A stretch of 64,000 bases of DNA from Nitrospirota bacterium. GTDB taxonomy: Bacteria > Nitrospirota > Thermodesulfovibrionia > UBA6902. The stretch is from contig JACRPZ010000068.1 of NCBI GenBank assembly GCA_016222905.1, forward strand, positions 1 through 64,000. The letters run 5' to 3'. Below the pieces are notes generated by a model. The model worked only from the letters and a program-made list of their open reading frames with translations. It was not told the origin of the DNA and made no database searches. Below are positions 1 to 64,000 of the stretch, piece after piece; position 1 is the first letter of the stretch; each line of letters opens with the position of its first letter. The translations under genes and the position numbers were made by a program.

Positions 1-63
1 CGGTATTACCGCGTCGTATATATAGCTGTAGAAACTGACCTGCCCGTAATCCTTCTTTATCAT
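1..63 (-). CDS. Transposase N-terminus, IS1182-like (partial, runs off left edge)
   Basis: Only the first 21 codons are in the window. The ATG at 63-61 is preceded by a strong AGGAGGG Shine-Dalgarno at 73-67. The translated start contains KDYGQVSFY, which I associate with the N-terminus of IS1182-type DDE transposases; that is recognition from memory, not a search. A 6-bp inverted repeat (GTTTGC 82-87, GCAAAC 97-102) lies just upstream and may be near the element end. With so little sequence the family call is tentative. Confidence 0.5.
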   Translation of the reverse strand, partial: MIKKDYGQVSFYSYIYDAVIP

Positions 64-156
64 CGTCCCTCCTGACTTTATGTTTGCTTTATTTATGCAA
101 ACTTAATGCCAGTCTTTTTCAGCAGTCTCAATTTGAGAAAGGGCACAGTTCAATTA

Positions 157-1713
157 TCATCCCTGAGCTGTCTTTGGCAACTCTATGATAAATGTCGTTC
201 CTTTGCCTTCTTCGCTCTCGACCCGTATTTGGCCGTGATGTTTCTCGATAATATTGTACACTATGGCGAGTCCGAGGCCTGTGCCTTTGTCCTTTGTGGT
301 ATAGAAAGGTTCGAATATTTTTTCAAGTGTTTCACGGGACATCCCCTTTCCCGAATCAGACACCCTTATCCTTACGAGATTATCTTCTTCATCGGCCTTC
401 ACTGTCAGGTCACCCTCGCCGGACATGGCATCAACTGCATTTGCGAAAAGGTTAATGAAAACCTGTTCCAGCTGTTCAGGGTCTGCGTACATAACTATTT
501 CATCGGGATGCAATTCCTGAGAAAACCTTACGTTATCGGTGCTTATTGTGTTGCCCAGGTGTTTGTACGCGCCGGATATAAAGCTTCGCAGTTCTACGGC
601 CATGAGATGCGGCTCCCTGCCTCTTGCAAATTCAAGGAGATCTCCCACAATGCCCTTGACTCTTAAGGTCTGACTGAAAATATCATCCAGCCCATTTTTT
701 ATAGATAACGGCATCTGATCGCCTGACTTTTTCATAAGCCGCTGGGCAGTGGTATATATATTATTCAGCGGATTATTAAGTTCATGCGCGACTCCTGATG
801 CGAGCAGGCCGATTGCCGAAAGCTTCTTGCTCCGGAGCAGTTCTTTTTCTCTCTGGGAAAGCAGTTCTTCCATATCGTTGAATTTCCTGATGATCTGTCC
901 AACCTCATCATTGCCCCATTTATAGGCAGGCTCGGAAGTATGGCTGAAATCCCCTTTCCCTGTCTTTTCTATAAGATTCGTGATCAGTTTTAAACGCTTT
1001 GCAACATTGCTGATGATGAATGAAATAGTCCCAAATCCTACTATCAGGAAGAGAGGGAAGAATACGAGAATAGCGATTCTTGACATCTGGATAAAACTGT
1101 CTACTTTTCCCCTTGCGGTTTTATCAAGCTCCTTGGAACTTGTCAGGATATTTTCTCCGGTCTTCCTGAGGGCATTAATTTCAGTTTCAAGTTCTTTAAG
1201 ACAGGATATGAGGTTATGGTCAAATTGCAGAGAAAAAGCCCCTTGCAGATAATTAACATCCTCAAGCGGTTTATCAAGAAAATTAGACTCTATCAAACGG
1301 CTGATTTTTGAATAAGCTGGTGACGATACTTTCAACCTTTCGGATTCAACTATTGCCGTACCCATCAGTTTTTCTATTTTACTGAACTGCTCACGGTATT
1401 CACGCACAAGTGTTTTGAGGAAGGCTGTCCGGTCCATTGAAGAAGGGGCCATGTTATTGAGAATGTCATCAAGTTCTTTAAGATACGTATAGATAGACTT
1501 TGACTCTTCATCAGCTTTTACCGGCGCATAAAGAAAGTAATTTTTTTCATGCCGCCTGAGCTGAAGCGATTTACTTCGTATGGTATCGGTCAGTTCAAGA
1601 AAGGCGGTCTCTTTTTTTATCTCAACAAAATTCAGGTATAAAAATACTGAAAGCAGGGTGATAATGAAGGCGCTGACAAGAAAACCGAGGATTATCTTTT
1701 TCTTTAATGACAT
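157..1713 (-). CDS. Membrane-bound sensor histidine kinase (HAMP, HisKA, HATPase_c)
   Basis: A 518-residue two-component sensor. A membrane segment (about 7-29) and a second one (about 212-235) enclose a periplasmic helical sensor region of about 180 residues that begins with LQLRRHEKNYFLY, resembling the start of helical bimodular sensor domains. A HAMP linker follows (about 236-288), then HisKA with phospho-accepting His310 in GVAHELNNP, then the ATPase domain with the N box (FANAVDAM), DSGKGMS and KGTGLGLA motifs. It is a close paralogue of the kinase at 12606-14174: same MSLKKKIILGFL start, same domain order and length. No response regulator lies beside it here, and a transposase begins on its downstream side, so its partner may be the 11281-12609 regulator or lie outside the window. 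The signal sensed is unknown. Confidence 0.93.
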   Translation of the reverse strand: MSLKKKIILGFLVSAFIITLLSVFLYLNFVEIKKETAFLELTDTIRSKSLQLRRHEKNYFLYAPVKADEESKSIYTYLKELDDILNNMAPSSMDRTAFLKTLVREYREQFSKIEKLMGTAIVESERLKVSSPAYSKISRLIESNFLDKPLEDVNYLQGAFSLQFDHNLISCLKELETEINALRKTGENILTSSKELDKTARGKVDSFIQMSRIAILVFFPLFLIVGFGTISFIISNVAKRLKLITNLIEKTGKGDFSHTSEPAYKWGNDEVGQIIRKFNDMEELLSQREKELLRSKKLSAIGLLASGVAHELNNPLNNIYTTAQRLMKKSGDQMPLSIKNGLDDIFSQTLRVKGIVGDLLEFARGREPHLMAVELRSFISGAYKHLGNTISTDNVRFSQELHPDEIVMYADPEQLEQVFINLFANAVDAMSGEGDLTVKADEEDNLVRIRVSDSGKGMSRETLEKIFEPFYTTKDKGTGLGLAIVYNIIEKHHGQIRVESEEGKGTTFIIELPKTAQG

Positions 1714-1745
1714 TATGTTTTTATTTTAACCCAAAGAACAAATAA

Positions 1746-1776
1746 TAAAGCCCCTCAAAATCTTCAAGGGGCTTTA
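1746..1776 (-). terminator. Rho-independent terminator of the Usp/TSUP operon
   Basis: A perfect 10-bp stem, TAAAGCCCCT (1746-1755) with AGGGGCTTTA (1767-1776), loop of 11 nt. Read on the minus strand it follows the stop of the tandem Usp gene by about 30 nt and ends in a T-rich run (TTTATTATTTG). It separates the operon from the sensor kinase gene. Confidence 0.8.
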
Positions 1777-1808
1777 CAAATCTTGTTACTATGTCGTTCG
1801 TATGTTAA

Positions 1809-2663
1809 TTAAATCTTAACCACAAGCACAGGGCAGGGGGAGTGTCCTATAGTTTTTTCCGCAACGCTCCCCATGAGCAGCCTTTTAAGACCTGTGCGGC
1901 CATGGCTACCTAAGAAAATTACGTCAGCCTTCTCATCCTTTGCAAGCCTTGTGATAACCTCGTAAGCTTCGCCTTCGGCTGTGAATGTTGAGGTCTTGAT
2001 ATTAGATTCTTCTGACTGTTTCCTTACCTCCTCAACAAAGCTTTTTGCCTTTCTTGCCATGTCTTCTACCACCTTAGGGGCCTCAGCATAAAATTCGGAC
2101 GGTACATCTACAATAGATACGACCATGAGTTCCCCGCCGTATGATTTTGCAAAGTCCATCGCCTTTGCAACCGCTGCATTACTGTATTTTGATCCGTCAG
2201 TGGCAACCAGTATCTTCCGCCATCCTACCGCCGCATCCTTTGGCACAACAAGCACATCTCTGCGGCTGTAGCCTATGACCCTTGCCGTGACGCTTCCCAC
2301 GAGCGCCCTTGCAAGGCGGCGCAGGCCCCTTCTGCCCATAATTATCAAATCGCAGTTCTCTGCGTCTGAAAGGTCAACGATCCTTTCGTATGGCTCGCCT
2401 TCCTCGCAAACAGTTTTGACCAGCACCTTCTCCGCGCTTGCTATCTCCTTGACCTTTAAAAGTGCGTCCTCGCAGGGTTTTCTCATAGCGGAAATGACGT
2501 TGCCTACCGCGACCATATCAAGGTCTCCGCTGTAAGGCGGTACGACAGAGACGACAGTTATCCAGCTTCCTTCATTAACCGCGAGCTTGAAGGATTCCCT
2601 CAGGGCGTGCTCGCTCGTCTCCGAACCGTCAAAGGCTACAAGTAATTTTCTGTATCTCCCCAT
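1809..2663 (-). CDS. Tandem-domain universal stress protein (UspA family)
   Basis: A 284-residue cytoplasmic protein made of two Usp domains (about 1-142 and 146-284). Each opens with the KLLVAFDGS / KILVATDGS strand-loop and ends with the ATP-binding pattern G-x2-G-x9-G-(S/T): MGRRGLRRLARALVGSV in the first and LGSHGRTGLKRLLMGS in the second. Usp proteins of this type bind ATP and protect cells in starvation or stress; the exact role is not deducible. It is the last gene of a five-gene minus-strand operon, starting 2 nt after the TSUP permease stop, and is followed by a terminator. A similar permease-Usp arrangement recurs at 59114-61456. Confidence 0.93.
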   Translation of the reverse strand: MGRYRKLLVAFDGSETSEHALRESFKLAVNEGSWITVVSVVPPYSGDLDMVAVGNVISAMRKPCEDALLKVKEIASAEKVLVKTVCEEGEPYERIVDLSDAENCDLIIMGRRGLRRLARALVGSVTARVIGYSRRDVLVVPKDAAVGWRKILVATDGSKYSNAAVAKAMDFAKSYGGELMVVSIVDVPSEFYAEAPKVVEDMARKAKSFVEEVRKQSEESNIKTSTFTAEGEAYEVITRLAKDEKADVIFLGSHGRTGLKRLLMGSVAEKTIGHSPCPVLVVKI

Positions 2664-2665
2664 TG

Positions 2666-3757
2666 TTATACCTTCCCGTGCCCTAAGGCCTCTCCTGCAT
2701 GCTGAAGTCTCTCAGCCTTGCGTCCCTGCCACATGGCTTTAAGGACGATGAACGCACCGAGCACAAGGGCGAATATCATTATGCCAAAGCTGACATTCTT
2801 CAATAACTTTGTCGTGCCTTCGCCAATCTCCTGTATCAGATGAAGCTGTGACAGATAGACAGGGACCATCAGGGCGCGGCTGAAGAGAACTATGACCATG
2901 ATTGTTCCCATGACCATTTTAATCATGTATGGCTTTACATAAGTTGTCCCGATTGCGCCTAACTGGATTCCGAAAAGAGAGCCTGCAAGTATTATCATCG
3001 CAAGACGGATGTCTACCAGCCCGTGCATAGCATATTTCAATGATCCGCCGAGTCCCATTACAAAGGCTATGACCAGCTCGGTTGCAGACGCCATCAGACT
3101 TGGCGCGCCGAGCACGTAAATCATCGAGGGTACTCCTACAAAACCGCCGACAGCGATTGTTGCAGCAAGCATGCCTGTTGCAAATCCGAGGGGTATTGTG
3201 AAGAGTACGGAAATCCTGGCATTGAGGCTTTTGAAATGAACCATAGTGCCGGGGATGTTTATGGACTGGACCCATTTTGCAAGCTTAGTGACCTTTTCTT
3301 CTGCATTGGTATTCCCTGATCTATAAGTCTTCCACGCATCCAGCAATACAAAAATTCCCACGATTGCAAGCACAACTACAAAAGCAACACTGACGTACAA
3401 GTTGGAACCAGCTTCACCGAACGACTTTTTAATACCCTCCTGTATATGCGCTCCGTAAAGAACTCCAGCCTCTGCCGAGATGCCGAGCACGATTCCAAGT
3501 TTCACGTCCACCTGTCCGTACTTTGCACGTTTGAGGGAGCCTATAAGCGCCTTGGGGAATTTGTGGCACATGTTGCTTGCCACTGCTACAAGTCCGGGAA
3601 CGCCCATACTCATCATTGCCGGGGTAAGAACAAACGCACCGCCTGAACCGATAAACCCGCTTACCAGTCCGCCGACGAATCCTACAAGAAAGAGATAGAT
3701 AATATTCGCTGTATCAAGATTAATAAAATTGGCTACTGCGTTAACTGTTTCGTGCAT
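2666..3757 (-). CDS. TSUP (TauE/SafE) family sulfite/organosulfonate-type permease
   Basis: A 363-residue inner-membrane protein with about eight predicted hydrophobic segments. The family signature appears twice: GLVSGFIGSGGAFVLTPAM near residue 35 and a second repeat around GMLAATIAVGGFVGVPSM. TSUP permeases export or import small sulfur anions (sulfite, sulfoacetate, thiosulfate) and related substrates; the substrate cannot be read here. The start at 3757 has a GGAGG 10 nt upstream and lies 1 nt after the stop of the small membrane protein gene. It carries a longer central loop (about 150-190) than the TSUP protein at 59114-60088, so the two are not recent duplicates. Confidence 0.88.
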   Translation of the reverse strand: MHETVNAVANFINLDTANIIYLFLVGFVGGLVSGFIGSGGAFVLTPAMMSMGVPGLVAVASNMCHKFPKALIGSLKRAKYGQVDVKLGIVLGISAEAGVLYGAHIQEGIKKSFGEAGSNLYVSVAFVVVLAIVGIFVLLDAWKTYRSGNTNAEEKVTKLAKWVQSINIPGTMVHFKSLNARISVLFTIPLGFATGMLAATIAVGGFVGVPSMIYVLGAPSLMASATELVIAFVMGLGGSLKYAMHGLVDIRLAMIILAGSLFGIQLGAIGTTYVKPYMIKMVMGTIMVIVLFSRALMVPVYLSQLHLIQEIGEGTTKLLKNVSFGIMIFALVLGAFIVLKAMWQGRKAERLQHAGEALGHGKV

Positions 3758-3758
3758 C

Positions 3759-4004
3759 TTACCTTACCTCCCTTTTCTTTTTCGCAGCCTCTACTCCAAG
3801 CACGGTCCAGAAATCTCCTGTAAAAGAACCGTGGATAAACGAAAAGGCAAATGCCGCAGCTATCGGTAAAAACGCATATGCGCCGCCGCGGCCAAAATAG
3901 TTGTTAAGAAAATCCTGATTTAAAAGAAGCGCTGCGTACATACCGGCTGATATAATGCCCATGAATATCATCTTCACATAGGGTTTTTTCTTTTTCTCTG
4001 ACAT
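3759..4004 (-). CDS. Small two-helix membrane protein of the TSUP operon
   Basis: An 81-residue protein with a Lys-rich N-terminus, two hydrophobic stretches (about 12-29 and 42-60) and a basic C-terminal tail (AAKKKREV). GGAGG precedes the ATG. I recognise no named family. Its position directly upstream of and 1 nt from the TSUP permease suggests an accessory subunit or assembly partner; the unrelated DUF1634 membrane protein holds the equivalent place beside the second TSUP gene at 60121. This role is inferred from context only. Confidence 0.75.
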   Translation of the reverse strand: MSEKKKKPYVKMIFMGIISAGMYAALLLNQDFLNNYFGRGGAYAFLPIAAAFAFSFIHGSFTGDFWTVLGVEAAKKKREVR

Positions 4005-4031
4005 TGTTCCTCCATTCGTATTATCGTTAGA

Positions 4032-4226
4032 TTATTTGCTTCCTGCTGCTGAATTGACCGCGATCTTTGTTACATAACTGCTGCCTGATTTTCTGCTGAT
4101 CTTTACGGGACGGGCTTCTTCTTCCCGCATAATCTGTTTTGCAGTCTCAAACTCCCCGGCTTCGGCAAATGCCGTGGCAGCCATCGCATTCTCAAATTTC
4201 TTGAATATACTTTTAATCGTTTTCAT
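4032..4226 (-). CDS. Small protein sharing the AFAEAG segment of the neighbouring Usp-like protein
   Basis: A 64-residue protein with a good ribosome site (AAAGGAGG, 7 nt before ATG). Residues about 11-36 (core MAATAFAEAGEFETAKQIM) match an internal segment of the adjacent Usp-like protein (core MAAVAFAEAGDTETVKKLM) at roughly 15 of 24 positions. The rest is basic and predicted soluble. It lies 27 nt from both neighbours in a tightly spaced operon. It may be a cut-down duplicate of the helical insert of its neighbour that now acts as a partner or regulator; no function is known to me. Confidence 0.72.
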   Translation of the reverse strand: MKTIKSIFKKFENAMAATAFAEAGEFETAKQIMREEEARPVKISRKSGSSYVTKIAVNSAAGSK

Positions 4227-4253
4227 CTTGCTTCCTCCTTTATTAACCTGTCT

Positions 4254-4739
4254 CTATGCTCCCGCCTTTACAGGCGCTGACATAGCAACGATAGGTTTTG
4301 TAATGTTTTTGAGTAATTTTTTAAAATCAATTCCCTTTTTATCGGCTGAGAGATTTGGGCTTAGAAGGACCATATCAATGTACGGCCTGTTTTTAAGGAA
4401 CTCCTTTATTGCAGTTATCGTGTCATCAAAGGCTGTCTGATGAACGAGCGACAGGGAATTTTTCCCGCATATCTCAGTAAATTCCTTGATCTTCTTTTCC
4501 GCAATCTTTTTGATGCTCTCTTCCTGCTCATTCATCAGCTTCTTAACTGTCTCAGTATCTCCAGCCTCTGCAAACGCGACCGCGGCCATAACATCTTCAA
4601 AGGTATTCTTTGCATGCCTGCTGTAAACCATCAATACCGCAATACCGGCATTAAGTGTCTTGGCAAGCTCGACTGCGTAGGCAAATCCGTTATCGGAGTC
4701 TTCACCCCCTTTTGTTACAAATAAGATCTTCTCTTGCAT
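4254..4739 (-). CDS. Universal stress protein-like, single domain with helical insert
   Basis: About 161 residues. The chosen ATG at 4739 has AGGAGG 6-7 nt upstream (4744-4749), whereas the in-frame ATG ten codons earlier has none. The fold signature is Usp-like: KILFVTKGGEDSDNGFAYA at the start, a VLMVYSR strand, and DMVLLSPN followed by a late strand KPIVAMSAP. The classic G-x2-G-x9-G(S/T) ATP loop is not visible, so nucleotide binding is doubtful. An insert with VMAAVAFAEAGDTE is shared with the downstream small protein. It is the first gene of the operon that ends with the tandem Usp. Confidence 0.8.
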   Translation of the reverse strand: MQEKILFVTKGGEDSDNGFAYAVELAKTLNAGIAVLMVYSRHAKNTFEDVMAAVAFAEAGDTETVKKLMNEQEESIKKIAEKKIKEFTEICGKNSLSLVHQTAFDDTITAIKEFLKNRPYIDMVLLSPNLSADKKGIDFKKLLKNITKPIVAMSAPVKAGA

Positions 4740-4967
4740 CTGCTGCCTCCTTGATTTAAACTTCTGCATAGTTAATTACAAGAAGCGTGCAAGTCTGTAA
4801 CTTATTGGAATAAAAGGAAAAAGACTTTAAGGCTGGCTAAATTATTGTTTCAAATATAAACAGTGGTGAACGATTTGAGAGGATAATTGGTTTAAAAAGG
4901 GAGTAGGCCTGATCCCAAATAGTCGGGATTACAATGTGGCATTAAAATAACGCCCCCGGCTTCGCCA

Positions 4968-4990
4968 CCCCCTCTTAATTTAAGAGGGGG
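4968..4990. repeat. Palindrome CCCCCTCTTAA-T-TTAAGAGGGGG (terminator-like)
   Basis: An 11-bp perfect inverted repeat with a 1-nt centre lies 17 nt beyond the stop of the antiporter gene. It could terminate that transcript on the minus strand, but no clear T run follows. The flanks (CGCCCCCGGCTTCGCCA and GAAGGGGGAG) resemble the C/G-rich palindromes at 26791-26860 and inside cobC, so it is more likely one of a dispersed family. The remaining part of 4740-5007 shows nothing else I can name. Confidence 0.6.
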
Positions 4991-5007
4991 AAGGGGGAGT
5001 TACTTTT

Positions 5008-6204
5008 TTAATCTTCTTTTCTAATAACAAACCTCAACACAAGTGGCGCAAAGAGCGTTGTCAGGGCAACAACAAAGACTATTACCGCATAAATCATGTC
5101 ATCAAAAATCTTGCTTCTCTTCCCGACCTCTGCAAATATCAGGCCTACCTCTCCTCTTGGAACCATTGCTATGCCTGTCGAGAGCTTTGTCATAAAGCCG
5201 CCCTTGACCCAGACCCCGCTTATCATCTTTGCGATAACCGCTCCAAAGGTAAGGAGTCCAGCTGTCTGCCAGAAGACGGGAGACGAAAAATCAATAACGC
5301 TTAAGTTGATTGACACCCCTACAATCACAAAAAATACAGGTACAAAGAGGTCGATTATGGGTTTCATATTCTCCTCGATCTTTTCTGCCAGACCGTGGCT
5401 GTAATGGTCTATGGTTGCACCGAGGGGAAGGAAAAATCTTCTTGCAAGCGCAATCCCTGCAGCAAATGAGCCGAGTATTTCAGGCGCGCCTACTTTATGG
5501 GAAATAACCGCGAGTCCAAGAATTAATGAAATGATAATTGTGGGCACCATGCCTTTTGTCCTGCTGTTGGACGAGAGTTTTGAGATCAACGGAACAAAAA
5601 GCTTAGTGATTACAGGGGCAAGCAGCAGAAAGACCATAATAAACCCAAGCACCTTCGCGGCGTTTATGACATTTACCTCTCCTTTTACTGCAAAATCATA
5701 TAATACGGCAAGAATAACCACTCCTATAATATCATCAAGCACAGCCGCTCCCAAGACGATCTTCGCGGTCTTTGTCTGGTGCATCTTAAGGTCAACAAGT
5801 ACCCTTACAGTTATTCCTATGCTTGTGGCCACAAGCGTTCCGCCGATAAACAGAGAAACCACAAACGGCATATGAAATATGTGATTGCTTATCCAGAAGC
5901 CGATTAATGCGGGAGCTACAACTCCTGTAACAGCAACGAGAATTGACTGCCCTCCGACATTTACAATCTGCCCTACATCTGTCTCAAGCCCCACCTCAAA
6001 AAGAAGCAGTAAAATCCCTATCTCGGCAAGAAGGTGAAATGTAGCGTCCGGCGTTATTAAGCCTAAAACGCTCGGCCCGATTATTATGCCTGCTATTACC
6101 TCTCCCAATACAGCGGGAAGCTTCAAATATGCAAAAACCTCTGCAAAGAGTTTTGCTGAGAGAAGGACTATAAGCAGTTTAAAGAAAAAATCAGATACAT
6201 CCAT
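5008..6204 (-). CDS. Cation/proton antiporter, CPA2 (KefB/NapA-like) membrane domain
   Basis: About 398 residues with 12-13 hydrophobic segments spanning a whole Na_H_Exchanger domain. Recognisable pieces are KLPAVLGEVIAGIIIGPS, ILLLLFEVGLETD, LGAAVLDDIIGVVILA (the paired acidic residues of the ion site) and VPRGEVGLIFAEVG near the C-terminus. No TrkA-N or TrkA-C regulatory domain follows, so this is the bare exchanger form. The start at 6204 (MDVSDFFFK) is favoured by AAAGGAGG at 6223-6216; the longer reading adds 16 charged residues with no ribosome site. It likely exchanges Na+ or K+ for protons across the inner membrane. Confidence 0.88.
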   Translation of the reverse strand: MDVSDFFFKLLIVLLSAKLFAEVFAYLKLPAVLGEVIAGIIIGPSVLGLITPDATFHLLAEIGILLLLFEVGLETDVGQIVNVGGQSILVAVTGVVAPALIGFWISNHIFHMPFVVSLFIGGTLVATSIGITVRVLVDLKMHQTKTAKIVLGAAVLDDIIGVVILAVLYDFAVKGEVNVINAAKVLGFIMVFLLLAPVITKLFVPLISKLSSNSRTKGMVPTIIISLILGLAVISHKVGAPEILGSFAAGIALARRFFLPLGATIDHYSHGLAEKIEENMKPIIDLFVPVFFVIVGVSINLSVIDFSSPVFWQTAGLLTFGAVIAKMISGVWVKGGFMTKLSTGIAMVPRGEVGLIFAEVGKRSKIFDDMIYAVIVFVVALTTLFAPLVLRFVIRKED

Positions 6205-6246
6205 TCTTGCGCCATCCTCCTTTCTTTTATAAGATGACCTGCCTTG

Positions 6247-6285
6247 AAACATTGTACCACTTATAAAGCCAGACTTTCTCCTTAT
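6247..6285. repeat. Dispersed repeat, copy 1 (partner at 11163-11200)
   Basis: AAACATTGTACCACTT, then a variable 3-5 nt, then AGCC(A/G)GACTTTCTCCTTAT. The same sequence, differing at a few positions, occurs at 11163-11200. Both copies sit 40-100 nt upstream of the start codon of a minus-strand gene (the antiporter here, a sensor kinase there). They could be promoter-carrying ends of a mobile sequence; TACAAT on the minus strand is a possible -10. Confidence 0.6.
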
Positions 6286-6323
6286 TCTTCACAAATATCG
6301 GCTGGGATCAATTGTATTTGGTC

Positions 6324-6392
6324 GTCATTCCCGTGCAAACGGGAATCCAGTTTTTTTAATATGATCTGGATACCCGCTTTCGCGGGCATGAC
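6324..6392. repeat. 69-bp inverted-repeat element (REP/MITE-like)
   Basis: Left arm GTCATTCCCG...CGGGAATCCAG (6324-6350) and right arm CTGGATACCCG...CGGGCATGAC (6366-6392) are imperfect reverse complements, and each arm is itself a small hairpin (CCCGTGCAAACGGG and CCCGCTTTCGCGGG). This is a common type of palindromic intergenic repeat. The surrounding gene-free stretch 6205-6614 otherwise holds only the 6247-6285 repeat and the upstream region of the TPR gene. Confidence 0.75.
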
Positions 6393-6614
6393 AATCTCTT
6401 TCGTAAGAATGTGGAATAAAATTCATCAGATAACGTCAAGCCATTTTCTCCATTGACCACACGTTTAAATTTATGCTACTTTTACTTAGCCGTTCAGTTA
6501 ACTGGTTCCCACTTGTTCCTCCACGCATTCAATCGTGATATAATGATGCTGAGTATGACCAGTGACATGCCTGCAAAAGGGGGCAAAAAGTTAATGAGCG
6601 CGCTGAAGATTTAA

Positions 6615-7595
6615 ATGATAAAAAATAGAGCTTTGATAATTGTTTTTTGTCTGCTTTTATTTTTTCCTTCTATTGTTGTTGCTCAGGAAGGCTATTACCG
6701 TTTAGGCAAAGAACAGCTTGAGTTCAGGCTTGCTATGGAGGATAGTGAAGAAGCGACAGAGAAAAACGAGTGGGAGGAATTAACCGATCTTGAGAACAAA
6801 CGCTTTTTCGTATCCAAGAAAGTAGAAATTGACACTGCCGACGTTGATGGTGTGTTGGTTGAGAAATCCTCTTTCGATGATGTCGGGTACGAAATTATCA
6901 TATATTTCAAAAAAGAGTCTTGGAATAAAGTTCGTGATATAACAAATCGCAATATAAAAAAACACCTCGGTATCGTGAGACGCGGCAAACTTTTTATGGC
7001 TCCGGTACTTTTCGACGCCTTTGACACTAAAGCAAGTATTGTCGGAAATATCAATGCATCCACATTAGAATGGTTTGTTAAAGGATTTACCCTTGAGGAA
7101 GAGCCATCTGAGGAGAAAGCAAATAGAGAAAAAGAACATGAAAAGTTCACAGACGAGCTAGTGAAAAAGATTGAAAAGAATCCTGACGACATTGACACGC
7201 AAATGCATCTCGCAAGCATATACATGTTTGGTAACCCAAAAGACTATAGCAAGGCTGCAGTTCTATATGAAAAAATCATTAGCAAGCAACCATCAAGAAC
7301 CGATATCTTGTTTCTTCTTGCAAGATGTTACACCTCTTTAAAAGAATATGAGAAAGCTATTAAAGCGTTAGAGCGAATAATTGCAATTAACCCCTCTGAC
7401 GAGTTGACAACGAGGTCTCAGTTAGCCGACGTTTACGAAAGTTTGAAGCAATATGATAGCGCAACGAATGAACTGGAAAGAATGCTGAAGATATTGAACT
7501 CTTACTCTGGGGAAGACAAAGACCTATGGATCAACTACGTAAAAAATAAAATTAAGAAGTTAAAAAGGATAGTAACATCACCCCCGGTTTCTTGA
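6615..7595 (+). CDS. Secreted TPR protein with an N-terminal SecD P1-head-like domain
   Basis: 326 residues. A signal peptide (about 1-23, FCLLLFFPSIVVAQ) directs export. Residues about 35-160 resemble the periplasmic P1 head of SecD: an extended strand region followed by WNKVRDITNRNIKKHLGIV, then GKLFMAPVL and a SIVGNI turn, which parallel the ...NIGKRLAIV..GKV..APV... pattern of SecD. Residues about 195-315 hold tetratricopeptide repeats (YSKAAVLYEKII, YEKAIKALERII, YDSATNELERML). It has none of the SecD membrane helices, so it is not a translocase subunit. It probably acts as a periplasmic scaffold; function unknown. It stands alone between intergenic repeats. Confidence 0.82.
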   Translation: MIKNRALIIVFCLLLFFPSIVVAQEGYYRLGKEQLEFRLAMEDSEEATEKNEWEELTDLENKRFFVSKKVEIDTADVDGVLVEKSSFDDVGYEIIIYFKKESWNKVRDITNRNIKKHLGIVRRGKLFMAPVLFDAFDTKASIVGNINASTLEWFVKGFTLEEEPSEEKANREKEHEKFTDELVKKIEKNPDDIDTQMHLASIYMFGNPKDYSKAAVLYEKIISKQPSRTDILFLLARCYTSLKEYEKAIKALERIIAINPSDELTTRSQLADVYESLKQYDSATNELERMLKILNSYSGEDKDLWINYVKNKIKKLKRIVTSPPVS

Positions 7596-7709
7596 GGAGA
7601 AACTTGATGAAGAGTAAATACGAGGACACACCCCCTACTTCCTATCCCCCTTTTACAAAAGTCTGAAGAGAGGAAGCGTATGATTGACGCTATAAAATAA
7701 ACTTAGATT

Positions 7710-8087
7710 TCAGAATGTCAAACCTTCTCTTTCCATGAGCATTTCTCCCAGGAATGAGCCCGGTTTAACCTCAGAGTTCAATATTAGCTCTGCCTTATCG
7801 AGTCCGTAATGCTTAACGCAGGATGCGCAGATATAAAACTTAGCGCCTAAGTCTTCAGAGAGGGTTTTTATGAGACCCGCAATTGGAGAGAACTCATCTT
7901 TCGTCTGCCATATCAGAGTCTCGGCAAAACCTTTTTTTGCGAGCAATGCCCCCTTGTCCATCAGAAAGAAGTCCAGTTCCGCGTCAAAGGCTTTCATATT
8001 CGTTGCCAGTTGCAAAGCTCCCGCGACTTTATCCGGGTTGTCATATGAATGCGTGATGATAAAAACAAATTTCTTCTTTTCCGCCAT
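7710..8087 (-). CDS. DsrE/DsrF-like family protein
   Basis: 125-residue cytoplasmic protein. The DsrE fold is suggested by FVFIITHSYDNPDKVAGAL at the N-terminus, alternating strands, LDFFLMDKGALL and the cysteine-bearing loop FYICASCVKHYGL (Cys87, Cys90). DsrE-family proteins relay sulfur as a cysteine persulfide or act as small sulfur carriers; the family also includes uncharacterised members, so sulfur relay is an inference. It is a single gene transcribed away from the alcohol dehydrogenase at 8228. Confidence 0.85.
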   Translation of the reverse strand: MAEKKKFVFIITHSYDNPDKVAGALQLATNMKAFDAELDFFLMDKGALLAKKGFAETLIWQTKDEFSPIAGLIKTLSEDLGAKFYICASCVKHYGLDKAELILNSEVKPGSFLGEMLMEREGLTF

Positions 8088-8227
8088 GAGAGCTCCTTCC
8101 CATCTCTTTTAGAGATCAAATCTTTATTATTTATTCTTTCCTGCTGATAATGATCTGGTAATATAATAATACCACGAGGCAGATTATTGTATAATGTGCT
8201 GATTCCTCTACATTAGGAGCGTTAAGA

Positions 8228-9196
8228 GTGAAAGCCCTTGTATTCAGAAAGTCTCTTGAATTTCGTACAGATTATCCCGTTCCCGAACCGGGAAGGGATG
8301 AGGCGCTGGTACGTGTGAAACTCGCCGGGATCTGCAACACCGATCTCGAAATCACAAAGGGTTACATGAAATTTGAAGGAGTGCCGGGGCACGAGTTTGT
8401 GGGAAGAGTAGAAAGATCCGAAGGCAAAGACCTTGAAGGCAAACGCGTAACGGGAGAAATAAATATCGGCTGCGGCGAATGCCCTTTCTGCCGGAACAAC
8501 CTGCCGACCCATTGTCCAAACCGTTCAGTATTGGGAATCGCCCGCAGGGATGGGGCCTTTGCGGAATACGTTGCGATACCCGTAAAGAACCTGCATATCA
8601 TACCCGATTCTGTTTCTGACGAGGAGGCGGTATTCATTGAACCTCTTGCGGCCGCATTCGAGATCCTTGAACAGGTGAAGATAAAAAATTCCGACAGGGT
8701 ATGTGTCCTTGGCGATGGAAAACTCGGGTTGCTTGTGGGACAGGTGCTAAGTTTGACCGACTGCGATCTGGTCGTCGCTGGAAGGCACGTGGAGAAACTC
8801 TCCATACTTGAAAAGATGGGAATAAAGACAGAAATAGTTCCGGCAAAAGCCGGTGCCAGGCCCAGCCGGGGAGCGTTCGATATTGCAGTGGATTGCACCG
8901 GCTCTTCATACGGTATTCAAACAGCACTGGAGATAACAAAACCGAGAGGGACGATAATCCTCAAGACCACAGTCGCGCAGAACGTCGCCTTTGACCTGAA
9001 CAGCGTGGTTATAAATGAGATAACTATAATAGGTTCCAGGTGCGGTCCGTTCCATCGCGCGCTTGAAGCCATAGAAAAAAAGAGTGTTGAACTCAGGCCG
9101 ATGATCAGCAGGAGTTTTAACATTGAAGACGGCGTCGAAGCATTCGAATATGCTTCACAAAAGGGAGTGCTGAAAGTCCTTTTAAAAATAGATTAA
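8228..9196 (+). CDS. Zinc-dependent alcohol dehydrogenase-like MDR oxidoreductase
   Basis: 322 residues, medium-chain dehydrogenase family. The GroES-like catalytic half has zinc ligands Cys36 (GICNTD), His55-Glu56 (PGHEFVG) and the structural-zinc cysteines 82, 85, 88 and 96 (CGECPFC...HC). The Rossmann half carries VCVLGDGKLGLLVGQ. It should oxidise an alcohol or polyol with NAD(P); the substrate is not evident, and it is a little shorter than typical 340-350-residue members. Translation starts at GTG 8228 with AGGAG (8215-8219) upstream; no in-frame ATG is available before conserved residues. Confidence 0.9.
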   Translation: MKALVFRKSLEFRTDYPVPEPGRDEALVRVKLAGICNTDLEITKGYMKFEGVPGHEFVGRVERSEGKDLEGKRVTGEINIGCGECPFCRNNLPTHCPNRSVLGIARRDGAFAEYVAIPVKNLHIIPDSVSDEEAVFIEPLAAAFEILEQVKIKNSDRVCVLGDGKLGLLVGQVLSLTDCDLVVAGRHVEKLSILEKMGIKTEIVPAKAGARPSRGAFDIAVDCTGSSYGIQTALEITKPRGTIILKTTVAQNVAFDLNSVVINEITIIGSRCGPFHRALEAIEKKSVELRPMISRSFNIEDGVEAFEYASQKGVLKVLLKID

Positions 9197-9213
9197 TCTG
9201 AAAAATGCAATTA

Positions 9214-9393
9214 ACCACAGAGAACACAGAGGAAATATATTGATAGCAAAAGAAGAATTATACTTTATTGTGATTTTCTCTGTTCACTCTTTTATGAAAA
9301 GGTAAAGTTGATTGTTTCCCAAAAATATAAGTAGAGATCACAGAGAATTACTTGAATATTAAGGTGTTAAATGTCTCTGTGAACTCTGTGGTT
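9214..9393. repeat. Inverted repeat AACCACAGAGAACACAGAGG ... around a 140-bp spacer
   Basis: The arm 9214-9233 pairs with 9374-9393 at 17 of 20 positions. Internal pieces (TCTCTGTTCACTCT near 9280, GATCACAGAGAA near 9337) repeat the same motif. This CACAGAGAACACAGAG type of sequence is a familiar dispersed repeat. It occupies the gap between two convergent genes and could act as a bidirectional terminator. Confidence 0.6.
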
Positions 9394-9415
9394 TCATTTA
9401 AATGCATTTTATTGG

Positions 9416-11098
9416 TTAACTGAAAGGGAAATAAAGGCTGAAGGTTGAACCGGTGTTGACCTTACTCTCTATTTTAATGAAGCCGCCGTGTTCTTCCATG
9501 ATCTTCCTTGTAATCGAAAGGCCCAGCCCTGTTCCTTTCACAACCACTTTAGTCGTGAAAAAAGGCTCGAAGATCTTGTTCATATTCTCTTCACTGATCC
9601 CTTTTCCCGTATCCTTAACATTGACAGTAACGTAAGTCTGCTCGTTGACAACTTTTCTTCCAGTGGCCACGGAAAGAGTCCCCCCGGCGGGCATCGCGTC
9701 AATAGCATTTGAGAAGAGATTTTCGATCGCCTCCTGAACCTGTTCTTTATCTCCCTTTATATTCGGAATTTCCACAAAAGATCTCTCAATAATTATAGAG
9801 CGTTCCCCGGCCCTTTCCTCAAAAAGTCTCAATGCCTCTTTTATCACATCATGGACGTCAAACAATTCCTTCTGGGGGCTTGCACCTCTCGTGAAGGATA
9901 TGACGTTACGAAGGATGCTCTCCATCCTCGTGACTTCCGTTACAATGAATTCCGCGTATTCCCTCTCCTTCGTCCCCTCAACAGCCTTCTTCTGGAGTCT
10001 CCTTGCAAAACCTCCGATCGACGTCAATGGATTCCTGATCTCATCTGCAACATTGGCAGTGATTCTGCCGAGCGCTGAGAGTTTTTCGGCCTCTGCAAGC
10101 TGCTCCATGAGCCGGTGTTTTTCCGTTTCAACCTGATGGCGCTCGACAATACTGGCGAGGGCGCTTGCGATCGCCGTTAGAAACTCATCTTCTTCCTGCC
10201 TTCTCATGTGCCCTTCATGCACAAAGAGATTTATCACGCCTAATGTCTTTTCTCCTGATAGAATCGGGACGCAATAATGCCCATGGGGGAGTTTGCTTAA
10301 ATCCCGCATCTCATGACTCTCATCAACACAATCCGTGAATATTGTTGTACAGGATGCTGCTGCCTGGCCGTAGAGACATTTGCCGAATGGTACCTTCCGG
10401 CATGGGGACTGTTCCGAGTCGGGAATAGTACGAGGAGCCTTTAAAACCAGCACATCTGGATCGTCTTCCACGAGATAGATATATCCCTTTGGTTTAAGAG
10501 CGAGTCCCGGTATCGAGAGGATCAGTTCAAGAATGCTGTCCATCTGTTCCTCAAGCGAGACCGGCTGCAGAGAGACCTTCAGTACCGCGCTGATGACCTT
10601 TTGAATGTGATAGTTCCGTTCAATTTGATGCTCCGCCCTCTTGCGTTCTGTAATATCCCTGATCGCTCCTGTCGCGAGAAGCCCCTCATCGGTCTGCAGA
10701 GGGCTCAAGCTAATGTCAGCGGGGAATTCCGTGCCGTCTTTCCTGAGGGCAGTGATCTCAAGGTTGGTTCCCATTGGGCGAACGCGGGGACGTGAAAAAT
10801 AATCTGAAACGTTCTTATGGTGCGTTTTTCGAAACCGTTCAGGGATCAGGATTTCAAGGTCTTTTCCGCTCAGCTCCTGTTCTGAATATCCGAACATCTT
10901 TTCGAGTTGTGCATTGACGAGCACTATCTTGGACTCCGGGTTCACAAACACCAGGGCATCAGGAGCCGACTCGATAAGCCTGTTGTATCTCTCCTGTATA
11001 CTTACAAATTCGTATCTGCAAGCTTCCAGTTCATGGAACTTTTGCCGCATTTTTTCTTTTTCATCAATTAGCTGTTCTCTTGTCTTATGATCTGCCAT
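9416..11098 (-). CDS. PAS-GAF sensor kinase with Asp in place of the phospho-accepting His
   Basis: 560 residues, no membrane segment, so cytoplasmic. A coiled-coil start (1-35) leads to a PAS domain (about 36-150, LIESAPDALVFVNPESKI, ending GAIRDITERKRAE), a GAF domain (about 165-320) with several cysteines (233, 241, 250, 257, 276), then a HisKA-like dimerisation helix and an intact ATPase domain (ENLFSNAIDAM, DTGKGIS, KGTGLGLSITR). The H box reads TANVADEIRNPLTS: residue 352 is Asp (GAT at 10045-10043) where His is expected. The segment between the F box and G2 has two extra valines (TTKVVVKGTGLG). It cannot autophosphorylate in the usual way unless another residue substitutes. No response regulator is adjacent. 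Confidence 0.9.
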   Translation of the reverse strand: MADHKTREQLIDEKEKMRQKFHELEACRYEFVSIQERYNRLIESAPDALVFVNPESKIVLVNAQLEKMFGYSEQELSGKDLEILIPERFRKTHHKNVSDYFSRPRVRPMGTNLEITALRKDGTEFPADISLSPLQTDEGLLATGAIRDITERKRAEHQIERNYHIQKVISAVLKVSLQPVSLEEQMDSILELILSIPGLALKPKGYIYLVEDDPDVLVLKAPRTIPDSEQSPCRKVPFGKCLYGQAAASCTTIFTDCVDESHEMRDLSKLPHGHYCVPILSGEKTLGVINLFVHEGHMRRQEEDEFLTAIASALASIVERHQVETEKHRLMEQLAEAEKLSALGRITANVADEIRNPLTSIGGFARRLQKKAVEGTKEREYAEFIVTEVTRMESILRNVISFTRGASPQKELFDVHDVIKEALRLFEERAGERSIIIERSFVEIPNIKGDKEQVQEAIENLFSNAIDAMPAGGTLSVATGRKVVNEQTYVTVNVKDTGKGISEENMNKIFEPFFTTKVVVKGTGLGLSITRKIMEEHGGFIKIESKVNTGSTFSLYFPFS

Positions 11099-11162
11099 AA
11101 ATAAAGCCCTTCATTCTCATTCCTGCGCCATATCTCTGTCTTATTTAAGTTGATCTACCCTA

Positions 11163-11200
11163 AAACATTGTACCACTTCTAAGCCGGACTTTCTCCTTAT
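11163..11200. repeat. Dispersed repeat, copy 2 (partner at 6247-6285)
   Basis: AAACATTGTACCACTT followed by CTA and AGCCGGACTTTCTCCTTAT. It matches the element at 6247-6285 apart from a 1-nt gap and a few substitutions. It lies upstream of the PAS-GAF kinase gene in the same orientation as the first copy lies to the antiporter gene. Confidence 0.6.
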
Positions 11201-11280
11201 GACTAGACCAGTTTTGAGTCATCTATCGTTTAGAAAAACAAAGGTGAATGTGACACAAAAATTTAGGGGGGGGTGAGAGA

Positions 11281-12609
11281 TTACTTCTTAAGGATCCGCC
11301 AGAGGCTTGTCCTTGAAATACCGAGAAGGTCTGCTGCTTTTGATTTATTGTCTTCCACAAATTCAAGCACCTTTTCCGCGTATTCCTTATTCAATTCGTC
11401 AATTGTCTTTATCTTCTTGGAAGTGATTGTTTCAACCTGAAATAATTTTATGCTCTGCGGAAGGCTCTCAGGCTGTATAAGGGAAGTCTTCTCTAAAATA
11501 ACGGCACGTTCTATAATGTTTTCAAGCTCCCTTACATTGCCGGGGAAATTGTATGACATGAGCATATCCATCGCTTCTTTGTTGAAATCGCTTATCTTTT
11601 TATTTATCTTTTTGGAATGCTTTTCCAAAAAATGAATGCTGAGCGGGAGAATATCCCCCCTTCGCTCTCTTAGCGGCGGGATATGAATATCCATGACATT
11701 GAGCCTGTAGAATAGATCCTCCCTGAATTTTCCATCAGATACAAGCGTATTGATATTCTGATTTGTTGCGGTAATGAACCTGACGTCAACCTTGATTGAC
11801 CTTGTGCCGCCTACACGCAGGAACTCTTTGTCCTCAATGACCTTAAGCAGTTTTGCCTGAAGCGATGTTGACATCTCAGCTATCTCGTCAAGAAACAATG
11901 TGCCGGAATTAGCGATTTCAATGAGCCCCTGTTTTGCGACAACAGCTCCTGTGAACGCTCCTCTTTCATGTCCGAAGAGTTCGCTTGCAAGAAGTTCTTC
12001 TGTGAAGATCGCGCAGTTTACAGCAAGGAACGGTTTTTCTTTGCGAGGGCCTGTGTAGTGGATGAGCTTTGCCACAAGCCCTTTGCCTGCGCCGCTCTCT
12101 CCGGTCAGCAGAACATTGCAGCCGGAATTCATTATGCTGTTTATAATCTCTATCACCCTTTTCATAACCTTGCTTTTTGCTATGAAGGGGTAATCCCTGC
12201 CTATTCCCAGAGAGACCTTAAGGGCTATATTCTCTTTTTGTAAGCTTTTTTTTTCCTGAATCTTTTTGATCTTGAGGCCCAGTTCGTCGAGATTAAAGGG
12301 TTTGGTGAGGTAGTCGGATGCGCCTTTCTTCATCGCCTCTACCGCTGATTCAATGCTTCCGAAGCCTGTGACTATTATTACGTCTGTGCCCGGATAACTC
12401 TCCTTTACTTTGCCGAGGAGCGTTATGCCGTCCATGCCGGGCATTTTTATATCGGCAATGAGAATGTCAAATTCCTCTTTCTCCAGCTTATTGAAGGCGT
12501 CAATGCCGTTATTGACGCCTGTAACAGCATACCCATCGCTCTCCAGAGCGTACTTGAGGTGCTTCAGCGTTATCTCTTCGTCCTCTGCAATCAGAATATT
12601 AAGGCTCAT
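11281..12609 (-). CDS. Sigma-54-dependent response regulator, NtrC family
   Basis: 442 residues in three domains. The receiver (1-120) has the acidic pocket AEDEE and phospho-accepting Asp53 (ILIADIKMPGMDG). The AAA+ domain (about 140-370) has Walker A GESGAGKG, the sigma-54 contact loop GAFTGA, Walker B-type TLFLDEIAEM and the arginine-finger region. The C-terminal Fis-type helix-turn-helix reads NKSKAADLLGISRTSLWRILKK. It activates sigma-54 promoters when phosphorylated. It overlaps the upstream kinase gene by 4 nt (12606-12609), so the two form a translationally coupled pair; target genes are not evident. Confidence 0.95.
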   Translation of the reverse strand: MSLNILIAEDEEITLKHLKYALESDGYAVTGVNNGIDAFNKLEKEEFDILIADIKMPGMDGITLLGKVKESYPGTDVIIVTGFGSIESAVEAMKKGASDYLTKPFNLDELGLKIKKIQEKKSLQKENIALKVSLGIGRDYPFIAKSKVMKRVIEIINSIMNSGCNVLLTGESGAGKGLVAKLIHYTGPRKEKPFLAVNCAIFTEELLASELFGHERGAFTGAVVAKQGLIEIANSGTLFLDEIAEMSTSLQAKLLKVIEDKEFLRVGGTRSIKVDVRFITATNQNINTLVSDGKFREDLFYRLNVMDIHIPPLRERRGDILPLSIHFLEKHSKKINKKISDFNKEAMDMLMSYNFPGNVRELENIIERAVILEKTSLIQPESLPQSIKLFQVETITSKKIKTIDELNKEYAEKVLEFVEDNKSKAADLLGISRTSLWRILKK

Positions 12610-14174
12610 TCCTCTCCCGGCAGCGTTATCGTAAATGTCGTTCCCTTCTCAGGTTCGCTTTCGACGTCTATTTTACCATTATGCTTTGTAATTATATTGT
12701 AAGCGATTGCAAGTCCTAATCCGGTTCCTTTCTCCTTTGTCGTAAAGAACGGATCAAAGATCCGTGACATGTCTTTAGGCAAGATCCCCTTGCCTGTGTC
12801 TGAGATTTTGATCTGAACGCTATTATTGATCCGCTCAATAATGATCCCCAGTACGCCTTTCCCTTCCATAGCGTCAACTGCGTTGCCGAAGAGGTTTATA
12901 AAGACCTGTTCCATCAGATGCCTGTCCGCGGGGAGTTCAATATTCTTAGGGGCTGTGAGACTAAATTGCACATTGAGCATCTCTCCTGACATCTTCATCT
13001 GGTTCAGCATGTCATTAATGAGATTGACTATATTTATCATCTTTAATTCAGGCCCCTTCTCCCTTGCAAACTCAAGAAGGTCGCTGACTATCCTTTTTAC
13101 TCTGAGAGTCTGCGAAGAGATGTCCCTGACGCTCTCGGTGATTATCTCGGGGCAGACGTCAATCTCCATTATCCGGTCTATCTCTCTGGATAATATCTGA
13201 GATGCGAGATAAATATTGTTAAGCGGGTTGTTAAGTTCATGTGCAACGCCGGAGGCAAGAGTTCCTATAGATGCCAGTTTCCTGCTCTGGAGGAGTTCTT
13301 CATTCTTTCTGATGAGCTCCTTGTCCCTTGCTATCAGGTCAGCCTCCATCTTATTAAAGGTCTTGATCAGCAATCCTATCTCATCCTGTTTTTCCGGAAT
13401 TTTCAGGGATGAAAAGTGGCCTTTGCCTGTCTCTTCAATCGCATCCGATAAAATCTTCAGGCGTTTTACAATGCTCTGGCTTATGCCGAAAAATGCCCAT
13501 AGCCCCACAAAGAGGAACATCGGGAAGAGGATTAGCGCTGTCTTCTGCGACGCGGCTATTGCCTTGTCAACCTTCTCCCTCGCTGACTTATCCATGTCAT
13601 TGGCTATGGTAAGTATCTCTTCTCCGTCCTTTCTTATGGCGGTCATCTCGGTATTCAACTCCTGAAGATTTGTAATTATTAAATCATCTTCACTGAGCGG
13701 GAAGGTCTTCTTTAAAAGCTCCGCGTTTATGATGGGACGTTCCAGAAATGTAGATTCAATAAGCTCAAAGAAAACAGAATACCGGGAATCAGACGGTTTA
13801 AGTTTTGTCAGCCTCTCCTGCACTTCACGGAAGATTCTCTCAATGCGATTGAACTTCTGCTCATATTCGTCAATCCTTTCTCCAAGCTCAAGGAGTTCCT
13901 GGTTCTTGTAAGCGCTTCTGCCCTGATTAAGGAGAAGTCTTATATCATTTAAATAAGTATGAACTTTCATAATTGCGCTGACATCCATATAAAGGAAAAA
14001 GTTCTTTTCATGACGCCTTAGCTGCAAGGATTTGCTTCTGAGGTTGTCAGAGAGTTCAAGGTAGCGTATTTCTCGCCTTATCTCTATGAAACTGGTATAG
14101 GCAAAGACCATCAGAACGACAATAATTATTGAGCTTGTGAGAAAACCGAGGATTATCTTCTTCTTCAAAGACAT
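12606..14174 (-). CDS. Sensor histidine kinase, partner of the NtrC-type regulator
   Basis: 522 residues, membrane-bound. TM1 about 8-28, a periplasmic helical sensor with LQLRRHEKNFFLY (51-63), TM2 about 212-233, HAMP, then HisKA with His312 (GVAHELNNPLNNIYLA) and an ATPase domain (NLFGNAVDAM, DTGKGILP, KGTGLGLAIAYNI). It is a paralogue of the 157-1713 kinase, alike at the N-terminus, in domain order and in the kinase core. It starts the coupled kinase-regulator operon. The nearby remnant at 14222-14380 shows that a third NtrC-type gene once lay upstream. Confidence 0.94.
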   Translation of the reverse strand: MSLKKKIILGFLTSSIIIVVLMVFAYTSFIEIRREIRYLELSDNLRSKSLQLRRHEKNFFLYMDVSAIMKVHTYLNDIRLLLNQGRSAYKNQELLELGERIDEYEQKFNRIERIFREVQERLTKLKPSDSRYSVFFELIESTFLERPIINAELLKKTFPLSEDDLIITNLQELNTEMTAIRKDGEEILTIANDMDKSAREKVDKAIAASQKTALILFPMFLFVGLWAFFGISQSIVKRLKILSDAIEETGKGHFSSLKIPEKQDEIGLLIKTFNKMEADLIARDKELIRKNEELLQSRKLASIGTLASGVAHELNNPLNNIYLASQILSREIDRIMEIDVCPEIITESVRDISSQTLRVKRIVSDLLEFAREKGPELKMINIVNLINDMLNQMKMSGEMLNVQFSLTAPKNIELPADRHLMEQVFINLFGNAVDAMEGKGVLGIIIERINNSVQIKISDTGKGILPKDMSRIFDPFFTTKEKGTGLGLAIAYNIITKHNGKIDVESEPEKGTTFTITLPGEE

Positions 14175-14221
14175 GGTGAATTATATTATCACTAACGAAT
14201 GTAAAAGAAAAATACCGATAG

Positions 14222-14380
14222 AAAAAAGGGAGGATACGTTCTCTTGAGGATCAGGAGATGCGTTATGTCCAATGGGTATTAAAAGAAGCGGGCGGCAACA
14301 GGACAGTAGCAGCGCAGATACTCGGAATAGACAGGGTATCTCTCTGGAGAAAGCTGAAGAAGTACGGCTTGGAGGAGTAA
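14222..14380 (+). pseudogene. Remnant of an NtrC-family regulator (Fis-type HTH tail)
   Basis: After an in-frame TAG (14219-14221) the plus strand reads an open C-terminal tail of about 52 residues ending at TAA 14378-14380. It contains LEDQEMRYVQWVLKEAGGN, then RTVAAQILGIDRVSLWRKLK and KYGLEE, which is the standard Fis-like DNA-binding helix-turn-helix at the end of sigma-54 activators. No receiver or AAA+ domain precedes it and there is no start codon with a ribosome site. It is therefore a truncated gene, oriented opposite to the intact pair at 11281-14174. Confidence 0.8.
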
Positions 14381-14391
14381 GATAATTCAGA

Positions 14392-14431
14392 AAGAGAAAA
14401 TGCCCCTGAATTCTCAAGGGCATTTTCTCTT
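14392..14431. terminator. Bidirectional hairpin terminator, 14-bp perfect stem
   Basis: AAGAGAAAATGCCC (14392-14405) pairs perfectly with GGGCATTTTCTCTT (14418-14431) around a 12-nt loop. Each flank of the stem ends in A/T-rich sequence, so it can stop transcription from both the regulator remnant on the plus strand and the secreted protein gene on the minus strand. Confidence 0.8.
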
Positions 14432-14455
14432 GTTCCGTAATGGATTAGGAACAAC

Positions 14456-14854
14456 TTATTTCTTTTCAGCAGGGGCCGCCGGCTTTTTGGCTGCAGGAGC
14501 GAGGACGAGATCAATGCGCTTTGCTGTATTCTTCCCGTCGGCTTCAGTATATCTAACCACTACCTTATCTCCTGCCTTAATGTCCGCAAGAGCCTTTTTC
14601 TCGTTGCCGATCATTACCTTGGTTTTGTCGTTAACCATAAGCATGACATCGCCTTTTTTGCCTTTTACCACAACGGTATTAGCCGCTGCATTAACTGAAA
14701 CAACGTCACCGGTTACCTGACGGTGTGCCGGTTTCACTGCAGGAGCAGCCGCCGCTGGTGCCGCGGTTTCCTTATTCTCTACTGCAACGGTCAGCGATGC
14801 AAATACAAACACTATGGTCAATGCGATCATAAATGCTATTGATTTTTTCATCAT
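14456..14854 (-). CDS. Secreted Ala/Pro-rich protein with a DUF5666-like beta domain
   Basis: About 132 residues. The ATG at 14854 is preferred because AGGAGG lies 5-6 nt upstream; the GTG two codons earlier overlaps that ribosome site. A signal peptide (IAFMIALTIVFVFASLTVA) is followed by an Ala/Pro linker, a small beta-rich domain (about 45-118: TGDVVSVNAAANTVVVKGKK, VNDKTKVMIG, IKAGDKVVVRYTE) and a Lys/Pro/Ala tail. The GxVxxVN...TVVVKG...D.V.V.Y pattern resembles small OB-like exported domains such as DUF5666. The adjacent gene encodes a second protein of the same plan. Function unknown; probably periplasmic. Confidence 0.8.
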   Translation of the reverse strand: MMKKSIAFMIALTIVFVFASLTVAVENKETAAPAAAAPAVKPAHRQVTGDVVSVNAAANTVVVKGKKGDVMLMVNDKTKVMIGNEKKALADIKAGDKVVVRYTEADGKNTAKRIDLVLAPAAKKPAAPAEKK

Positions 14855-14911
14855 ATTCACCTCCTTTCTTATACAGGATACCTAATGTCTTGTTAAAACA
14901 GTTTACTGCCG

Positions 14912-15283
14912 TCACTTAACTATCTTGACAGATGTTGCTTCGTTTACACCTTCCTTTGTGGTTATATATTTTACTTTCACTAACATATCCTTTGTTATCT
15001 TATCCAGATTAACAGGTTTCCAGTTAATATCGTAAATAGTTGTGGTGGATTTAACCAGAAAAGTGATCTTCTTATTGCCCTTATCCGTCACCAGCAGTTC
15101 TGATCTTATTTCTTTTGCAGGATTGGCTAATGATACGGAGTCAACCTTTCCTGTTAAACTCTTTGGCTTAGGCATGAGTGAAGGAGTTATGCTTATAAGC
15201 TGAGTCTGCTGCTGAGCAAAGCTTAAAACGGAAAAACTGCCAAAAAAAATCAGAGAGATTAATATAATTATTGATTGCTTCAT
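14912..15283 (-). CDS. Secreted small beta-domain protein (DUF5666-like)
   Basis: About 123 residues from the ATG at 15283; a GTG three codons upstream is possible, and neither has a strong ribosome site. The signal peptide (IIILISLIFFGSFSVLSFA) is followed by a domain with LTGKVDSVSLA, ELLVTDKGNKKITFLVKSTT and DMLVKVKYITTKEG. This has the same order of strands as the neighbour at 14456-14854, so the two are probably diverged duplicates exported to the periplasm. They are separated by about 60 nt and may be cotranscribed. Confidence 0.78.
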   Translation of the reverse strand: MKQSIIILISLIFFGSFSVLSFAQQQTQLISITPSLMPKPKSLTGKVDSVSLANPAKEIRSELLVTDKGNKKITFLVKSTTTIYDINWKPVNLDKITKDMLVKVKYITTKEGVNEATSVKIVK

Positions 15284-15410
15284 ATTTCTCACTATACTTT
15301 CAGCAATAGATTACAACATTGATGATTAAGCTGTTATTAAAATAAGATTAAAAAATTTTAATCCGGAACCTTCGTCATTGCAAGAAACAGAGTCCCTATG
15401 GGAATAAAGG

Positions 15411-16886
15411 CTATCGATGCAAGGGGAGAAAAACAATAAAGGTTGCGCCAAGGCCGGGCTTACTATACGCCTCAATTCTCCCCCTGTGTGCTTCGGCAAT
15501 TGATTTGGCTATGCTTAAACCCAGGCCGAATCCTGAAGCGGCGCGGGATTTATCAATATGATAAAAGCGGTCAAATATATGAGGAATATCTTCTTCTGAT
15601 ATCCCTATCCCTGTATCGCTGATACTTATCTTCACAAACTCTTTTTCTTCGGTTATCTGTATTTCCACCCTGCCGGACTGAGGCGTATACTTAATCGCAT
15701 TATCCAGCAGATTAAGAAAAAGCCGCTTAAGCTTTTCCTTGTCGCCCTGAAGGAGCAACTTCTTGCAAGCGGAGACATTAAAATCAATATTCTTCTGGTG
15801 TGCAAGAATGTTTATATCCTCTGCAATCTCCAATAAAAGAACGCTGATGTCAAGAGGAGTTGTCTCAAGGGTGATAACATTGCTGTCAAAACGCGCTATC
15901 ATGAGCAGATCCTCAACGATCGCAGTGAGCCGGTCCACCTCTTCAAGATTACTGCGCAGGAGTGAATCGTATTCGGCTCCTGAGCGGCTTCTCTGCAAGG
16001 AAACTTCCAGTTCTCCTTTTAAAATAGCCAAAGGGGTCTTCAGTTCATGCGTAAGGTCTTCAATAAATCTTTTCTGTGAAGAAAAAGAATTTTCAAGCCT
16101 TAACAACATCTCATTAAAGGTATCGGCCAATCTTCGTATTTCATCCCTGGTACCTGGAACAGGAATTCTCATCTTCATGTTCTCAGCGGTGATGTGATGT
16201 ATGCTATCTATCATCCTGTCAACAGGACTTAACGTGATCTTTGCCAGGAGCGCCCCGATCATGCCGGTCACAAAAACGGTAAGAGGCAATAGGATAAACA
16301 ATAACAGCCTGAGATTATTCAGCGTCTCCTCAACTGTGCCGGTTTGACTTGAAACTTCTACGATATAAGAAATGCTATTTTCTTCGATTACCGGTATTGT
16401 AAAGGTCCTCAACGTCTGCTGCTTACCCTGTCTGAATTCCGCATTAACAGTTTCAAAATGGCCGTTCTTTTTTGATACATATTCTGAAAAGTGTTTCTCC
16501 ACGTTCATGATGTCCGGTATATCCTTTGAAGATGCTATGAGCTTCCCGCTGGCATCAAATACCTGGATAATGATATTCACCAGTCTGGGATCTTTGGTCC
16601 TCTCTTCGACCCAGCGCTGCGCGATCTTTGCGAAGTTTATGTTGTTGCTCTTGCTGAAGACATCCAGCTTAACCCCTTCTTCTATGGATTCCAACCTTTC
16701 TTTTTCCCAGTAGGTATCAATGGAATCTATAACGCCAGCGGCCCTTGAGCGTAACAATTGGTCCAGGTCATCATATGATTTCTTGCTGAGATTCTGATAA
16801 AGAAGCGCGCTGAACAGGGACAGCGTCAGGGTCAATACAAGCATGTACCAGAGAATGATCTTAAACCTTATAGAGCGTATAAACAT
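15411..16886 (-). CDS. Sensor histidine kinase, OmpR-pair type (CusS-like architecture)
   Basis: 491 residues. TM1 (about 9-30), a periplasmic domain of about 165 residues, TM2 (about 193-214), HAMP, HisKA with His280 (FIEDLTHELKTPLAIL), and an ATPase domain with NLLDNAIKYTP, DTGIGIS and SGFGLGLSIAKSI. The layout and length match heavy-metal-type sensors (CusS/SilS), but no metal-binding residues or efflux genes are visible nearby, so the ligand is unknown. It follows its regulator gene by 6 nt in one operon, regulator first. Confidence 0.93.
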   Translation of the reverse strand: MFIRSIRFKIILWYMLVLTLTLSLFSALLYQNLSKKSYDDLDQLLRSRAAGVIDSIDTYWEKERLESIEEGVKLDVFSKSNNINFAKIAQRWVEERTKDPRLVNIIIQVFDASGKLIASSKDIPDIMNVEKHFSEYVSKKNGHFETVNAEFRQGKQQTLRTFTIPVIEENSISYIVEVSSQTGTVEETLNNLRLLLFILLPLTVFVTGMIGALLAKITLSPVDRMIDSIHHITAENMKMRIPVPGTRDEIRRLADTFNEMLLRLENSFSSQKRFIEDLTHELKTPLAILKGELEVSLQRSRSGAEYDSLLRSNLEEVDRLTAIVEDLLMIARFDSNVITLETTPLDISVLLLEIAEDINILAHQKNIDFNVSACKKLLLQGDKEKLKRLFLNLLDNAIKYTPQSGRVEIQITEEKEFVKISISDTGIGISEEDIPHIFDRFYHIDKSRAASGFGLGLSIAKSIAEAHRGRIEAYSKPGLGATFIVFLPLHR

Positions 16887-16892
16887 GCATGG

Positions 16893-17561
16893 TCATCCTT
16901 TCAGGATATAGCCCCTGCCCCTGACAGTATGGATCAATTTCTTCTCAAAATCCTTATCAATCTTATTGCGGAGATAGTTAATATAAACGTCTATAACATT
17001 TGTATAAGTGTCAAAATTTACGTCCCATACGTTTTCGGAAAGCATGGTTCGTGTAACAACAGCGCCTTCGTGACGCATGAAATACTCTAACATTGAAAAC
17101 TCTTTGGAAGTCAGCTCTATCTCTTTACCCGACCGGGTGACTTTATGGGATAACAGGTCGAGAACAAGATCGCCGGTTTCCAGTTTCACAGACTGCGCCG
17201 GGCCGTCTGTCCTTAAAAGCACGCGCACCCTCGCCAGGAATTCTTCAAAGGCAAATGGTTTGGTCAGATAGTCGTTCGCGCCTGCATCAAGCCCTGTCAC
17301 TTTATCTCTTACGGAGTCTTTTGCGGTAAGCATCAGCACAGGTATGGTCACTTTTTCCTCTCTTAATTTTTTACATAAAGTCACACCATCCATTTTAGGC
17401 AGCATAACATCCAGCACTATCAGGTCATATTCCTCTGATGACGCCAGATAATATCCCTGTTCGCCGTCATTGGCAACATCAACGGCATAGCCGGCTTCCT
17501 TCAACCCGCGCTTTATAAAAGCGGCGATCTTCTTCTCATCTTCTACTATTAAAATACGCAC
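16893..17561 (-). CDS. OmpR/PhoB-type response regulator
   Basis: 222 residues. The receiver has VEDEKK and Asp51 (LIVLDVMLPKMDG), conserved Thr and Lys (LMLTAKD, YLTKPF). The winged-helix DNA-binding domain covers about 125-222 (ELTSKEFSMLEYF, VIDVYINYLRNKI, HTVRGRGYILKG). The start is GTG 17561 with AAGGA about 10 nt upstream. It pairs with the kinase at 15411-16886. The upstream DUF1003 reading frame overlaps its first 13 nt. Confidence 0.95.
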   Translation of the reverse strand: MRILIVEDEKKIAAFIKRGLKEAGYAVDVANDGEQGYYLASSEEYDLIVLDVMLPKMDGVTLCKKLREEKVTIPVLMLTAKDSVRDKVTGLDAGANDYLTKPFAFEEFLARVRVLLRTDGPAQSVKLETGDLVLDLLSHKVTRSGKEIELTSKEFSMLEYFMRHEGAVVTRTMLSENVWDVNFDTYTNVIDVYINYLRNKIDKDFEKKLIHTVRGRGYILKG

Positions 17562-18172
17562 CTTGAGTCCTTGTTAGCTTTGACTGTAAGTGTTATTTCT
17601 TCGACAACTCGTTCATTATATCCTCCAGCATGCTTTGACCGCTCCCTGTCTTTTTCTTCCTGCCTGTTCTGGCTCATCATGATAACCGGCGCCTGCATAG
17701 CGGCTACGCAGGAGAGGATGAGATTAAGGAGAATGAACGGATAGGGGTCGAATGGTTCTGCCACTAATAAATACACATTAGTTAGAATCCACAGCAGGAT
17801 GAATAACAGGAATATGGAAATAAAAGCCCAGCTCCCTCCGAATTCCGCGATCCTGTCGGCAAATCTCTGCCCGATGGATAATTTCTTTTCTATGCTTTCA
17901 TCTATATCTTCAGCGATAAGCTCGCCTTTTTTCAGGCTCTCAAGCACGGCATGTTCCAGTTGGGTGAGAGAACCGTATTCCTCTTTCAGCGTGTTTTCAA
18001 TGTACCTGTGTCTGTAAACATTAAGTTCGGAAATAGATATAAACTGGTCTTCGGTAAAATCAGGGTGGTCTTTTTTTATCTCATTCAGAAGCGCTTCGCG
18101 GATCGTCTTGCCGCTGACAAGCTCATTTTTTGGATAAGGCTTTTTTGATATGTCGCTGATTAAGGGCTTCAT
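17549..18172 (-). CDS. DUF1003 family membrane protein, C-terminus probably frameshifted
   Basis: 207 residues as read. A soluble N-terminal half contains LNVYRHRYIENTLKEEYG and IGQRFADRIAEFGGSWAF, followed by two membrane helices (FISIFLLFILLWILTNVYL, ILLNLILSCVAAMQAPVIM) and the QNRQEEKDRERSK segment typical of DUF1003. The last 28 residues run into the regulator gene. In the +1 frame the DNA from about 17632 instead reads SMLEDIMNELSKK and stops at TAA 17595-17593, which is a more natural end. A 1-nt indel near 17632 is therefore likely, natural or an assembly error. Function of DUF1003 is unknown. Confidence 0.82.
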   Translation of the reverse strand: MKPLISDISKKPYPKNELVSGKTIREALLNEIKKDHPDFTEDQFISISELNVYRHRYIENTLKEEYGSLTQLEHAVLESLKKGELIAEDIDESIEKKLSIGQRFADRIAEFGGSWAFISIFLLFILLWILTNVYLLVAEPFDPYPFILLNLILSCVAAMQAPVIMMSQNRQEEKDRERSKHAGGYNERVVEEITLTVKANKDSRCVF

Positions 18173-18177
18173 CCGAG

Positions 18178-18792
18178 TTAGTATCTAGTTTGTCCGGATC
18201 CTTTATCTCCGGATCCAACATATCTTGCAAACAAATATATCACAAGCATTGTTATGAGGACAAACACGGCCACGTGCTCTATCCGCGAAATGTCCTTCTT
18301 TATGACCTGAAGGCTGTTGCCTCCAGCATAACCTGCTCCAACCATTATTGCAATGGTAAATATTGCCGAGACTGCGTCCGCAATGGAAAATTTTAAAGCT
18401 GACATCCTCATTACACCTGCCACGATGAAGATCTGTGCCCTTAAACCTATAAAATGTCTGCCGATCAGTATGAAGAGGCTTCCTCTTCTCTTGAATTGTT
18501 CTTCGATTTTTGAGAATCTTTCAGGCGACAATATTCTCTGAAACCTTTTGTGAGTAACGATCTTACGGCCGAATTTCCTGCCAAAATGATAGAGGAGAAG
18601 ATCGGCGATCAATAACCCGGAATAAACAACGAGTAATCCCGGCATGGGTTTTATGATGGTTTGCGACAGCAGAAAACCGCAGAGTATGAGGGTCGCGTCT
18701 TCTGGAAACGGAAGCCCTATCCCGCCGAGAATCAGCAAAATAAAAAGTCCTGCGTAAGGAAAGTGTTCTACGAGTAAACTGAAATCATGCAT
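18178..18792 (-). CDS. DedA/VTT-domain inner membrane protein
   Basis: 204 residues, four to five hydrophobic segments. The DedA signature is present: GGIGLPFPEDATLILCGFL near residue 25 and the re-entrant region FILIGRHFIGLRAQIFIVAG, with the GRxFGRxI segment between. Family members are now thought to move phospholipids or polyprenyl-phosphate lipids across the membrane and to support proton-motive-force homeostasis. It is separated by 5 nt from the DUF1003 gene, so the two plus the regulator-kinase pair may share a transcript. Confidence 0.9.
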   Translation of the reverse strand: MHDFSLLVEHFPYAGLFILLILGGIGLPFPEDATLILCGFLLSQTIIKPMPGLLVVYSGLLIADLLLYHFGRKFGRKIVTHKRFQRILSPERFSKIEEQFKRRGSLFILIGRHFIGLRAQIFIVAGVMRMSALKFSIADAVSAIFTIAIMVGAGYAGGNSLQVIKKDISRIEHVAVFVLITMLVIYLFARYVGSGDKGSGQTRY

Positions 18793-18933
18793 TTATCGAA
18801 CCCTTATTAGCCTGTTGGAGAAAGTATATCAAGTATTGAAGACGGCTGCAATTATAGCGGTCGTTTTCCCGTCAGAGCATAAGCCCTGGAAAATGTTAAA
18901 ATACCCTGAATTTACTGAGAGCCAAGAGATAAA

Positions 18934-19593
18934 ATGCCGAAGAGAATACCTTTGAAAGATATTAAATTCATCCTCCTTGATATGGACGGAACCCTGCTTG
19001 ATCTCTATTTTGACGATTACTTCTGGGGACACCTTGTTCCTGAGAGGTACGCGGAGAAGCATGATATGACATTCGGCTCGGCAAAGGAATATCTTTATAA
19101 AACATATAAATCTCACGAACGCACACTCAACTGGTGCGACATAGATTTCTGGTCAAGAGAGCTTCATCTTGATATCCCGGCGCTTAAAGAACAAATAAGG
19201 CATCTCATCGAGGTGCATCCTCATGTGATAGATTTTCTGAAGATGATGAGAGAGCAGAAAAAGAAGATATTCCTTTTAACCAATGCACATTCAAAGACCG
19301 TAAAGATAAAGTTCAAAAAAACAGAGATAGGCAAGTACTTTGACGCCGTACTCTGCTCCTTTGATGTCGGTTATCCCAAAGAGTACCTTGAATTCTGGCA
19401 CAAGGCAGAAGAGAAGCTCGGCTTTGATAAAGAGCATTCCCTCTTCATAGACGACACAGAAGAAGTCCTCATGACCGCGAAGGAATATGGGATAAGACAC
19501 CTCCTCTTCAAGGCAACCGCAAATTCAAAAACAGCACCCAAGGAATCAAAGGAGTTTACGACCATATCCTATTTCAGGGAGTTGATGGTATGA
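18934..19593 (+). CDS. yrfG: HAD-family GMP/IMP nucleotidase, YrfG-like
   Basis: 219 residues. HAD motif I is LLDMDGTLLDL, motif II is LLTNAHSK, and the motif III/IV region is GYPKE...LFIDDTEEVL. The stretch YFDDYFWGHLVPERYAEKH and the TLNWCDIDFWS segment match E. coli YrfG closely, a nucleotidase that dephosphorylates GMP and IMP. Cytoplasmic. It starts a plus-strand run but is probably monocistronic. The upstream region 18793-18933 is a divergent promoter zone shared with dedA. Confidence 0.86.
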   Translation: MPKRIPLKDIKFILLDMDGTLLDLYFDDYFWGHLVPERYAEKHDMTFGSAKEYLYKTYKSHERTLNWCDIDFWSRELHLDIPALKEQIRHLIEVHPHVIDFLKMMREQKKKIFLLTNAHSKTVKIKFKKTEIGKYFDAVLCSFDVGYPKEYLEFWHKAEEKLGFDKEHSLFIDDTEEVLMTAKEYGIRHLLFKATANSKTAPKESKEFTTISYFRELMV

Positions 19594-19603
19594 ACTAAAC
19601 AGC

Positions 19604-19673
19604 AAGGAGAATAATAAAGTTTATACAAATGCCGTTATTGACAGCGTTTACAGAAGTAGCGCGGTTAAGGATT
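19604..19673 (+). repeat. Degenerate copy of the 42374-42520 small-ORF sequence
   Basis: 70 bp match 42419-42488 with about nine substitutions and no gaps. In the matching frame it reads ENNKVYTNAVIDSVYRSSA and continues to a stop near 19714, but there is no start codon and the frame is not open to an upstream ATG. Four of the differences are synonymous. It looks like a decayed copy of the small gene upstream of the B12 riboswitch. Confidence 0.6.
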
Positions 19674-19774
19674 GCATAGTATTTAATAAATTGTCTATCA
19701 TATAACATTGCTCATTAAGGTCAATAAAGTCGTTAAAACCGAAAACAAAGGCTAATAATACTAAGGAGATATAT

Positions 19775-20557
19775 ATGTTAAAGAAGATTGTGTCCAGACA
19801 GTTTTTTGTTTTACTCTGCAGCCTCTTTCTGATGTTTCAGACTTTGCAATACAGTGCCTTTGGCGCGGGGAAAGATGTTATGAGCAAAGAATCCGCATCA
19901 GAGATATTAAAGGTCATCATGCCGGATGTTAAAGTGCTGTCCGTAGAGCCAGCGGCTGTCGAAGGCCTCTGGGAGACGGCCTTCGAGAGCAGAGGGGAAA
20001 AAGGGATAGCATATATTGATTTTGCGGGAAAGAATGTAATATTCGGCAATATTTTAAATGTTGCAACCAAGACCAACCTTACGAAGAAGAAGTTTGACGA
20101 GATAAATAAAATTGATGTTTCGCTAATCCCTCTTAAAGACTCAATTGTTATGGGCAACTCAATGGCCAAGCATAAGGTGATAGTTTTTGACGACCCTGAC
20201 TGTCCCTACTGCGCAAAGCTTCATCAGGAATTAAAACAGGTGGTTGAGCAGAGAAAAGATATTGCTGTTTATTTCAAGTTATTCCCTCTTGTGCAGATCC
20301 ATCCTAAGGCCTATAAGAAATCCCAGGCTATTGTTTGTGAGAAGTCAAACGAAAAAGCACTTGCGCTTCTCGAAGATGTCTTCGCGAAAAAAACAATTCC
20401 TGAACCGTCCTGCGAAACAAAAATTATTGACGAAAACATAGCGCTTGCAAAGAAGCTCGGCATCTCCAGCACGCCGATCCTTATCCTTGACGACGGCAGA
20501 GTGGTCAGAGGCGCATTAAAGGCGGATGATCTCATTAAAGCTATAGATAATAAGTAA
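19775..20557 (+). CDS. DsbC/DsbG-like periplasmic thiol-disulfide protein
   Basis: 260 residues. A signal peptide (about 1-31) is followed by an N-terminal cystatin-like dimerisation region (about 35-110, IMPDVKVLSVEPAAVEGLW) and a thioredoxin domain with the active site DCPYC (Cys143, Cys146) and the cis-Pro loop SSTPILIL. The last region holds two more cysteines. DsbC-type proteins isomerise wrong disulfides in the periplasm and are kept reduced by DsbD. A ribosome site AAGGAG precedes the ATG. The next gene, 30 nt downstream, is another periplasmic thioredoxin-fold protein, so this is a small thiol-redox operon. Confidence 0.88.
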   Translation: MLKKIVSRQFFVLLCSLFLMFQTLQYSAFGAGKDVMSKESASEILKVIMPDVKVLSVEPAAVEGLWETAFESRGEKGIAYIDFAGKNVIFGNILNVATKTNLTKKKFDEINKIDVSLIPLKDSIVMGNSMAKHKVIVFDDPDCPYCAKLHQELKQVVEQRKDIAVYFKLFPLVQIHPKAYKKSQAIVCEKSNEKALALLEDVFAKKTIPEPSCETKIIDENIALAKKLGISSTPILILDDGRVVRGALKADDLIKAIDNK

Positions 20558-20587
20558 ATAATCTGCTTAGAAAAGGAAGCCTGCTGA

Positions 20588-21190
20588 ATGAAACGCGGCA
20601 AAATATTTATATTCGCCATTATTCTCTTAAGCCTGCTTGCAGCCTTATTCATAAAGATTAAGTCTGACAAGAAAAGTGCCGAGGCCCCTGGCATTTCAAC
20701 CTCTCCGGCTGTCTCTTTAAGCCTTCCTGAGATGCTTGCATCATTGAACATGACAGGTTTCCCCGAAATAAGGAAGGCCCCTGAATTTGAACTGACTTCA
20801 CTGGAAGGAGAAAAGATCAGCCTCAGTCAGTTTCATGGGAAAGCGGTCATGCTGAGTTTCTGGGCAACATGGTGACCATGGTGCGGGAAGGAGTTGCCTT
20901 CCCTTGAGAGACTGCATCAGAACTTTAAAGGAGAGCCTTTTGTCCTTATAGGTATTGATATATCAGAAGAGAGGGAGACCGTTCTTAACTATGCTCAAAG
21001 AAACAGCCTCACATTCACCAATCTGCTCGATAAAGACGGCGGAGTAAGCACGGCATTCGGTGTCCGTTCAACCCCTTCAAAGGTACTTATAGATAAGGAA
21101 GGGAACCTTGTCGGCATGTCTTTAGGCTACAGAGAGTGGGATACGGAGGAGATAAAATCGCTGATAAGGATGATCCTCAACAAAAAATGA
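20588..21190 (+). CDS. TlpA/ResA-like thioredoxin with in-frame UGA: probable selenoprotein (U-x-x-C)
   Basis: 200 residues if TGA at 20873-20875 is read as selenocysteine. An N-terminal membrane anchor or signal (about 5-23) leads to a TlpA-like fold: FPEIRKAPEFELTSLEGEKI, then the active site FWATW-U-PWC-GKE with Sec96 and Cys99, then FVLIGIDISEERETV and the cis-Pro loop RSTPSKVLI. In ordinary family members the position filled by UGA is the first Cys of WCxxC. The frame stays open on both sides. A 7-bp hairpin follows at the right spacing (see 20885-20903). Anchored outside the membrane, it would reduce periplasmic disulfides or cytochrome haem-site cysteines. It sits next to the DsbC-like gene. 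The alternative is a nonsense-mutated pseudogene. Confidence 0.85.
20885..20903 (+). promoter_or_regulatory. Candidate bacterial SECIS hairpin
   Basis: GGGAAGG (20885-20891) pairs perfectly with CCTTCCC (20897-20903) around the loop AGTTG. The apical loop begins 17 nt after the last base of the UGA codon and has G as its second base. This meets the known bacterial SECIS description: a stem-loop shortly 3' of UGA, short apical loop, G among its first two bases. SelB would bind it to insert selenocysteine. The hairpin also encodes GKELPS, so it must satisfy both constraints. Confidence 0.78.
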
Positions 21191-21326
21191 TGCTCAATTC
21201 ATACTCTCAGAACGAAAATGCACCCCATCCCGGCTTTCATTTGCAACGCAGTTCCATCGAATAATTTCTTTCTTGCCTTTATTTTGAAAAACCTGGAAAC
21301 TAAGTTTTATAATCAACCAAGCAAGT

Positions 21327-23162
21327 TTGCACTTGAGAGAGATTTTTAAAGATTTTCATGAGATTTCTATGACAGGCATTATCAAAGCTTTAGGGCTTGT
21401 ATTCGGCGACATCGGCACAAGCCCGATATATACGGTTACCGTAGTATTCCTTCTGCTTCAACCCACCCCGGATAATATTATTGGGGTCATGTCTTTAATA
21501 GTATGGACTCTTGTAATTCTGGTGTTTATCCAATACAACTGGCTTGCCATGGGTCTGAGCATAAGAGGTGAAGGCGGTACCATAGTGCTCCGGGAGATCC
21601 TTGCCCCCCTTATTTCCGGTAAAAAGAAGACGGTTTTCATAACTATGCTCTCGTTTGTCGGCATATCTCTTCTCATAGGCGACGGCGTTATTACGCCTGC
21701 GATCAGTATACTCAGCGCGGTCGAGGGTTCTGTTCTTATCCCGGGGCTGGAGAAGATTTCCGAGGGAACAATAGTATTCTTTGCAATATTAATAGCCGTG
21801 GTTCTCTTTATATTTCAAAGCAAAGGCACAGAGAAAATTTCTTTTGCGTTCGGCCCTATTATGTGCGTCTGGTTTTTATCGCTTGCATGTCTCGGAGTGG
21901 TATCTTTATATGAAGCGCCTGAAATATTAAAGGCCCTCAATCCTTATTACGGAATAAACTTTCTCTTTACAAACGGATGGAAAGGCTATATAGCTCTTGG
22001 AGAAATTATCCTCTGCGCCACAGGCGGCGAAGCGCTTTACGCGGACATGGGGCATCTCGGCGCGCAGCCGATACGAAATGCATGGAAGGGAGTTTTTGTA
22101 GCTCTTATTTTGAGTTATCTGGGTCAGGGAGCGTTTCTCTTGAAACATCCTGCCGCAAAAAATGTGCTTTTTGAGATGGTATTTCATTATGCTGAAATTA
22201 TATATACTCCCTTTCTGCTGCTCAGCATCGTAGCCACTGTCATCGCCTCACAGGCGATGATCAGCGGTATGTTCTCCATCATTTACCAGGCGATAACCAT
22301 ACGGATAATGCCTCCGTTGAAGGTGGGCTACACATCCGTTGAGAGGAAATCACAGATATATATTGGGTCAGTTAACTGGTTCTTGCTCGTCGCCGTTATA
22401 TTCATCATGCTTGAATTCGGGGCGTCACACCGCCTTGCCGCCGCTTACGGCCTGGCTGTTACCGGCACAATGACGATAACGGGCATCATGATGTCGTGGA
22501 TCTTTTATCTCAAGAAAAAACCTCTTTACTTAATGCTGTCGCTTTTAGTCACTTGCGTTGACATACTGTATCTTTCCGCCAACTTCTACAAGATACCGCA
22601 TGGAGGTTACTGGTCGTTGATACTTGCCACTATTCCGCTTTCTATGATATTAATTTACACACAGGGGCAGAAGAGGCTTTACAGGGTTACTAATTTTATG
22701 CCGTTTGATAATTTTATCAAAAAGTTCAACGCTGCTTATTCAACCGCGCCCCGGATAGGCGGCACAGCGCTTTTTCTCTTGAAAGATATCCGTGATATTC
22801 CACCGTACATAACACAGACCATGTTTTCGCACGGCATCATGTACGACGACAATATCTTTATCTCCATTATGAGCAGAAATGACCCTTTCGGGGCTGTTGG
22901 TTTCTTCAAGGAAGACATTGCAAAAGGCCTAAGGTCGTTTGAGATACAGGCAGGATACATGGAGCTTATTTCAGCAGAGGATATCCTAAGGAAGGCAGGT
23001 ATAAAAGAGAGAGCGGTTTATTACGGGCTTGAAGACATTTCCGCTGAAAATCCTGTATGGAAGATATTCTCACTCATTAAAAAGGTCATGCCTACATTTA
23101 TTAAATTCTATGAATTTTCACCGGAAAAACTTCACGGAGTTGTCGCAAAGGTTAAGATGTAG
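21327..23162 (+). CDS. kup: Potassium uptake protein, KUP/HAK/KT family
   Basis: 611 residues, about 12 membrane segments, then a cytoplasmic tail. Recognisable motifs are LGLVFGDIGTSPIYT, GEGGTIVLREIL, LLIGDGVITPAISILSAVEG and TGGEALYADMGHLG, all diagnostic for K+/H+ symporters of the Kup family. The start is uncertain: TTG 21327 keeps 14 residues before MTGIIKALG, ATG 21369 is the alternative, and neither has a clear ribosome site. It is monocistronic, about 140 nt after the selenoprotein gene. No K+- or c-di-AMP-responsive riboswitch is visible upstream. Confidence 0.92.
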   Translation: MHLREIFKDFHEISMTGIIKALGLVFGDIGTSPIYTVTVVFLLLQPTPDNIIGVMSLIVWTLVILVFIQYNWLAMGLSIRGEGGTIVLREILAPLISGKKKTVFITMLSFVGISLLIGDGVITPAISILSAVEGSVLIPGLEKISEGTIVFFAILIAVVLFIFQSKGTEKISFAFGPIMCVWFLSLACLGVVSLYEAPEILKALNPYYGINFLFTNGWKGYIALGEIILCATGGEALYADMGHLGAQPIRNAWKGVFVALILSYLGQGAFLLKHPAAKNVLFEMVFHYAEIIYTPFLLLSIVATVIASQAMISGMFSIIYQAITIRIMPPLKVGYTSVERKSQIYIGSVNWFLLVAVIFIMLEFGASHRLAAAYGLAVTGTMTITGIMMSWIFYLKKKPLYLMLSLLVTCVDILYLSANFYKIPHGGYWSLILATIPLSMILIYTQGQKRLYRVTNFMPFDNFIKKFNAAYSTAPRIGGTALFLLKDIRDIPPYITQTMFSHGIMYDDNIFISIMSRNDPFGAVGFFKEDIAKGLRSFEIQAGYMELISAEDILRKAGIKERAVYYGLEDISAENPVWKIFSLIKKVMPTFIKFYEFSPEKLHGVVAKVKM

Positions 23163-23216
23163 ATATAGAATCCGGATAGTACGCTTTCTGTAGCAAATCT
23201 GTTACAGTTTTGCTAC

Positions 23217-23310
23217 ACGGCAAGCTCGACTTCGGTACATGGGAGCGCATCTTCTACGGAGAGTTTGACGGCAGAAGAAAGAAACGGGTGCTTGTAAAGA
23301 TAATCGGGGA
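23217..23310 (+). pseudogene. yjbQ 3'-end fragment, direct repeat copy A
   Basis: 94 bp that recur at 24602-24695 with two mismatches. The frame reads [18 protein letters not shown] and [12 protein letters not shown], the C-terminus of YjbQ/UPF0047 proteins. Upstream the frame stays open through SVTVLLH, also YjbQ-like, for a few codons only. Downstream it runs past the normal end (GAT AAT instead of GAA TAA) to a stop near 23360. The rest of yjbQ is absent. The two copies frame the ATPase gene. Confidence 0.75.
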
Positions 23311-23419
23311 TAATGCCTGTAATTATGAAAGTCCGGCTTCCATAATTACCACTTCATCTTGACATATTTATATAATTTGTTAGAATATAGTCAACTAACT
23401 GACTTAAATATTAATAAAT

Positions 23420-24556
23420 ATGTCAATTTACATTCCGCAGCATCAACTTGAAAATCTAAAAAGACTGCTTTCCCCCGATAAGGTGGTGGTAATATATGGC
23501 CCGCGTCGTGTTGGAAAGACGACCCTGCTGAACAAATTTCTGGAATTTACCAAAGAAAAATATCTACTGGTAACCGGCGATGACTTAACAGTTCAGAGCT
23601 ATCTCGGAAGCCAGTCCATTCAGAAGCTAAAAGATTTTGTCGGAACGAGCAGGCTGCTGGTCATAGATGAGGCACAGAGAATAGAGAATATCGGGCTCAA
23701 TCTTAAACTTATCGTTGATCACATAAAAGGAATAAAGGTGATCGCAACGGGCTCTTCATCCTTTGACCTTGCAAAAAACATTGGGGAACCTCTCACAGGA
23801 AGGAAGTTCATTCTAAAACTTTACCCGCTGGCCCAGATGGAGATATCCGGGGTTGAAGAGAGGCATGAGACAGAGGCAAACCTTGAAACGAGACTAATAT
23901 ACGGCTCATATCCTGAAATAGTGACAACCGGCGATAATAAAAAAAGAGAACTTTATCTCAGGGAAACTGTAAGCTCATATCTTTACAAAGACATTCTTGA
24001 ACTTGACGGCATCAGGCAATCGGGAAAAATAGTGAGGCTTCTTCAACTGCTTGCATTCCAGATCGGGAAAGAAGTTTCATATAACGAACTCGGCACACAG
24101 CTTGGAATGAGCAAGAATACGGTGGAGCGGTATCTTGACCTGCTTGAGAAAGCTTTTGTGATCTTCAAGCTCACCGGTTTCAGCAGAAACAGGAGAAAAG
24201 AGATCAGCAAAAGTCCCCGCTATTATTTTTATGACAACGGGATACGCAATGCCGTGATAAGCAATCTGAACCCTGTCGAAATCCGGGATGACATTGGTGT
24301 ATTGTGGGAAAACTACATCATCATGGAACGTCTTAAGCGGCAGGAGTACTTACAGATAGCTGCCAATAACTATTTCTGGAGAACCTATGACCGCAAGGAG
24401 ATTGACCTCGTTGAAGAACGTGAAGGCAATCTTTACGGATATGAGATTAAATGGAAAAAAGACGGCATGAAGCCGCCAAAAGGATGGCTTGATACATATA
24501 ATAATGCAACATATGAGATTATAACCAGGAATAATTATCTGGATTTTATAAGATGA
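23420..24556 (+). CDS. AAA_14/DUF4143 family ATPase
   Basis: 378 residues. Walker A is GPRRVGKTT (27-35) and Walker B LLVIDEAQRI. A winged-helix segment follows (ELGTQLGMSKNTVERYLDLL), and the C-terminal DUF4143 part ends with NYFWRTYDRKEIDLVEE and YGYEIKWKK, an E/D-x-D...E-x-K pattern like restriction-endonuclease folds. Proteins of this class are common in mobile and defence-rich DNA but their role is unclear. The gene lies alone between direct repeats made of the yjbQ tail, with short related sequences AAGTCCGGCTTCCATAAT and AAGTCGGACTTCCATAAT just inside each repeat. This suggests recent insertion as a unit. Confidence 0.9.
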   Translation: MSIYIPQHQLENLKRLLSPDKVVVIYGPRRVGKTTLLNKFLEFTKEKYLLVTGDDLTVQSYLGSQSIQKLKDFVGTSRLLVIDEAQRIENIGLNLKLIVDHIKGIKVIATGSSSFDLAKNIGEPLTGRKFILKLYPLAQMEISGVEERHETEANLETRLIYGSYPEIVTTGDNKKRELYLRETVSSYLYKDILELDGIRQSGKIVRLLQLLAFQIGKEVSYNELGTQLGMSKNTVERYLDLLEKAFVIFKLTGFSRNRRKEISKSPRYYFYDNGIRNAVISNLNPVEIRDDIGVLWENYIIMERLKRQEYLQIAANNYFWRTYDRKEIDLVEEREGNLYGYEIKWKKDGMKPPKGWLDTYNNATYEIITRNNYLDFIR

Positions 24557-24601
24557 TATTTTGAATTTAGGAAGTCGGACTTCCATAATGTTAGGTAACT
24601 G

Positions 24602-24695
24602 ACGGCAAGTTCGACTTCGGGACATGGGAGCGCATCTTCTACGGAGAGTTTGACGGCAGAAGAAAGAAACGGGTGCTTGTAAAGATAATCGGGGA
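24602..24695 (+). pseudogene. yjbQ 3'-end fragment, direct repeat copy B
   Basis: Second copy of the 94-bp segment at 23217-23310. Here the frame ends properly with IIGE and TAA (24696-24698), so this copy keeps the natural gene end. Upstream, the frame is open only back to a TAG about 12 nt before the repeat. Confidence 0.75.
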
Positions 24696-24713
24696 ATAAT
24701 TAAACATCATAGA

Positions 24714-24781
24714 GACCTTGAGCAAGGGTCTGCACAGCTTTTTTAAAGCTGCGCTAATATGCCCCGTGGCAAGCCACGGGG
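24714..24781. repeat. Cluster of three consecutive hairpins
   Basis: GACCTTG-AGC-AAGGGTC (24714-24730, one mismatch), GCACAGCTTTTTTAAAGCTGCGC (24732-24754) and CCCCGTGGC-AA-GCCACGGGG (24762-24781, perfect). They follow the yjbQ tail and lie just beyond the stop of the minus-strand gene at 24786. The third has no T run, so they are not a typical terminator; they may be an attachment or REP-like structure. Confidence 0.6.
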
Positions 24782-24785
24782 AGTT

Positions 24786-25496
24786 TCACTGTTTAAAAAG
24801 TGCCTCAAATTCCTTTAAGAGGTTTAAATGTGTTGTAGAATCAGTGGGACTTGATGTAAAAAATCTATTACTCTTTAAATTGGTACCAATCCTTGGCTCG
24901 AGTGTTAATAGTTTCGATGTAATACTTATTTTATTATCCAATAATTTCTTGTCAGTTATAGCATAATCTACGGAAAAGGTGACAGCTCTTGGAGCAATAG
25001 TTATATTGGCTGCTTCGTTAATTGCAGAGGAACATAATTTTGTAGCTTTTTTATTTAGAAACACATTTATTTTTTTTGCGAAGATATCTTTATGGTTAAA
25101 ATCCAGAGCTACCGCGCAACTTGTTTCCATAGTTTTAATTAGATATTTATCTTTTTGAAAAAGATTAGATGGATCGGCATTTGATATTTTTTCGGCAATT
25201 AAATTATAAAACATTTTTGCTATAGAAGAGTTTGAATATATCCTAAAAGTGATGCTTCTTCTATCTATAATTAAAGTTTCAATTGGATATACTTTGCCTT
25301 CATTTTTGATCTCACCTGTTTGCATTGTTAGCCCTATTAGATTTTTACTTTCGTCTTCAGCAAGTTCTATGCTTTTAAATACAAATTGATCTTTCAAAAC
25401 ACTTATGTTTGAAGCTGTTATAAGTGCCCTGAAAGGGATAACATCCATTTCAAATAATCTTCTTTCTTGTACTGCAAGTTCGGTTATGTCTTTCAT
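24786..25496 (-). CDS. Hypothetical protein downstream of hicB
   Basis: 236 residues, no membrane segments, acidic and lysine-rich. I recognise no family. The first half carries alternating hydrophobic strands (VIPFRALITASNISVLKDQF, ITFRIYSNSSIAKMFYNLI), the second more strands (CAVALDFNHKDIFAKKINVF, APRAVTFSVDYAI). It starts 8 nt after hicB with a ribosome site (GGAGAAATC), so it is cotranscribed with the toxin-antitoxin genes. Its base composition is AT-richer than the neighbouring housekeeping genes, consistent with transfer as part of the module. Confidence 0.7.
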   Translation of the reverse strand: MKDITELAVQERRLFEMDVIPFRALITASNISVLKDQFVFKSIELAEDESKNLIGLTMQTGEIKNEGKVYPIETLIIDRRSITFRIYSNSSIAKMFYNLIAEKISNADPSNLFQKDKYLIKTMETSCAVALDFNHKDIFAKKINVFLNKKATKLCSSAINEAANITIAPRAVTFSVDYAITDKKLLDNKISITSKLLTLEPRIGTNLKSNRFFTSSPTDSTTHLNLLKEFEALFKQ

Positions 25497-25504
25497 GATT
25501 TCTC

Positions 25505-26101
25505 CTATGAACCAGTATAATATAACCTGCCAATTTTAGGTTCGCCTGTCTTATTGCAAGGCAATGCATTTCTTTCTGCTGGACGAGGCCATTGTGGCGA
25601 TCCTTCCATTTCTCGCATTATCTGTGAAAATCCGCTAGCTTGCTCAACCATATAAACCTCCTGCCCTCTGCTTGTCAGTATCCCCTGAATCGTGTTTAGC
25701 CCAGCATGAATAGTTTCCGAAATCTGCTCTATGTTCTCTTTTATAGAGGTTCTCTCTAACCCTTCTACCACATATGTAAGAATCATCTGGTTGAGGCTGA
25801 CTTCTTCCCGGTCTGCTTTATCAACAAGTTTCTCGTGAATGGATTTAGGCAATCTCAGGGTAATTCTACCGCTTGTTTCTATTGGAAGAGAAGGTTCGGG
25901 GATTTTCCAGCCAGATTCAATCGCAACTTCAAGCCACTCATCCTTAACATTAAGCGCTCTTTTGACTGCTTCTGTAGGAGTTTTACCGTCAGCTATACAC
26001 CCGGGAAGTTCAGGAAAACTAACGAAATAAACGTTATCTTCTGGATGAAATTCAACAACCATTCTATAATGGAGCTCCTTATAATATTTTAAGTCTCTCA
26101 T
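25505..26101 (-). CDS. hicB: HicB-type antitoxin
   Basis: 198 residues. The N-terminal HicB fold has YRMVVEFHPEDNVYFVSFPE and LPGCIADGKTPTEAVKRAL; the later part has a ribbon-helix-helix DNA-binding segment (GRITLRLPKSIHEKLVDKAD, VSLNQMILTYV). The remaining C-terminal 60 residues are less conserved. HicB binds and silences the HicA RNase and represses the operon. It overlaps the upstream hicA frame by 4 nt. Because hicA carries a nonsense codon, this antitoxin may now be an orphan or guard a shortened toxin. Confidence 0.88.
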   Translation of the reverse strand: MRDLKYYKELHYRMVVEFHPEDNVYFVSFPELPGCIADGKTPTEAVKRALNVKDEWLEVAIESGWKIPEPSLPIETSGRITLRLPKSIHEKLVDKADREEVSLNQMILTYVVEGLERTSIKENIEQISETIHAGLNTIQGILTSRGQEVYMVEQASGFSQIMREMEGSPQWPRPAERNALPCNKTGEPKIGRLYYTGS

Positions 26102-26376
26102 TCTTTCTCCTCAATATCATTTTTTTTCATGCTTAACAATTCAATTGCCTTCAAACATTCTCTGACGTATTTGACCTTGACCTTAGCTTCTCGCCCATGT
26201 GGTTTTGCAACATGTGGCATAATCTTATTTACTAATTTTTTGTGTGTAAACATATAACCATGTGATGTTTTTCGAGGGATAAAACCAAAACTACCCATAA
26301 GACTTACTAAATCGTCAAATGTTACATTTTATGGCGCATTTCTTGTTTTGTCTGAGAGTTTTTGCTTTTGTGACAT
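26098..26376 (-). pseudogene. hicA: HicA-type toxin gene with an in-frame stop
   Basis: From ATG 26376 the frame reads MSQKQKLSDKTRNAP, then TAA at 26331-26329, then continues NVTFDDLVSLMGSFGFIPRK and TSHGYMFTHKK to the natural end that overlaps hicB by 4 nt. The reading across the stop fits HicA proteins, where the stop falls at a usual Lys before NVTFDDL. A single base change from AAA would explain it. Translation could restart at ATG 26298 and give 66 residues that retain the SHGY histidine but lack the first helix. Either the toxin is dead or it is made as a truncated form. Confidence 0.75.
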
Positions 26377-26508
26377 TCATTTTTATCCTAATTGTCTATA
26401 ATTGAATAATACCTGACACTATATATGATGTCAAGAGTTAATGTCAAATTATGTCAAGAAGCATTTTGTTGCTGGACGTTGTAAATGGACGGCAAGGTCT
26501 TGACCATT

Positions 26509-26664
26509 GCTATTTAAACCTTAACCTTTTCTCTCTTCATCACAAAAAAAGGCGCATGGTTGGATGTGAAGACCGGCGGGTCATTTTTCAGGATCGCAGA
26601 GATGGAAGGATGCTTCTTAAACTCATTTTCGAGAAACTGCCTGACCTGCTTACGGTCCCACCCC
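26509..26664 (-). pseudogene. Duplicated 3' end of the radical SAM gene (fragment)
   Basis: 127 bp (26538-26664) match 27491-27617 with two mismatches, and a further shared GCTATTTAAACCTT (26509-26522) lies just outside after a small indel. On the minus strand it encodes WDRKQVRQFLENEFKKHPSI and the following 25 residues, the C-terminus of the radical SAM protein, ending FFVMKREKVKV and stop rather than FFVMERFK. Nothing upstream of this fragment continues the gene. It marks the far border of the brnTA insertion. Confidence 0.8.
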
Positions 26665-26749
26665 CCCTTGATCTTCTTCAGACAGTCATTTTACCTTTGG
26701 TTATCATTTATGCGCCTTATCGCTAAGCACTGCGTTGCAAAGAAATTAA

Positions 26750-26886
26750 GTAACCATTCAGTTACGGGTGGATATTTCACTGTCAATACAACCCACCCCC
26801 CCTGCCCCTCCCAGGAGGGGACCCTGTTTTAGTCCCCTCCTGGGAGGGGTGCAGGGGTGGGTATGTACCCGTAACTGAATGGTTAC
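26750..26886. repeat. 137-bp palindromic MITE-like element
   Basis: Terminal inverted repeats GTAACCATTCAGTTACGGGT (26750-26769) and its complement (26867-26886) enclose a second long inverted repeat: ACCCACCCCCCCTGCCCCTC with CCAGGAGGGGA, facing TCCCCTCCTGGGAGGGG with TGCAGGGGTGGGT. The whole folds into one long hairpin with no coding capacity. The region 26377-26940 has no gene; it holds this element and the radical SAM fragment. The inner C/G-rich arms resemble the palindrome inside cobC. Confidence 0.8.
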
Positions 26887-26940
26887 GAAATTAATGTAAA
26901 TATCTTTGTAAATACAATTAATTTGTGATAATATCAAACT

Positions 26941-27213
26941 ATGAAAGGATTTCGGTGGAATGAAGATAAAAATATAAGACTTAAAAAAGAGAGAGGCGTA
27001 TCATTTGAAGAAATATTAGATTCAAAATTTGTAGGAGCAGAAAAACACCCAACCAGAAGAAATCAAATAGTTTTAAAGTTTGAATATAAAAAATACATTT
27101 GGATTATCCCCTGCATTGTTGAAGGAGATTATATATTCTTAAAAACGCTGTTCCCAAGCCGCAAATATACAATTAAATACAACAAGGATGAGGTGAAAAA
27201 TGAACAAGATTAA
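26941..27213 (+). CDS. brnT: BrnT-type toxin
   Basis: 90 residues. The start FRWNEDKNIRLKKERGVSFE and the late strands (KYIWIIPCIVEGDYIFLKTL, FPSRKYT) match BrnT ribonuclease toxins (RelE-like fold, WDxxKxxxNxxKHGVSFEEA pattern). The antitoxin gene follows with a 14-nt overlap, the usual brnT-brnA order. It lies between two copies of the radical SAM gene end. Confidence 0.82.
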   Translation: MKGFRWNEDKNIRLKKERGVSFEEILDSKFVGAEKHPTRRNQIVLKFEYKKYIWIIPCIVEGDYIFLKTLFPSRKYTIKYNKDEVKNEQD

Positions 27214-27451
27214 ATTAACAAAAGAGGAAAAAGAAATTGAAAATGCTTTAATGCGCGGTGAATATACTTCAATAAAAGGAAAAGAGCTGGCAAATATAGA
27301 AAAAGCTCTTAAGGCAAGGAAAAAAGATATAACGATGACCATAAGAGTTAATAGTGAAGATATTGAAAAAATAAAGATTAAAGCAAAAAAGGTCGGCGTA
27401 AAATATCAAAGTTATATCTCAGAGGTTATCCATCAGGTTGCGGAAGTGTAA
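27200..27451 (+). CDS. brnA: BrnA/CopG-type antitoxin
   Basis: 83 residues. Charged helical N-terminal half (LTKEEKEIENALMRGEYTSI) that would cover the toxin, then a ribbon-helix-helix DNA-binding part (DITMTIRVNSEDIEKIKIKA, YQSYISEVIHQ). A ribosome site GATGAGGTGAAAA precedes the ATG inside brnT. It neutralises BrnT and represses the promoter upstream of 26941. Confidence 0.8.
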   Translation: MNKIKLTKEEKEIENALMRGEYTSIKGKELANIEKALKARKKDITMTIRVNSEDIEKIKIKAKKVGVKYQSYISEVIHQVAEV

Positions 27452-27475
27452 AAAATAACAGCGCTAAGGATCAGG

Positions 27476-29009
27476 CTATTTAAACCTTTCCATCACAAAA
27501 AAAGGCGCATGGTTGGATGTGAAGACCGGCGGGTCATTTTTCAGGATCGCAGAGATGGAAGGATGCTTCTTAAACTCATTTTCGAGAAAATGCCGGACCT
27601 GCTTACGGTCCCACCCCGCTGGATGACTAAAATCTGTATACAGGGAGAGGTCTGCGTCATAAAATTTTCGCGTCGCGAGTCCATTTGAGTCAGCGCCGCA
27701 GACAGGCATGTTGAATACCGCAAGATTCAGAAAGTCTATACTGTCGCAATGGCTGGCAGTGAATTCAAGGGTCTTCTTTGCGCTCTTTAAGGTTCTCAGC
27801 AGGAGTGCCAAAGATAAGATAGACATAGGTTGTTATCCCGGCCTTCTTCAGCGCCTTCAGCGCCTGTGATGCCATTTTGATGCTGATCCCCTTCTCCATC
27901 TTATCAAGAACTGTCTGGTCTCCTGACTCAATGCCGAGTTGCAGCATTACACACCCTGATCGTTTCAGGGAGAGGCAGAAATCCGGGTCTGTAAACTGCC
28001 TGCTTATGCGCGCAAACCCGTACCAAGGCACTGAGGGGCCTTCATCAGAAAGGGCTTCCATAAGCGAAGGGCGGACAGCGCTGTCAAGAAAATGGATAAG
28101 CACAGGGGAAGAATCTTCCTTAAGAACATGGAGATCCGAAATTACTTTTTCTGGAGGTATTGGCAGATAGCGGGTCCCCTCCGCCTTCTCAGGGCAGAAG
28201 GTGCATCGGTTCCAGTAGCATCCTGTTGATCCGCTGTATGGAAGCACAAACCCCGGCGAAAAATAATCTTCTATTGGCAAAGCCTGATAATCGGGAGTGT
28301 ACGTTCTCTCTTGATCGGAGATGCCGAGGAGCGAAAGCAGGTTTTCCTCACCGGGGCCCGGTATAAATTGGTCAACGACCCCGCTGAAAGGATCTCTCCA
28401 AAGAGGACTGCTTAACCATGATGTGACAAGACCGCCTCCAACGATCACCTTGAGGCCCGGAAATTCGCGCTTCACAAAGCCTATCATCGCAAAGGTGCAG
28501 AGGGCCTGGCTCAGATAGTTCAGGGAAAAGCCGATCCATTCCGGCTGCTCCTGATGAATCAGGGCGGCGAGCCTTGTTCTGAAATAAGGGTAGAAGATAT
28601 TCTTCTCGAATTGCTCTGCAGAGATAATGAGGTCTGCCGACCTCAAGGGTGAGAGTCCATCCTGCTGATAATTGGCGAGGCCGACATCAGCGCCATAGGC
28701 CTTTGATACTTTCTCAAGCACCCGTCCAAGGTCTCTTACAACCCTCTTGTACCGGTCTATTCTGAGATATGCTCCGGGACTTTTTATGAGTTCCAGGTTT
28801 TTGTCCAGATTGCGAAAGGACCTTCCGGACCAGACGTCTCCAACATTGTCCGGCTTCGGTGATTTAAGAAGATAAAGCAGGCCCTCCAGATTGGCATCAA
28901 GGAGACTGTGCTTTATCCCATGGAATTTCAGAGCGCCTGAAAGCCTTGCGATACCCGCAGGGGGCTCTCCGGGTTTTGAAACAGGCGGGTGTACAAGTAT
29001 TATCGACAC
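27476..29009 (-). pseudogene. B12-binding-type radical SAM protein, frameshifted near 27782
   Basis: The first 400 or so codons (29009 down to about 27784) encode an N-terminal region with IIVHPP-like start (MSIILVHPPVSKPGEPPAGI), a B12-binding-like middle (WIGFSLNYLSQAL, VIVGGGLVTSW) and a radical SAM core with the cluster motif GCYWNRCTFC and GIESGDQTVLDKM. The frame then ends early (NLKERKEDP stop), while the remaining C-terminus (KKTLEFTASHCDSIDFLNLA to VMERFK) is in the next frame. Skipping one C near 27782 joins them as NLKEAKKTLEF. The cluster motif has four rather than three residues between the first two Cys. It may be a real mutation or an assembly error. The 3' end is duplicated at 26509-26664. 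Confidence 0.82.
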
Positions 29010-29163
29010 GATGAATTTTAATAGATATCTTCATGACGTTACAAATTAGCCGGATTTTGGAAGCACTCAGGTGCAGGCTTGACTTTTATTTTTTTGGGTA
29101 CTAATTAAACAAACACAGAAAGAAATGTTATTATTAAATCAGTTCTAAAGAAGGAGGCAGACT

Positions 29164-29385
29164 ATGCGCATAATAGATATTCCACAAATTGAGAAATTAA
29201 GCATCCCTGAAAAGATTCTTCTTGTCGAAGATATGTGGGATAGCATATCTTCCGAGGAATCTGCTGTCCCTATCCCTGAGAGCCACATGATGGAATTGGA
29301 CAGAAGGCTTGCTAGGTATAAGTCCAGTCCTGGAGGACTTTTATCTCTGGATGAGCTTCGAGCAAAAATAGAATCAAGAAAATGA
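29164..29385 (+). CDS. Addiction-module antitoxin (unstable antitoxin family, RelB-like)
   Basis: 73 residues, acidic, helical. The pattern LSIPEKILLVEDMWDSI followed by IPESHMMELDRRLARYKSSP matches the PF09720-type antitoxin (L...E.LLL.EDLWDSI....E...ELDRRL). AGGAGG precedes the ATG. It is followed by its toxin with a 4-nt ATGA overlap. Confidence 0.88.
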   Translation: MRIIDIPQIEKLSIPEKILLVEDMWDSISSEESAVPIPESHMMELDRRLARYKSSPGGLLSLDELRAKIESRK

Positions 29386-29693
29386 CGTATATCCTGCGGT
29401 TCCTTCCAGAAGTTGAAGAAGATCTCATCAACGGTTATGTTTGGTATGAATCAAAATCCAGAGGGCTCGGTGAAGACTTTCTTCGTATGTTCTATGCCTA
29501 TGCAAATGAAATCCTATGGAATCCCTTGCGTTACCCGAAAGTTTATCAGGACTTTCGGCGGCGTTTGCTCAGGCGGTTCCCTTATGCTATCTATTTTGAA
29601 ATTGAGAATGACCAGATTATTGTATTTGGGCTTTTTCATTGTGCGCGCAACCCACAGGCCATAAATGCAGAACTCAAAAACAGAGAAAAATAG
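29382..29693 (+). CDS. RelE/ParE-family toxin
   Basis: 103 residues. The RelE/ParE fold is clear: LRFLPEVEEDLINGYVWYES, FLRMFYAYANEILWNPLRYP, and the core strands RRLLRRFPYAIYFEIENDQI, VFGLFHCARNP. It either cleaves translating mRNA or inhibits gyrase; the family cannot be split by eye. It overlaps its antitoxin gene by 4 nt. No duplicated flanks are visible around this pair, unlike the brnTA module. Confidence 0.9.
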   Translation: MTYILRFLPEVEEDLINGYVWYESKSRGLGEDFLRMFYAYANEILWNPLRYPKVYQDFRRRLLRRFPYAIYFEIENDQIIVFGLFHCARNPQAINAELKNREK

Positions 29694-29730
29694 AACCGCA
29701 GTTATAAGCATCCGCGTTCTTTAGGCGTTC

Positions 29731-31881
29731 TTAGGGGTTTCGCTGCAGATATGCCCTTACAAATTTCGCTTCATCATAGCTGACTGTGCCGTTGAAGTGT
29801 TCAATAACAGGGTTTAGCTGCCACGTTCCAAGCAACAGAAATATCTCCTTGATCTTTTCCTGCTTTGCGGGGGCTACAAGACGGTTCATATCAATATCGC
29901 GGCCATCTCTTATCAGTTCTTCAAGGTGTCCTGAGATGGTGGGTATTGCAAGGCCGCGTTCCTTTACAATACTCTCCAGGGTGTATCCATTTTTAAAGAG
30001 GTCATAGGTCTTTTCCAGTGTCTCACTTTTAGTCTTTTTTCGCGGCATGATGACAGGCAAAACAATTGCCTCCCTCTCAGGGATTGTGACGCCTGGGTTT
30101 TCATCAAGATATGTCTTGATCGTTTTTATAAAAGAAGCCCCGTACCGTTCAAGCTTAACATCTCCGATACCGTTGATCTTCTTCATATCAGATGAGGCCG
30201 CGGGGTAGTATCTGCACATTTCATGAAGGGTCTTGTCTGAGAATATGATATATGGGGGGACCTGCTGTTCATCAGCGATCTCTTTGCGCAGCCTGCGAAG
30301 CTTATCAAAGAGCAGCTCATCATATGGCGCAAACCTGCCGTCTCTTCCGGCAGCACGCCTCTTGTTCGTCTCTTCCCTCTTTAACGCTGTGACCTCTTCT
30401 CTGCCGTAGAGAATATTATTCCCTTTTGCTGTCAGTTTTAATACCGGATACTGTCCGCCGTCCTGGCATATGGCATCCTGGGCAAGGAGTTCATCGATCA
30501 GAAATCGCCAGTGCTTTTTATTTTTGTCTTTGCCCTTTCCATAGGTCTTGATATTATCGTGCCCCAGCTCACGTATGCGTTTTGTATCAGCGCCTGTAAC
30601 AATATCTATGATATGCTGGATCCCAAAACGCTGATCAGTCCGTGACATGGCTGACATAATTATCTGCGCGTCGACCGTAACATCTATCTTTTCAACCATG
30701 CCTGTACAGATGTCGCAGGTATTGCAATTCTCATCAGGGTAATGCTCACCGAAATATTCAAGAAGCTGTCTCCGCCTGCAAAGATTATGAGAGGCATACC
30801 GCACTGTGAGGTTCAGCTTCTCCATGGCAACGGCCCGTTCCTGATCATCAGATATCTGATCTATAAAGTACCTGATCTTCGGGATGTCCCCCCTTCCGAA
30901 GAATAGGATGCAATCGGCAGGCTCGCCGTCGCGTCCTGCACGGCCTGTCTCCTGATAGTAGCCTTCCATATTTTTGGGCAGATCAGCATGAATAACAAAG
31001 CGGACATTTGATTTGTCTATGCCCATACCAAAAGCAATTGTCGCCACAATGATAGCTGCCTCATCCCTGTTGAACGCCTCCTGGTTCTTCTTACGCTCTT
31101 CCGCTGCTAAACCCGCATGATACGGCAGCGCTTTGATGCCGTTGGCTGAGAGAAGATCGGCAAGTTCTGAAACAGAATCCCGGGTCGTGCGGTAAATTAT
31201 GCCCGGCTCTCCCGGATGCTCTTTGATGAATTCAAGCAGCTGTGATTCCAGTTCTCTTTTGCTCTTGACCTTGTAAAAGAGATTAGGCCGGTTAAATGAC
31301 GCGCGCACTGTAAATGGAGACCTGAGGCCGATCTTGCTGATAATATCATCCTGCACCCTTGAAGTGGCTGTGGCTGTAAATGCCCCGACCGGGATATCGG
31401 GAAATAACTTTGTAATATTTGAGAGGCTCAGATAATCAGGGCGGAAGTCGTGCCCCCATTCAGAGACACAATGCGCTTCATCTATGGCAAACAGAGAGAC
31501 GGGGAGAGTTTTAAGCTGGTCAAGAAAGCCCTGCATCGCAAAACGTTCAGGAGAGACGTACAGCAGTTCAATATCTCCGTTCTTGAGATCATGGAATACA
31601 GCGGACATCTCCTGCGGTTTCATTGAACTGTTTATAAAAGCCGCGGATATGCCGTTCTCCAGAGCAGCATCCACCTGATCCTTCATCAGGGATATCAGCG
31701 GGCTTATGACAACCGTTGTGCCCTTCATTAATTTGGCAGGCAGCTGATAGCAGAGCGATTTCCCCCCGCCGGTAGGCATTACCGCGAAGACATCTTTTTT
31801 CTCCAGGATCTTACTGATAATATCTTCCTGATTGGGGCGAAACTCCTCAAATCCAAATACTTTTTTTAATGTATCATGCAT
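29731..31881 (-). CDS. recQ: ATP-dependent DNA helicase RecQ
   Basis: 716 residues. Helicase core with Walker A MPTGGGKSLCYQLP, DEAH-type box AIDEAHCVSEWGHDFRPDY, motif VI YYQETGRAGRDGEP; RecQ zinc-binding region with cysteines in NLCRRRQLLEYFGE and CNTCDIC; winged-helix RQC domain; HRDC domain (about 525-600) and a C-terminal helix-turn-helix (about 620-700) as in other bacterial RecQ proteins. It unwinds DNA 3'-5' in recombination repair. It lies in reverse orientation to the toxin-antitoxin pair and seems to be single-gene. Confidence 0.95.
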   Translation of the reverse strand: MHDTLKKVFGFEEFRPNQEDIISKILEKKDVFAVMPTGGGKSLCYQLPAKLMKGTTVVISPLISLMKDQVDAALENGISAAFINSSMKPQEMSAVFHDLKNGDIELLYVSPERFAMQGFLDQLKTLPVSLFAIDEAHCVSEWGHDFRPDYLSLSNITKLFPDIPVGAFTATATSRVQDDIISKIGLRSPFTVRASFNRPNLFYKVKSKRELESQLLEFIKEHPGEPGIIYRTTRDSVSELADLLSANGIKALPYHAGLAAEERKKNQEAFNRDEAAIIVATIAFGMGIDKSNVRFVIHADLPKNMEGYYQETGRAGRDGEPADCILFFGRGDIPKIRYFIDQISDDQERAVAMEKLNLTVRYASHNLCRRRQLLEYFGEHYPDENCNTCDICTGMVEKIDVTVDAQIIMSAMSRTDQRFGIQHIIDIVTGADTKRIRELGHDNIKTYGKGKDKNKKHWRFLIDELLAQDAICQDGGQYPVLKLTAKGNNILYGREEVTALKREETNKRRAAGRDGRFAPYDELLFDKLRRLRKEIADEQQVPPYIIFSDKTLHEMCRYYPAASSDMKKINGIGDVKLERYGASFIKTIKTYLDENPGVTIPEREAIVLPVIMPRKKTKSETLEKTYDLFKNGYTLESIVKERGLAIPTISGHLEELIRDGRDIDMNRLVAPAKQEKIKEIFLLLGTWQLNPVIEHFNGTVSYDEAKFVRAYLQRNP

Positions 31882-32065
31882 TGGCTGTTACCCGGTTCCC
31901 ATCACTAAAATTAAACAAAAATAATACCTTTAAGTTAAAAAAGCTGCATATACAATATATCCGATGGCAAATAAAAACAAACTTCATAATAATTGTTGCA
32001 TGCGCTCTGATTTATTGATAATATCTAAACAGAAACCCATTTCAGAAGAAAGGAGGTGAAACATA

Positions 32066-32479
32066 ATGAAGAAACTGACGATAGTAACCATGTGCATGAT
32101 AGCCGCAGGATTGCTCTTTACGGCTGCTTTTGCGGCTCATGACGTAGAGTCGGGAACAGCTGCCGTCGTAGCCGGTGACGTGGCAAAGGGCAAGGCGCTC
32201 TTCAATGACCCGAAGCTTGGCGGTGCAACATCAGGGAAGTCCTGTAACACATGCCATCCTGACGGAAAGGGAGTAGAGATGGCCGCGGACAAAAAAGAGT
32301 TCAACATAATGGGTAAAAAGCAGAACAGCCTTGAAGAAGCTGTTAATTTCTGCATTGAGAACGCCATTAAAGGAAAGGCTATTGATCCAGCGTCAAACCA
32401 GATGAAGGATATCGTTGCCTATATTAAGTCATTGAAGGGAAAGACGACAATGCCGAAGAAAAAATCCCTGGGTTATTAA
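32066..32479 (+). CDS. Periplasmic monohaem c-type cytochrome
   Basis: 137 residues. Signal peptide (about 1-23, IAAGLLFTAAFAA), then a class I-like cytochrome with haem-binding Cys60, Cys63 and His64 (KSCNTCHPDGKG). Met residues late in the domain (IMGKKQ, SNQMKDIVAYI) are candidate axial ligands. A strong AAAGGAGGTG site lies upstream and a strong terminator downstream, so it is a monocistronic gene. It carries electrons in the periplasm; the partner is not shown. Confidence 0.92.
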   Translation: MKKLTIVTMCMIAAGLLFTAAFAAHDVESGTAAVVAGDVAKGKALFNDPKLGGATSGKSCNTCHPDGKGVEMAADKKEFNIMGKKQNSLEEAVNFCIENAIKGKAIDPASNQMKDIVAYIKSLKGKTTMPKKKSLGY

Positions 32480-32490
32480 AAATTGAATGA

Positions 32491-32527
32491 AAGGGGGAGC
32501 AATATTATTATTGTCTCCCCCTTTTTT
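32491..32527 (+). terminator. Rho-independent terminator of the cytochrome gene
   Basis: GGGGGAG (32493-32499) pairs with CTCCCCC (32515-32521), with added pairing of CAATA-type bases inside the loop, followed by TTTTTTATT. It is 12 nt after the cytochrome stop. Confidence 0.88.
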
Positions 32528-32631
32528 ATTGTCAGAAGATGAACTGGGAAAAGAAATATGATGTGAAATGATGGCAAAAGGTGCAGCAATAGTTTTTCAG
32601 CAGTCTGTCATTTACAGAGGATAATGCCAAT

Positions 32632-34236
32632 TTATAATGCCTCTTTGTACACGACAAATTCATTTGGGTTCAACGCTTGTCTTAGGAATTTCCTCATATC
32701 AATAACAAAAACATTGCTGTCTTTTGGTAATTGCCAATTAGGCTGATCAATAAAACTTATCGGCTCAACCTGGATATCTGAATTTATCCCGAGTTCATAT
32801 AATGCCAGTCTTACCATAAAAGTAGAACCCACATCTCCTAATGAGGACAGAACGCCAAACTCATAGAGAGAATGTTTATCAGGTTTTATTACAAAAACAC
32901 ATGAAGCTTTTGACAGATTGGAAGCACCGTATTCCTGAATAATATTTTTTATATACTTTAATTCTTTTGTATGAAGATCGGAAAAATATTTATCAACATT
33001 ATGATTGGCGAGAAAAGTAACAATTACAGTCAGGGTTATAAGTCCAATTGATATTATTTTATTTTGCGGGTTTGCTGAAAAATTAAAAGCAGATTTAAAA
33101 ATATCAGCAATATTTATCAAGCTCCAATAAAGCAGGAGAAGTAAAATTATCTCAAGTGCAATCAGGTAACGATGAAGAGGTACTAATTGATTAAGATTGA
33201 CAGCTAAGATATTTGGCAAAAAGCTTAAAGGTATAAGAGGCAGAATAATGAAATGTCTCCATAAGAAAATCCATCTTTTTTTCTTTGTTATTATCTGAAA
33301 GACTGCATGTCCAAAACCGTATAACATGCCGGATACAATAAGAATGCTAACAAATAATGCTACTCTTTTGGCTGGAAAAATATTCCATAAGTTTAGTGCG
33401 CCATAAAGCGGATAATTTATAAACCATATTATCCTCTCATAGATTTCGCCCCGGTTAATAAAAGCGCCTCTGTAGGAAAGCCCGGCGTTCAATTGCAAAC
33501 CAATGATTTTTGTAATGCCCATATAAATTAACATAGAAGCAAAACCGGCAGAGAAGTAAATGGTAAAAAACAATAACCTTTTTTTTGTAAAATTCTCATC
33601 TTTTATTATAAGAGGAGTTACAGCCATTGCCCAATATATCATCGCAGTTGGCTGATAAATATTTAAGGAAATTATGAATAGAATCATAGCGATCAAAACA
33701 CTAATTGTTATATGTGCTGTATTGTTTTGTTTATCTTCTCTAAATACAGCCTTGAACAATATAAGAGCGGATAATGCCGACAGCAGCACACTAAAAACAA
33801 AAATAACTGTGTAAACCATGCTGACATATGTTTGTATGGGAGGCAATGTGCAAATCAGGATACCGAGCAGGAAAGCATGGTCGGTTCTGAATCTGTTTAT
33901 CTTAAAGATGAGAAACATCACATAAGCCAATAATCCTGTGCCAATGACTCCTATTAGACGAGCCGTGTTAGCAGCTTCGATAGATCGCAACGCATTAATA
34001 TATTTATTAAATATAAGATAAGTATATAATGTTTCTAACGGCCTCCCCTCCCACACTATTTCACGTAAATTATCAATATATGATTGACTATTTACCGTTT
34101 TCGCCTTCCTTACCCATACGTAGCCATAATCCTCCGCAGATAAATAGTGACCTCGGGTCACAGGCGCATAGGTCAGAAATAAAATTATTATAAAAAGAAG
34201 TAAAATAGCAGAAGAGAGCAATATATTAGTTTTCAT
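32632..34236 (-). CDS. Polytopic membrane protein, function unknown (glycosyltransferase-like topology)
   Basis: 534 residues with about 12 hydrophobic segments and a C-terminal soluble part of about 110 residues (from KYFSDLHTKELKYIKNIIQE). An N-terminal external loop (YAPVTRGHYLSAEDYGYVW) follows the first helix, as in GT-C fold sugar transferases and O-antigen glucosyltransferases, where an acidic pair in this loop is catalytic (here Glu-Asp in SAEDYG). That makes a lipid-linked sugar transferase plausible, but I cannot name a family. It lies at the end of an AT-rich minus-strand group of acyl-metabolism and acyltransferase genes. Confidence 0.7.
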   Translation of the reverse strand: MKTNILLSSAILLLFIIILFLTYAPVTRGHYLSAEDYGYVWVRKAKTVNSQSYIDNLREIVWEGRPLETLYTYLIFNKYINALRSIEAANTARLIGVIGTGLLAYVMFLIFKINRFRTDHAFLLGILICTLPPIQTYVSMVYTVIFVFSVLLSALSALILFKAVFREDKQNNTAHITISVLIAMILFIISLNIYQPTAMIYWAMAVTPLIIKDENFTKKRLLFFTIYFSAGFASMLIYMGITKIIGLQLNAGLSYRGAFINRGEIYERIIWFINYPLYGALNLWNIFPAKRVALFVSILIVSGMLYGFGHAVFQIITKKKRWIFLWRHFIILPLIPLSFLPNILAVNLNQLVPLHRYLIALEIILLLLLYWSLINIADIFKSAFNFSANPQNKIISIGLITLTVIVTFLANHNVDKYFSDLHTKELKYIKNIIQEYGASNLSKASCVFVIKPDKHSLYEFGVLSSLGDVGSTFMVRLALYELGINSDIQVEPISFIDQPNWQLPKDSNVFVIDMRKFLRQALNPNEFVVYKEAL

Positions 34237-34357
34237 TACGTTAAGTTGCTATTGCATATCTGTAGAGGTAATGCTTTGTCCGGTTAAAGTTATTGGGAAA
34301 TAGTAAACGTATGGTTACTTTTTTGTTCACCATGCGTTGATCGGATGCTTGAAAGTT

Positions 34358-35455
34358 TTAAGAATAAGTGTAGAAACCTTTTCCCGTTTTCCTGCCTAAC
34401 AATGCCTCACTCTCCATCTCCTCTAAAAGGGCTGAGAGTTTATATTTATTCGGCATAGCTTCATGCAGGGTATCCATGATTTTATTAAAAACATCGATCC
34501 CGATCAAATCCAGCAGTTTAAAAGGTCCTATAGGATGTTTCAGTCCTAATTCTACGGCATTGTCGATGTCCTCTTTAGTTGCCAACTCGTCTTCCAGAAT
34601 TTGAACAGCTTCATTCAGAAAAGTCATGAGAAGCCTGTTCACGATAAAGGCAGGGCTATTCTTAACAATTACAGGTGTCTTTTGAAGAGATCTGGCCGTC
34701 TGCCGGGTATATTCTATAGCTCTCTGATCAGTTTTTGCGCCGCAGACTATTTCTACCAGACGCATCTTGGAAACAGGATTAAAAAAATGCATCCCTATGA
34801 CCCTCTCGGGGTGATTTAGAATCCCGGATATCTCGTCTATGGACAGGGATGAAGTATTTGTGGCTAACACTGTGTTTTCACTGCAAACAGCTTCAAGGTC
34901 TTTAAAAACATCACGCTTTACATTTATATCTTCGATAACCGCTTCGATAACAATATCAACACTGGCAAGGTCAGACATATTTTGAGTGGGCTTAATGGAC
35001 GACAGCATTACGTCAAGCTCTTTTTTGCGTATTACATGCTTAGACAATGCGCTTCTTATTCTGTTCATGGCATTATCTAAAGAGCTAATGCTTCTGCCTT
35101 TCAAAATTACATTACATCCCGACATAAGAGCAATTTGCGCTATCCCGACAGCGGTAACTCCGGTTCCTACGATGCCGATTTGCGGCAGATGAATTTTATT
35201 TAGACTTTCGTCGAACTTATTGCCTATTTCAAATATGTTAAAGCTTTTGCGTAAGGATAGCCTTTTATTCTCATCTTCCAGCAGCAAGACATAATAAGGC
35301 ACGTCATAATGCCCCTCTGAAGGATTACGCACCTCCGTCACTCCTTTTACAATATATGCGATAGGACTATATTCTCTTGTCTTAACCTTGCACTTCACGC
35401 ATAAATCCACATGAAAGCGCCAGATAAAACCACATTTTTCACAAATGCATGCCAT
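34358..35455 (-). CDS. DUF35 (Zn-ribbon/OB) fused to 3-hydroxyacyl-CoA dehydrogenase
   Basis: 365 residues in two parts. Residues 1-80 are a DUF35-like unit: zinc cysteines 5, 8, 19 and 22 (CEKC...CVKC) and an OB-like region. Such proteins partner acyl-CoA thiolases and HMG-CoA synthase, mainly in archaea. Residues 90-365 are a 3-hydroxybutyryl-CoA-type dehydrogenase: NAD site IGIVGTGVTAVGIAQ, ATNTSSLSIDEIS, the catalytic His in GMHFFNPVSKMRLVEIV, and the C-terminal domain with LGLKHPIGPFKLLDLIGID. It would reduce an acetoacetyl-like CoA ester to the 3-hydroxyacyl-CoA. The thiolase gene ends 2 nt upstream, so the two are coupled and the DUF35 part probably docks the thiolase. The fusion is unusual to my knowledge. 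Confidence 0.88.
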   Translation of the reverse strand: MACICEKCGFIWRFHVDLCVKCKVKTREYSPIAYIVKGVTEVRNPSEGHYDVPYYVLLLEDENKRLSLRKSFNIFEIGNKFDESLNKIHLPQIGIVGTGVTAVGIAQIALMSGCNVILKGRSISSLDNAMNRIRSALSKHVIRKKELDVMLSSIKPTQNMSDLASVDIVIEAVIEDINVKRDVFKDLEAVCSENTVLATNTSSLSIDEISGILNHPERVIGMHFFNPVSKMRLVEIVCGAKTDQRAIEYTRQTARSLQKTPVIVKNSPAFIVNRLLMTFLNEAVQILEDELATKEDIDNAVELGLKHPIGPFKLLDLIGIDVFNKIMDTLHEAMPNKYKLSALLEEMESEALLGRKTGKGFYTYS

Positions 35456-35457
35456 AG

Positions 35458-36588
35458 CTAATCTTTCCGGAAAATATGAATTACTGCTGTTCCGCCTACC
35501 CCGCCTACATTATGTGTAAGACCAATACTGGCATTTTTCACCTGCCGATTACCTGCCTCTGAGCGCAGTTGTTTAACAATCTCAAAGACTTGCGCTAAAC
35601 CCGAAGCTCCAATTGGATGGCCGTCTGCTTTTAGTCCGCCATCGGTATTCACTGGAATATCTCCATTAATTTTAGTTCTCCCTTCACGGACAAGATGCTT
35701 GCTTTCCCCGGGTTTGCAAATTCCGATGTCTTCCATCGCAATGATCTCTGCAATTGTGAAGCAATCATGCACCATAAAAATATCTATATCCTTTGGTGAT
35801 AAGTCAGCCTGTTTATAGGCATCCAGCACCGCAATCTTTACAGCCGGGAAAGATGTAATATCTTTAGTATTAGTTAAAGAGAGATTGCCTGTTGCGCATG
35901 ATGAAGCAATGACCTTAACATCCCGATCTCTTCTTTTGGTCTTAGAAACAACAACCGCACTGGCGCCATCGCTTAATGGAGCACAGTCATACAATCTTAA
36001 GGGAGAACACACTACTGGGGATCTAATGATTTTATTGATATCAATATCTGTATTATAAAAGTGAGCGAATTCATTCAAATTCGCATTTTCATGATTTTTA
36101 AGCGAAATAAATGCCAGATCATCAAGTTCTGTTCCGTAACGAAGCATATGCTGTTGAGCAATGAGCGCATAGGAAGCGGGGAAAATCAGTCCTTCTGCCT
36201 GGTCATGGAGCCTGTCAGCTGCCATTGCAATTGCACTTGTTGCTTTTACGGATTCTACGTTAAGTTTCTCCATTCCTACAACCATAACATTATTGAACCT
36301 GCTCAATGAGATCAATGCCTGATAAAGTGCAGCGCCGCCGCTTGCGCAAGCAGTTTCAATTCGAATAATAGGAATGTGGGAAACAGGCAGGATATCGGCA
36401 ATCAGTGCGTTGATATGGAGCTGGCTCTGGGTTGGGCCTCCGCAGAAATTCCCTATAAATATAGCGTCAAGTTGTCCAACTTCCATCTCTGCATCACTCA
36501 ACGCTGCAGAGATAGCAGCGTATGATAATTCCGGCAGAGATTGTCTTAAAACGCCGAATTTCGTTCTGCCTATACCTGTAATATACAT
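35458..36588 (-). CDS. Thiolase-superfamily enzyme (SCP2/archaeal acetoacetyl-CoA thiolase-like)
   Basis: 376 residues. The nucleophile is Cys81 in IETACASGGAALYQA. The conserved C-terminal parts are GGLKADGHPIGASGLAQV and LTHNVGGVGGTAV. The last motif has His and no second Cys, as in SCP2-type and archaeal thiolases that work with a DUF35 partner. Dense IDAIFIGNF and VHDCFTIAEI segments also match this group. It should condense or cleave short acyl-CoA units (acetyl-CoA to acetoacetyl-CoA). Next to the DUF35-dehydrogenase fusion it forms a two-enzyme route to a 3-hydroxyacyl-CoA. Confidence 0.88.
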   Translation of the reverse strand: MYITGIGRTKFGVLRQSLPELSYAAISAALSDAEMEVGQLDAIFIGNFCGGPTQSQLHINALIADILPVSHIPIIRIETACASGGAALYQALISLSRFNNVMVVGMEKLNVESVKATSAIAMAADRLHDQAEGLIFPASYALIAQQHMLRYGTELDDLAFISLKNHENANLNEFAHFYNTDIDINKIIRSPVVCSPLRLYDCAPLSDGASAVVVSKTKRRDRDVKVIASSCATGNLSLTNTKDITSFPAVKIAVLDAYKQADLSPKDIDIFMVHDCFTIAEIIAMEDIGICKPGESKHLVREGRTKINGDIPVNTDGGLKADGHPIGASGLAQVFEIVKQLRSEAGNRQVKNASIGLTHNVGGVGGTAVIHIFRKD

Positions 36589-36723
36589 AAACTATTTAAA
36601 GCCTTAGACACTTAATTTATATCATCTGGTCTGTAAATATTTTACAATATAAATGGAAATATATCTTGAATCGTTTTCCTAACTAAAGTAACAAACGCGG
36701 TGTAAATGATTTATTTATACAGA

Positions 36724-37491
36724 TTACGATCCTTTGTGGGATTGTTTATTGTAGAAAACATCTATATCATTATGGAGAATATCCTTAAGGTAACTTATCC
36801 AGATAGAATTTCCATTAGCATTTAAGTGAGCGCCTTTGCCATTATGATAACCGGCTGCAAGATTGCCTGTTTCATCAATAAGATTCTGTCCGGAGTCAAT
36901 GAAATAACAATTTGAAAAATCATTACACAATTTCTGTAAAGATGAATTAAGTGAACTGATTCTAATATTCATGCCGGTAAATTTTACGTCTGCTCTCTCA
37001 TCAACTGGCAACACAGAACTGAAAAGAATAGGTATGTTATAAGGAAGCGCTTCAATTATTAATTTATAATTCCTGATGATCTCCTCATTTGATCTCTGCC
37101 ACAAATCGTTATGGCCAACAGAAATTATCACAGCGTTTGCTCTATTTAAAGATTTATAGACAGGAAGTCTTTTTAACACGCCGTCAGTTGTATCACCTCC
37201 AATCCCATAGTTAACGGATTTATCAATAATTGCAGAGACACAAAGCCTTTCAAAGTGACTGTCGCCCAAGAAAATAACTGCGCCTGAAGGCACGCTTTGG
37301 TCAATAATTGAATGGTAGGTTAATGTTCGAGTATAATGATCTGCTGTATCAATTTCATTTGGTTTTTGCAAGCCAAGTTTTAAGTAAACACGGTTAATTA
37401 AACCGGGTTTGACTAAAATCAAAGCTATAAAAAAATGCAGTAAAATAACATAGACAGTACCGATCTTTATTTTCATTTTTGGAGCAAGCAT
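36724..37491 (-). CDS. SGNH/GDSL-family hydrolase, membrane-anchored
   Basis: About 255 residues from the ATG at 37491 (1 nt after the acyltransferase stop); the longer frame overlaps that gene by 62 nt and is less likely. One N-terminal helix (VYVILLHFFIALILV) anchors it. The SGNH blocks are FLGDSHFE (Ser), NYGIGGDT (Gly), ISVGHNDLW (Asn) and KGAHLNANG (His). Members are esterases or acyl transferases acting on glycans and lipids. Its coupling to an HGSNAT-like acyltransferase suggests it edits or transfers acyl groups on a surface polymer. Confidence 0.82.
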   Translation of the reverse strand: MLAPKMKIKIGTVYVILLHFFIALILVKPGLINRVYLKLGLQKPNEIDTADHYTRTLTYHSIIDQSVPSGAVIFLGDSHFERLCVSAIIDKSVNYGIGGDTTDGVLKRLPVYKSLNRANAVIISVGHNDLWQRSNEEIIRNYKLIIEALPYNIPILFSSVLPVDERADVKFTGMNIRISSLNSSLQKLCNDFSNCYFIDSGQNLIDETGNLAAGYHNGKGAHLNANGNSIWISYLKDILHNDIDVFYNKQSHKGS

Positions 37492-37492
37492 T

Positions 37493-38614
37493 TTACAGCT
37501 TAATAAGAATTTTTCGCTTAAACAGCCAGTAGCATAAATACCATTCAAAACCAATTGCTAATATAGAGCTAACTCCATCTATAATTCCCGTGCTTTGGAA
37601 AAACCGTCCCAGAATTCCTTCAGAAAAAATAGCCGTGAATCCGTTTAACCACTTCCTTCCAATAGTTGCACTGAACAAATAAATGAACATGGGATTCATG
37701 CCAACAACGGTAAACAGAATAGTCCATTTTTTATAGTTCATAATATCAATCATCCAATATAAAACAGCATATGTTAAGAAACAAAAACCACCGGAAACGA
37801 TCATGAATGAGCTTGTGCTGATGTGCTTGTTGATTGGGACTATGCCGGTCCAATCAATTCCATAGCCCATGACTACCCCTATTAGTCCAAGCGATGTAAT
37901 TATTGAAAGTTTTCTGTTCTGACTGAGAGAACTCAACAGTATTTTTCCTGTCAATACCCCCCATATTGCATGTACGGTAGTAGGTATGGCGTTAATGGCG
38001 ACCCATCCGTCATGATTGGTTTTTCCCATTAACACTAAATCCATAAATGTTCCAAGATTATGGTGCTTAATATAAGGCTGGGCAAAGCCGTCTATTGAAA
38101 CCAAACGATATAACATATCATATATAATCAGCAAGCCAAATGAGATTATCAGTTGTGTTGAATTTCTGAACTTGAAGATTAGAAAAGTTATAAGGATATT
38201 AAAAGAAAGAACTACCAATATATTCCATAATTCAAAGGTTAATTGGTTATTATGTTCAATTGCCAAAATAAGTCCAAGTAGAAACAGGATTGAGCAACGA
38301 TAAAGAATATGTCTGAAGGTCTGGCTCCAGTCGGCCCCCTGGGCCAATCTTTTACTCAAAGACAAAGCCATTGCAATGCCAAGAACAAATGTAAAATACG
38401 GTTGTCCAAGATCCCAGAAATACAGACCGTTCCACTCATGATGTTGCAACTGCGTTACCAATGCCCCCACCACGGGCTTACCCGAGAATATCCCTATTAG
38501 CACATAATTGAGATGTGAGATTTCGGTAAGCATCATCATCATAGCAAATCCACGGAATGCATCAAGCGACAGTAAACGTTGCTTGTTTAAGGTAAGGTTC
38601 TCTTTAGTGTCCAT
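37493..38614 (-). CDS. Membrane acyltransferase, HGSNAT/DUF5009-like
   Basis: 373 residues, about 10 hydrophobic segments. The N-terminal motif RLLSLDAFRGFAMMMML and the loop with YFTFVLGIAMALSLSKR match the family of heparan-alpha-glucosaminide N-acetyltransferase-like proteins, which transfer acetyl groups from cytosolic acetyl-CoA across a membrane to sugars. A possible active His lies in QLQHHEWNGLYFWDLGQP. It heads a run of minus-strand genes: SGNH hydrolase (1 nt apart), thiolase and DUF35-dehydrogenase. It may use an acyl-CoA from these enzymes; this is an inference. Confidence 0.82.
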   Translation of the reverse strand: MDTKENLTLNKQRLLSLDAFRGFAMMMMLTEISHLNYVLIGIFSGKPVVGALVTQLQHHEWNGLYFWDLGQPYFTFVLGIAMALSLSKRLAQGADWSQTFRHILYRCSILFLLGLILAIEHNNQLTFELWNILVVLSFNILITFLIFKFRNSTQLIISFGLLIIYDMLYRLVSIDGFAQPYIKHHNLGTFMDLVLMGKTNHDGWVAINAIPTTVHAIWGVLTGKILLSSLSQNRKLSIITSLGLIGVVMGYGIDWTGIVPINKHISTSSFMIVSGGFCFLTYAVLYWMIDIMNYKKWTILFTVVGMNPMFIYLFSATIGRKWLNGFTAIFSEGILGRFFQSTGIIDGVSSILAIGFEWYLCYWLFKRKILIKL

Positions 38615-38777
38615 TTTGAGGGATATAATCTAAATTCAATTAATATTTTTTGAATAGCCTTATTTGATCTTTGAGTAACCTAATTTTACCATAGTCTCAT
38701 CACAAAAAATCTGAAGACCTTAACATTCATTTCTCAATATGTATTAAAATATTCTATAATTTAAGTAGGGAGAATAT

Positions 38778-39827
38778 ATGAAAACTTTTTATAGAGGCAT
38801 GAAAATTCTGTTAACCGGCGCCGCGGGAACCATCGGGAAAGAACTGGTAAGGCAGATGGTCTCTTTTAAGCCTGCGGAACTGCGGCTGATGGACAACAAT
38901 GAATCGGAAATGTTTTTCCTTATGGAAGAATACAGAAATAAAAACGTCTTCTGTTTTCTTGGCGATGTAAGAGACAGAGACAAATTAGAAATGCTTTCCA
39001 AAGATATTGATATCATCATTCATTCTGCCGCCTTCAAGCATGTATATATCACTGAATATAACCCCTTTGATGTGGTACAGACTAATATAATAGGTGTCGA
39101 GAATATTATAAGAGCTGCAACTGCCCGCAATGTAAAGCAGGTTCTTTTTACAAGCAGTGACAAGGCAGTAAATCCTACAAATGTTATGGGTACCTCAAAG
39201 CTTATGGGCGAAAAGCTGATAACCGCGGCTAATGCTGTAAAAAAAGACAGCCAGACCATTTTCAGCAGCACTAGGTTTGGCAATGTCCTTGGATCAAGAG
39301 GATCGGTAGTGCCTCTATTTATGAAACAGATCAAGAACGGCGGTCCTGTAACGATAACTGATAAAAGAATGTCGCGTTTCGTTATGACGATAGAAGAAGC
39401 GGCAAGATTAGTGTTGAAATCAGTGCTGATCTCCAAAGGCGGCGAAGTTTTTGTTACAAAGATGCCGGTAGTCAGGATACCAGATCTTGCTGAAGTGATG
39501 ATAAAGGTGCTTGCCCCAAAATATGGCTGCGCGCGTTCGGATATAAAGACTGTAGAAATAGGGGCAAAAGCTGGCGAAAAACTTTACGAAGAGCTTATGA
39601 GCGATGAAGAAGTTCACCGCTCTTTGGAATTAAAGGATATGTTTGTTGTCACTCCCGCCTTAAAATCAATTTACCAGTCTATAAAATATGAATATCCTGA
39701 CATTGTTTCAAGTCGGATTAAGAACTCTTATGTTTCAGAGAATGAGAAAGCGATGGATAAAGATAAACTTGAAGAGTATCTCCTTAAAAACAGAGTCCTT
39801 GAAAAGATGGAAGAGTCCCATGTCTAA
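38778..39827 (+). CDS. NDP-sugar 4,6-dehydratase/epimerase, CapD/PseB-like
   Basis: 349 residues, cytoplasmic SDR-type enzyme. The NAD site is LLTGAAGTIGKELVRQM. The family's Met-x3-Lys catalytic pair lies in NPTNVMGTSKLMGEKL, as in the membrane-free UDP-GlcNAc 4,6-dehydratase group. Further motifs are FGNVLGSRGSVVPLF and MSRFVMTIEEAARLV. It converts UDP-GlcNAc or a related sugar to a 4-keto-6-deoxy intermediate, the first step to amino-dideoxy sugars of surface glycans. A DegT-type aminotransferase that could act next begins at 63485. It is divergent from the acyltransferase operon. Confidence 0.88.
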   Translation: MKTFYRGMKILLTGAAGTIGKELVRQMVSFKPAELRLMDNNESEMFFLMEEYRNKNVFCFLGDVRDRDKLEMLSKDIDIIIHSAAFKHVYITEYNPFDVVQTNIIGVENIIRAATARNVKQVLFTSSDKAVNPTNVMGTSKLMGEKLITAANAVKKDSQTIFSSTRFGNVLGSRGSVVPLFMKQIKNGGPVTITDKRMSRFVMTIEEAARLVLKSVLISKGGEVFVTKMPVVRIPDLAEVMIKVLAPKYGCARSDIKTVEIGAKAGEKLYEELMSDEEVHRSLELKDMFVVTPALKSIYQSIKYEYPDIVSSRIKNSYVSENEKAMDKDKLEEYLLKNRVLEKMEESHV

Positions 39828-39871
39828 GATGGTTCTTATTAATTTCAAAAGTCGTATCAACAATAATGAAT

Positions 39872-40774
39872 TTATTTTTCAAAGCAGTATTTCTCCGCAA
39901 GCGGCGCAAATAGCCTTCTGCCTTTTTCATTTAAATGATCCGAATTTATAAAAAAAGAGGCGTCATATTTTAAAGGAATTTGTCCGAGGTCAACATATTT
40001 AACTTCATATAATGCAGCCATTTTTTTAAATTCCGCTTCAGATGCGATAAAATCATTATCGTTGAGAATCAATTCCCGGTATTCAATTGAAACAGGCATT
40101 CTCAATAGACACACCGCTGCATTTTTATCTTTCAAGAAGGTTAAAATCTTATAGTATGATTTAAAGTTCTGTGTTTCCTGAAAGTTTCTAACCGGGCGTT
40201 GTGTTTCAATGCGTTTTCGCGTCATCTCTATTCTATTCTCCCCAGATGTTTTTTCCCACATATTCTCTTTCACCTTTTGCTCGGGTTTATAATGTATCCA
40301 CTTAGACATATCCGCCAGGTTCCTGCTGACAAGTTTTTCAAAAGCATAAATCATAAAAGGAAATTTCACCGTATTGAACTTGAAATATTCCTTAAACCCC
40401 AAATCCCCTCTTTCTACTCTATTCTCCGCCAACATTTGAGGAGCCGCTATGATTATTACTCTGTTTGGTTTTATGTGTCTGTAATATTCCTTGAGTATAA
40501 TTTCCATTGCTTCGACCGGCATTCCGTTATACGATAAGTCTTTGAAGAGAGCGTCATTTTCCGGGAATCCAAACTTAAACTGAGAATCGCCGATAATCAC
40601 ATCCTGTTTTCCCGACTCATAAACCGACACGGCAATTTGAGAAAGTTCGTCATTTGGAATAACATAAATCCTCAGAAATGTTTCCGCAATAAAAACATAC
40701 GCGATAATTCCGAGAATTATACAAACTATATATGTTCTGTTAGAAAAACCGGTAAATAAATTCTTTATATCCAT
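39872..40774 (-). CDS. DltD/SGNH-like membrane-anchored partner of MBOAT
   Basis: 300 residues. One N-terminal helix (TYIVCIILGIIAYVFIAETF) is followed by an extracytoplasmic SGNH-like domain: IIGDSQFKFGFP at the nucleophile position, ISYNGMP-like glycine block (DLSYNGMPVEAM) and NSDHLNEKGRRLF with the Asp-x-x-His-type catalytic end. Such proteins accept an acyl group from an MBOAT and pass it to a polysaccharide. Its start lies within the last 35 nt of the MBOAT gene, so the two are translationally coupled. Confidence 0.8.
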   Translation of the reverse strand: MDIKNLFTGFSNRTYIVCIILGIIAYVFIAETFLRIYVIPNDELSQIAVSVYESGKQDVIIGDSQFKFGFPENDALFKDLSYNGMPVEAMEIILKEYYRHIKPNRVIIIAAPQMLAENRVERGDLGFKEYFKFNTVKFPFMIYAFEKLVSRNLADMSKWIHYKPEQKVKENMWEKTSGENRIEMTRKRIETQRPVRNFQETQNFKSYYKILTFLKDKNAAVCLLRMPVSIEYRELILNDNDFIASEAEFKKMAALYEVKYVDLGQIPLKYDASFFINSDHLNEKGRRLFAPLAEKYCFEK

Positions 40775-42326
40775 AACTCATCATACGGTAAATTGAAATT
40801 ATTACTAAAGACAGCGTAAACAGAAACCATGTAAAATTTGGCGTCCACCTCGCAAAATTCCATCTCCATGCCTTGATCTCAACACGGTATATATCGAAGA
40901 CAGAGTGGTAATGAAGCATGATCTGCTGGGTATTCGGAGCGCACCACGATAAAGCAAGTAAAAAAAACAGGCTTAATATTTCCGCCTTGCCACGAAGAAA
41001 TTTAAGAGGATGAAATTCCCATCCTATATTGGCGAGAAAGTTCTTTATTGGTACTATCTGATTAAGACCTTCCAGATAGGATTCAGGTATGACAAATCCG
41101 TTTAATCCCGCCATCCCCTTCAATATATTTTCTGCTCCGTTGAGAGTTTCAGCCCTGAAAAGCACCCATGCAAAGACAACCGCAGTGAAAGTGACTGCCT
41201 GTGATAATCTGTGCCCCAGCCTACTGGAGGCATTTGAATCATAACCCAATGCCTGACGCACTGTACGCCAGATATTGTTTATGATCAGGTAAATACCATG
41301 CATGGCGCCCCATGCAACAAATGTCCATCCGGCGCCATGCCATAAACCTCCAAGGAACATTACAATCATAAGATTTAAGTAACGCCTGGCACTGCCTTTA
41401 CGATTGCCTCCAAGCGGAATATACAAATAATCCCGTAGAAAACGGGAGAGCGTGATGTGCCACCGCCTCCAGAATTCAATAATGTTCTTCGCCTTATAAG
41501 GCGAATGGAAGTTGAGAGGCAAATTTATGCCGAACATTCTGCCCAAACCGATTGCCATGTCTGAATAACCTGAAAAATCAAAGTATATCTGAAATGTGTA
41601 TCCAAGCGCGCCGCCCCAAGCCTCCAAAAAAGAAAGCATAATATTTTGCTCAGCCGCTTTAAACACCGGGGCAGCATAAACAGCTACCCCATCTGCTAAA
41701 ATAACTTTCTTAAATAACCCGATAAAAAAGATCGTTAATCCGACCGCAATATTTTCACTGCTAAGCTTATAAGTGGAATTTTTTTCAAATTGCGGCATCA
41801 TTTCTTTATGGTGGACGATAGGGCCGGAGATTAATTGCGGAAAGAAAGTCACAAACAAACAGTAATGGAGGAAATCGTGTTCATTAACTCTGCCTTCGTA
41901 TGCATCTGCCAGATAGGCAATCTGTTGAAACGTGAAGAAGGAGATCGCCAGCGGAAGAATAATTGTATTCAGATGTATAACAGGCTGTTCAAGCAAGCTG
42001 TTAATATTTTTAATAAAAAAATTGGCGTATTTGAAATAGCCCAGCAGGGAAAGATTTAAAGCTATGCCTGATGCTACAATTATTTTTCGGCTAATTTTAG
42101 AGAGACTCAACTGTTTAGATAGTGTAGTGCCAATGACATAGTTAAAAGCTATCGAGGCGGTTATTAACCAAAAATACGCAGGATTCCACCAACTGTAATA
42201 AAACAGGGATGATGCCACAAGCCATAAAACAGCAAGCCTTTTACGGCCATATTTGCCAATACAGGAGAACCCTATTACAGTTATTGGCAAAAACAGAAAA
42301 ATAAATTCGAATGAATTAAACAGCAT
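40740..42326 (-). CDS. MBOAT-family O-acyltransferase (DltB/AlgI-like)
   Basis: 528 residues, 11-13 hydrophobic segments. Family motifs are DFSGYSDMAIGLGRMFGI, EFWRRWHITLSRFLRDYLY, IPLGGNRKG and the catalytic His region LGGLWHGAGWTFVAWG. It moves acyl groups from a cytosolic carrier across the inner membrane for O-acylation of extracellular polysaccharide. The downstream SGNH partner completes an AlgI/AlgJ-like system. No alginate or teichoic acid genes are present, so the acceptor is probably a local surface glycan. Confidence 0.93.
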   Translation of the reverse strand: MLFNSFEFIFLFLPITVIGFSCIGKYGRKRLAVLWLVASSLFYYSWWNPAYFWLITASIAFNYVIGTTLSKQLSLSKISRKIIVASGIALNLSLLGYFKYANFFIKNINSLLEQPVIHLNTIILPLAISFFTFQQIAYLADAYEGRVNEHDFLHYCLFVTFFPQLISGPIVHHKEMMPQFEKNSTYKLSSENIAVGLTIFFIGLFKKVILADGVAVYAAPVFKAAEQNIMLSFLEAWGGALGYTFQIYFDFSGYSDMAIGLGRMFGINLPLNFHSPYKAKNIIEFWRRWHITLSRFLRDYLYIPLGGNRKGSARRYLNLMIVMFLGGLWHGAGWTFVAWGAMHGIYLIINNIWRTVRQALGYDSNASSRLGHRLSQAVTFTAVVFAWVLFRAETLNGAENILKGMAGLNGFVIPESYLEGLNQIVPIKNFLANIGWEFHPLKFLRGKAEILSLFFLLALSWCAPNTQQIMLHYHSVFDIYRVEIKAWRWNFARWTPNFTWFLFTLSLVIISIYRMMSYGYKEFIYRFF

Positions 42327-42373
42327 GGAACGATCCCAAGTAGTTTAGACATAACGAGGTTAGAATTAGAATC

Positions 42374-42520
42374 ATGTCTTTGAGAAGAAGTTTATCAAAG
42401 AAAACTAAAAAAGTCATTAAGGAAAATAATAAAGTTTATACCAATGTCTTTGTTGACGGCGTTTACAGAAGTAGTGCGGCTAAGGACGTCTTGACTTTCT
42501 CCAAAGCTTGTAAGTTATAA
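42374..42520 (+). CDS. Small ORF, 48 residues, related to a decayed copy at 19604
   Basis: ATG at 42374, stop TAA 42518-42520. It is a basic protein with MSLRRSLSKKTKKVIKENNK and then VYTNVFVDGVYRSSAAKD. No family is recognised. Its centre is duplicated at 19604-19673 with about 87% identity and about half of the changes synonymous in this frame, which suggests it is or was coding. A weak GAGG lies about 15 nt upstream. It ends just before the B12 riboswitch. It could equally be part of a non-coding repeat. Confidence 0.4.
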   Translation: MSLRRSLSKKTKKVIKENNKVYTNVFVDGVYRSSAAKDVLTFSKACKL

Positions 42521-42532
42521 TCATCTGCGTTG

Positions 42533-42706
42533 TTCAGGCGCCCTTAGGGGCTTAAAGGGGAATCCAGTGAAATACTGGAGCGGACCCGCCGCTGTAAATC
42601 CTGATCCCTATTCATTCGGGATAACACCTTTATCGTAAAGCCACTTTTCAGAAGTCCTGGAAGGGAAGGCGGATAAAGGCCGGGTGAGCCAGAAGACCTG
42701 CCTGAA
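42533..42706 (+). ncRNA. Cobalamin (AdoCbl) riboswitch upstream of btuF
   Basis: The closing stem is TTCAGGC (42533-42539) with GCCTGAA (42700-42706). Conserved elements include the GGGGAATCCAGTGAAATACTG region, GCGGACCCGCCGCTGTAA, the GAAGGGAAGGCGG-type segment and GAGCCAGAAGACCTGCC at the 3' side. Binding of cobalamin should switch off the transporter genes. A terminator hairpin follows at 42772-42807, with GGATAAA/TTTATCC between, consistent with transcriptional control. Confidence 0.92.
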
Positions 42707-42771
42707 TATAACTCACTGAAGAAGCCTTCGTGGTAAGAGGCTGTGAGGATAAAGGTTATTTTGGCTTTTAT

Positions 42772-42807
42772 CCCCGGCTTTCTTTATTGGAGGCCGGGGA
42801 TTTTTAT
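42772..42807 (+). terminator. Riboswitch-linked terminator immediately before btuF
   Basis: CCCCGGC (42772-42778) pairs with GCCGGGG (42793-42799), followed by ATTTTTAT and then ATG 42808. The loop and 3' arm contain the ribosome site GGAGG (42789-42793), so the hairpin can both stop transcription and hide the ribosome site. The upstream GGATAAA (42747-42753) and TTTATCC (42767-42773) overlap the 5' arm and can form the alternative antiterminator. Confidence 0.75.
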
Positions 42808-43689
42808 ATGATTCTGGAATATTGCAAAGTGGCAAAGGCGCAAGGATGCAAACTAATTAAGAAAGTGAAATTATTCTTTCTGCTTTGTGCCTTTGTGCTT
42901 TTGTGCCTCTGCGCCTCTCCTTCACAATCCTCTGCTGAAGCGCCAAAGCGCATCATCTCTCTCTCACCAAGCACTACAGAGATACTCTTTGCCGCAGGGC
43001 TTGGGAATAAGATAGTCGGGGTAACGACATTCTGCGATTATCCTGAGGAGGCAAAGAAGATATCTAAAATAGGCGGGATGTCAAACCCTTCGCTTGAAGC
43101 GGTTGTTTCTTTAAAACCGGACATTGTGATAATAACCACGGACGGCAACCCGCAGGCATTTGAAGAGAAACTCCGGTCAATGGGGATAAAGACCTACGTC
43201 TTCAGGGCGCGGACAATACCCGAACTTCCTGACGGTATAAGAAAAATGGGCATGGCCCTTCATGAAAACGAGAAATTCAATGCCCTTGCATCTGATATAG
43301 AAACAGCTATTGAGCAGATAAAGTCAGAAAAGAAGGCCAGGAGAGAAAAAATCCTCTTCATCATCTGGCCTGAGCCGCTGGTCGTGGCCGGTCCCGGCAC
43401 AGAGGTAGATGATGCCATCAATATACTCGGGGCAGTAAACATTGCCGGTAATGCAAAGATAGAATACCCGAAATACTCGATGGAAGAGATACTGAGACAG
43501 TCGCCGGATATTATCTTTATAGGTGAAGGGAAAGGCATGGAGAGTGTATCAAGCGGATTGCTTACGAGGCTTTCAACCTTAAAAGCTGTAAAGAACGGAA
43601 AAGTCTTCTTTGTCAGCGACCATCTTTACAGGCTGGGGCCAAGGGTGATAAAGGGGATAGAAGAATTAGAGATGTATTTAAAAAGATAA
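42808..43689 (+). CDS. btuF: Vitamin B12 ABC transporter, periplasmic binding protein BtuF
   Basis: About 293 residues from ATG 42808, the first start after the riboswitch terminator; a longer frame from GTG 42730 would overlap the regulatory hairpins. A signal peptide (KVKLFFLLCAFVLLCLCAS) is followed by the BtuF-like fold: RIISLSPSTTEILFAAGLGN, IVGVTTFCDYPEEAKK, LKPDIVIITTDGN and the trailing RLGPRVIKGIEELE. It captures cobalamin in the periplasm for BtuCD. The signal-peptide stretch is encoded by a tract of GTGCCTTTGTGCTTTTGTGCC type that also pairs with GGCAAAGGCGCAAGG upstream, a known dispersed repeat type. Confidence 0.9.
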   Translation: MILEYCKVAKAQGCKLIKKVKLFFLLCAFVLLCLCASPSQSSAEAPKRIISLSPSTTEILFAAGLGNKIVGVTTFCDYPEEAKKISKIGGMSNPSLEAVVSLKPDIVIITTDGNPQAFEEKLRSMGIKTYVFRARTIPELPDGIRKMGMALHENEKFNALASDIETAIEQIKSEKKARREKILFIIWPEPLVVAGPGTEVDDAINILGAVNIAGNAKIEYPKYSMEEILRQSPDIIFIGEGKGMESVSSGLLTRLSTLKAVKNGKVFFVSDHLYRLGPRVIKGIEELEMYLKR

Positions 43690-43699
43690 TTAAATAAAG

Positions 43700-44662
43700 A
43701 TGAAGATAAAATTAATACTCATTACAATCATTGCAGCAATAATTTTCGCCTTGGCCCTCTTTGTCGGCCCAAAGCCGATCAACCCTTTTAATATTAACGG
43801 GATTGATAAAGAGATCCTCTTCTCTATAAGGCTGCCGAGGGTGCTGGTCTCTATATTTATGGGAATGGCGCTGGGCGCGTCGGGAGCGGTACTTCAGGGG
43901 ATACTGAGGAACCCTCTTGCTGACCCCTATATCCTCGGCATATCAAGCGGCGCGGCCCTCACTGCCGCATTCGGGATCATCATGGGGCTGACTGTTTTTG
44001 GAAGCGTTACAATCCCGCTCCTCGCTTTTATCGGCGCGCTGATAACGGGAGTATTTGTGGGGGCCATGGGGTGGAAGCGGGGCGGCTTCTGGCCGGAAAG
44101 ATTATTGCTTGCCGGTGTCGGCCTGGGCTTTCTCTTTTCAGCCATGCTGATGCTTCTTATGAGCATATCAAGTGATGAAGGGTTAAGACGTGCAACGCTC
44201 TGGATATTCGGAGACCTCTCTCTTGCCGACTGGCCGGTGCTGCCTTATGGATTTATTTTTATAACAGCGGGCCTTATTGTTGCAATGACCCGTGCCAGAG
44301 CGCTCAACGCGCTTATGCTCGGCGATGATCTTGCGCATAGTCTTGGTTTCTCGCCGCGAAAGGAAAGGTTCATCCTGTTTATATCTGTCGGCTTTATGAC
44401 TGCTGCTTCTGTATCATTGGGCGGCATGATAGGCTTCATCGGCCTTCTGGTCCCGCATATAGGAAGGTTCATAGTGGGTTCAGACAACAGGGTCCTTATT
44501 CCTATATCAGCGCTTGGAGGCGGGGTACTGCTTTGTATATCCGACCTTATAGGCAAGTCTATAATATCGCCGACCGAACTTCCCGCGGGAATAATCACAG
44601 CGGTAATAGGCGCGCCTTACTTTTTATATCTGTTAAGGAGAAAAGATGTCCTCAGTTTCTGA
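43700..44662 (+). CDS. btuC: FecCD-family ABC permease BtuC
   Basis: 320 residues, about 10 helices. Signature parts are LPRVLVSIFMGMALGASGAV, GILRNPLADPYILGISSGAA, WIFGDLSL and the cytoplasmic coupling region GGMIGFIGLLVPHIGRF. It forms the channel for cobalamin import through the inner membrane. It starts 10 nt after btuF and overlaps the ATPase gene by 17 nt, a tight transporter operon under the first riboswitch. Without context it could be taken for a haem or siderophore permease. Confidence 0.93.
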   Translation: MKIKLILITIIAAIIFALALFVGPKPINPFNINGIDKEILFSIRLPRVLVSIFMGMALGASGAVLQGILRNPLADPYILGISSGAALTAAFGIIMGLTVFGSVTIPLLAFIGALITGVFVGAMGWKRGGFWPERLLLAGVGLGFLFSAMLMLLMSISSDEGLRRATLWIFGDLSLADWPVLPYGFIFITAGLIVAMTRARALNALMLGDDLAHSLGFSPRKERFILFISVGFMTAASVSLGGMIGFIGLLVPHIGRFIVGSDNRVLIPISALGGGVLLCISDLIGKSIISPTELPAGIITAVIGAPYFLYLLRRKDVLSF

Positions 44663-45407
44663 CGGCATATTGGAATTCGGTGATATTAACTTTTTCTATG
44701 AGAGGGGAACTCCGTTCATTAAAGATATGTCTTTCTCAATAGGGAATGGTGAATTCATCGGCCTTCTGGGCGCGAACGGATCGGGCAAGTCTACAATACT
44801 AAAGCTTGCAAGCGGACTCTTGAACGCATCAGCGGGAGATGTGAGCCTATGGGGCAAACCAATCGTTTCTTATAAGAACAAGGACCGCGCGAAACTGCTC
44901 AGCTATCTTCCGCAGGTGCTTGATATAAATATTCCATACACAGTGAAGGAGCTTGTCGGCATGGGACTGTATCCCTATGACATCATGCCGGAACTGACGG
45001 TTGACGACGCGCTTGAGATGGTCGGCCTTCAGGAAAAGGCAGGGGCCTTGATCACAAACCTCAGCGGAGGTGAGAGGAGAAGGGTATACATTGCAATGAC
45101 GTTATTGCAGGGGGCCGGTCTTCTGCTGCTTGATGAGCCGCTTGCAAACCTGGACATCAAGTACCAGATAGAGCTTCTCAGGTTATTGAAGAAATTGAGA
45201 GAAAAAAGGGGCATAACTGTTGTGATGGCGCTTCATGAGATAAATATAGCCCTGCAGTTTGACAGGATAATGCTAATAAAAGAAGGGGCTGTCATAGGAA
45301 ACGGGACTCCTGACATCATTATGACAGAGGGGTCCATCAAAAAAGCGTTTGATGTTGACGTTGATATAATGAGAGAGAGTTCGGGAGAAGTGTATATAAA
45401 GTATTAA
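44646..45407 (+). CDS. btuD: ABC transporter ATPase BtuD
   Basis: 253 residues. Walker A GANGSGKST, Q-loop YLPQV, ABC signature LSGGERRRV, Walker B LLLLDEPLANLD and the switch His in MALHEINIAL. It powers BtuC-BtuF cobalamin import. It begins inside the end of btuC. Between its stop and the next gene lies the second riboswitch. Confidence 0.94.
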   Translation: MSSVSDGILEFGDINFFYERGTPFIKDMSFSIGNGEFIGLLGANGSGKSTILKLASGLLNASAGDVSLWGKPIVSYKNKDRAKLLSYLPQVLDINIPYTVKELVGMGLYPYDIMPELTVDDALEMVGLQEKAGALITNLSGGERRRVYIAMTLLQGAGLLLLDEPLANLDIKYQIELLRLLKKLREKRGITVVMALHEINIALQFDRIMLIKEGAVIGNGTPDIIMTEGSIKKAFDVDVDIMRESSGEVYIKY

Positions 45408-45440
45408 GCGCATGAAATCTTTACCAGCTTAGATCAACAC

Positions 45441-45586
45441 AAGGTAATGCAGGGGAATTCTGTGAAAAGCAGAGACTGCCCCGCAACTGTAAAGGGAGCG
45501 AAAGCCCAAAATGCCACTGTCCCGACGCTTCGGGATGGGAAGGCGGGCAAGTAGGAAGCCCTGAGTCAGGAGATCCTGATTACCTT
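45441..45586 (+). ncRNA. Second cobalamin riboswitch, upstream of btuB
   Basis: Closing stem AAGGTAAT (45441-45448) with ATTACCTT (45579-45586). Core elements are AGGGGAATTCTGTGAAAAGC, GACTGCCCCGCAACTGTAA, GGGAAGGCGG and GAAGCCCTGAGTCAGGAG, a textbook AdoCbl aptamer. No terminator with a T run is seen before btuB 45709, so control may be translational or act through CATGA/TCATG-type pairing in the leader 45587-45708. Confidence 0.93.
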
Positions 45587-45708
45587 GAAAACAGACCCCT
45601 TCGAGGGAAGAGGAGGCAGCTATGATAATGAATACTTCATGACGGAGATCATGATTAAGAATCAAAGGTGATGATAAAACTAAAACAATAAATTGAGGAG
45701 AAAAAATA

Positions 45709-47682
45709 ATGAAGCGAATAATTATATTGATACTAATCATGTTCTTTACAACTGTGCCGTTAATGGCGAGCGAGCCGGAGACGATAAAAGTTGATGAAGT
45801 AGTCGTGACAGCAACAAGATATGAAGAAAAGCTTTCTTCTGTGCCTCTAAACACTAGCGTTATAACCGAAGAGGAGATCAAGAACTCCACTGCCCAAAAC
45901 ATCCCGGACCTTCTGAGGGCGGAGCCCGGCATACAGGTGAATGATATTGGGGGAAACCGCCGCAATATTACCGTTGATATTAGAGGGTTTGGCGAGACCT
46001 CTGCACTAAACACCCTCGTGCTTGTGGATGGCAGGCGTGTAAATCAGGCTGACCTCAGTGGTACTGACTGGACACAGATACCTGTTGACAGGGTGAAGAA
46101 GATAGAGATCATAAGAGGGGGACGCGCGGCAGTACTGTACGGAGACAATGCCGCTGGAGGTGTTATAAACATAATCACAAAAGAGGGAGCGGCCTTAAAT
46201 GCCGGCGTTGGAGCTGTAGCCGGAAGCTATGATACATATAAAGGTAACGCTTATCTTTCCAACAGCATGGACAAACTTTCCTATTCAGTCAACGGCAGTT
46301 ATTTATCTTCTGATGGATACAGGGACAACAGCGACACCGAAGCAAAAGATCTGGGGGCAAACCTGAATTTCTACCCCTATGATTTTATCAAGTTAAATTT
46401 GAGTACGGGATATCACAAGGACAAAACAGGGCTGCCCGGCGCCTTGAAAGAGAGCGATTTCGCAGCAGGGGCATCAAGAACTGACACTACGAACCCTTAT
46501 GATTTTGCAGAGATAGAGGATTATTATTTTAAAGGCGGCCCTGAAATTTATTTCTGGAAAGACAGCAATATTAAACTGGATGTATCTTTCAGAGAGAGAG
46601 ATGTATCTACTTTCTCGTCTTTTGCAGTTGGAGAATTTTCAAGCGATACCGAGATCAAAACTTTTGCTCTCTCACCCCAGATACTGCTCAAGAATGAAAT
46701 TGGTCATGCCGGCAACAGTTTGGTAGCCGGTTTTGATTATCAGCATGCAGAAGAAGATATAACAAATGATTCCCTATTCTTTGGATCCAGAACAATAGGC
46801 GATTTTAAATTGCAAAAAAAGAACAGGGGCTATTATCTTCATGATGAGATCAGCATCTCTGATGACCTTCTCCTGTCAGCAGGTTATAGACATGACAATG
46901 CTGACTTCACATTTGATCCGGGCATTCCTGATAGTGCGACAATAGATGAAAATCTGTATACAGCGGGGATCAATTATAATTTTTATAAAAAATCCTATAT
47001 CTATCTTAATTATGCAAAGAGCTTCAGATATCCGGTCCTTGATGAGCTCTTCAGCTTCTTCACCAGCACGATAGATACAAGCCTGACATCTCAAAGATCG
47101 AATGATTACGAGATAGGGTTGAGGCATTATTTTACTAATGATATATACGCGCATGTAAACTTCTTCAGGATAGATACAGACGATGAGATATTTTTTAACC
47201 CTGTATCTTATGCAAATGAGAATATGGATGGGAAGACCCGCAGGGACGGTGTCGAGATATCCTTCGACGCCAAGCCTCTTAAGTGGCTGGAGTTGAACGG
47301 GAGTTATACGTATATGAGTGCAACGATAGAGGGGGGGCAGTTTAAAGGAAATGATATTCCGAATGTGCCAAATCACAAGACCGCCCTGTCTGCTGTCATT
47401 GATATGGGAAGAGGCTTTACAGCGGCTCTTAACGGGATCTATGTCGGAGAGAGGCCGTTTATAAGTGATTTTGCGGGTAACTTTGAAGAGCAGGAAAATT
47501 ATCTGGTTATGAACGGAAAGCTTAAATATAAATGGCATAACCTCACAGCCTTTCTGGATATAAACAACATAACAGACAGTGAATATTCAGAATACGGCGT
47601 GCTCGGCGGATACCCTCTTGAGAAGGCGTTCTACCCTTCTCCCAAGAGAAACTTCCTTGCAGGGGTAACAGTTGATTTTTAG
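45709..47682 (+). CDS. btuB: TonB-dependent outer-membrane receptor, BtuB-like
   Basis: 657 residues. Signal peptide (about 1-20), TonB box region ETIKVDEVVVTATRYEEK, plug domain (about 45-150: IPDLLRAEPGIQVNDIGGNR, GGRAAVLYGDNAAGGVINII) and a beta barrel ending in FLAGVTVDF with terminal Phe. GGAG precedes the ATG. It imports cobalamin across the outer membrane with energy from TonB. The gene lies directly under a B12 riboswitch and before tonB and the cob genes. Confidence 0.92.
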   Translation: MKRIIILILIMFFTTVPLMASEPETIKVDEVVVTATRYEEKLSSVPLNTSVITEEEIKNSTAQNIPDLLRAEPGIQVNDIGGNRRNITVDIRGFGETSALNTLVLVDGRRVNQADLSGTDWTQIPVDRVKKIEIIRGGRAAVLYGDNAAGGVINIITKEGAALNAGVGAVAGSYDTYKGNAYLSNSMDKLSYSVNGSYLSSDGYRDNSDTEAKDLGANLNFYPYDFIKLNLSTGYHKDKTGLPGALKESDFAAGASRTDTTNPYDFAEIEDYYFKGGPEIYFWKDSNIKLDVSFRERDVSTFSSFAVGEFSSDTEIKTFALSPQILLKNEIGHAGNSLVAGFDYQHAEEDITNDSLFFGSRTIGDFKLQKKNRGYYLHDEISISDDLLLSAGYRHDNADFTFDPGIPDSATIDENLYTAGINYNFYKKSYIYLNYAKSFRYPVLDELFSFFTSTIDTSLTSQRSNDYEIGLRHYFTNDIYAHVNFFRIDTDDEIFFNPVSYANENMDGKTRRDGVEISFDAKPLKWLELNGSYTYMSATIEGGQFKGNDIPNVPNHKTALSAVIDMGRGFTAALNGIYVGERPFISDFAGNFEEQENYLVMNGKLKYKWHNLTAFLDINNITDSEYSEYGVLGGYPLEKAFYPSPKRNFLAGVTVDF

Positions 47683-47726
47683 ACGCTGAACATGAATCAG
47701 AGATCATTGTTCAGGCATAGAATAAA

Positions 47727-48455
47727 ATGGAAATCAAACGCACATTGATTCTTTCATTGTTGTTGCATATCACTTTTTCCGCTCTCCTCCTGCTCTCAGT
47801 GAGATTGCAGGGGGACGGCGGAAAGATGCTGAATGATAAGGTCTTCTTTGTAGACCTTAAGTCTGATGTTGAGGAACCCACGGCATCAGTTGAAAAAGAT
47901 GCCTCATTTAAAAAAACAGTAGCAAAGAAGATACAGAAAGAGCCTGCTGTAATTATAGAAAAAAGAGACCATGACGAAGAGATAATATTGAAAGATTCCG
48001 TATCAGACAATAGAGAAGCCAACATTACGGAATCTCTCTCCATTGATTCAGAGGACACCACAGGTATAGCGAAAAGCTCTGACAAAACGTTTTCCTACGA
48101 GAGGATGGAATATGCGAATTCCGCACAAAGCGGAGAAGAAATTATTTTAAGCGACAACACAGCGGATGATAAAAGAGGCGGATTGACTAAGACAGACGTA
48201 CTTAGCCTTATCAGCACCGCGATTGAGAGAGCAAAGACCTATCCCGAGATAGCACGAAGAAGGAGCTTTGAAGGAACGGCATATGTGAGCTTCTTCATAG
48301 GAGCCGAAGGAGAGCCGAGTGAGATAAAGGTGATAAAAAGTTCAGGATATAAAATGCTTGATGAAGCGACTCTTAGGGTAGTTAAAAAGGCAGCGCCATA
48401 TCCTTACATTGAAAACCGCGTTGAGATACCTGTAACTTATCGATTGGAGGATTAA
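47727..48455 (+). CDS. tonB: TonB-family energy transducer
   Basis: 242 residues. One N-terminal helix (LILSLLLHITFSALLLLSV), a long charged periplasmic linker rather than the usual Pro-rich one, and a C-terminal TonB domain (about 155-242: ERAKTYPEIARRRSFEGTAY, SFFIGAEGEPSEIKVIKSSG, LDEATLRVVKKAAPYP). It transmits proton-motive force to BtuB. ExbB and ExbD are not in the window, so it must use partners elsewhere. It sits 44 nt after btuB and 6 nt before cobU. Confidence 0.9.
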   Translation: MEIKRTLILSLLLHITFSALLLLSVRLQGDGGKMLNDKVFFVDLKSDVEEPTASVEKDASFKKTVAKKIQKEPAVIIEKRDHDEEIILKDSVSDNREANITESLSIDSEDTTGIAKSSDKTFSYERMEYANSAQSGEEIILSDNTADDKRGGLTKTDVLSLISTAIERAKTYPEIARRRSFEGTAYVSFFIGAEGEPSEIKVIKSSGYKMLDEATLRVVKKAAPYPYIENRVEIPVTYRLED

Positions 48456-48461
48456 GAAGAT

Positions 48462-48992
48462 ATGAAAAGAAAGATCGTCTTTATAACTGGAGGCGCACGG
48501 AGCGGAAAGAGCTCTTTTGCCCTTAATGAGACAGCTAAAGTGGAAGGGCGGAAAGCGTATATAGCGACTGCGCAGGCTCTTGACGATGAGATGAAGGAAA
48601 GGATTGAAAAACACCGGAAAGAGCGCGACGCTGACTGGGACACCTTTGAAGAGCCGTTTAAAGTTTCTGAAATCATTTCTGACCTGAGAGTCAAGTACAG
48701 CGTTGTTCTTCTTGATTGCCTGACACTATGGCTTTCTAACGTGATCAGCGGTGACATGGATTGCAGCGGTAAGATATACGATTTAATGGCTGTGCTTGAA
48801 AACTTAAAATTCGACACTTCTAATTCTAAACTCTTTATCGTCTCAAACGAGGTCGGGATGGGTATTGTGCCTGAGAATGAGCTCGCAAGGAGATTCAGAG
48901 ATACTGCTGGGTTTTTAAATCAGAAAGTAGCTGAGATCGCAGATGAAGTATATCTGGTAACTGTCGGGATCCCGATAAAGATAAAAGGCTGA
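48462..48992 (+). CDS. cobU: Adenosylcobinamide kinase / cobinamide-phosphate guanylyltransferase
   Basis: 176 residues. P-loop FITGGARSGKSSFAL near the N-terminus, the GMP-accepting His in IEKHRKERDADW, and LLDCLTLWLSN and VSNEVGMGIVPENELARRFR, all typical for CobU/CobP. It phosphorylates adenosylcobinamide and then activates it with GTP to AdoCbi-GDP for nucleotide-loop attachment. Second-to-next gene to tonB in the riboswitch operon. Confidence 0.95.
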   Translation: MKRKIVFITGGARSGKSSFALNETAKVEGRKAYIATAQALDDEMKERIEKHRKERDADWDTFEEPFKVSEIISDLRVKYSVVLLDCLTLWLSNVISGDMDCSGKIYDLMAVLENLKFDTSNSKLFIVSNEVGMGIVPENELARRFRDTAGFLNQKVAEIADEVYLVTVGIPIKIKG

Positions 48993-49038
48993 AAAATAAA
49001 AACTATACATCGGAATGAGAACACGAACGGAGGATATA

Positions 49039-50097
49039 ATGACATTGGAATCAATACTTTCAAGCATCACAAATACTAACGGCAAGTTCGCGGAGCAGGC
49101 ACAAAATCGGCTGGACAGCCTCACAAAACCGCAGGGCAGTCTTGGCAGGCTTGAGGAGTTTGCAAAACAACTCGTCGCCATCACAGAGAACCCGATGCCT
49201 TCACTTAATAAGAAGGCTGTCTTCACATTTGCGGGAGACCATGGCGTTGCTGATGAAGGTGTCTCGGCATTTCCAAAGGCGGTCACTCAGCAGATGGTCT
49301 TTAATTTTATTAACGGCGGCGCCGGGATAAATGTCCTTGCAAGACATGCAGGGGCAGATGTTGTTGTTGTGGATATAGGCGTTGACGGCGATCTTGGAAA
49401 TATCAAAAGCGATGCCTTTGTATCGCGGAAGGTCATCTCAGGAACAATGAATATGAGAAAGGGCCCTGCAATGACAAGGGAAGAAACCCTTAAATGCATA
49501 GCAGTTGGGGTAGAACTTGCTGACGAATATGTAAAAAAGGGATACAAGATCTTTGCAACAGGCGAGATGGGCATTGCCAACACTACGCCCTCAAGCGCCA
49601 TAACAGCGGTCATGACCGGCAAAACCGTTGAAGAGATTACAGGAAAAGGCACAGGGATAAATGATGAGGCGTGGAAGCATAAGGTACAGGTCATTAAGGA
49701 TGCCATTTCATTTAATATGCCTGACCCTGCTGATCCTGTTGATGTGCTTGCAAAGGTCGGCGGCGCTGAGATAGGCGGGATCGCCGGGCTGATCATAGGG
49801 GCTGCGGCAAACAAGGTGCCTATTGTTATTGATGGTTTCATATCAACAGCAGGCGCGCTCATCGCTTACATGATAGAACCAAAGACAAAAGGGTATATGT
49901 TTGCCGCGCATAATTCTCAGGAGGCCGGGCACAAGGCTTTGCTTGAAAAAATAGGATTAAGGCCTATACTTGACCTTGACCTCAGGCTCGGCGAGGGCAC
50001 AGGCGCGGCTCTGGCAATGCTGATGATTGAAGGGGGGCTTAAAATATATAAGGAGATGGCGACATTTGCCGAAGCTTCTGTTTCGGGAAAAGAATAG
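49039..50097 (+). CDS. cobT: Nicotinate-nucleotide--dimethylbenzimidazole phosphoribosyltransferase
   Basis: 352 residues from ATG 49039, which has GGAGG 6 nt before it; a start 8 codons earlier at 49015 is less likely. CobT motifs: [53 protein letters not shown], and the catalytic Glu in [13 protein letters not shown]. It makes alpha-ribazole phosphate, the lower ligand nucleotide of cobalamin. It is followed by cobS after 3 nt. Confidence 0.95.
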
Positions 50098-50100
50098 TAT

Positions 50101-50880
50101 ATGAAGAAGCTGCTCCTTGCGTTTCAGTTCCTGACGATCATCCCCCTGAAGAGGATGGATAATGTGTCTGAAAAAGATGTGGGAGGGGCATCTGCTTTCT
50201 TCCCTCTAGTCGGCACGGTACAGGGGATACTTCTTGTAATAACGTCCGCATTATTCCTGAAGGTTTTTCCTGTTGAGGTCTCAAACGGGATCATTCTTCT
50301 TCTGATGATAATAATCAACGGAGGGCTCCACCTTGACGGGCTTGCTGATACGTTTGACGCTATAGCATCGAGAAAGGGTAAAGAGAAAAAACTTGCGATC
50401 ATGAAAGATAGCGCTGTCGGGCCCTTCGGTGTGATAGCGATAGTATTTGCAATATTACTGAAGTATATTTTTTTGAATGCGATATTCAATATATCTCTTG
50501 ACACTTACTATCTGTCGCTCTTTCTGATGCCTATTTTTTCACGCTGGGCGATGGTTACTGCGATCTTTCATTGCAAGTCAGCGAGGAAGGACGGACTCGG
50601 CAGGATATTTGTTGAGCATACGAAGATGACGGAATTTGCAGCAGCAACTTTGCTGACTTTGGTAATTTCGCTTCTGGCATTATTTATCTCTGATAAAACT
50701 TCTGCTATCATCTCTTTTCTATTGATTTTGGTAATACTGTATATCTTTTGCATTGCGGCAGTCCGGTTTTCAAATAAGAACTTCGGAGGCATGACCGGCG
50801 ACACATTCGGCGCGGTCTCGGAAATCTCGGAGATATTATTTTTAATGGGTGCGATGATATGGTCACAAAAATTTATCTGA
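50101..50880 (+). CDS. cobS: Adenosylcobinamide-GDP ribazoletransferase
   Basis: 259 residues, about 6-7 membrane helices. The signature NGGLHLDGLADTFDAIASRK with the Asp pair, FGVIAIVFAILLKY and the late NKNFGGMTGDTFGAVSEI are diagnostic for CobS/CobV. It joins AdoCbi-GDP and alpha-ribazole (phosphate) in the inner membrane to give cobalamin (phosphate). The last 22 nt overlap cobC. Confidence 0.95.
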   Translation: MKKLLLAFQFLTIIPLKRMDNVSEKDVGGASAFFPLVGTVQGILLVITSALFLKVFPVEVSNGIILLLMIIINGGLHLDGLADTFDAIASRKGKEKKLAIMKDSAVGPFGVIAIVFAILLKYIFLNAIFNISLDTYYLSLFLMPIFSRWAMVTAIFHCKSARKDGLGRIFVEHTKMTEFAAATLLTLVISLLALFISDKTSAIISFLLILVILYIFCIAAVRFSNKNFGGMTGDTFGAVSEISEILFLMGAMIWSQKFI

Positions 50881-51521
50881 TCCGGCATGGAGAGACAGAG
50901 GGCGCGGAGACGAAAAGATACAAGGGGCATATGGATGTGCCTTTGTCTGCGAACGGAATAGAACAGATTAAGAGAGTTGCCGGTTATCTTGCAGAAGCAG
51001 AATCATTAAACGCTCTATACTGCTCAGACCTTTCCCGTGCAATAAAGAGCGCGGAGATCATTGCTGAACCATATGGACTAAAACCAGTAATCTTGCCTGG
51101 ACTGAGAGAACGCAATTTTGGTTTATGGGAAGGGATGTCTTTTGATGAAATAAAAGCGAAATGGCCTGATGCCTTTAATGCATGGGCAAACAATCCCCTT
51201 GAGTTCAGCCCGATGAATGGAGAAAGCACCATTGAGGTGAGAGACAGGGCGATAAAGGCTTTTGAAAAGATACTGAGTCAGCGTATAGAACACATCCCAC
51301 CCACCCAACCCTCCCCCTCGAGAGGGGAGGGCAAGGGAGAGGGTGGAATTTCTACCATTGCCATAGTTTCTCACGGCGGCATAAACAGGGTCATCCTCTG
51401 CCATCTGCTTGGTATTCCGCTTGAGAATATATTCAGGATAGAACAGGACTTTGCGGCACTCAACCTTATTGAATTCCATGACGGCTATCCTGTGACAAGG
51501 TTCATCAATTATACTATCTGA
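50859..51521 (+). CDS. cobC: Alpha-ribazole phosphatase (histidine phosphatase) with palindrome-encoded insert
   Basis: 220 residues. The phosphohistidine motif is IYLIRHGETEG; further catalytic parts are LYCSDLSRAIKSAEII, LRERNFGLWEGMSFDEI and IVSHGGINRVI. It removes phosphate from alpha-ribazole phosphate or cobalamin phosphate. Between AIKAFEKIL and STIAIVSHGG the protein contains an extra segment PPTQPSPSRGEGKGEGG, encoded by a C/G-rich palindrome at 51301-51346. It keeps the frame and lies in a loop before a core strand, so the enzyme may remain active. Confidence 0.9.
   Translation: MVTKIYLIRHGETEGAETKRYKGHMDVPLSANGIEQIKRVAGYLAEAESLNALYCSDLSRAIKSAEIIAEPYGLKPVILPGLRERNFGLWEGMSFDEIKAKWPDAFNAWANNPLEFSPMNGESTIEVRDRAIKAFEKILSQRIEHIPPTQPSPSRGEGKGEGGISTIAIVSHGGINRVILCHLLGIPLENIFRIEQDFAALNLIEFHDGYPVTRFINYTI
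51301..51346. repeat. Palindromic repeat inserted inside cobC
   Basis: CCACCC (51301-51306) pairs with GGGTGG (51341-51346), and inside this CCCTCCCC (51309-51316) pairs with GGGGAGGG (51324-51331) around CTCGAGA. The sequence resembles the C/G-rich arms at 26791-26860 and near 4968. It adds about 17 residues in frame to CobC. Confidence 0.72.
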
Positions 51522-51524
51522 CAT

Positions 51525-51914
51525 ATGAGCGAGACGGAGCTAATCATTATAGCGGCACACGGGAGTCCTTTAAAAGAATCAGGAGGCATTGCGGGTGTAG
51601 CGTCCACTTTGCATGCAATGATACATCCTAAGTGCAATAAAGATTGCGTAAGGGTTGGGTATCTTCAGTTCGGCAAGCCGTCCATAGAAGACGCGATAAG
51701 AAAAGCTATTAAGGACGGGGCCGCTAAGATAATAATCCATCCTTATTTTTTAAGCAGTGGGATACATGTCACAAAGAGCATCCCCGCAATAATAAATGAG
51801 GCGAAGGCCTCATATCCTGATGTGAAGTTTATTTATACAGAGCCGCTCGGCTCTGATGACGCGCTTGCTGAGATAGTTTTTAAAAAAATAAGAGCGGCAA
51901 AGGAAGATGAATAA
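51525..51914 (+). CDS. cbiX: Small-form cobalt/sirohydrochlorin chelatase CbiX
   Basis: 129 residues, the half-size chelatase that dimerises to resemble CbiK/HemH. The first catalytic-type His is in IIAAHGSPL, and the metal-side region is KIIIHPYFLSSGIHVTKSIP. It inserts Co2+ (or Fe2+ or Ni2+ in related proteins) into sirohydrochlorin. It overlaps cbiE by 8 nt. The cysteines in HPKCNKDCVRVG are unusual additions and may aid metal handling. Confidence 0.85.
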   Translation: MSETELIIIAAHGSPLKESGGIAGVASTLHAMIHPKCNKDCVRVGYLQFGKPSIEDAIRKAIKDGAAKIIIHPYFLSSGIHVTKSIPAIINEAKASYPDVKFIYTEPLGSDDALAEIVFKKIRAAKEDE

Positions 51915-52578
51915 ATTCTACCTGATAGGCATAGGCTACAGGCCACTTAATGAAAAGGCCTCCGGCATTATCCGCAGCTCTGACGTGATACTCACAACAG
52001 CGAGGCTCTTTGAGGTCTTCAAGAGATACCGTGAATTTGAGGATGTTAAAAGTAAACTGAAAGTTACAGCCAATATTAATGAGACCATCGCATTTATTCG
52101 CGGCAATTATGATAAAGAGAATATCTCGGTGCTAGCGGACGGCGACCCTATGTTCTTCGGCTTTGGAAAGCTTATATTAAATGAGTTTGACAAAGGTACT
52201 TTTGATATATTTCCTGACCTCTCAAGTCTTCAGGTTGCCTTCTCAAAGATAAAGGAGCCATGGGGTGACTCATTTCTCATAAGCCTGCACGGCGGGCCTG
52301 ACCCCGCCAATAGGAGAAAGCTTGAGCATGAAACAAGCGACATTCCTCATCTGCTGGAGAATTATCATAAGATCGGCATTCTTACTGACAAAGAAAATAA
52401 CCCTGCAAAGATTGCCGGAATTCTCAACCTCTCGCCGCTCACCTCGCCACTTTCAATCATTATATATGTCTGCGAACGCCTCGGATATCCTGATGAGAAG
52501 ATCACAGAGGGAACGCCGGAAGCAATATCAGCAGGCGCGTTCTCTTATCCCAACGTGGTTATTATCCTTAAAAAGTGA
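51907..52578 (+). CDS. cbiE: Cobalt-precorrin-7 C5-methyltransferase CbiE
   Basis: 223 residues. Tetrapyrrole methylase fold: MNKFYLIGIGYRPLNEKA at the start, VLADGDPMFFGFGKLI as the SAM-binding glycine loop, FDIFPDLSSLQVAFSKI and a late SAYPNVV-like end (GAFSYPNVVIIL). It methylates C5 of cobalt-precorrin. The usual partner CbiT (C15 methylation and decarboxylation) is not fused or adjacent, so the rest of ring synthesis must lie elsewhere. Confidence 0.85.
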   Translation: MNKFYLIGIGYRPLNEKASGIIRSSDVILTTARLFEVFKRYREFEDVKSKLKVTANINETIAFIRGNYDKENISVLADGDPMFFGFGKLILNEFDKGTFDIFPDLSSLQVAFSKIKEPWGDSFLISLHGGPDPANRRKLEHETSDIPHLLENYHKIGILTDKENNPAKIAGILNLSPLTSPLSIIIYVCERLGYPDEKITEGTPEAISAGAFSYPNVVIILKK

Positions 52579-52588
52579 GGTTGAAATT

Positions 52589-53371
52589 TTGACTAACGAT
52601 GATTTGAATTCTTTAAAATTATGGTTCTCGGACTATACCAGCTCTTTCTTTGGAGCCGATGAGGGGGATAATCGAAACCTCCGCCTTAAAGTTGAGCACA
52701 CTCAAAACGTATGCGCCAATATAAAAGAGATTGCCGAGTCCCTGCCCCTTACTTCAGAAAAGATAATACTGGCAGAGACAATAGCACTCTTTCATGACAT
52801 CGGCAGATTTTCGCAGTATACAAAATACAAGACTTTTCAGGATGGTAAATCAATTAATCACGGCCTGCTTGGGGCAAAGATATTGCAGGAGGAAAATCTT
52901 TTAAGTGGTCTTGCCGCCGCCGAGAGAAATTTAATTTTCAACTCTGTAAAGTTCCACAATGTTTTCCAGATACCTGATCTTAAGGACGAAGAGCTTCTGC
53001 TCTTCCAGAAGCTGATCCGCGATGCGGACAAGCTTGATATTCTGCGTGTCTTTATTAATTTTTATGAGAGTCCCCCGGAGCAAAGAGCATCTGCAACAGC
53101 CTTCAGATTACCTGATACACCTGAATATTCAAAGGAGATACTTGAGCGTATTTATAAGAAGCAAAAGGTATCTTATGAGTCTCTAAAGACCGTGAATGAT
53201 TTTAGATTGATGAACATCTCATGGGGTTACGCCATGAATTTCAAAGCTTCATACAGGCTGCTGAAGGAGTGGGATTGCTTAAATAGAATTGCAAGGCATC
53301 TGCCTGCAACAGAAGATATAGCCGGAGCGGTTGCATTGGTGCGGAAGTTCGTTGAAGAGCAACTGCCATAG
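52589..53371 (+). CDS. HD-domain phosphohydrolase
   Basis: 260 residues from TTG 52589 with a GAGG 7 nt upstream. The longer open frame from 52322 runs through cbiE in the wrong phase and is rejected. The metal-binding HD motif lies in ETIALFHDIGRFSQYTKY with flanking His (VEHTQNVCANI, SINHGLLGAKIL, VKFHNVF) and Asp (RDADKLDIL). It is a soluble hydrolase of nucleotides or cyclic nucleotides; substrate unknown. It ends the cobalamin operon and lies 10 nt after cbiE, but need not be part of the pathway. Confidence 0.85.
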   Translation: MTNDDLNSLKLWFSDYTSSFFGADEGDNRNLRLKVEHTQNVCANIKEIAESLPLTSEKIILAETIALFHDIGRFSQYTKYKTFQDGKSINHGLLGAKILQEENLLSGLAAAERNLIFNSVKFHNVFQIPDLKDEELLLFQKLIRDADKLDILRVFINFYESPPEQRASATAFRLPDTPEYSKEILERIYKKQKVSYESLKTVNDFRLMNISWGYAMNFKASYRLLKEWDCLNRIARHLPATEDIAGAVALVRKFVEEQLP

Positions 53372-53394
53372 TACTTGTCTGTTCCACCCCTGAA

Positions 53395-53715
53395 CTATAT
53401 TTTGCTGATGCTGAAAAGCGGTTCCTGAATTGATTCACCTTTGCATTCCGGACATCTGCCGGGTTTTTTAAGTCTCTCCCTGTTTGTAAATATATAACCG
53501 CACTTTTTGCATTCAGCGGGAGAGACGTCAAGGCTGACCGTTTTCTTCTTCTGTATATGTTCAAGATGCTCATATACATCTTTCTCGGAAACCCTGACAT
53601 CTGCTGATATCTCTTTGGCGGAAAGCGTCTGCCCTTCAAGCAGAGTTATGATGCTCTGGCGAACGGTCTCGTTCCTTTGAGCCGGGATGAAGGGTACTTT
53701 GGGCTTCTTTCGCAT
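53395..53715 (-). CDS. Small HTH plus zinc-ribbon transcriptional regulator (COG3357-like)
   Basis: 106 residues. The N-terminal winged HTH (TVRQSIITLLEGQTLSAKEI, SEKDVYEHLEHIQ) is followed by a zinc ribbon (AECKKCGYIFTN...RCPECKGESIQ). This fusion is a known class of predicted regulators. It lies convergent with the HD protein gene and divergent from the aldolase gene. Targets are unknown. Confidence 0.85.
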   Translation of the reverse strand: MRKKPKVPFIPAQRNETVRQSIITLLEGQTLSAKEISADVRVSEKDVYEHLEHIQKKKTVSLDVSPAECKKCGYIFTNRERLKKPGRCPECKGESIQEPLFSISKI

Positions 53716-53817
53716 AATAAAAAAACTCCGGGAGGCAGTGCTCCTCTTTACAATTCCAGTCCTCTTTAATTAAACTTATACCTCTTAGTATATCAGTTGT
53801 GATCTCAAGGAGGAAGC

Positions 53818-54756
53818 ATGTACAGGGAACAGATAAAGGTTCTGGATTGCACAATACGCGATGGGGGGCTTATTAATAAGCATCAATTCGACATCCGTTT
53901 TGTGCGCGAGGTATATAAGGCGGTATCAGAGGCGGGCGTGGATTATATGGAGATCGGGTATAAGAATTCCAAAGAGTTCTTTTCTCCCAAAGATTACGGC
54001 GCGTGGAAATTCTGCGATGACGAAGATGTTAAAAAGGCGATTGACGGGATAGAATCCAAGACGAAAATTTCTGTTATGGTTGACGTGGGGCGCGTGAATC
54101 TTGATGACGTAAAACCCGCTGACCAGAGCCCGGTTGATGTTATAAGGACCGCCACCTATGTGAAGGACATAGACAAGGCAATATTCATGTGCAATCATTT
54201 CGCGGACAAGGGCTATGAGACCGCCATAAACATAATGGCAATATCAAAAGACAGGGGTCCCGAGCTGGATGAGGCCCTTCATCAGATAGAGAAGGAGAGC
54301 AAGGCGGATGTTGTCAACATCGTTGACAGTTTCGGCTCGCTCTATCAGGAGAATATAGAGCATCTGGTGAAGAGGTTTAAATCCATTATCAAAACCAAAG
54401 AGATCGGTTTTCACGGCCATAACTCGCTTCAGCTTGCCTTCTCGAATACGATCGAGGCGATAATTCATAATGCAAATTATCTCGATGCCACTGTCTATGG
54501 GATCGGGCGCGGCTCAGGCAACTGTCCCCTCGAACTCCTCATTGGTTTCCTAAAGAATCCGAAGTTTAACTTACGCCCAATACTTGACCTCATATCAAAG
54601 GAGTTTATTCCTTTAAGAGAGAAGATGGAATGGGGATATATCATTCCTTACGCTATAGCCGGTATGCTGAATGAACACCCGAAAGACGCAATTGCGCTCA
54701 GGGATAGCGCAAACAAGGATAACTTCAGGGAGTTTTACGAGAGCCTAGTGGATTAG
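53818..54756 (+). CDS. DRE-TIM metallolyase family aldolase (HMGL/4-hydroxy-2-oxovalerate aldolase-like)
   Basis: 312 residues, TIM barrel. The metal and substrate motif is VLDCTIRDGGLINKHQF; the His pair is in IGFHGHNSLQLAFSNT, and a conserved GIGRGSGNCPLELLIGF follows. It resembles the catalytic half of 4-hydroxy-2-oxovalerate aldolases and related DRE-TIM enzymes that cut or make a C-C bond next to a 2-oxo acid. No aldehyde dehydrogenase partner lies near, so the substrate is not known. A good ribosome site AAGGAGG precedes the ATG. Confidence 0.82.
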   Translation: MYREQIKVLDCTIRDGGLINKHQFDIRFVREVYKAVSEAGVDYMEIGYKNSKEFFSPKDYGAWKFCDDEDVKKAIDGIESKTKISVMVDVGRVNLDDVKPADQSPVDVIRTATYVKDIDKAIFMCNHFADKGYETAINIMAISKDRGPELDEALHQIEKESKADVVNIVDSFGSLYQENIEHLVKRFKSIIKTKEIGFHGHNSLQLAFSNTIEAIIHNANYLDATVYGIGRGSGNCPLELLIGFLKNPKFNLRPILDLISKEFIPLREKMEWGYIIPYAIAGMLNEHPKDAIALRDSANKDNFREFYESLVD

Positions 54757-54900
54757 ATAATTTCTGTTTGAAAACTGTAATCTTTCAATGGAGTCGTCAT
54801 TGACCCGAAAATACCCTATCGGGAATCATCTACTCTTCTGTTAAAGTGTTCATTATTACATTTATTAATGGTAAAAATGACCGGTTAAAATGTAAAACAT

Positions 54901-55199
54901 TTACCCTCGTGCTCTATGGCAACATTCTTTAAGCGTTTCCCAGAAACTCTCCATAGGCGCATTATCATAACAATTCCCTTTTCTGCTCATTGATGCCTGC
55001 ATCCCGAAACCTTCAAGCATATTCCTGTATTCATATGCACAGTAGCTGACCAGATTCTTCGTCATGCGCGTCCCCATTGCATATCCTATAATATAGATCC
55101 TTGTGCCCTGCAAGATACAGCCAGCTCTCATCTGTAGGTATATATGTAATGTCTGTAACCCACACCTGATTGGGCGCGGTTGCCTTGAATTTTTACTCT
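54901..55199 (-). pseudogene. IS3-family transposase (OrfB) remnant
   Basis: On the minus strand from 55199 the frame reads KFKATAPNQVWVTDITYIPT, DESWLYLAGHKDL, then shifts frame near 55099 to IIGYAMGTRMTKNLVS, jumps by deletion to YCAYEYRNMLEGFGMQASMS, and ends SRKGNCYDNAPMESFWETLK. The first catalytic Asp (VTDITY) and the Glu (MESFWE) remain, but the region with the second Asp (usually HSDRGSQY) is missing. It is dead and truncated at both ends. Confidence 0.85.
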
Positions 55200-55204
55200 A
55201 AAAA

Positions 55205-55285
55205 GTGAGAATCGTACTTTATACAAATGTATTTATATCAGGAGTATTCTTTGGTGGTCAGCCATATCAAATCCTTAATGCTTGG
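55205..55285 (+). pseudogene. PIN-domain toxin N-terminal fragment
   Basis: 27 codons read MRIVLYTNVFISGVFFGGQP and YQILNAW, the N-terminus of COG1569-type PIN toxins (consensus LDTNV). The catalytic Asp is replaced by Tyr (TAT for GAT), and the rest of the domain is gone after 55285. It abuts the IS3 remnant, so both are deletion scars next to pyk. Confidence 0.7.
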
Positions 55286-55313
55286 GGAGAACTCCCATCA
55301 CGAACGGCTTTGC

Positions 55314-56795
55314 TTAACTCCTCTTGTTACCTCGTAAACTGCCTTCCCCTATACGATGCAGCTTCATCAAATTCGTCTTCCCGGAACCGAGGAGCGGGGC
55401 GCTCGCGGTTATCACGATCTTATCTCCTTTCTTCACCAGTCCTTCTGCGAGAAGCAAATTTTCGACCTCGGTTATCATCTTGTCTGTGTCTGTGGGAGGA
55501 GGCATCAATTTGGGGCGCACTCCCCAGTAGAGGGACATTTTCTTCAGGACAGATGCTTCCGGTGTAAAGGCGATTATGGGACTTCCGGGCCTGAATTTCG
55601 AAACGAGCCTTGCGGTAAATCCCGAGCTCGTGCAGGCAATAACATACCGTGCTTTTATATCTTCTGCCGCCCCGCAGGCAGCATCGGCCACCGCCTCAGA
55701 AAAGAGGGCATTCGGCGCCGCACCCTTTACCGCGGCCGTAGAACTATGGGAGTACATTAATCTGAATGAAGAAGTCTGGGCAGGTGAATTTCTTTCCGTG
55801 TAATCGATGATCTTATTCATCATCTTCAGGGACTCAACAGGATATTTTCCCGAAGCAGTTTCAGCCGAGAGCATCAATGCATCGGTGCCGTCGATAACGG
55901 CATTTGCCACATCAGCTGCCTCTGCCCTTGTCGGGCGGTTATGTCCAGTCATAGATTCAAGCATTTGAGTTGCTGTGATCACAAGCTTTCCCTTATTGTT
56001 TGCAAGCGCGATCAGCCTCTTCTGTATCACCGGGATCTCCTCCGGAGGCAGTTCTACGCCAAGGTCGCCCCTTGCGATCATGATGCCGTCAGCCTTATCG
56101 AGTATCTCTTCTATATTGTCCAATGCCTCGGGCTTTTCAATTTTTGCGATAATAGGCACACGTTTTTTCCTTTTTTTAAACCGCTCCTCCAACCGCTCAA
56201 TGTCATATGCGGACCGTACAAAAGAAAGAGCGATATAATCAACATCCATCATAAGGCCGAAGTCCACGTCAGCCGCATCCTTTTCGGTAAAAGAATGCGC
56301 CTTTATCTTGAACGGCAGATTAACACCCTTCCTGTCGGTCAGAATTCCGCCCTCCACAACGGTAGTCTTCAGCGAATGCCTGTCCTTCGACTCCACTTCG
56401 AGCTGGATGAGGCCGTCATCAAGAGAGATCCTGTCACCCTTTCTGGCGTCTTTTGCGATGCCCGCATAGGTGACATAAATTTTTGTCTCGTCGCCTGTCC
56501 CGTCACCCGGCGCTACGATGACCTTGCTTCCTTTCTCAAGTAAAATAGAGCCGCCCTTCACCCGTCCTACCCTTATTTTTATACCTTGCAGGTCTTGCAA
56601 TATTGCAACCGGTCTTTTGTATCTTTGTGAGCCCTCCCGTACCAGCTCGATTGCTTTTCTGTGGCTCTCGTGATCGCCGTGAGAGAAATTCAGCCGCGCC
56701 ACATTCATTCCATTCCTGATGAGGGAAAAGAGAACAGAAGGAACGACAGACGCAGGCCCGAGCGTGCAGATTATTTTTGCATTTCTTTTGGTCAT
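55314..56795 (-). CDS. pyk: Pyruvate kinase
   Basis: 493 residues from ATG 56795 (AGGTGA 7 nt upstream; the ATG 7 codons earlier lacks a site). Conserved motifs are KIICTLGPAS, MNVARLNFSHGDHE, the catalytic Lys in IIAKIEKPEALDNIEEI, MIARGDLGVELP and TATQMLESM, then the C-terminal regulatory domain. It makes pyruvate and ATP from phosphoenolpyruvate. The C-terminus ends with HRIGEGSLRGNK, close to IS3 and PIN debris but apparently intact. Confidence 0.95.
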   Translation of the reverse strand: MTKRNAKIICTLGPASVVPSVLFSLIRNGMNVARLNFSHGDHESHRKAIELVREGSQRYKRPVAILQDLQGIKIRVGRVKGGSILLEKGSKVIVAPGDGTGDETKIYVTYAGIAKDARKGDRISLDDGLIQLEVESKDRHSLKTTVVEGGILTDRKGVNLPFKIKAHSFTEKDAADVDFGLMMDVDYIALSFVRSAYDIERLEERFKKRKKRVPIIAKIEKPEALDNIEEILDKADGIMIARGDLGVELPPEEIPVIQKRLIALANNKGKLVITATQMLESMTGHNRPTRAEAADVANAVIDGTDALMLSAETASGKYPVESLKMMNKIIDYTERNSPAQTSSFRLMYSHSSTAAVKGAAPNALFSEAVADAACGAAEDIKARYVIACTSSGFTARLVSKFRPGSPIIAFTPEASVLKKMSLYWGVRPKLMPPPTDTDKMITEVENLLLAEGLVKKGDKIVITASAPLLGSGKTNLMKLHRIGEGSLRGNKRS

Positions 56796-56944
56796 GGTAA
56801 TTTCACCTGATATCATTATAGCAGGCTTCGGCGCTGGAGGATAGGAAAATTGTGATATAATTTAACTGATTTGAAGCGGAAATACGCGCTTTTCTCCTTC
56901 CAAAAAATATAGATATAACTTCTAATTACGGCGTAGAAGGGTGA

Positions 56945-58030
56945 ATGAAGAAAGAAAAAAATACGAACATACTGGCTGTTAAAAAGTCGCGGCAATGGTT
57001 CTGGTTGCCGACAGTTGTTTTTTTAGTCGGTATATTCTCAATTATACTGCTTCTATGGGTCAACCATCTCACCAAGCGAGATCATGTGGATTCTCTGATG
57101 ATTGATGCGATTATGGACATTGAGGTCAATGTTGCATCTGTCCATTTACTATTAGAGGAGGCTATAGACGGCAATGCCGGGGCGGATGTCAGGGAAGTCA
57201 TGGGGAAAATGGATGAGGCAATACAATACGCTGATGCGATTCTCAACAGCGGAGAAACCGAACATGGCCGGATTACAGAGCCGCTGAAGGATCCGGACTT
57301 GCGCGCCCATGCTGAAGGAATCAGGCAGGATCTGATGAAGTTTAAAACGATCGTGCTGAAGCGTTTACAAAACCTTGAGAAGTCCGAAATTGGTTTGGTT
57401 GCCGATCATAAGATAAAGGCGATTGTACTGGAACTTAACAGAAAGGTTGAGGAATTAGATGATCTTATTGGAAAAGATAAAGTGAAAGAATGGGAGAAAA
57501 ACAGGCAATTCTTTGCATGGATTATATTTGTCTGGATTTTTATCATTATTGCGACAATAGCGAGCTTTTGGGTTTACGAAAAGCGCCGGGAGAAGACAGC
57601 GGCGGAGCTGCGCGAGAGCGAAGCCCGCCTGGCCGAGGCGCTTAAAATTGCCAGGATGGACGCATGGGATTATGATGTCATCCGCGATCAGTTTACATTC
57701 AACGATCAGTTCTATACTCTCTTTCGCACTACAGCGGAGCGGGAAGGCGGGTACATCATGCCCTCCGCGCGCTATGCCGGGCAGTTCCTATATCCTGAGG
57801 ACCAGTCCGTGGTCGGCGCGGAAATTCAGAAAAACATGGAAACGACAGACCCGGACTACATGGGCCAGTTGGACCATCGCATACTCCGCAGAGATGGCTC
57901 TGCGGGCTACATCAGCGTCAATATCCGCATTGAGAAGGATGCCAATGGCCGAACTGTGAAGACGCACGGAGTGAATCAAGACATCACCGAGCGCAAGCAT
58001 GCAGAGGAATCTTTAGAAACTCATGCGTAA
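56945..58030 (+). CDS. Membrane sensor with PAS domain, N-terminal part of a diguanylate cyclase
   Basis: 361 residues. Two helices (about 19-40 and 190-212) enclose a periplasmic helical region with VNVASVHLLLEEAIDGNAGA, then a PAS/PAC domain (about 225-350, ARMDAWDYDVIRDQFTFNDQ, HGVNQDITERKHAEES). The frame stops with TAA at 58028-58030 overlapping the next gene, ATGCGTAA. The next gene carries the PAS-GGDEF part. Either this is one protein split by a 1-nt insertion near 58022, or two coupled genes. In family members the PAC end usually continues into the next PAS within the same chain. Confidence 0.85.
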   Translation: MKKEKNTNILAVKKSRQWFWLPTVVFLVGIFSIILLLWVNHLTKRDHVDSLMIDAIMDIEVNVASVHLLLEEAIDGNAGADVREVMGKMDEAIQYADAILNSGETEHGRITEPLKDPDLRAHAEGIRQDLMKFKTIVLKRLQNLEKSEIGLVADHKIKAIVLELNRKVEELDDLIGKDKVKEWEKNRQFFAWIIFVWIFIIIATIASFWVYEKRREKTAAELRESEARLAEALKIARMDAWDYDVIRDQFTFNDQFYTLFRTTAEREGGYIMPSARYAGQFLYPEDQSVVGAEIQKNMETTDPDYMGQLDHRILRRDGSAGYISVNIRIEKDANGRTVKTHGVNQDITERKHAEESLETHA

Positions 58031-58901
58031 GAATGAATCAGTTCTGGACGCTGCAGCTGAAGGCATTTTGGGTTTAGATACCAAAGGGCATCATACATTT
58101 GTAAATCCTGCCGCTGCAAGAATACTCGGATATTCTGTTGAAGAACTTATCGGGAAGAGGTCTCATGAATTATGGCATTATAAAAAACCGGATGGAAGCC
58201 CTCGCCCGGTTGAAGAATGTCCTATATATGCAACGTTAAAAAATGGAGCGGTTCACCATGAAACCGGGGATGTCTTCTGGAAGAAAGACGGGAGCAGTTT
58301 TCCAGTTGATTATACAAGCACACCAATTATTGAACAGGGAAATGTTATGGGAGCAGTTGTAGTTTTTAGTGATATTGCCGAAATGATGGCGTTAAGAGAA
58401 GAACTGGAAAAACTTTCAATTACCGATGCCCTTACGGGCTTTTATAATCGCAGGGGATTTTTAGCTTTCGCGACGCCAAAGTTGAAGCTTTCTCTTAGGA
58501 AAATGGAGAAGATATTATTGATTTACGCGGACATGGATAACCTGAAGGCGATCAACGATAACTATGGTCATCAGGAAGGGGATAAGGCATTGGCTGAAAC
58601 AGCAAATATATTGAAGAGCACATTCAGGGAAACGGATGTTCTTGCCCGGCTCGGTGGAGATGAATTTGCCATTCTGGCAATAGATGCCTGTGATGAAAAG
58701 GTCATTCAGGAGCGTATTCAAAAAAATATGGACGCATATAACAAAAATGTAAATCCCGTTCATAAATTATCTATGAGCATTGGCGTAGTCTGTTATGACC
58801 CGGGAAAACCATCTACGTTAGATGATTTACTAAGCAAGGCAGACGCATTGATGTATGAAAACAAGTTGAGCAAAAAAAATAATGGCCAGGAAGCTGGATA
58901 A
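58023..58901 (+). CDS. PAS-GGDEF diguanylate cyclase (output half)
   Basis: 292 residues. A PAS domain (about 5-120, VLDAAAEGILGLDTKGHHTF, GAVVVFSDIAEM) is followed by a GGDEF domain (about 130-290: ITDALTGFYNRRGFLAFATP, ADMDNLKAINDNYGHQEGD, RLGGDEFAIL). The active GGDEF motif is intact; an RxxD inhibitory site is present in the region before it only if ARL counts, so product inhibition is uncertain. It makes cyclic di-GMP. Its start ATG overlaps the upstream stop by 8 nt and has no own ribosome site. Confidence 0.87.
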   Translation: MRKNESVLDAAAEGILGLDTKGHHTFVNPAAARILGYSVEELIGKRSHELWHYKKPDGSPRPVEECPIYATLKNGAVHHETGDVFWKKDGSSFPVDYTSTPIIEQGNVMGAVVVFSDIAEMMALREELEKLSITDALTGFYNRRGFLAFATPKLKLSLRKMEKILLIYADMDNLKAINDNYGHQEGDKALAETANILKSTFRETDVLARLGGDEFAILAIDACDEKVIQERIQKNMDAYNKNVNPVHKLSMSIGVVCYDPGKPSTLDDLLSKADALMYENKLSKKNNGQEAG

Positions 58902-59037
58902 CCTCTTCCGTGCTGATCTCATCTATCCTATCTGGTACATTCGCAGCCAAAAGCTCGCGCTTTTCGAGGAACTTAAAAAAAATTATATTGATTTTTTTGA
59001 GCTCAGTTTATTAAAATTAAGTCCTGTTACAAAATAA
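58882..59037 (+). CDS. Small ORF, 51 residues, unknown
   Basis: ATG 58882 lies inside the end of the GGDEF gene in another frame; stop TAA 59035-59037. It reads MARKLDNLFRADLIYPIWYI and RSQKLALFEELKKNYIDFFE, amphipathic and aromatic. A ribosome site is weak (GAGCAAAAAAAAT). It could be a small protein or a remnant; I recognise nothing. The interval 59038-59113 holds only the leader of the next gene. Confidence 0.3.
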   Translation: MARKLDNLFRADLIYPIWYIRSQKLALFEELKKNYIDFFELSLLKLSPVTK

Positions 59038-59113
59038 AACGGACGTGCTTCAAATTGAAGCGGTTTGTCTTGCCAATAATTTTTAACGTTTTTTATAAAA
59101 GGAAGGCCTAATA

Positions 59114-60088
59114 ATGCTACTAAAAACACTCAAAACTTCAAAGGTTGTGATCTCTTTAATAGTATTCCTGATCTTGATCGCGGGAACTGTTACCGTATTC
59201 GCTTCAGCTGAAGCCGTCGCTCCCCCGATTGCAAATTCAAATGTTGCATGGTGGGTCTGGCCGCTGGTTTTGTTTGTTGTAACATTTGTCCTCGGTATCC
59301 TTGCAGTTTTGGGCGGAGTTGGGGGCGGAGTTTTGTTCGTGCCGATTGTCGGCGGATTTTTCCCTTTCAATATCGATTTCGTCAGAGGCGCCGGGCTGCT
59401 CGTTGCTCTTGCCGGGGCGCTTGCGGCAGGGCCAGGGCTCTTGAAGAGAAACCTCGCAAGCCTGCGTCTCTCTTTGCCGGTTGCGTTAATTGCATCATCT
59501 GCTGCCATAGGGGGAGCTATGATCGGGCTGGCACTTAAGCCTAATGTCGTTAATATACTCCTGGGTGCGACTATACTTTTCATCGTACTCATCATGGCTA
59601 CTGCCAAGAAGTCCGACTTCCCGATTGTGCCCAAGCCTGACAACCTCTCTCAGAGCCTTGGGATCATGGGTATATACAGGGAAGAGTCTCTTGGCAAGGA
59701 TGTAGAGTGGACTGTTCATAAGACGCCGATAGGACTTGCGCTGTTCGTCATAATCGGTATTATGGCAGGTATGTTTGGCCTTGGCGCAGGCTGGGCTAAT
59801 GTTCCCGTTTTAAACCTGCTCATGGGCGCTCCTCTGAAAATTTCTGTTGCCACGAGTAAATTCCTGCTTTCTATCACCGACACGTCAGCGGCCTGGGTCT
59901 ACCTGAACCAGGGCGCGGTGCTTCCAATGATCGTAGTGCCTTCAATCGTGGGTATCATGCTCGGTTCTATGGTGGGTGTAAAGATACTTGCAAAGGCAAA
60001 ACCAAAGGCCATCAAATGGATGGTTATCGGGCTTTTACTTTTCGCAGGCTTAAGGGCTTTGTTAAAAGGACTTGAGATTTGGAAATAG
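59114..60088 (+). CDS. TSUP (TauE/SafE) family permease, second copy
   Basis: 324 residues, an N-terminal extra helix (SLIVFLILIAGTVTVFASAE) and then about eight TSUP helices. The repeated motif is GILAVLGGVGGGVLFVPIVG and again GIMAGMFGLGAGWANVPVLN. It exports or imports small sulfur anions or related substrates. It starts the second TSUP-small membrane-Usp cassette. AAGGAAGG precedes the ATG. Confidence 0.88.
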   Translation: MLLKTLKTSKVVISLIVFLILIAGTVTVFASAEAVAPPIANSNVAWWVWPLVLFVVTFVLGILAVLGGVGGGVLFVPIVGGFFPFNIDFVRGAGLLVALAGALAAGPGLLKRNLASLRLSLPVALIASSAAIGGAMIGLALKPNVVNILLGATILFIVLIMATAKKSDFPIVPKPDNLSQSLGIMGIYREESLGKDVEWTVHKTPIGLALFVIIGIMAGMFGLGAGWANVPVLNLLMGAPLKISVATSKFLLSITDTSAAWVYLNQGAVLPMIVVPSIVGIMLGSMVGVKILAKAKPKAIKWMVIGLLLFAGLRALLKGLEIWK

Positions 60089-60120
60089 GAACAATAGGTT
60101 AGTTAAATAAGGAGAATAAA

Positions 60121-60564
60121 ATGAGTAATGACAGGACAAAGGCATCTGAAGAACAAATTATATACGCTAATATTTTAAACAAAGGGATGTGGTTTGGACT
60201 GGCACTGCTTGTAATCACCTTCATTATCTATATGTCCGGGATGCTGCCAAGTCATGTGCCTATCGAAGAACTTTCTAAAACACCTCCGGGATCCGAGGTG
60301 CCGTACTGGGGAATGAGGGCTCATGAGTTCAATATTGCTTTCAATATACCCACAGGCTGGGGATGGACTGCTCTGGCAGGTAAAGGAGACTATCTGAATT
60401 TCGTAGGTATCGCAATATTGGCGGGGCTGACAATCTTATGTTATCTTGCGATACTCCCGATACTGATAAAAAAGAAAGATACCCCATACGTGATCATAGC
60501 GATACTTGAGGTCGCTGTGCTGGCGCTTGCCGCAAGCGGCATCCTCAAAGTGGGAGGGCACTAA
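60121..60564 (+). CDS. DUF1634-like membrane protein
   Basis: 147 residues with three to four hydrophobic segments (GLALLVITFIIYMSGMLPSH, FVGIAILAGLTILCYLAILP, YVIIAILEVAVLALAASGIL). The N-terminal part is soluble and acidic. DUF1634 genes commonly sit beside TSUP permeases and are assumed to be accessory subunits; that is context, not proof. GGAG precedes the ATG. The Usp gene starts 1 nt after its stop. Confidence 0.8.
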   Translation: MSNDRTKASEEQIIYANILNKGMWFGLALLVITFIIYMSGMLPSHVPIEELSKTPPGSEVPYWGMRAHEFNIAFNIPTGWGWTALAGKGDYLNFVGIAILAGLTILCYLAILPILIKKKDTPYVIIAILEVAVLALAASGILKVGGH

Positions 60565-60565
60565 A

Positions 60566-61456
60566 ATGGCACAGTTCTGTCCGGCAACAAAGCTCGAAAA
60601 ACTGCTTTTATCTACAGACGGCTCTGAATTCGGCGAAGGCGCGATAAGAGAAGCGATAAAACTTGCAAAGACATGTTCGAGCAAGCTTCTCGCCATCTAT
60701 GTAATTGAGACTAATCCAGAATATGAGACCATCGCCCCCAAGCTTGTTGAGAAGGCTGAAAAAGAGGCGAGGCAGCATCTTGAAGCAGTAAAAGAGAGGG
60801 CATCAAAAGAAGGGGTTGACTGCGAAATAATCGCGCGGCAGGGAGAAGACCCGTTCAAATATATTATTGAAGAGGCATCAAAGAATCAGGCCGGTCTGAT
60901 AATAACCGGAAGGCGCGGGAGAAAAGGGCTCAAGAGGCTTATGATGGGCAGTGAAACCGCAAGAATAATAGGCCATGCCCCTTGTAATGTTCTCGTGGTT
61001 CCTCGTGCGGCTAATATTGAATTTAACAGGATAATTGTAGCTACAGACGGTTCAAAATACAGTGAAGTGGCTGTGCGCGAAGCCATCGGCATTGCAAAAC
61101 GCTGCGGCTCCACTCTTTTTGCAATTTCCGTTGTTCCTTCCGATGCTTCATCGCCGTTTGATATTGTTCATACTGAAATGATGAAGGAAGACATTGCAGA
61201 AAAAGAACTGAAAATGGCGGAATGCACAATAAGGGATTTCAAAGAAGCTTCTGCAAAAGAAGGAGTTTCAGTTACAGGGCTTATTTATTCAGGCAAACCT
61301 TTCGAGGCTATCATAAATACAGCTAAAGAAAAGAGGGCTGACCTTATAGTTGTAGGAAGTCACGGAAGAACAGGTATTTCAAAACTTCTCATGGGAAGCG
61401 TGACTGAAAGGGTCATCGGCCTTGCCGAGTGTGCGGTCTTAGTCGTGAAAAGCTGA
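60566..61456 (+). CDS. Tandem-domain universal stress protein
   Basis: 296 residues from ATG 60566 with GGGAGGG 8-10 nt upstream; a start 20 codons earlier overlaps the DUF1634 gene and is rejected. Two Usp domains: KLLLSTDGSEFGEGA with the first ATP loop GRRGRKGLKRLMMGS, and RIIVATDGSKYSEVAV with GSHGRTGISKLLMGSVTERV. It parallels the protein at 1809-2663 in size and layout and likewise follows a TSUP gene. It may sense nucleotide state and adjust the permease; this is inference. Confidence 0.93.
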   Translation: MAQFCPATKLEKLLLSTDGSEFGEGAIREAIKLAKTCSSKLLAIYVIETNPEYETIAPKLVEKAEKEARQHLEAVKERASKEGVDCEIIARQGEDPFKYIIEEASKNQAGLIITGRRGRKGLKRLMMGSETARIIGHAPCNVLVVPRAANIEFNRIIVATDGSKYSEVAVREAIGIAKRCGSTLFAISVVPSDASSPFDIVHTEMMKEDIAEKELKMAECTIRDFKEASAKEGVSVTGLIYSGKPFEAIINTAKEKRADLIVVGSHGRTGISKLLMGSVTERVIGLAECAVLVVKS

Positions 61457-61719
61457 TTAAAAAAAGCCGTTGACGGCATGTATTTAAGCGCGAGTTGAGA
61501 TCGGATATCTCTTCCTTCCAACCTTCTTCCCAAATCTTTAAATAATGACCATTCCTTACCCCACCGTTATTGCAATACACTTCCACTGAATCTGTTTTAT
61601 AGATTATATTTTATTATATGAATGCTATAATATTATGATTGCAACATCAAAAATATAGCATGATAAGCATTTGCAGATTTTATATTCAAGCTTTCTGAAA
61701 TAAATTAGAGGTTTCCAGA

Positions 61720-63384
61720 TTGGCAATTAATTCACGATTTAATTCTGATAACAACGTCCGATTATCTAATAAACCAGCTCTTCAATTCTCTATTGTATTT
61801 TTTTTGCTCATAACGGCTTTTGCCGTCAGGCTCTATCATATAAATAGACCTCCTTTAGACTTTTCACCCATCCGGCAATATCAAAATGCTCATATCATAA
61901 GAGGCCTATATTTTGAGAAAAATGAGTCTATCTCTGAATCAAGAAAAAATATTGCAAAACTTAATATGGAGAGAATGGGATTGCTCCTGGAACCCAGAAT
62001 TATTGAAAATATCTCAGTCTTTGGTTATCGAATTACGGGGGGGGAGCATTTATGGATTCCCAGAGCATTATCATCAGTATTCTGGGTTGTTGGCGGCTTC
62101 TTTTTATATTTAATGGCAAGAGCAATTTTATCTCCCGGGAGCGCATTGTTTTCTATTGTTTTTTATCTCTTTCTTCCTTATGGTATTTTGGCAAGCAGAA
62201 GCATCCAGCCTGACCCGCTGATGATAATGATGATGCTAATTAGCATTTACAGAATTTTGAAATACGACGAAAATCCGTCTCAAATAAATCTTATTGCAGC
62301 CGCAATTGTAACAGCAATCGCAATGATAGTTAAACCATACTGTTTTTTTATGATATTCGGCGCATTCTTCTCATTGGCTGTTCTGAAAAAGGGATTTTGG
62401 AAGGCAATATTTCAAAGAGACACCCTTATTTTTACTCTTATAATAATTATGCCGACAGTCAGTTATTACGTTTATGGTCTGCTGTCCAATGTTGGTTTTA
62501 TAGGAGAACATGCCAGGGGCAGCTTTCTCCCGCATCTTGTTTTATCCCCCTCTTTCTGGAGCGGGTGGCTTTCCATGATCAGAGACGTAATGGGGTATAT
62601 AGCTTTCTTTTTAGCGATCATCGGGCTTTTTATAATTAAACGTGGACGACCTAAAGCGCTGCTGCTGGGGCTATGGATCGGGTACTTTTTATTCGGATTG
62701 TCAGCTACTTTTCAAATACATACACACAACTATTACACCATGCCATTTATTCCAATTGTTGCTATATCTCTTGTGCCTGTATTTGAAATGACAATGAACC
62801 GCCATACCGCTCTGTTATCAGCGCGTTTAAAAATATTTGTTTTAATATTTGTTCTATTTATTACTCTTCTTGGTTTAAGTTTGAGCAAAGTAAAGTTGCC
62901 TTTAAAGAACGGTCTTTCTGAATATAAAAATGAGCTTAAAACCGCGGCCGCTTTCATCGGGATTAATCCTGAATTTGGCAAATTTGTGAGCGATGATTTT
63001 GAAAAAAGAATCGAAATATCACAAGAAATCGGAGAACGCGTTGGACACAGCTCCAGTACCATTTTTCTGGATCCCTATTTTGGAAGAGTTATTGCATATT
63101 ATGGGGAATTCTCCGGATTGCCATGGCCTACGAGTGAATCTTTATATGAGCGCAGATTAAGAGGCACGAAAGTTCCTGATATTAAAGAAGATTTCACATC
63201 TGAAAATATTACAATTTTATATCAGGGGAAATTCATAAAATACTCTTCCGACTTTTTTATTATAACAGCATTTGATGAGTTCGATAGACAAGCGGACTTA
63301 AAAGATTTTCTTAAATCACATTTTCCTGTATTTGCCCAGAGTGATGAATATTTGATTTTTGATTTAAGAAAAATGCACAAATAG
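61720..63384 (+). CDS. ArnT-like GT-C membrane glycosyltransferase
   Basis: 554 residues, about 11-12 hydrophobic segments and a soluble C-terminal part of about 140 residues. The N-terminal helix ends in RLYHINRPPLDFSPIRQYQN, where the Asp fits the catalytic loop of PMT/ArnT-type transferases. It moves a sugar from a polyprenyl-phosphate donor to lipid or glycan on the outer face. Start is TTG 61720 with AGAGG 8 nt upstream. The preceding 264 bp (61457-61719) show no gene or repeat. The following gene is a sugar aminotransferase, so this begins a surface-glycan locus. Confidence 0.8.
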   Translation: MAINSRFNSDNNVRLSNKPALQFSIVFFLLITAFAVRLYHINRPPLDFSPIRQYQNAHIIRGLYFEKNESISESRKNIAKLNMERMGLLLEPRIIENISVFGYRITGGEHLWIPRALSSVFWVVGGFFLYLMARAILSPGSALFSIVFYLFLPYGILASRSIQPDPLMIMMMLISIYRILKYDENPSQINLIAAAIVTAIAMIVKPYCFFMIFGAFFSLAVLKKGFWKAIFQRDTLIFTLIIIMPTVSYYVYGLLSNVGFIGEHARGSFLPHLVLSPSFWSGWLSMIRDVMGYIAFFLAIIGLFIIKRGRPKALLLGLWIGYFLFGLSATFQIHTHNYYTMPFIPIVAISLVPVFEMTMNRHTALLSARLKIFVLIFVLFITLLGLSLSKVKLPLKNGLSEYKNELKTAAAFIGINPEFGKFVSDDFEKRIEISQEIGERVGHSSSTIFLDPYFGRVIAYYGEFSGLPWPTSESLYERRLRGTKVPDIKEDFTSENITILYQGKFIKYSSDFFIITAFDEFDRQADLKDFLKSHFPVFAQSDEYLIFDLRKMHK

Positions 63385-63484
63385 ACTCATATATATGTTA
63401 GTGTTTTGTTATTATAGTCATGATAAATGAAGGCTGTTCAATTTTTTTAACTACAGGACGTACAAGCATAATTTTCCAATAATT

Positions 63485-64000
63485 GTGAATTTCTTCAATA
63501 CTCATATCTCAGAAAAGTCAATACAATTAGCATCTGACACATTGAAATCAACATATGTCAGCGCCGGGCAATTGGCTGACATATTCGAAAAAAAACTTGA
63601 AGAAGAACTTGGATTGGCAAATCCTGTAACATTAAACAGTGGAACCTCAGCGCTCTATCTTGCTCTGGCAGTTGCCGGAGTTAAACCAGGAGATGAGGTT
63701 ATTGTCCCGGCACAGACTTTTATAGCAACCGGCCTTTCGGTTTTAATGCATTACGCAAAGCCGGTGTTTGCAGATATTCAGTACAGAACAGGCAATATTG
63801 ATCCAGACTCAATCAGACATAAAATTACTGCTAAAACGAGAGCGATAATCCCTGTTCATTGGGGGGGCTATCCATGCGACCTTGATGAGATTAACGAAAT
63901 AGCCAGAGAAAATAATCTGGCGGTTATTGAAGATGCAGCGCATGCTTTAGGCGGAACTTATAGAGGAAAGCCTATCGGCGCAATATCACGATTCACGGCT
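63485..64000 (+). CDS. DegT/DnrJ/EryC1/StrS sugar aminotransferase (partial, right edge)
   Basis: 172 codons in the window, frame open to the last base. Start is probably GTG 63485. It reads TYVSAGQLADIFEKKLEEEL, VTLNSGTSALYLALAVAGVK, PGDEVIVPAQTFIATGLSVL, ITAKTRAIIPVHWGGYPCDL and VIEDAAHALGGTYRGKPIG, all diagnostic for PLP-dependent DegT-family enzymes that aminate keto-sugars. The PLP-binding Lys lies beyond the edge. It could act on a 4-keto sugar such as the product of the dehydratase at 38778. Confidence 0.93.
   Translation, partial: MNFFNTHISEKSIQLASDTLKSTYVSAGQLADIFEKKLEEELGLANPVTLNSGTSALYLALAVAGVKPGDEVIVPAQTFIATGLSVLMHYAKPVFADIQYRTGNIDPDSIRHKITAKTRAIIPVHWGGYPCDLDEINEIARENNLAVIEDAAHALGGTYRGKPIGAISRFTA

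Follow-up and report, generated by a model that had tools for sequence, protein, structure and literature searches.

The genes considered here lie on the minus strand of a 64,000-nucleotide stretch of DNA (the window) belonging to a 2.84 Mb bacterial genome assembled in 90 contigs and given a completeness rating of 100%. The order on that strand is a NagX-like acyltransferase, an SGNH protein, a thiolase, a fusion of a DUF35-like domain to a 3-hydroxyacyl-CoA dehydrogenase (3HCDH), and a membrane protein with about 11 transmembrane (TM) segments. The whole fusion gene spans 34358-35455. The features are as follows.

32632..34236, minus strand: multi-pass membrane protein, about 11 TM segments by hydropathy, GT-C/Gtr-like
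34358..35191, minus strand: residues 89-365 of the fusion (C-terminal domain), a 3-hydroxybutyryl-CoA dehydrogenase (Pfam, PRK05808, PDB, alignment, AF2)
35192..35455, minus strand: residues 1-88 of the fusion (N-terminal domain), with a C4 zinc ribbon and truncated OB-like β region, probable DUF35 (Cys spacing, alignment/profile, Foldseek)
35458..36588, minus strand: thiolase of the SCP2/archaeal acetoacetyl-CoA type, 376 aa (NCBIfam, PDB match, motifs)
36724..37491, minus strand: SGNH/GDSL protein, anchored once in the membrane at its N-terminus, with GDSH and GHND motifs (PF13472, 1.4e-14)
37493..38614, minus strand: NagX/HGSNAT-like membrane acyltransferase of the TmAT superfamily (NagX, 4e-38; DxxR motif)
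38778..39827, plus strand: PseB/CapD-type UDP-sugar 4,6-dehydratase, divergent from the acyltransferase (PF02719, 5e-99; PseB, 1.8e-84)
39872..42326, minus strand: MBOAT protein and DltD-like partner, the island's second acyl-transfer pair (PF03062, 5.5e-35; weak DltD match)

The last base of the thiolase stop codon is 35458 and the fusion begins with an ATG at 35455, leaving a gap of 2 nt, and a ribosome-site-like GGAAAG precedes the ATG. The thiolase/fusion pair starts 135 nt past the end of the SGNH gene, and its co-transcription with the acyltransferase genes is possible. The coordinates, gene order and 2-nt spacing given in a first-pass annotation of this DNA were all correct. The island contains sugar genes and acyl-transfer genes and is low in GC (0.34-0.43, versus about 0.47 for the recQ and btu genes on both flanks). 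The membrane protein at 32632..34236 had no family matches in Pfam, NCBIfam or PHROG.

The thiolase has the features that define its class: a full-length fold, a nucleophilic cysteine (Cys81, in ACASGG), HDCF at 274-277, and the GHP-GA motif (GHPIGASG at 323). Its NCBIfam matches were PRK06064 (4e-125) and the METTL (Methanothermococcus thermolithotrophicus) acetyl-CoA acetyltransferase model (1e-111); both scores fall under the equivalog cut-offs, so its precise substrate is a matter of inference. The top PDB match was 6esq_A (1.2e-75), followed by other thiolases including BbsB. Judged by these sequence matches, the protein is of the archaeal acetoacetyl-CoA type, the class that pairs with DUF35 proteins, and the PRK06064/METTL and 6esq_A matches support its placement in the DUF35-dependent type. 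The gene that follows starts with the probable, Pfam-silent DUF35 domain.

Cysteines 5, 8, 19 and 22 of the fusion are arranged C-x2-C-x10-C-x2-C, the canonical spacing of DUF35 zinc fingers (PMC12329534), with an extra cysteine at position 3. The four cysteines and their spacing thus stand as first described, and the DUF35 assignment attached to them is probable, with weak profile and fold matches. Residues 1-88 gave nothing above cut-off with PF12172 or PF01796 (zf-ChsH2 and OB_ChsH2_C), and because Pfam is silent the domain is filed as DUF35-like rather than as a Pfam member. When aligned with 10-16 DUF35 domains, the N-terminus tracks their blocks up to the 'EIG' region. An hhalign comparison with a DUF35 profile gave P = 3e-5, a value limited by the equal scores that unrelated zinc ribbons reach against the same profile. 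The hhalign score was attained by 2-3 of 300 shuffles that kept the cysteines or the ribbon, the score beyond the cysteines was modestly above shuffles, and that of the OB part alone was attained by 2 of 300. A single-sequence AF2 model of the isolated domain, made with no alignment, was β-rich with a pLDDT of 51. When this low-pLDDT model was compared by Foldseek with 350,542 PDB chains, the top three matches were DUF35 chains (3irb, and 6htj twice; E 0.13 and above), and MucABC and ChsH2 chains were also among the first 21. By alignment, the domain is without the N-terminal helix and the last OB/barrel strand of DUF35 proteins, and no in-frame start upstream of the fusion ATG could supply the helix. 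In CtShy this helix contributes to the interface with the thiolase fold (PMC12329534), so the shortened domain may dock more weakly or in another way. The trimmed end of the DUF35 unit makes it unlikely that the fusion arose from a sequencing error. Taken together, these comparisons make it highly probable that the fusion N-terminus descends from DUF35.

The fusion C-terminus matched a complete 3HCDH (PF02737, 8e-53; PF00725, 5e-28; PRK05808, 9.5e-86; PDB 4r1n, 5e-67), and the alignment placed all four catalytic residues (Ser202, His223, Glu235, Asn273), confirming that a complete dehydrogenase is present as originally annotated. AF2 predicted the dehydrogenase well and the N-terminus of the fusion with low confidence, and the modeled dehydrogenase domain matched 6acq and 4kue. 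The dinucleotide site contains G-x-G-x-x-A (GTGVTA) and K-G-R-S, where NAD enzymes carry an acidic residue. The replacement of D by G-R-S, together with GxGxxA, suggests a preference for NADPH, which is offered as a lead only. The nucleotide site is presumably like that of C. kluyveri Hbd1. That enzyme is NADPH-linked (PMC9393629).

The nearest thiolases found (38-40% identity) are encoded at 12 haloarchaeal plasmid loci, which were inspected. An annotated OB-fold/zinc-ribbon gene lies directly 3' of the thiolase in 11 of these; at the twelfth, the corresponding gene is unannotated and frame-broken. Two of the 12, from Natrinema salinisoli and Haloterrigena alkaliphila, have the order thiolase, DUF35, 3HCDH, with the thiolase 38% and the dehydrogenase 36% identical to those of the window. 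The trio therefore matches the window in its parts and in their order, but its DUF35 and dehydrogenase are separate, and its context is fatty-acid/acyl-CoA metabolism, with genes for an acyl-CoA dehydrogenase, an AMP-ligase and an enoyl-CoA hydratase nearby. By analogy, the fusion may represent the second and third genes of such a trio joined together. This unfused, collinear counterpart and the DUF35-compatible N-terminus are among the points that support the first-pass reading.

The DUF35-like/3HCDH fusion was found nowhere else among 150 relatives, 396 genomes of the phylum, plasmids, viral contigs and the best 80 GTDB-genome loci. Plasmid matches that appeared to span the fusion N-terminus were checked, and H3 lies inside a 694-aa FadB-like gene and was rejected as a spurious extension. 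The thiolase is absent from the 150 relatives and from 231 genomes of the class, and matches in the 396 phylum genomes are distant (27-34% identity). Because the thiolase is missing from all sampled relatives, the pair was probably acquired horizontally into a variable island. Two relatives encode close homologues of the acyltransferase (53% and 50% identity) with SGNH and sugar genes nearby, and neither relative has the thiolase or the fusion; in genome G021, a PseB neighbor near the acyltransferase homologue is 83% identical. The attachment of the pair to acyltransferase genes is thus a single observation. An association with acyltransferases in relatives, expected by the first-pass annotation, failed to appear: the nearest acyltransferase homologues are without the thiolase, and the other genomes sampled of the family, class and phylum contain neither a close thiolase nor the fusion. 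The annotation had named a lone case with no acyltransferase link in relatives as the outcome that would speak against it, and for the genetic link this is largely what was found.

The acyltransferase matched NagX at 4e-38, under the curated equivalog cut-off, and has both the TmAT family match and the DxxR motif of the first TM helix (DAFR at residue 18); the proposal of an HGSNAT-like membrane acyltransferase therefore held. The neighboring same-strand SGNH hydrolase was likewise confirmed, with its start corrected: ATG 37491, which is 1 nt past the acyltransferase stop, is likelier than TTG 37554. A DxxR membrane acyltransferase adjoining an SGNH protein is the arrangement of known TmAT systems with an SGNH partner (OafB, HGSNAT, NagX). 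NagX, HGSNAT and other known TmAT members use mostly acetyl-CoA, whereas the window's enzyme would use hydroxybutyryl-CoA. TmAT enzymes present CoA-bound acyl groups on the far side of the membrane, where SGNH domains hand them to sugars (PMC12423673).

The rest of the genome contains no crotonase, no PHB synthase (PhaC), no other 3HCDH, no stand-alone DUF35 and no other full-length thiolase, the remaining thiolase matches being short and ketosynthase-like. Zinc-ribbon proteins elsewhere in the genome were considered as a missing DUF35, and the best candidate was unrelated. These absences make ordinary β-oxidation or PHB storage unlikely: the former was rejected because a genome with a completeness rating of 100% has neither a crotonase nor a second full thiolase or 3HCDH, and the latter because there is no PhaC and because this dehydrogenase family yields the S form. 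With the rest of β-oxidation and PHB synthesis missing, the product would most likely be an acyl donor.

We propose that the thiolase would join two acetyl-CoA to give acetoacetyl-CoA, that the zinc-ribbon/OB domain would dock the dehydrogenase on the thiolase, and that the unfavorable condensation would be pulled forward as its product is reduced, yielding (S)-3-hydroxybutyryl-CoA or another short 3-hydroxyacyl-CoA of similar kind. This would then be an acyl donor, from which the upstream NagX/SGNH pair would plausibly place 3-hydroxybutyryl on an extracytoplasmic glycan. Working docking by the fusion N-terminus is reasonably probable, as is a reductive pathway that starts from acetyl-CoA and ends at (S)-3-hydroxybutyryl-CoA, our best reading of direction and substrate. 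Use of the product on a glycan, suggested by the position of the NagX-like acyltransferase, SGNH and GT-C-like genes on the same strand, falls slightly short of an even chance. The whole reading, a thiolase/DUF35-dehydrogenase unit making 3-hydroxybutyryl-CoA plausibly for a glycan, is given an even chance. Counting against it are Pfam silence on DUF35, the weak profile score, the shortened domain, the lack of a second fusion in the genomes and loci searched, relatives whose acyltransferase homologues occur apart from any thiolase, the acetyl-CoA use known for NagX/HGSNAT enzymes, and the 135-nt gap between the acyltransferase genes and the pair. A more specific version, in which the docked DUF35-dehydrogenase channels acetoacetyl-CoA into a dedicated CoA-linked donor for a glycan acyltransferase, as the CoA counterpart of the ACP-based viosamine route, is speculative.

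The same enzymes could instead serve metabolism, in the use of acetoacetate or 3-hydroxybutyrate (as product or free acid) or in redox balance, and the pair could have reached a glycan island by the chance of horizontal transfer. The acyl-CoA metabolic setting of the haloarchaeal counterparts, the probable acquisition of the thiolase and the unconserved acyltransferase link all fit this alternative. It is nonetheless rather unlikely: crotonase, PhaC and a second thiolase are missing from the genome, no CoA-transferase, ligase or transporter gene adjoins the pair, and the same-strand flanks are the SGNH/NagX genes and the GT-C-like gene. Less likely still, the N-terminus could be a zinc ribbon of other descent, or a DUF35 that has decayed and lost its docking, with the thiolase and dehydrogenase acting as ordinary separate enzymes. 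Pfam silence, the equal profile scores of other zinc ribbons, the missing helix and strand and the low AF2 confidence are as this would predict, but the exact DUF35 cysteine spacing, β pattern and block order, the three leading Foldseek matches, and the position directly after a DUF35-type thiolase in a genome with no other DUF35 to serve it argue for the docking domain. Similarly improbable is action on a different acyl group, either a branched or a longer 3-hydroxyacyl, or in the degradative direction; SCP2-type thiolases span many substrates, and benzoylsuccinyl-CoA thiolase BbsB was a weaker match, but the top matches of both enzymes are acetoacetyl-CoA and 3-hydroxybutyryl-CoA enzymes, and other β-oxidation genes are absent.

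The proposed scaffolded pair resembles the M. thermolithotrophicus thiolase/DUF35/HMG-CoA synthase complex (6ESQ) in its thiolase type (1.2e-75) and in placing a DUF35 between thiolase and an acetoacetyl-CoA-using enzyme. It differs in that the next enzyme is a reductase rather than HMG-CoA synthase, the DUF35 is fused and shortened, and the host is bacterial. Fusion of DUF35 to a neighboring pathway enzyme is known from the steroid hydratases of Shy/Sal and ChsH2/Ltp2, where the fused DUF35 docks a thiolase-fold partner (PMC12329534), as we infer for the window; there, however, DUF35 is fused to a hydratase, the partner is an aldolase, and the systems are catabolic. If the reading is right, the DUF35 scaffold principle would also cover a reduction whose enzyme carries its own scaffold, two genes would form a compact source of 3-hydroxybutyryl-CoA, and TmAT acyltransferases might receive acyl groups besides acetyl.

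The first-pass annotation knew of no dedicated hydroxybutyryl locus. One does exist: in Pseudomonas, the viosamine island (vioS, vioR, acp, vioB) makes an N-(3-hydroxy-1-oxobutyl) sugar by means of KAS III, FabG-type and ACP proteins (PMC3927599). That island has dedicated genes for a 3-hydroxybutyryl group on a surface glycan, a link suggested for the window by gene position. It differs in being ACP-linked, in using KAS III and FabG-type enzymes, and in that N-acylation of a nucleotide sugar takes place in the cytoplasm. Dedicated loci of this kind were thus already known, and what is new here is a CoA-based, scaffold-fused enzyme pair.

The gene for the SGNH protein (36724-37491, minus strand), which adjoins the NagX/HGSNAT-like membrane acyltransferase gene, probably starts at ATG 37491, located 1 nt past the acyltransferase stop, rather than at TTG 37554, which overlaps the acyltransferase gene. 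A start at this position suggests that the acyltransferase and SGNH genes are translationally coupled. The SGNH protein has a match (9e-35) in the phage family PHROG 14008, which is of unknown function; this hints that members of the family may be SGNH-type partners in the acylation of surface sugars. The same island contains a second acyl-transfer pair:

39872-42326, minus strand: MBOAT (DltB-like) and DltD-like protein

A relative of the island MBOAT (50%) is present in another genome compared (G031, locus L131), where it and a distant NagX-like gene lie ∼4 kb apart.

Elsewhere in the window, a small ORF (29382-29693, plus strand), judged by eye to be of ParE/RelE-like toxin type, adjoins recQ; inspection of the listed ORFs, also by eye, revealed no obvious antitoxin for it.

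Two haloarchaeal loci, L137 and L138, from Natrinema salinisoli and Haloterrigena alkaliphila, carry the thiolase, DUF35 and 3-hydroxyacyl-CoA dehydrogenase (3HCDH) genes in unfused form:

3986-6521 in both loci: thiolase-DUF35-3HCDH trio

These trios could serve as a good unfused counterpart for testing the complex proposed for the thiolase and the DUF35-like dehydrogenase fusion of the window. At the haloarchaeal thiolase locus of Salinirubellus sp. SYNS196 (L142), the DUF35 downstream of the thiolase (5143-5533) is unlisted, and its reading frame is apparently broken.
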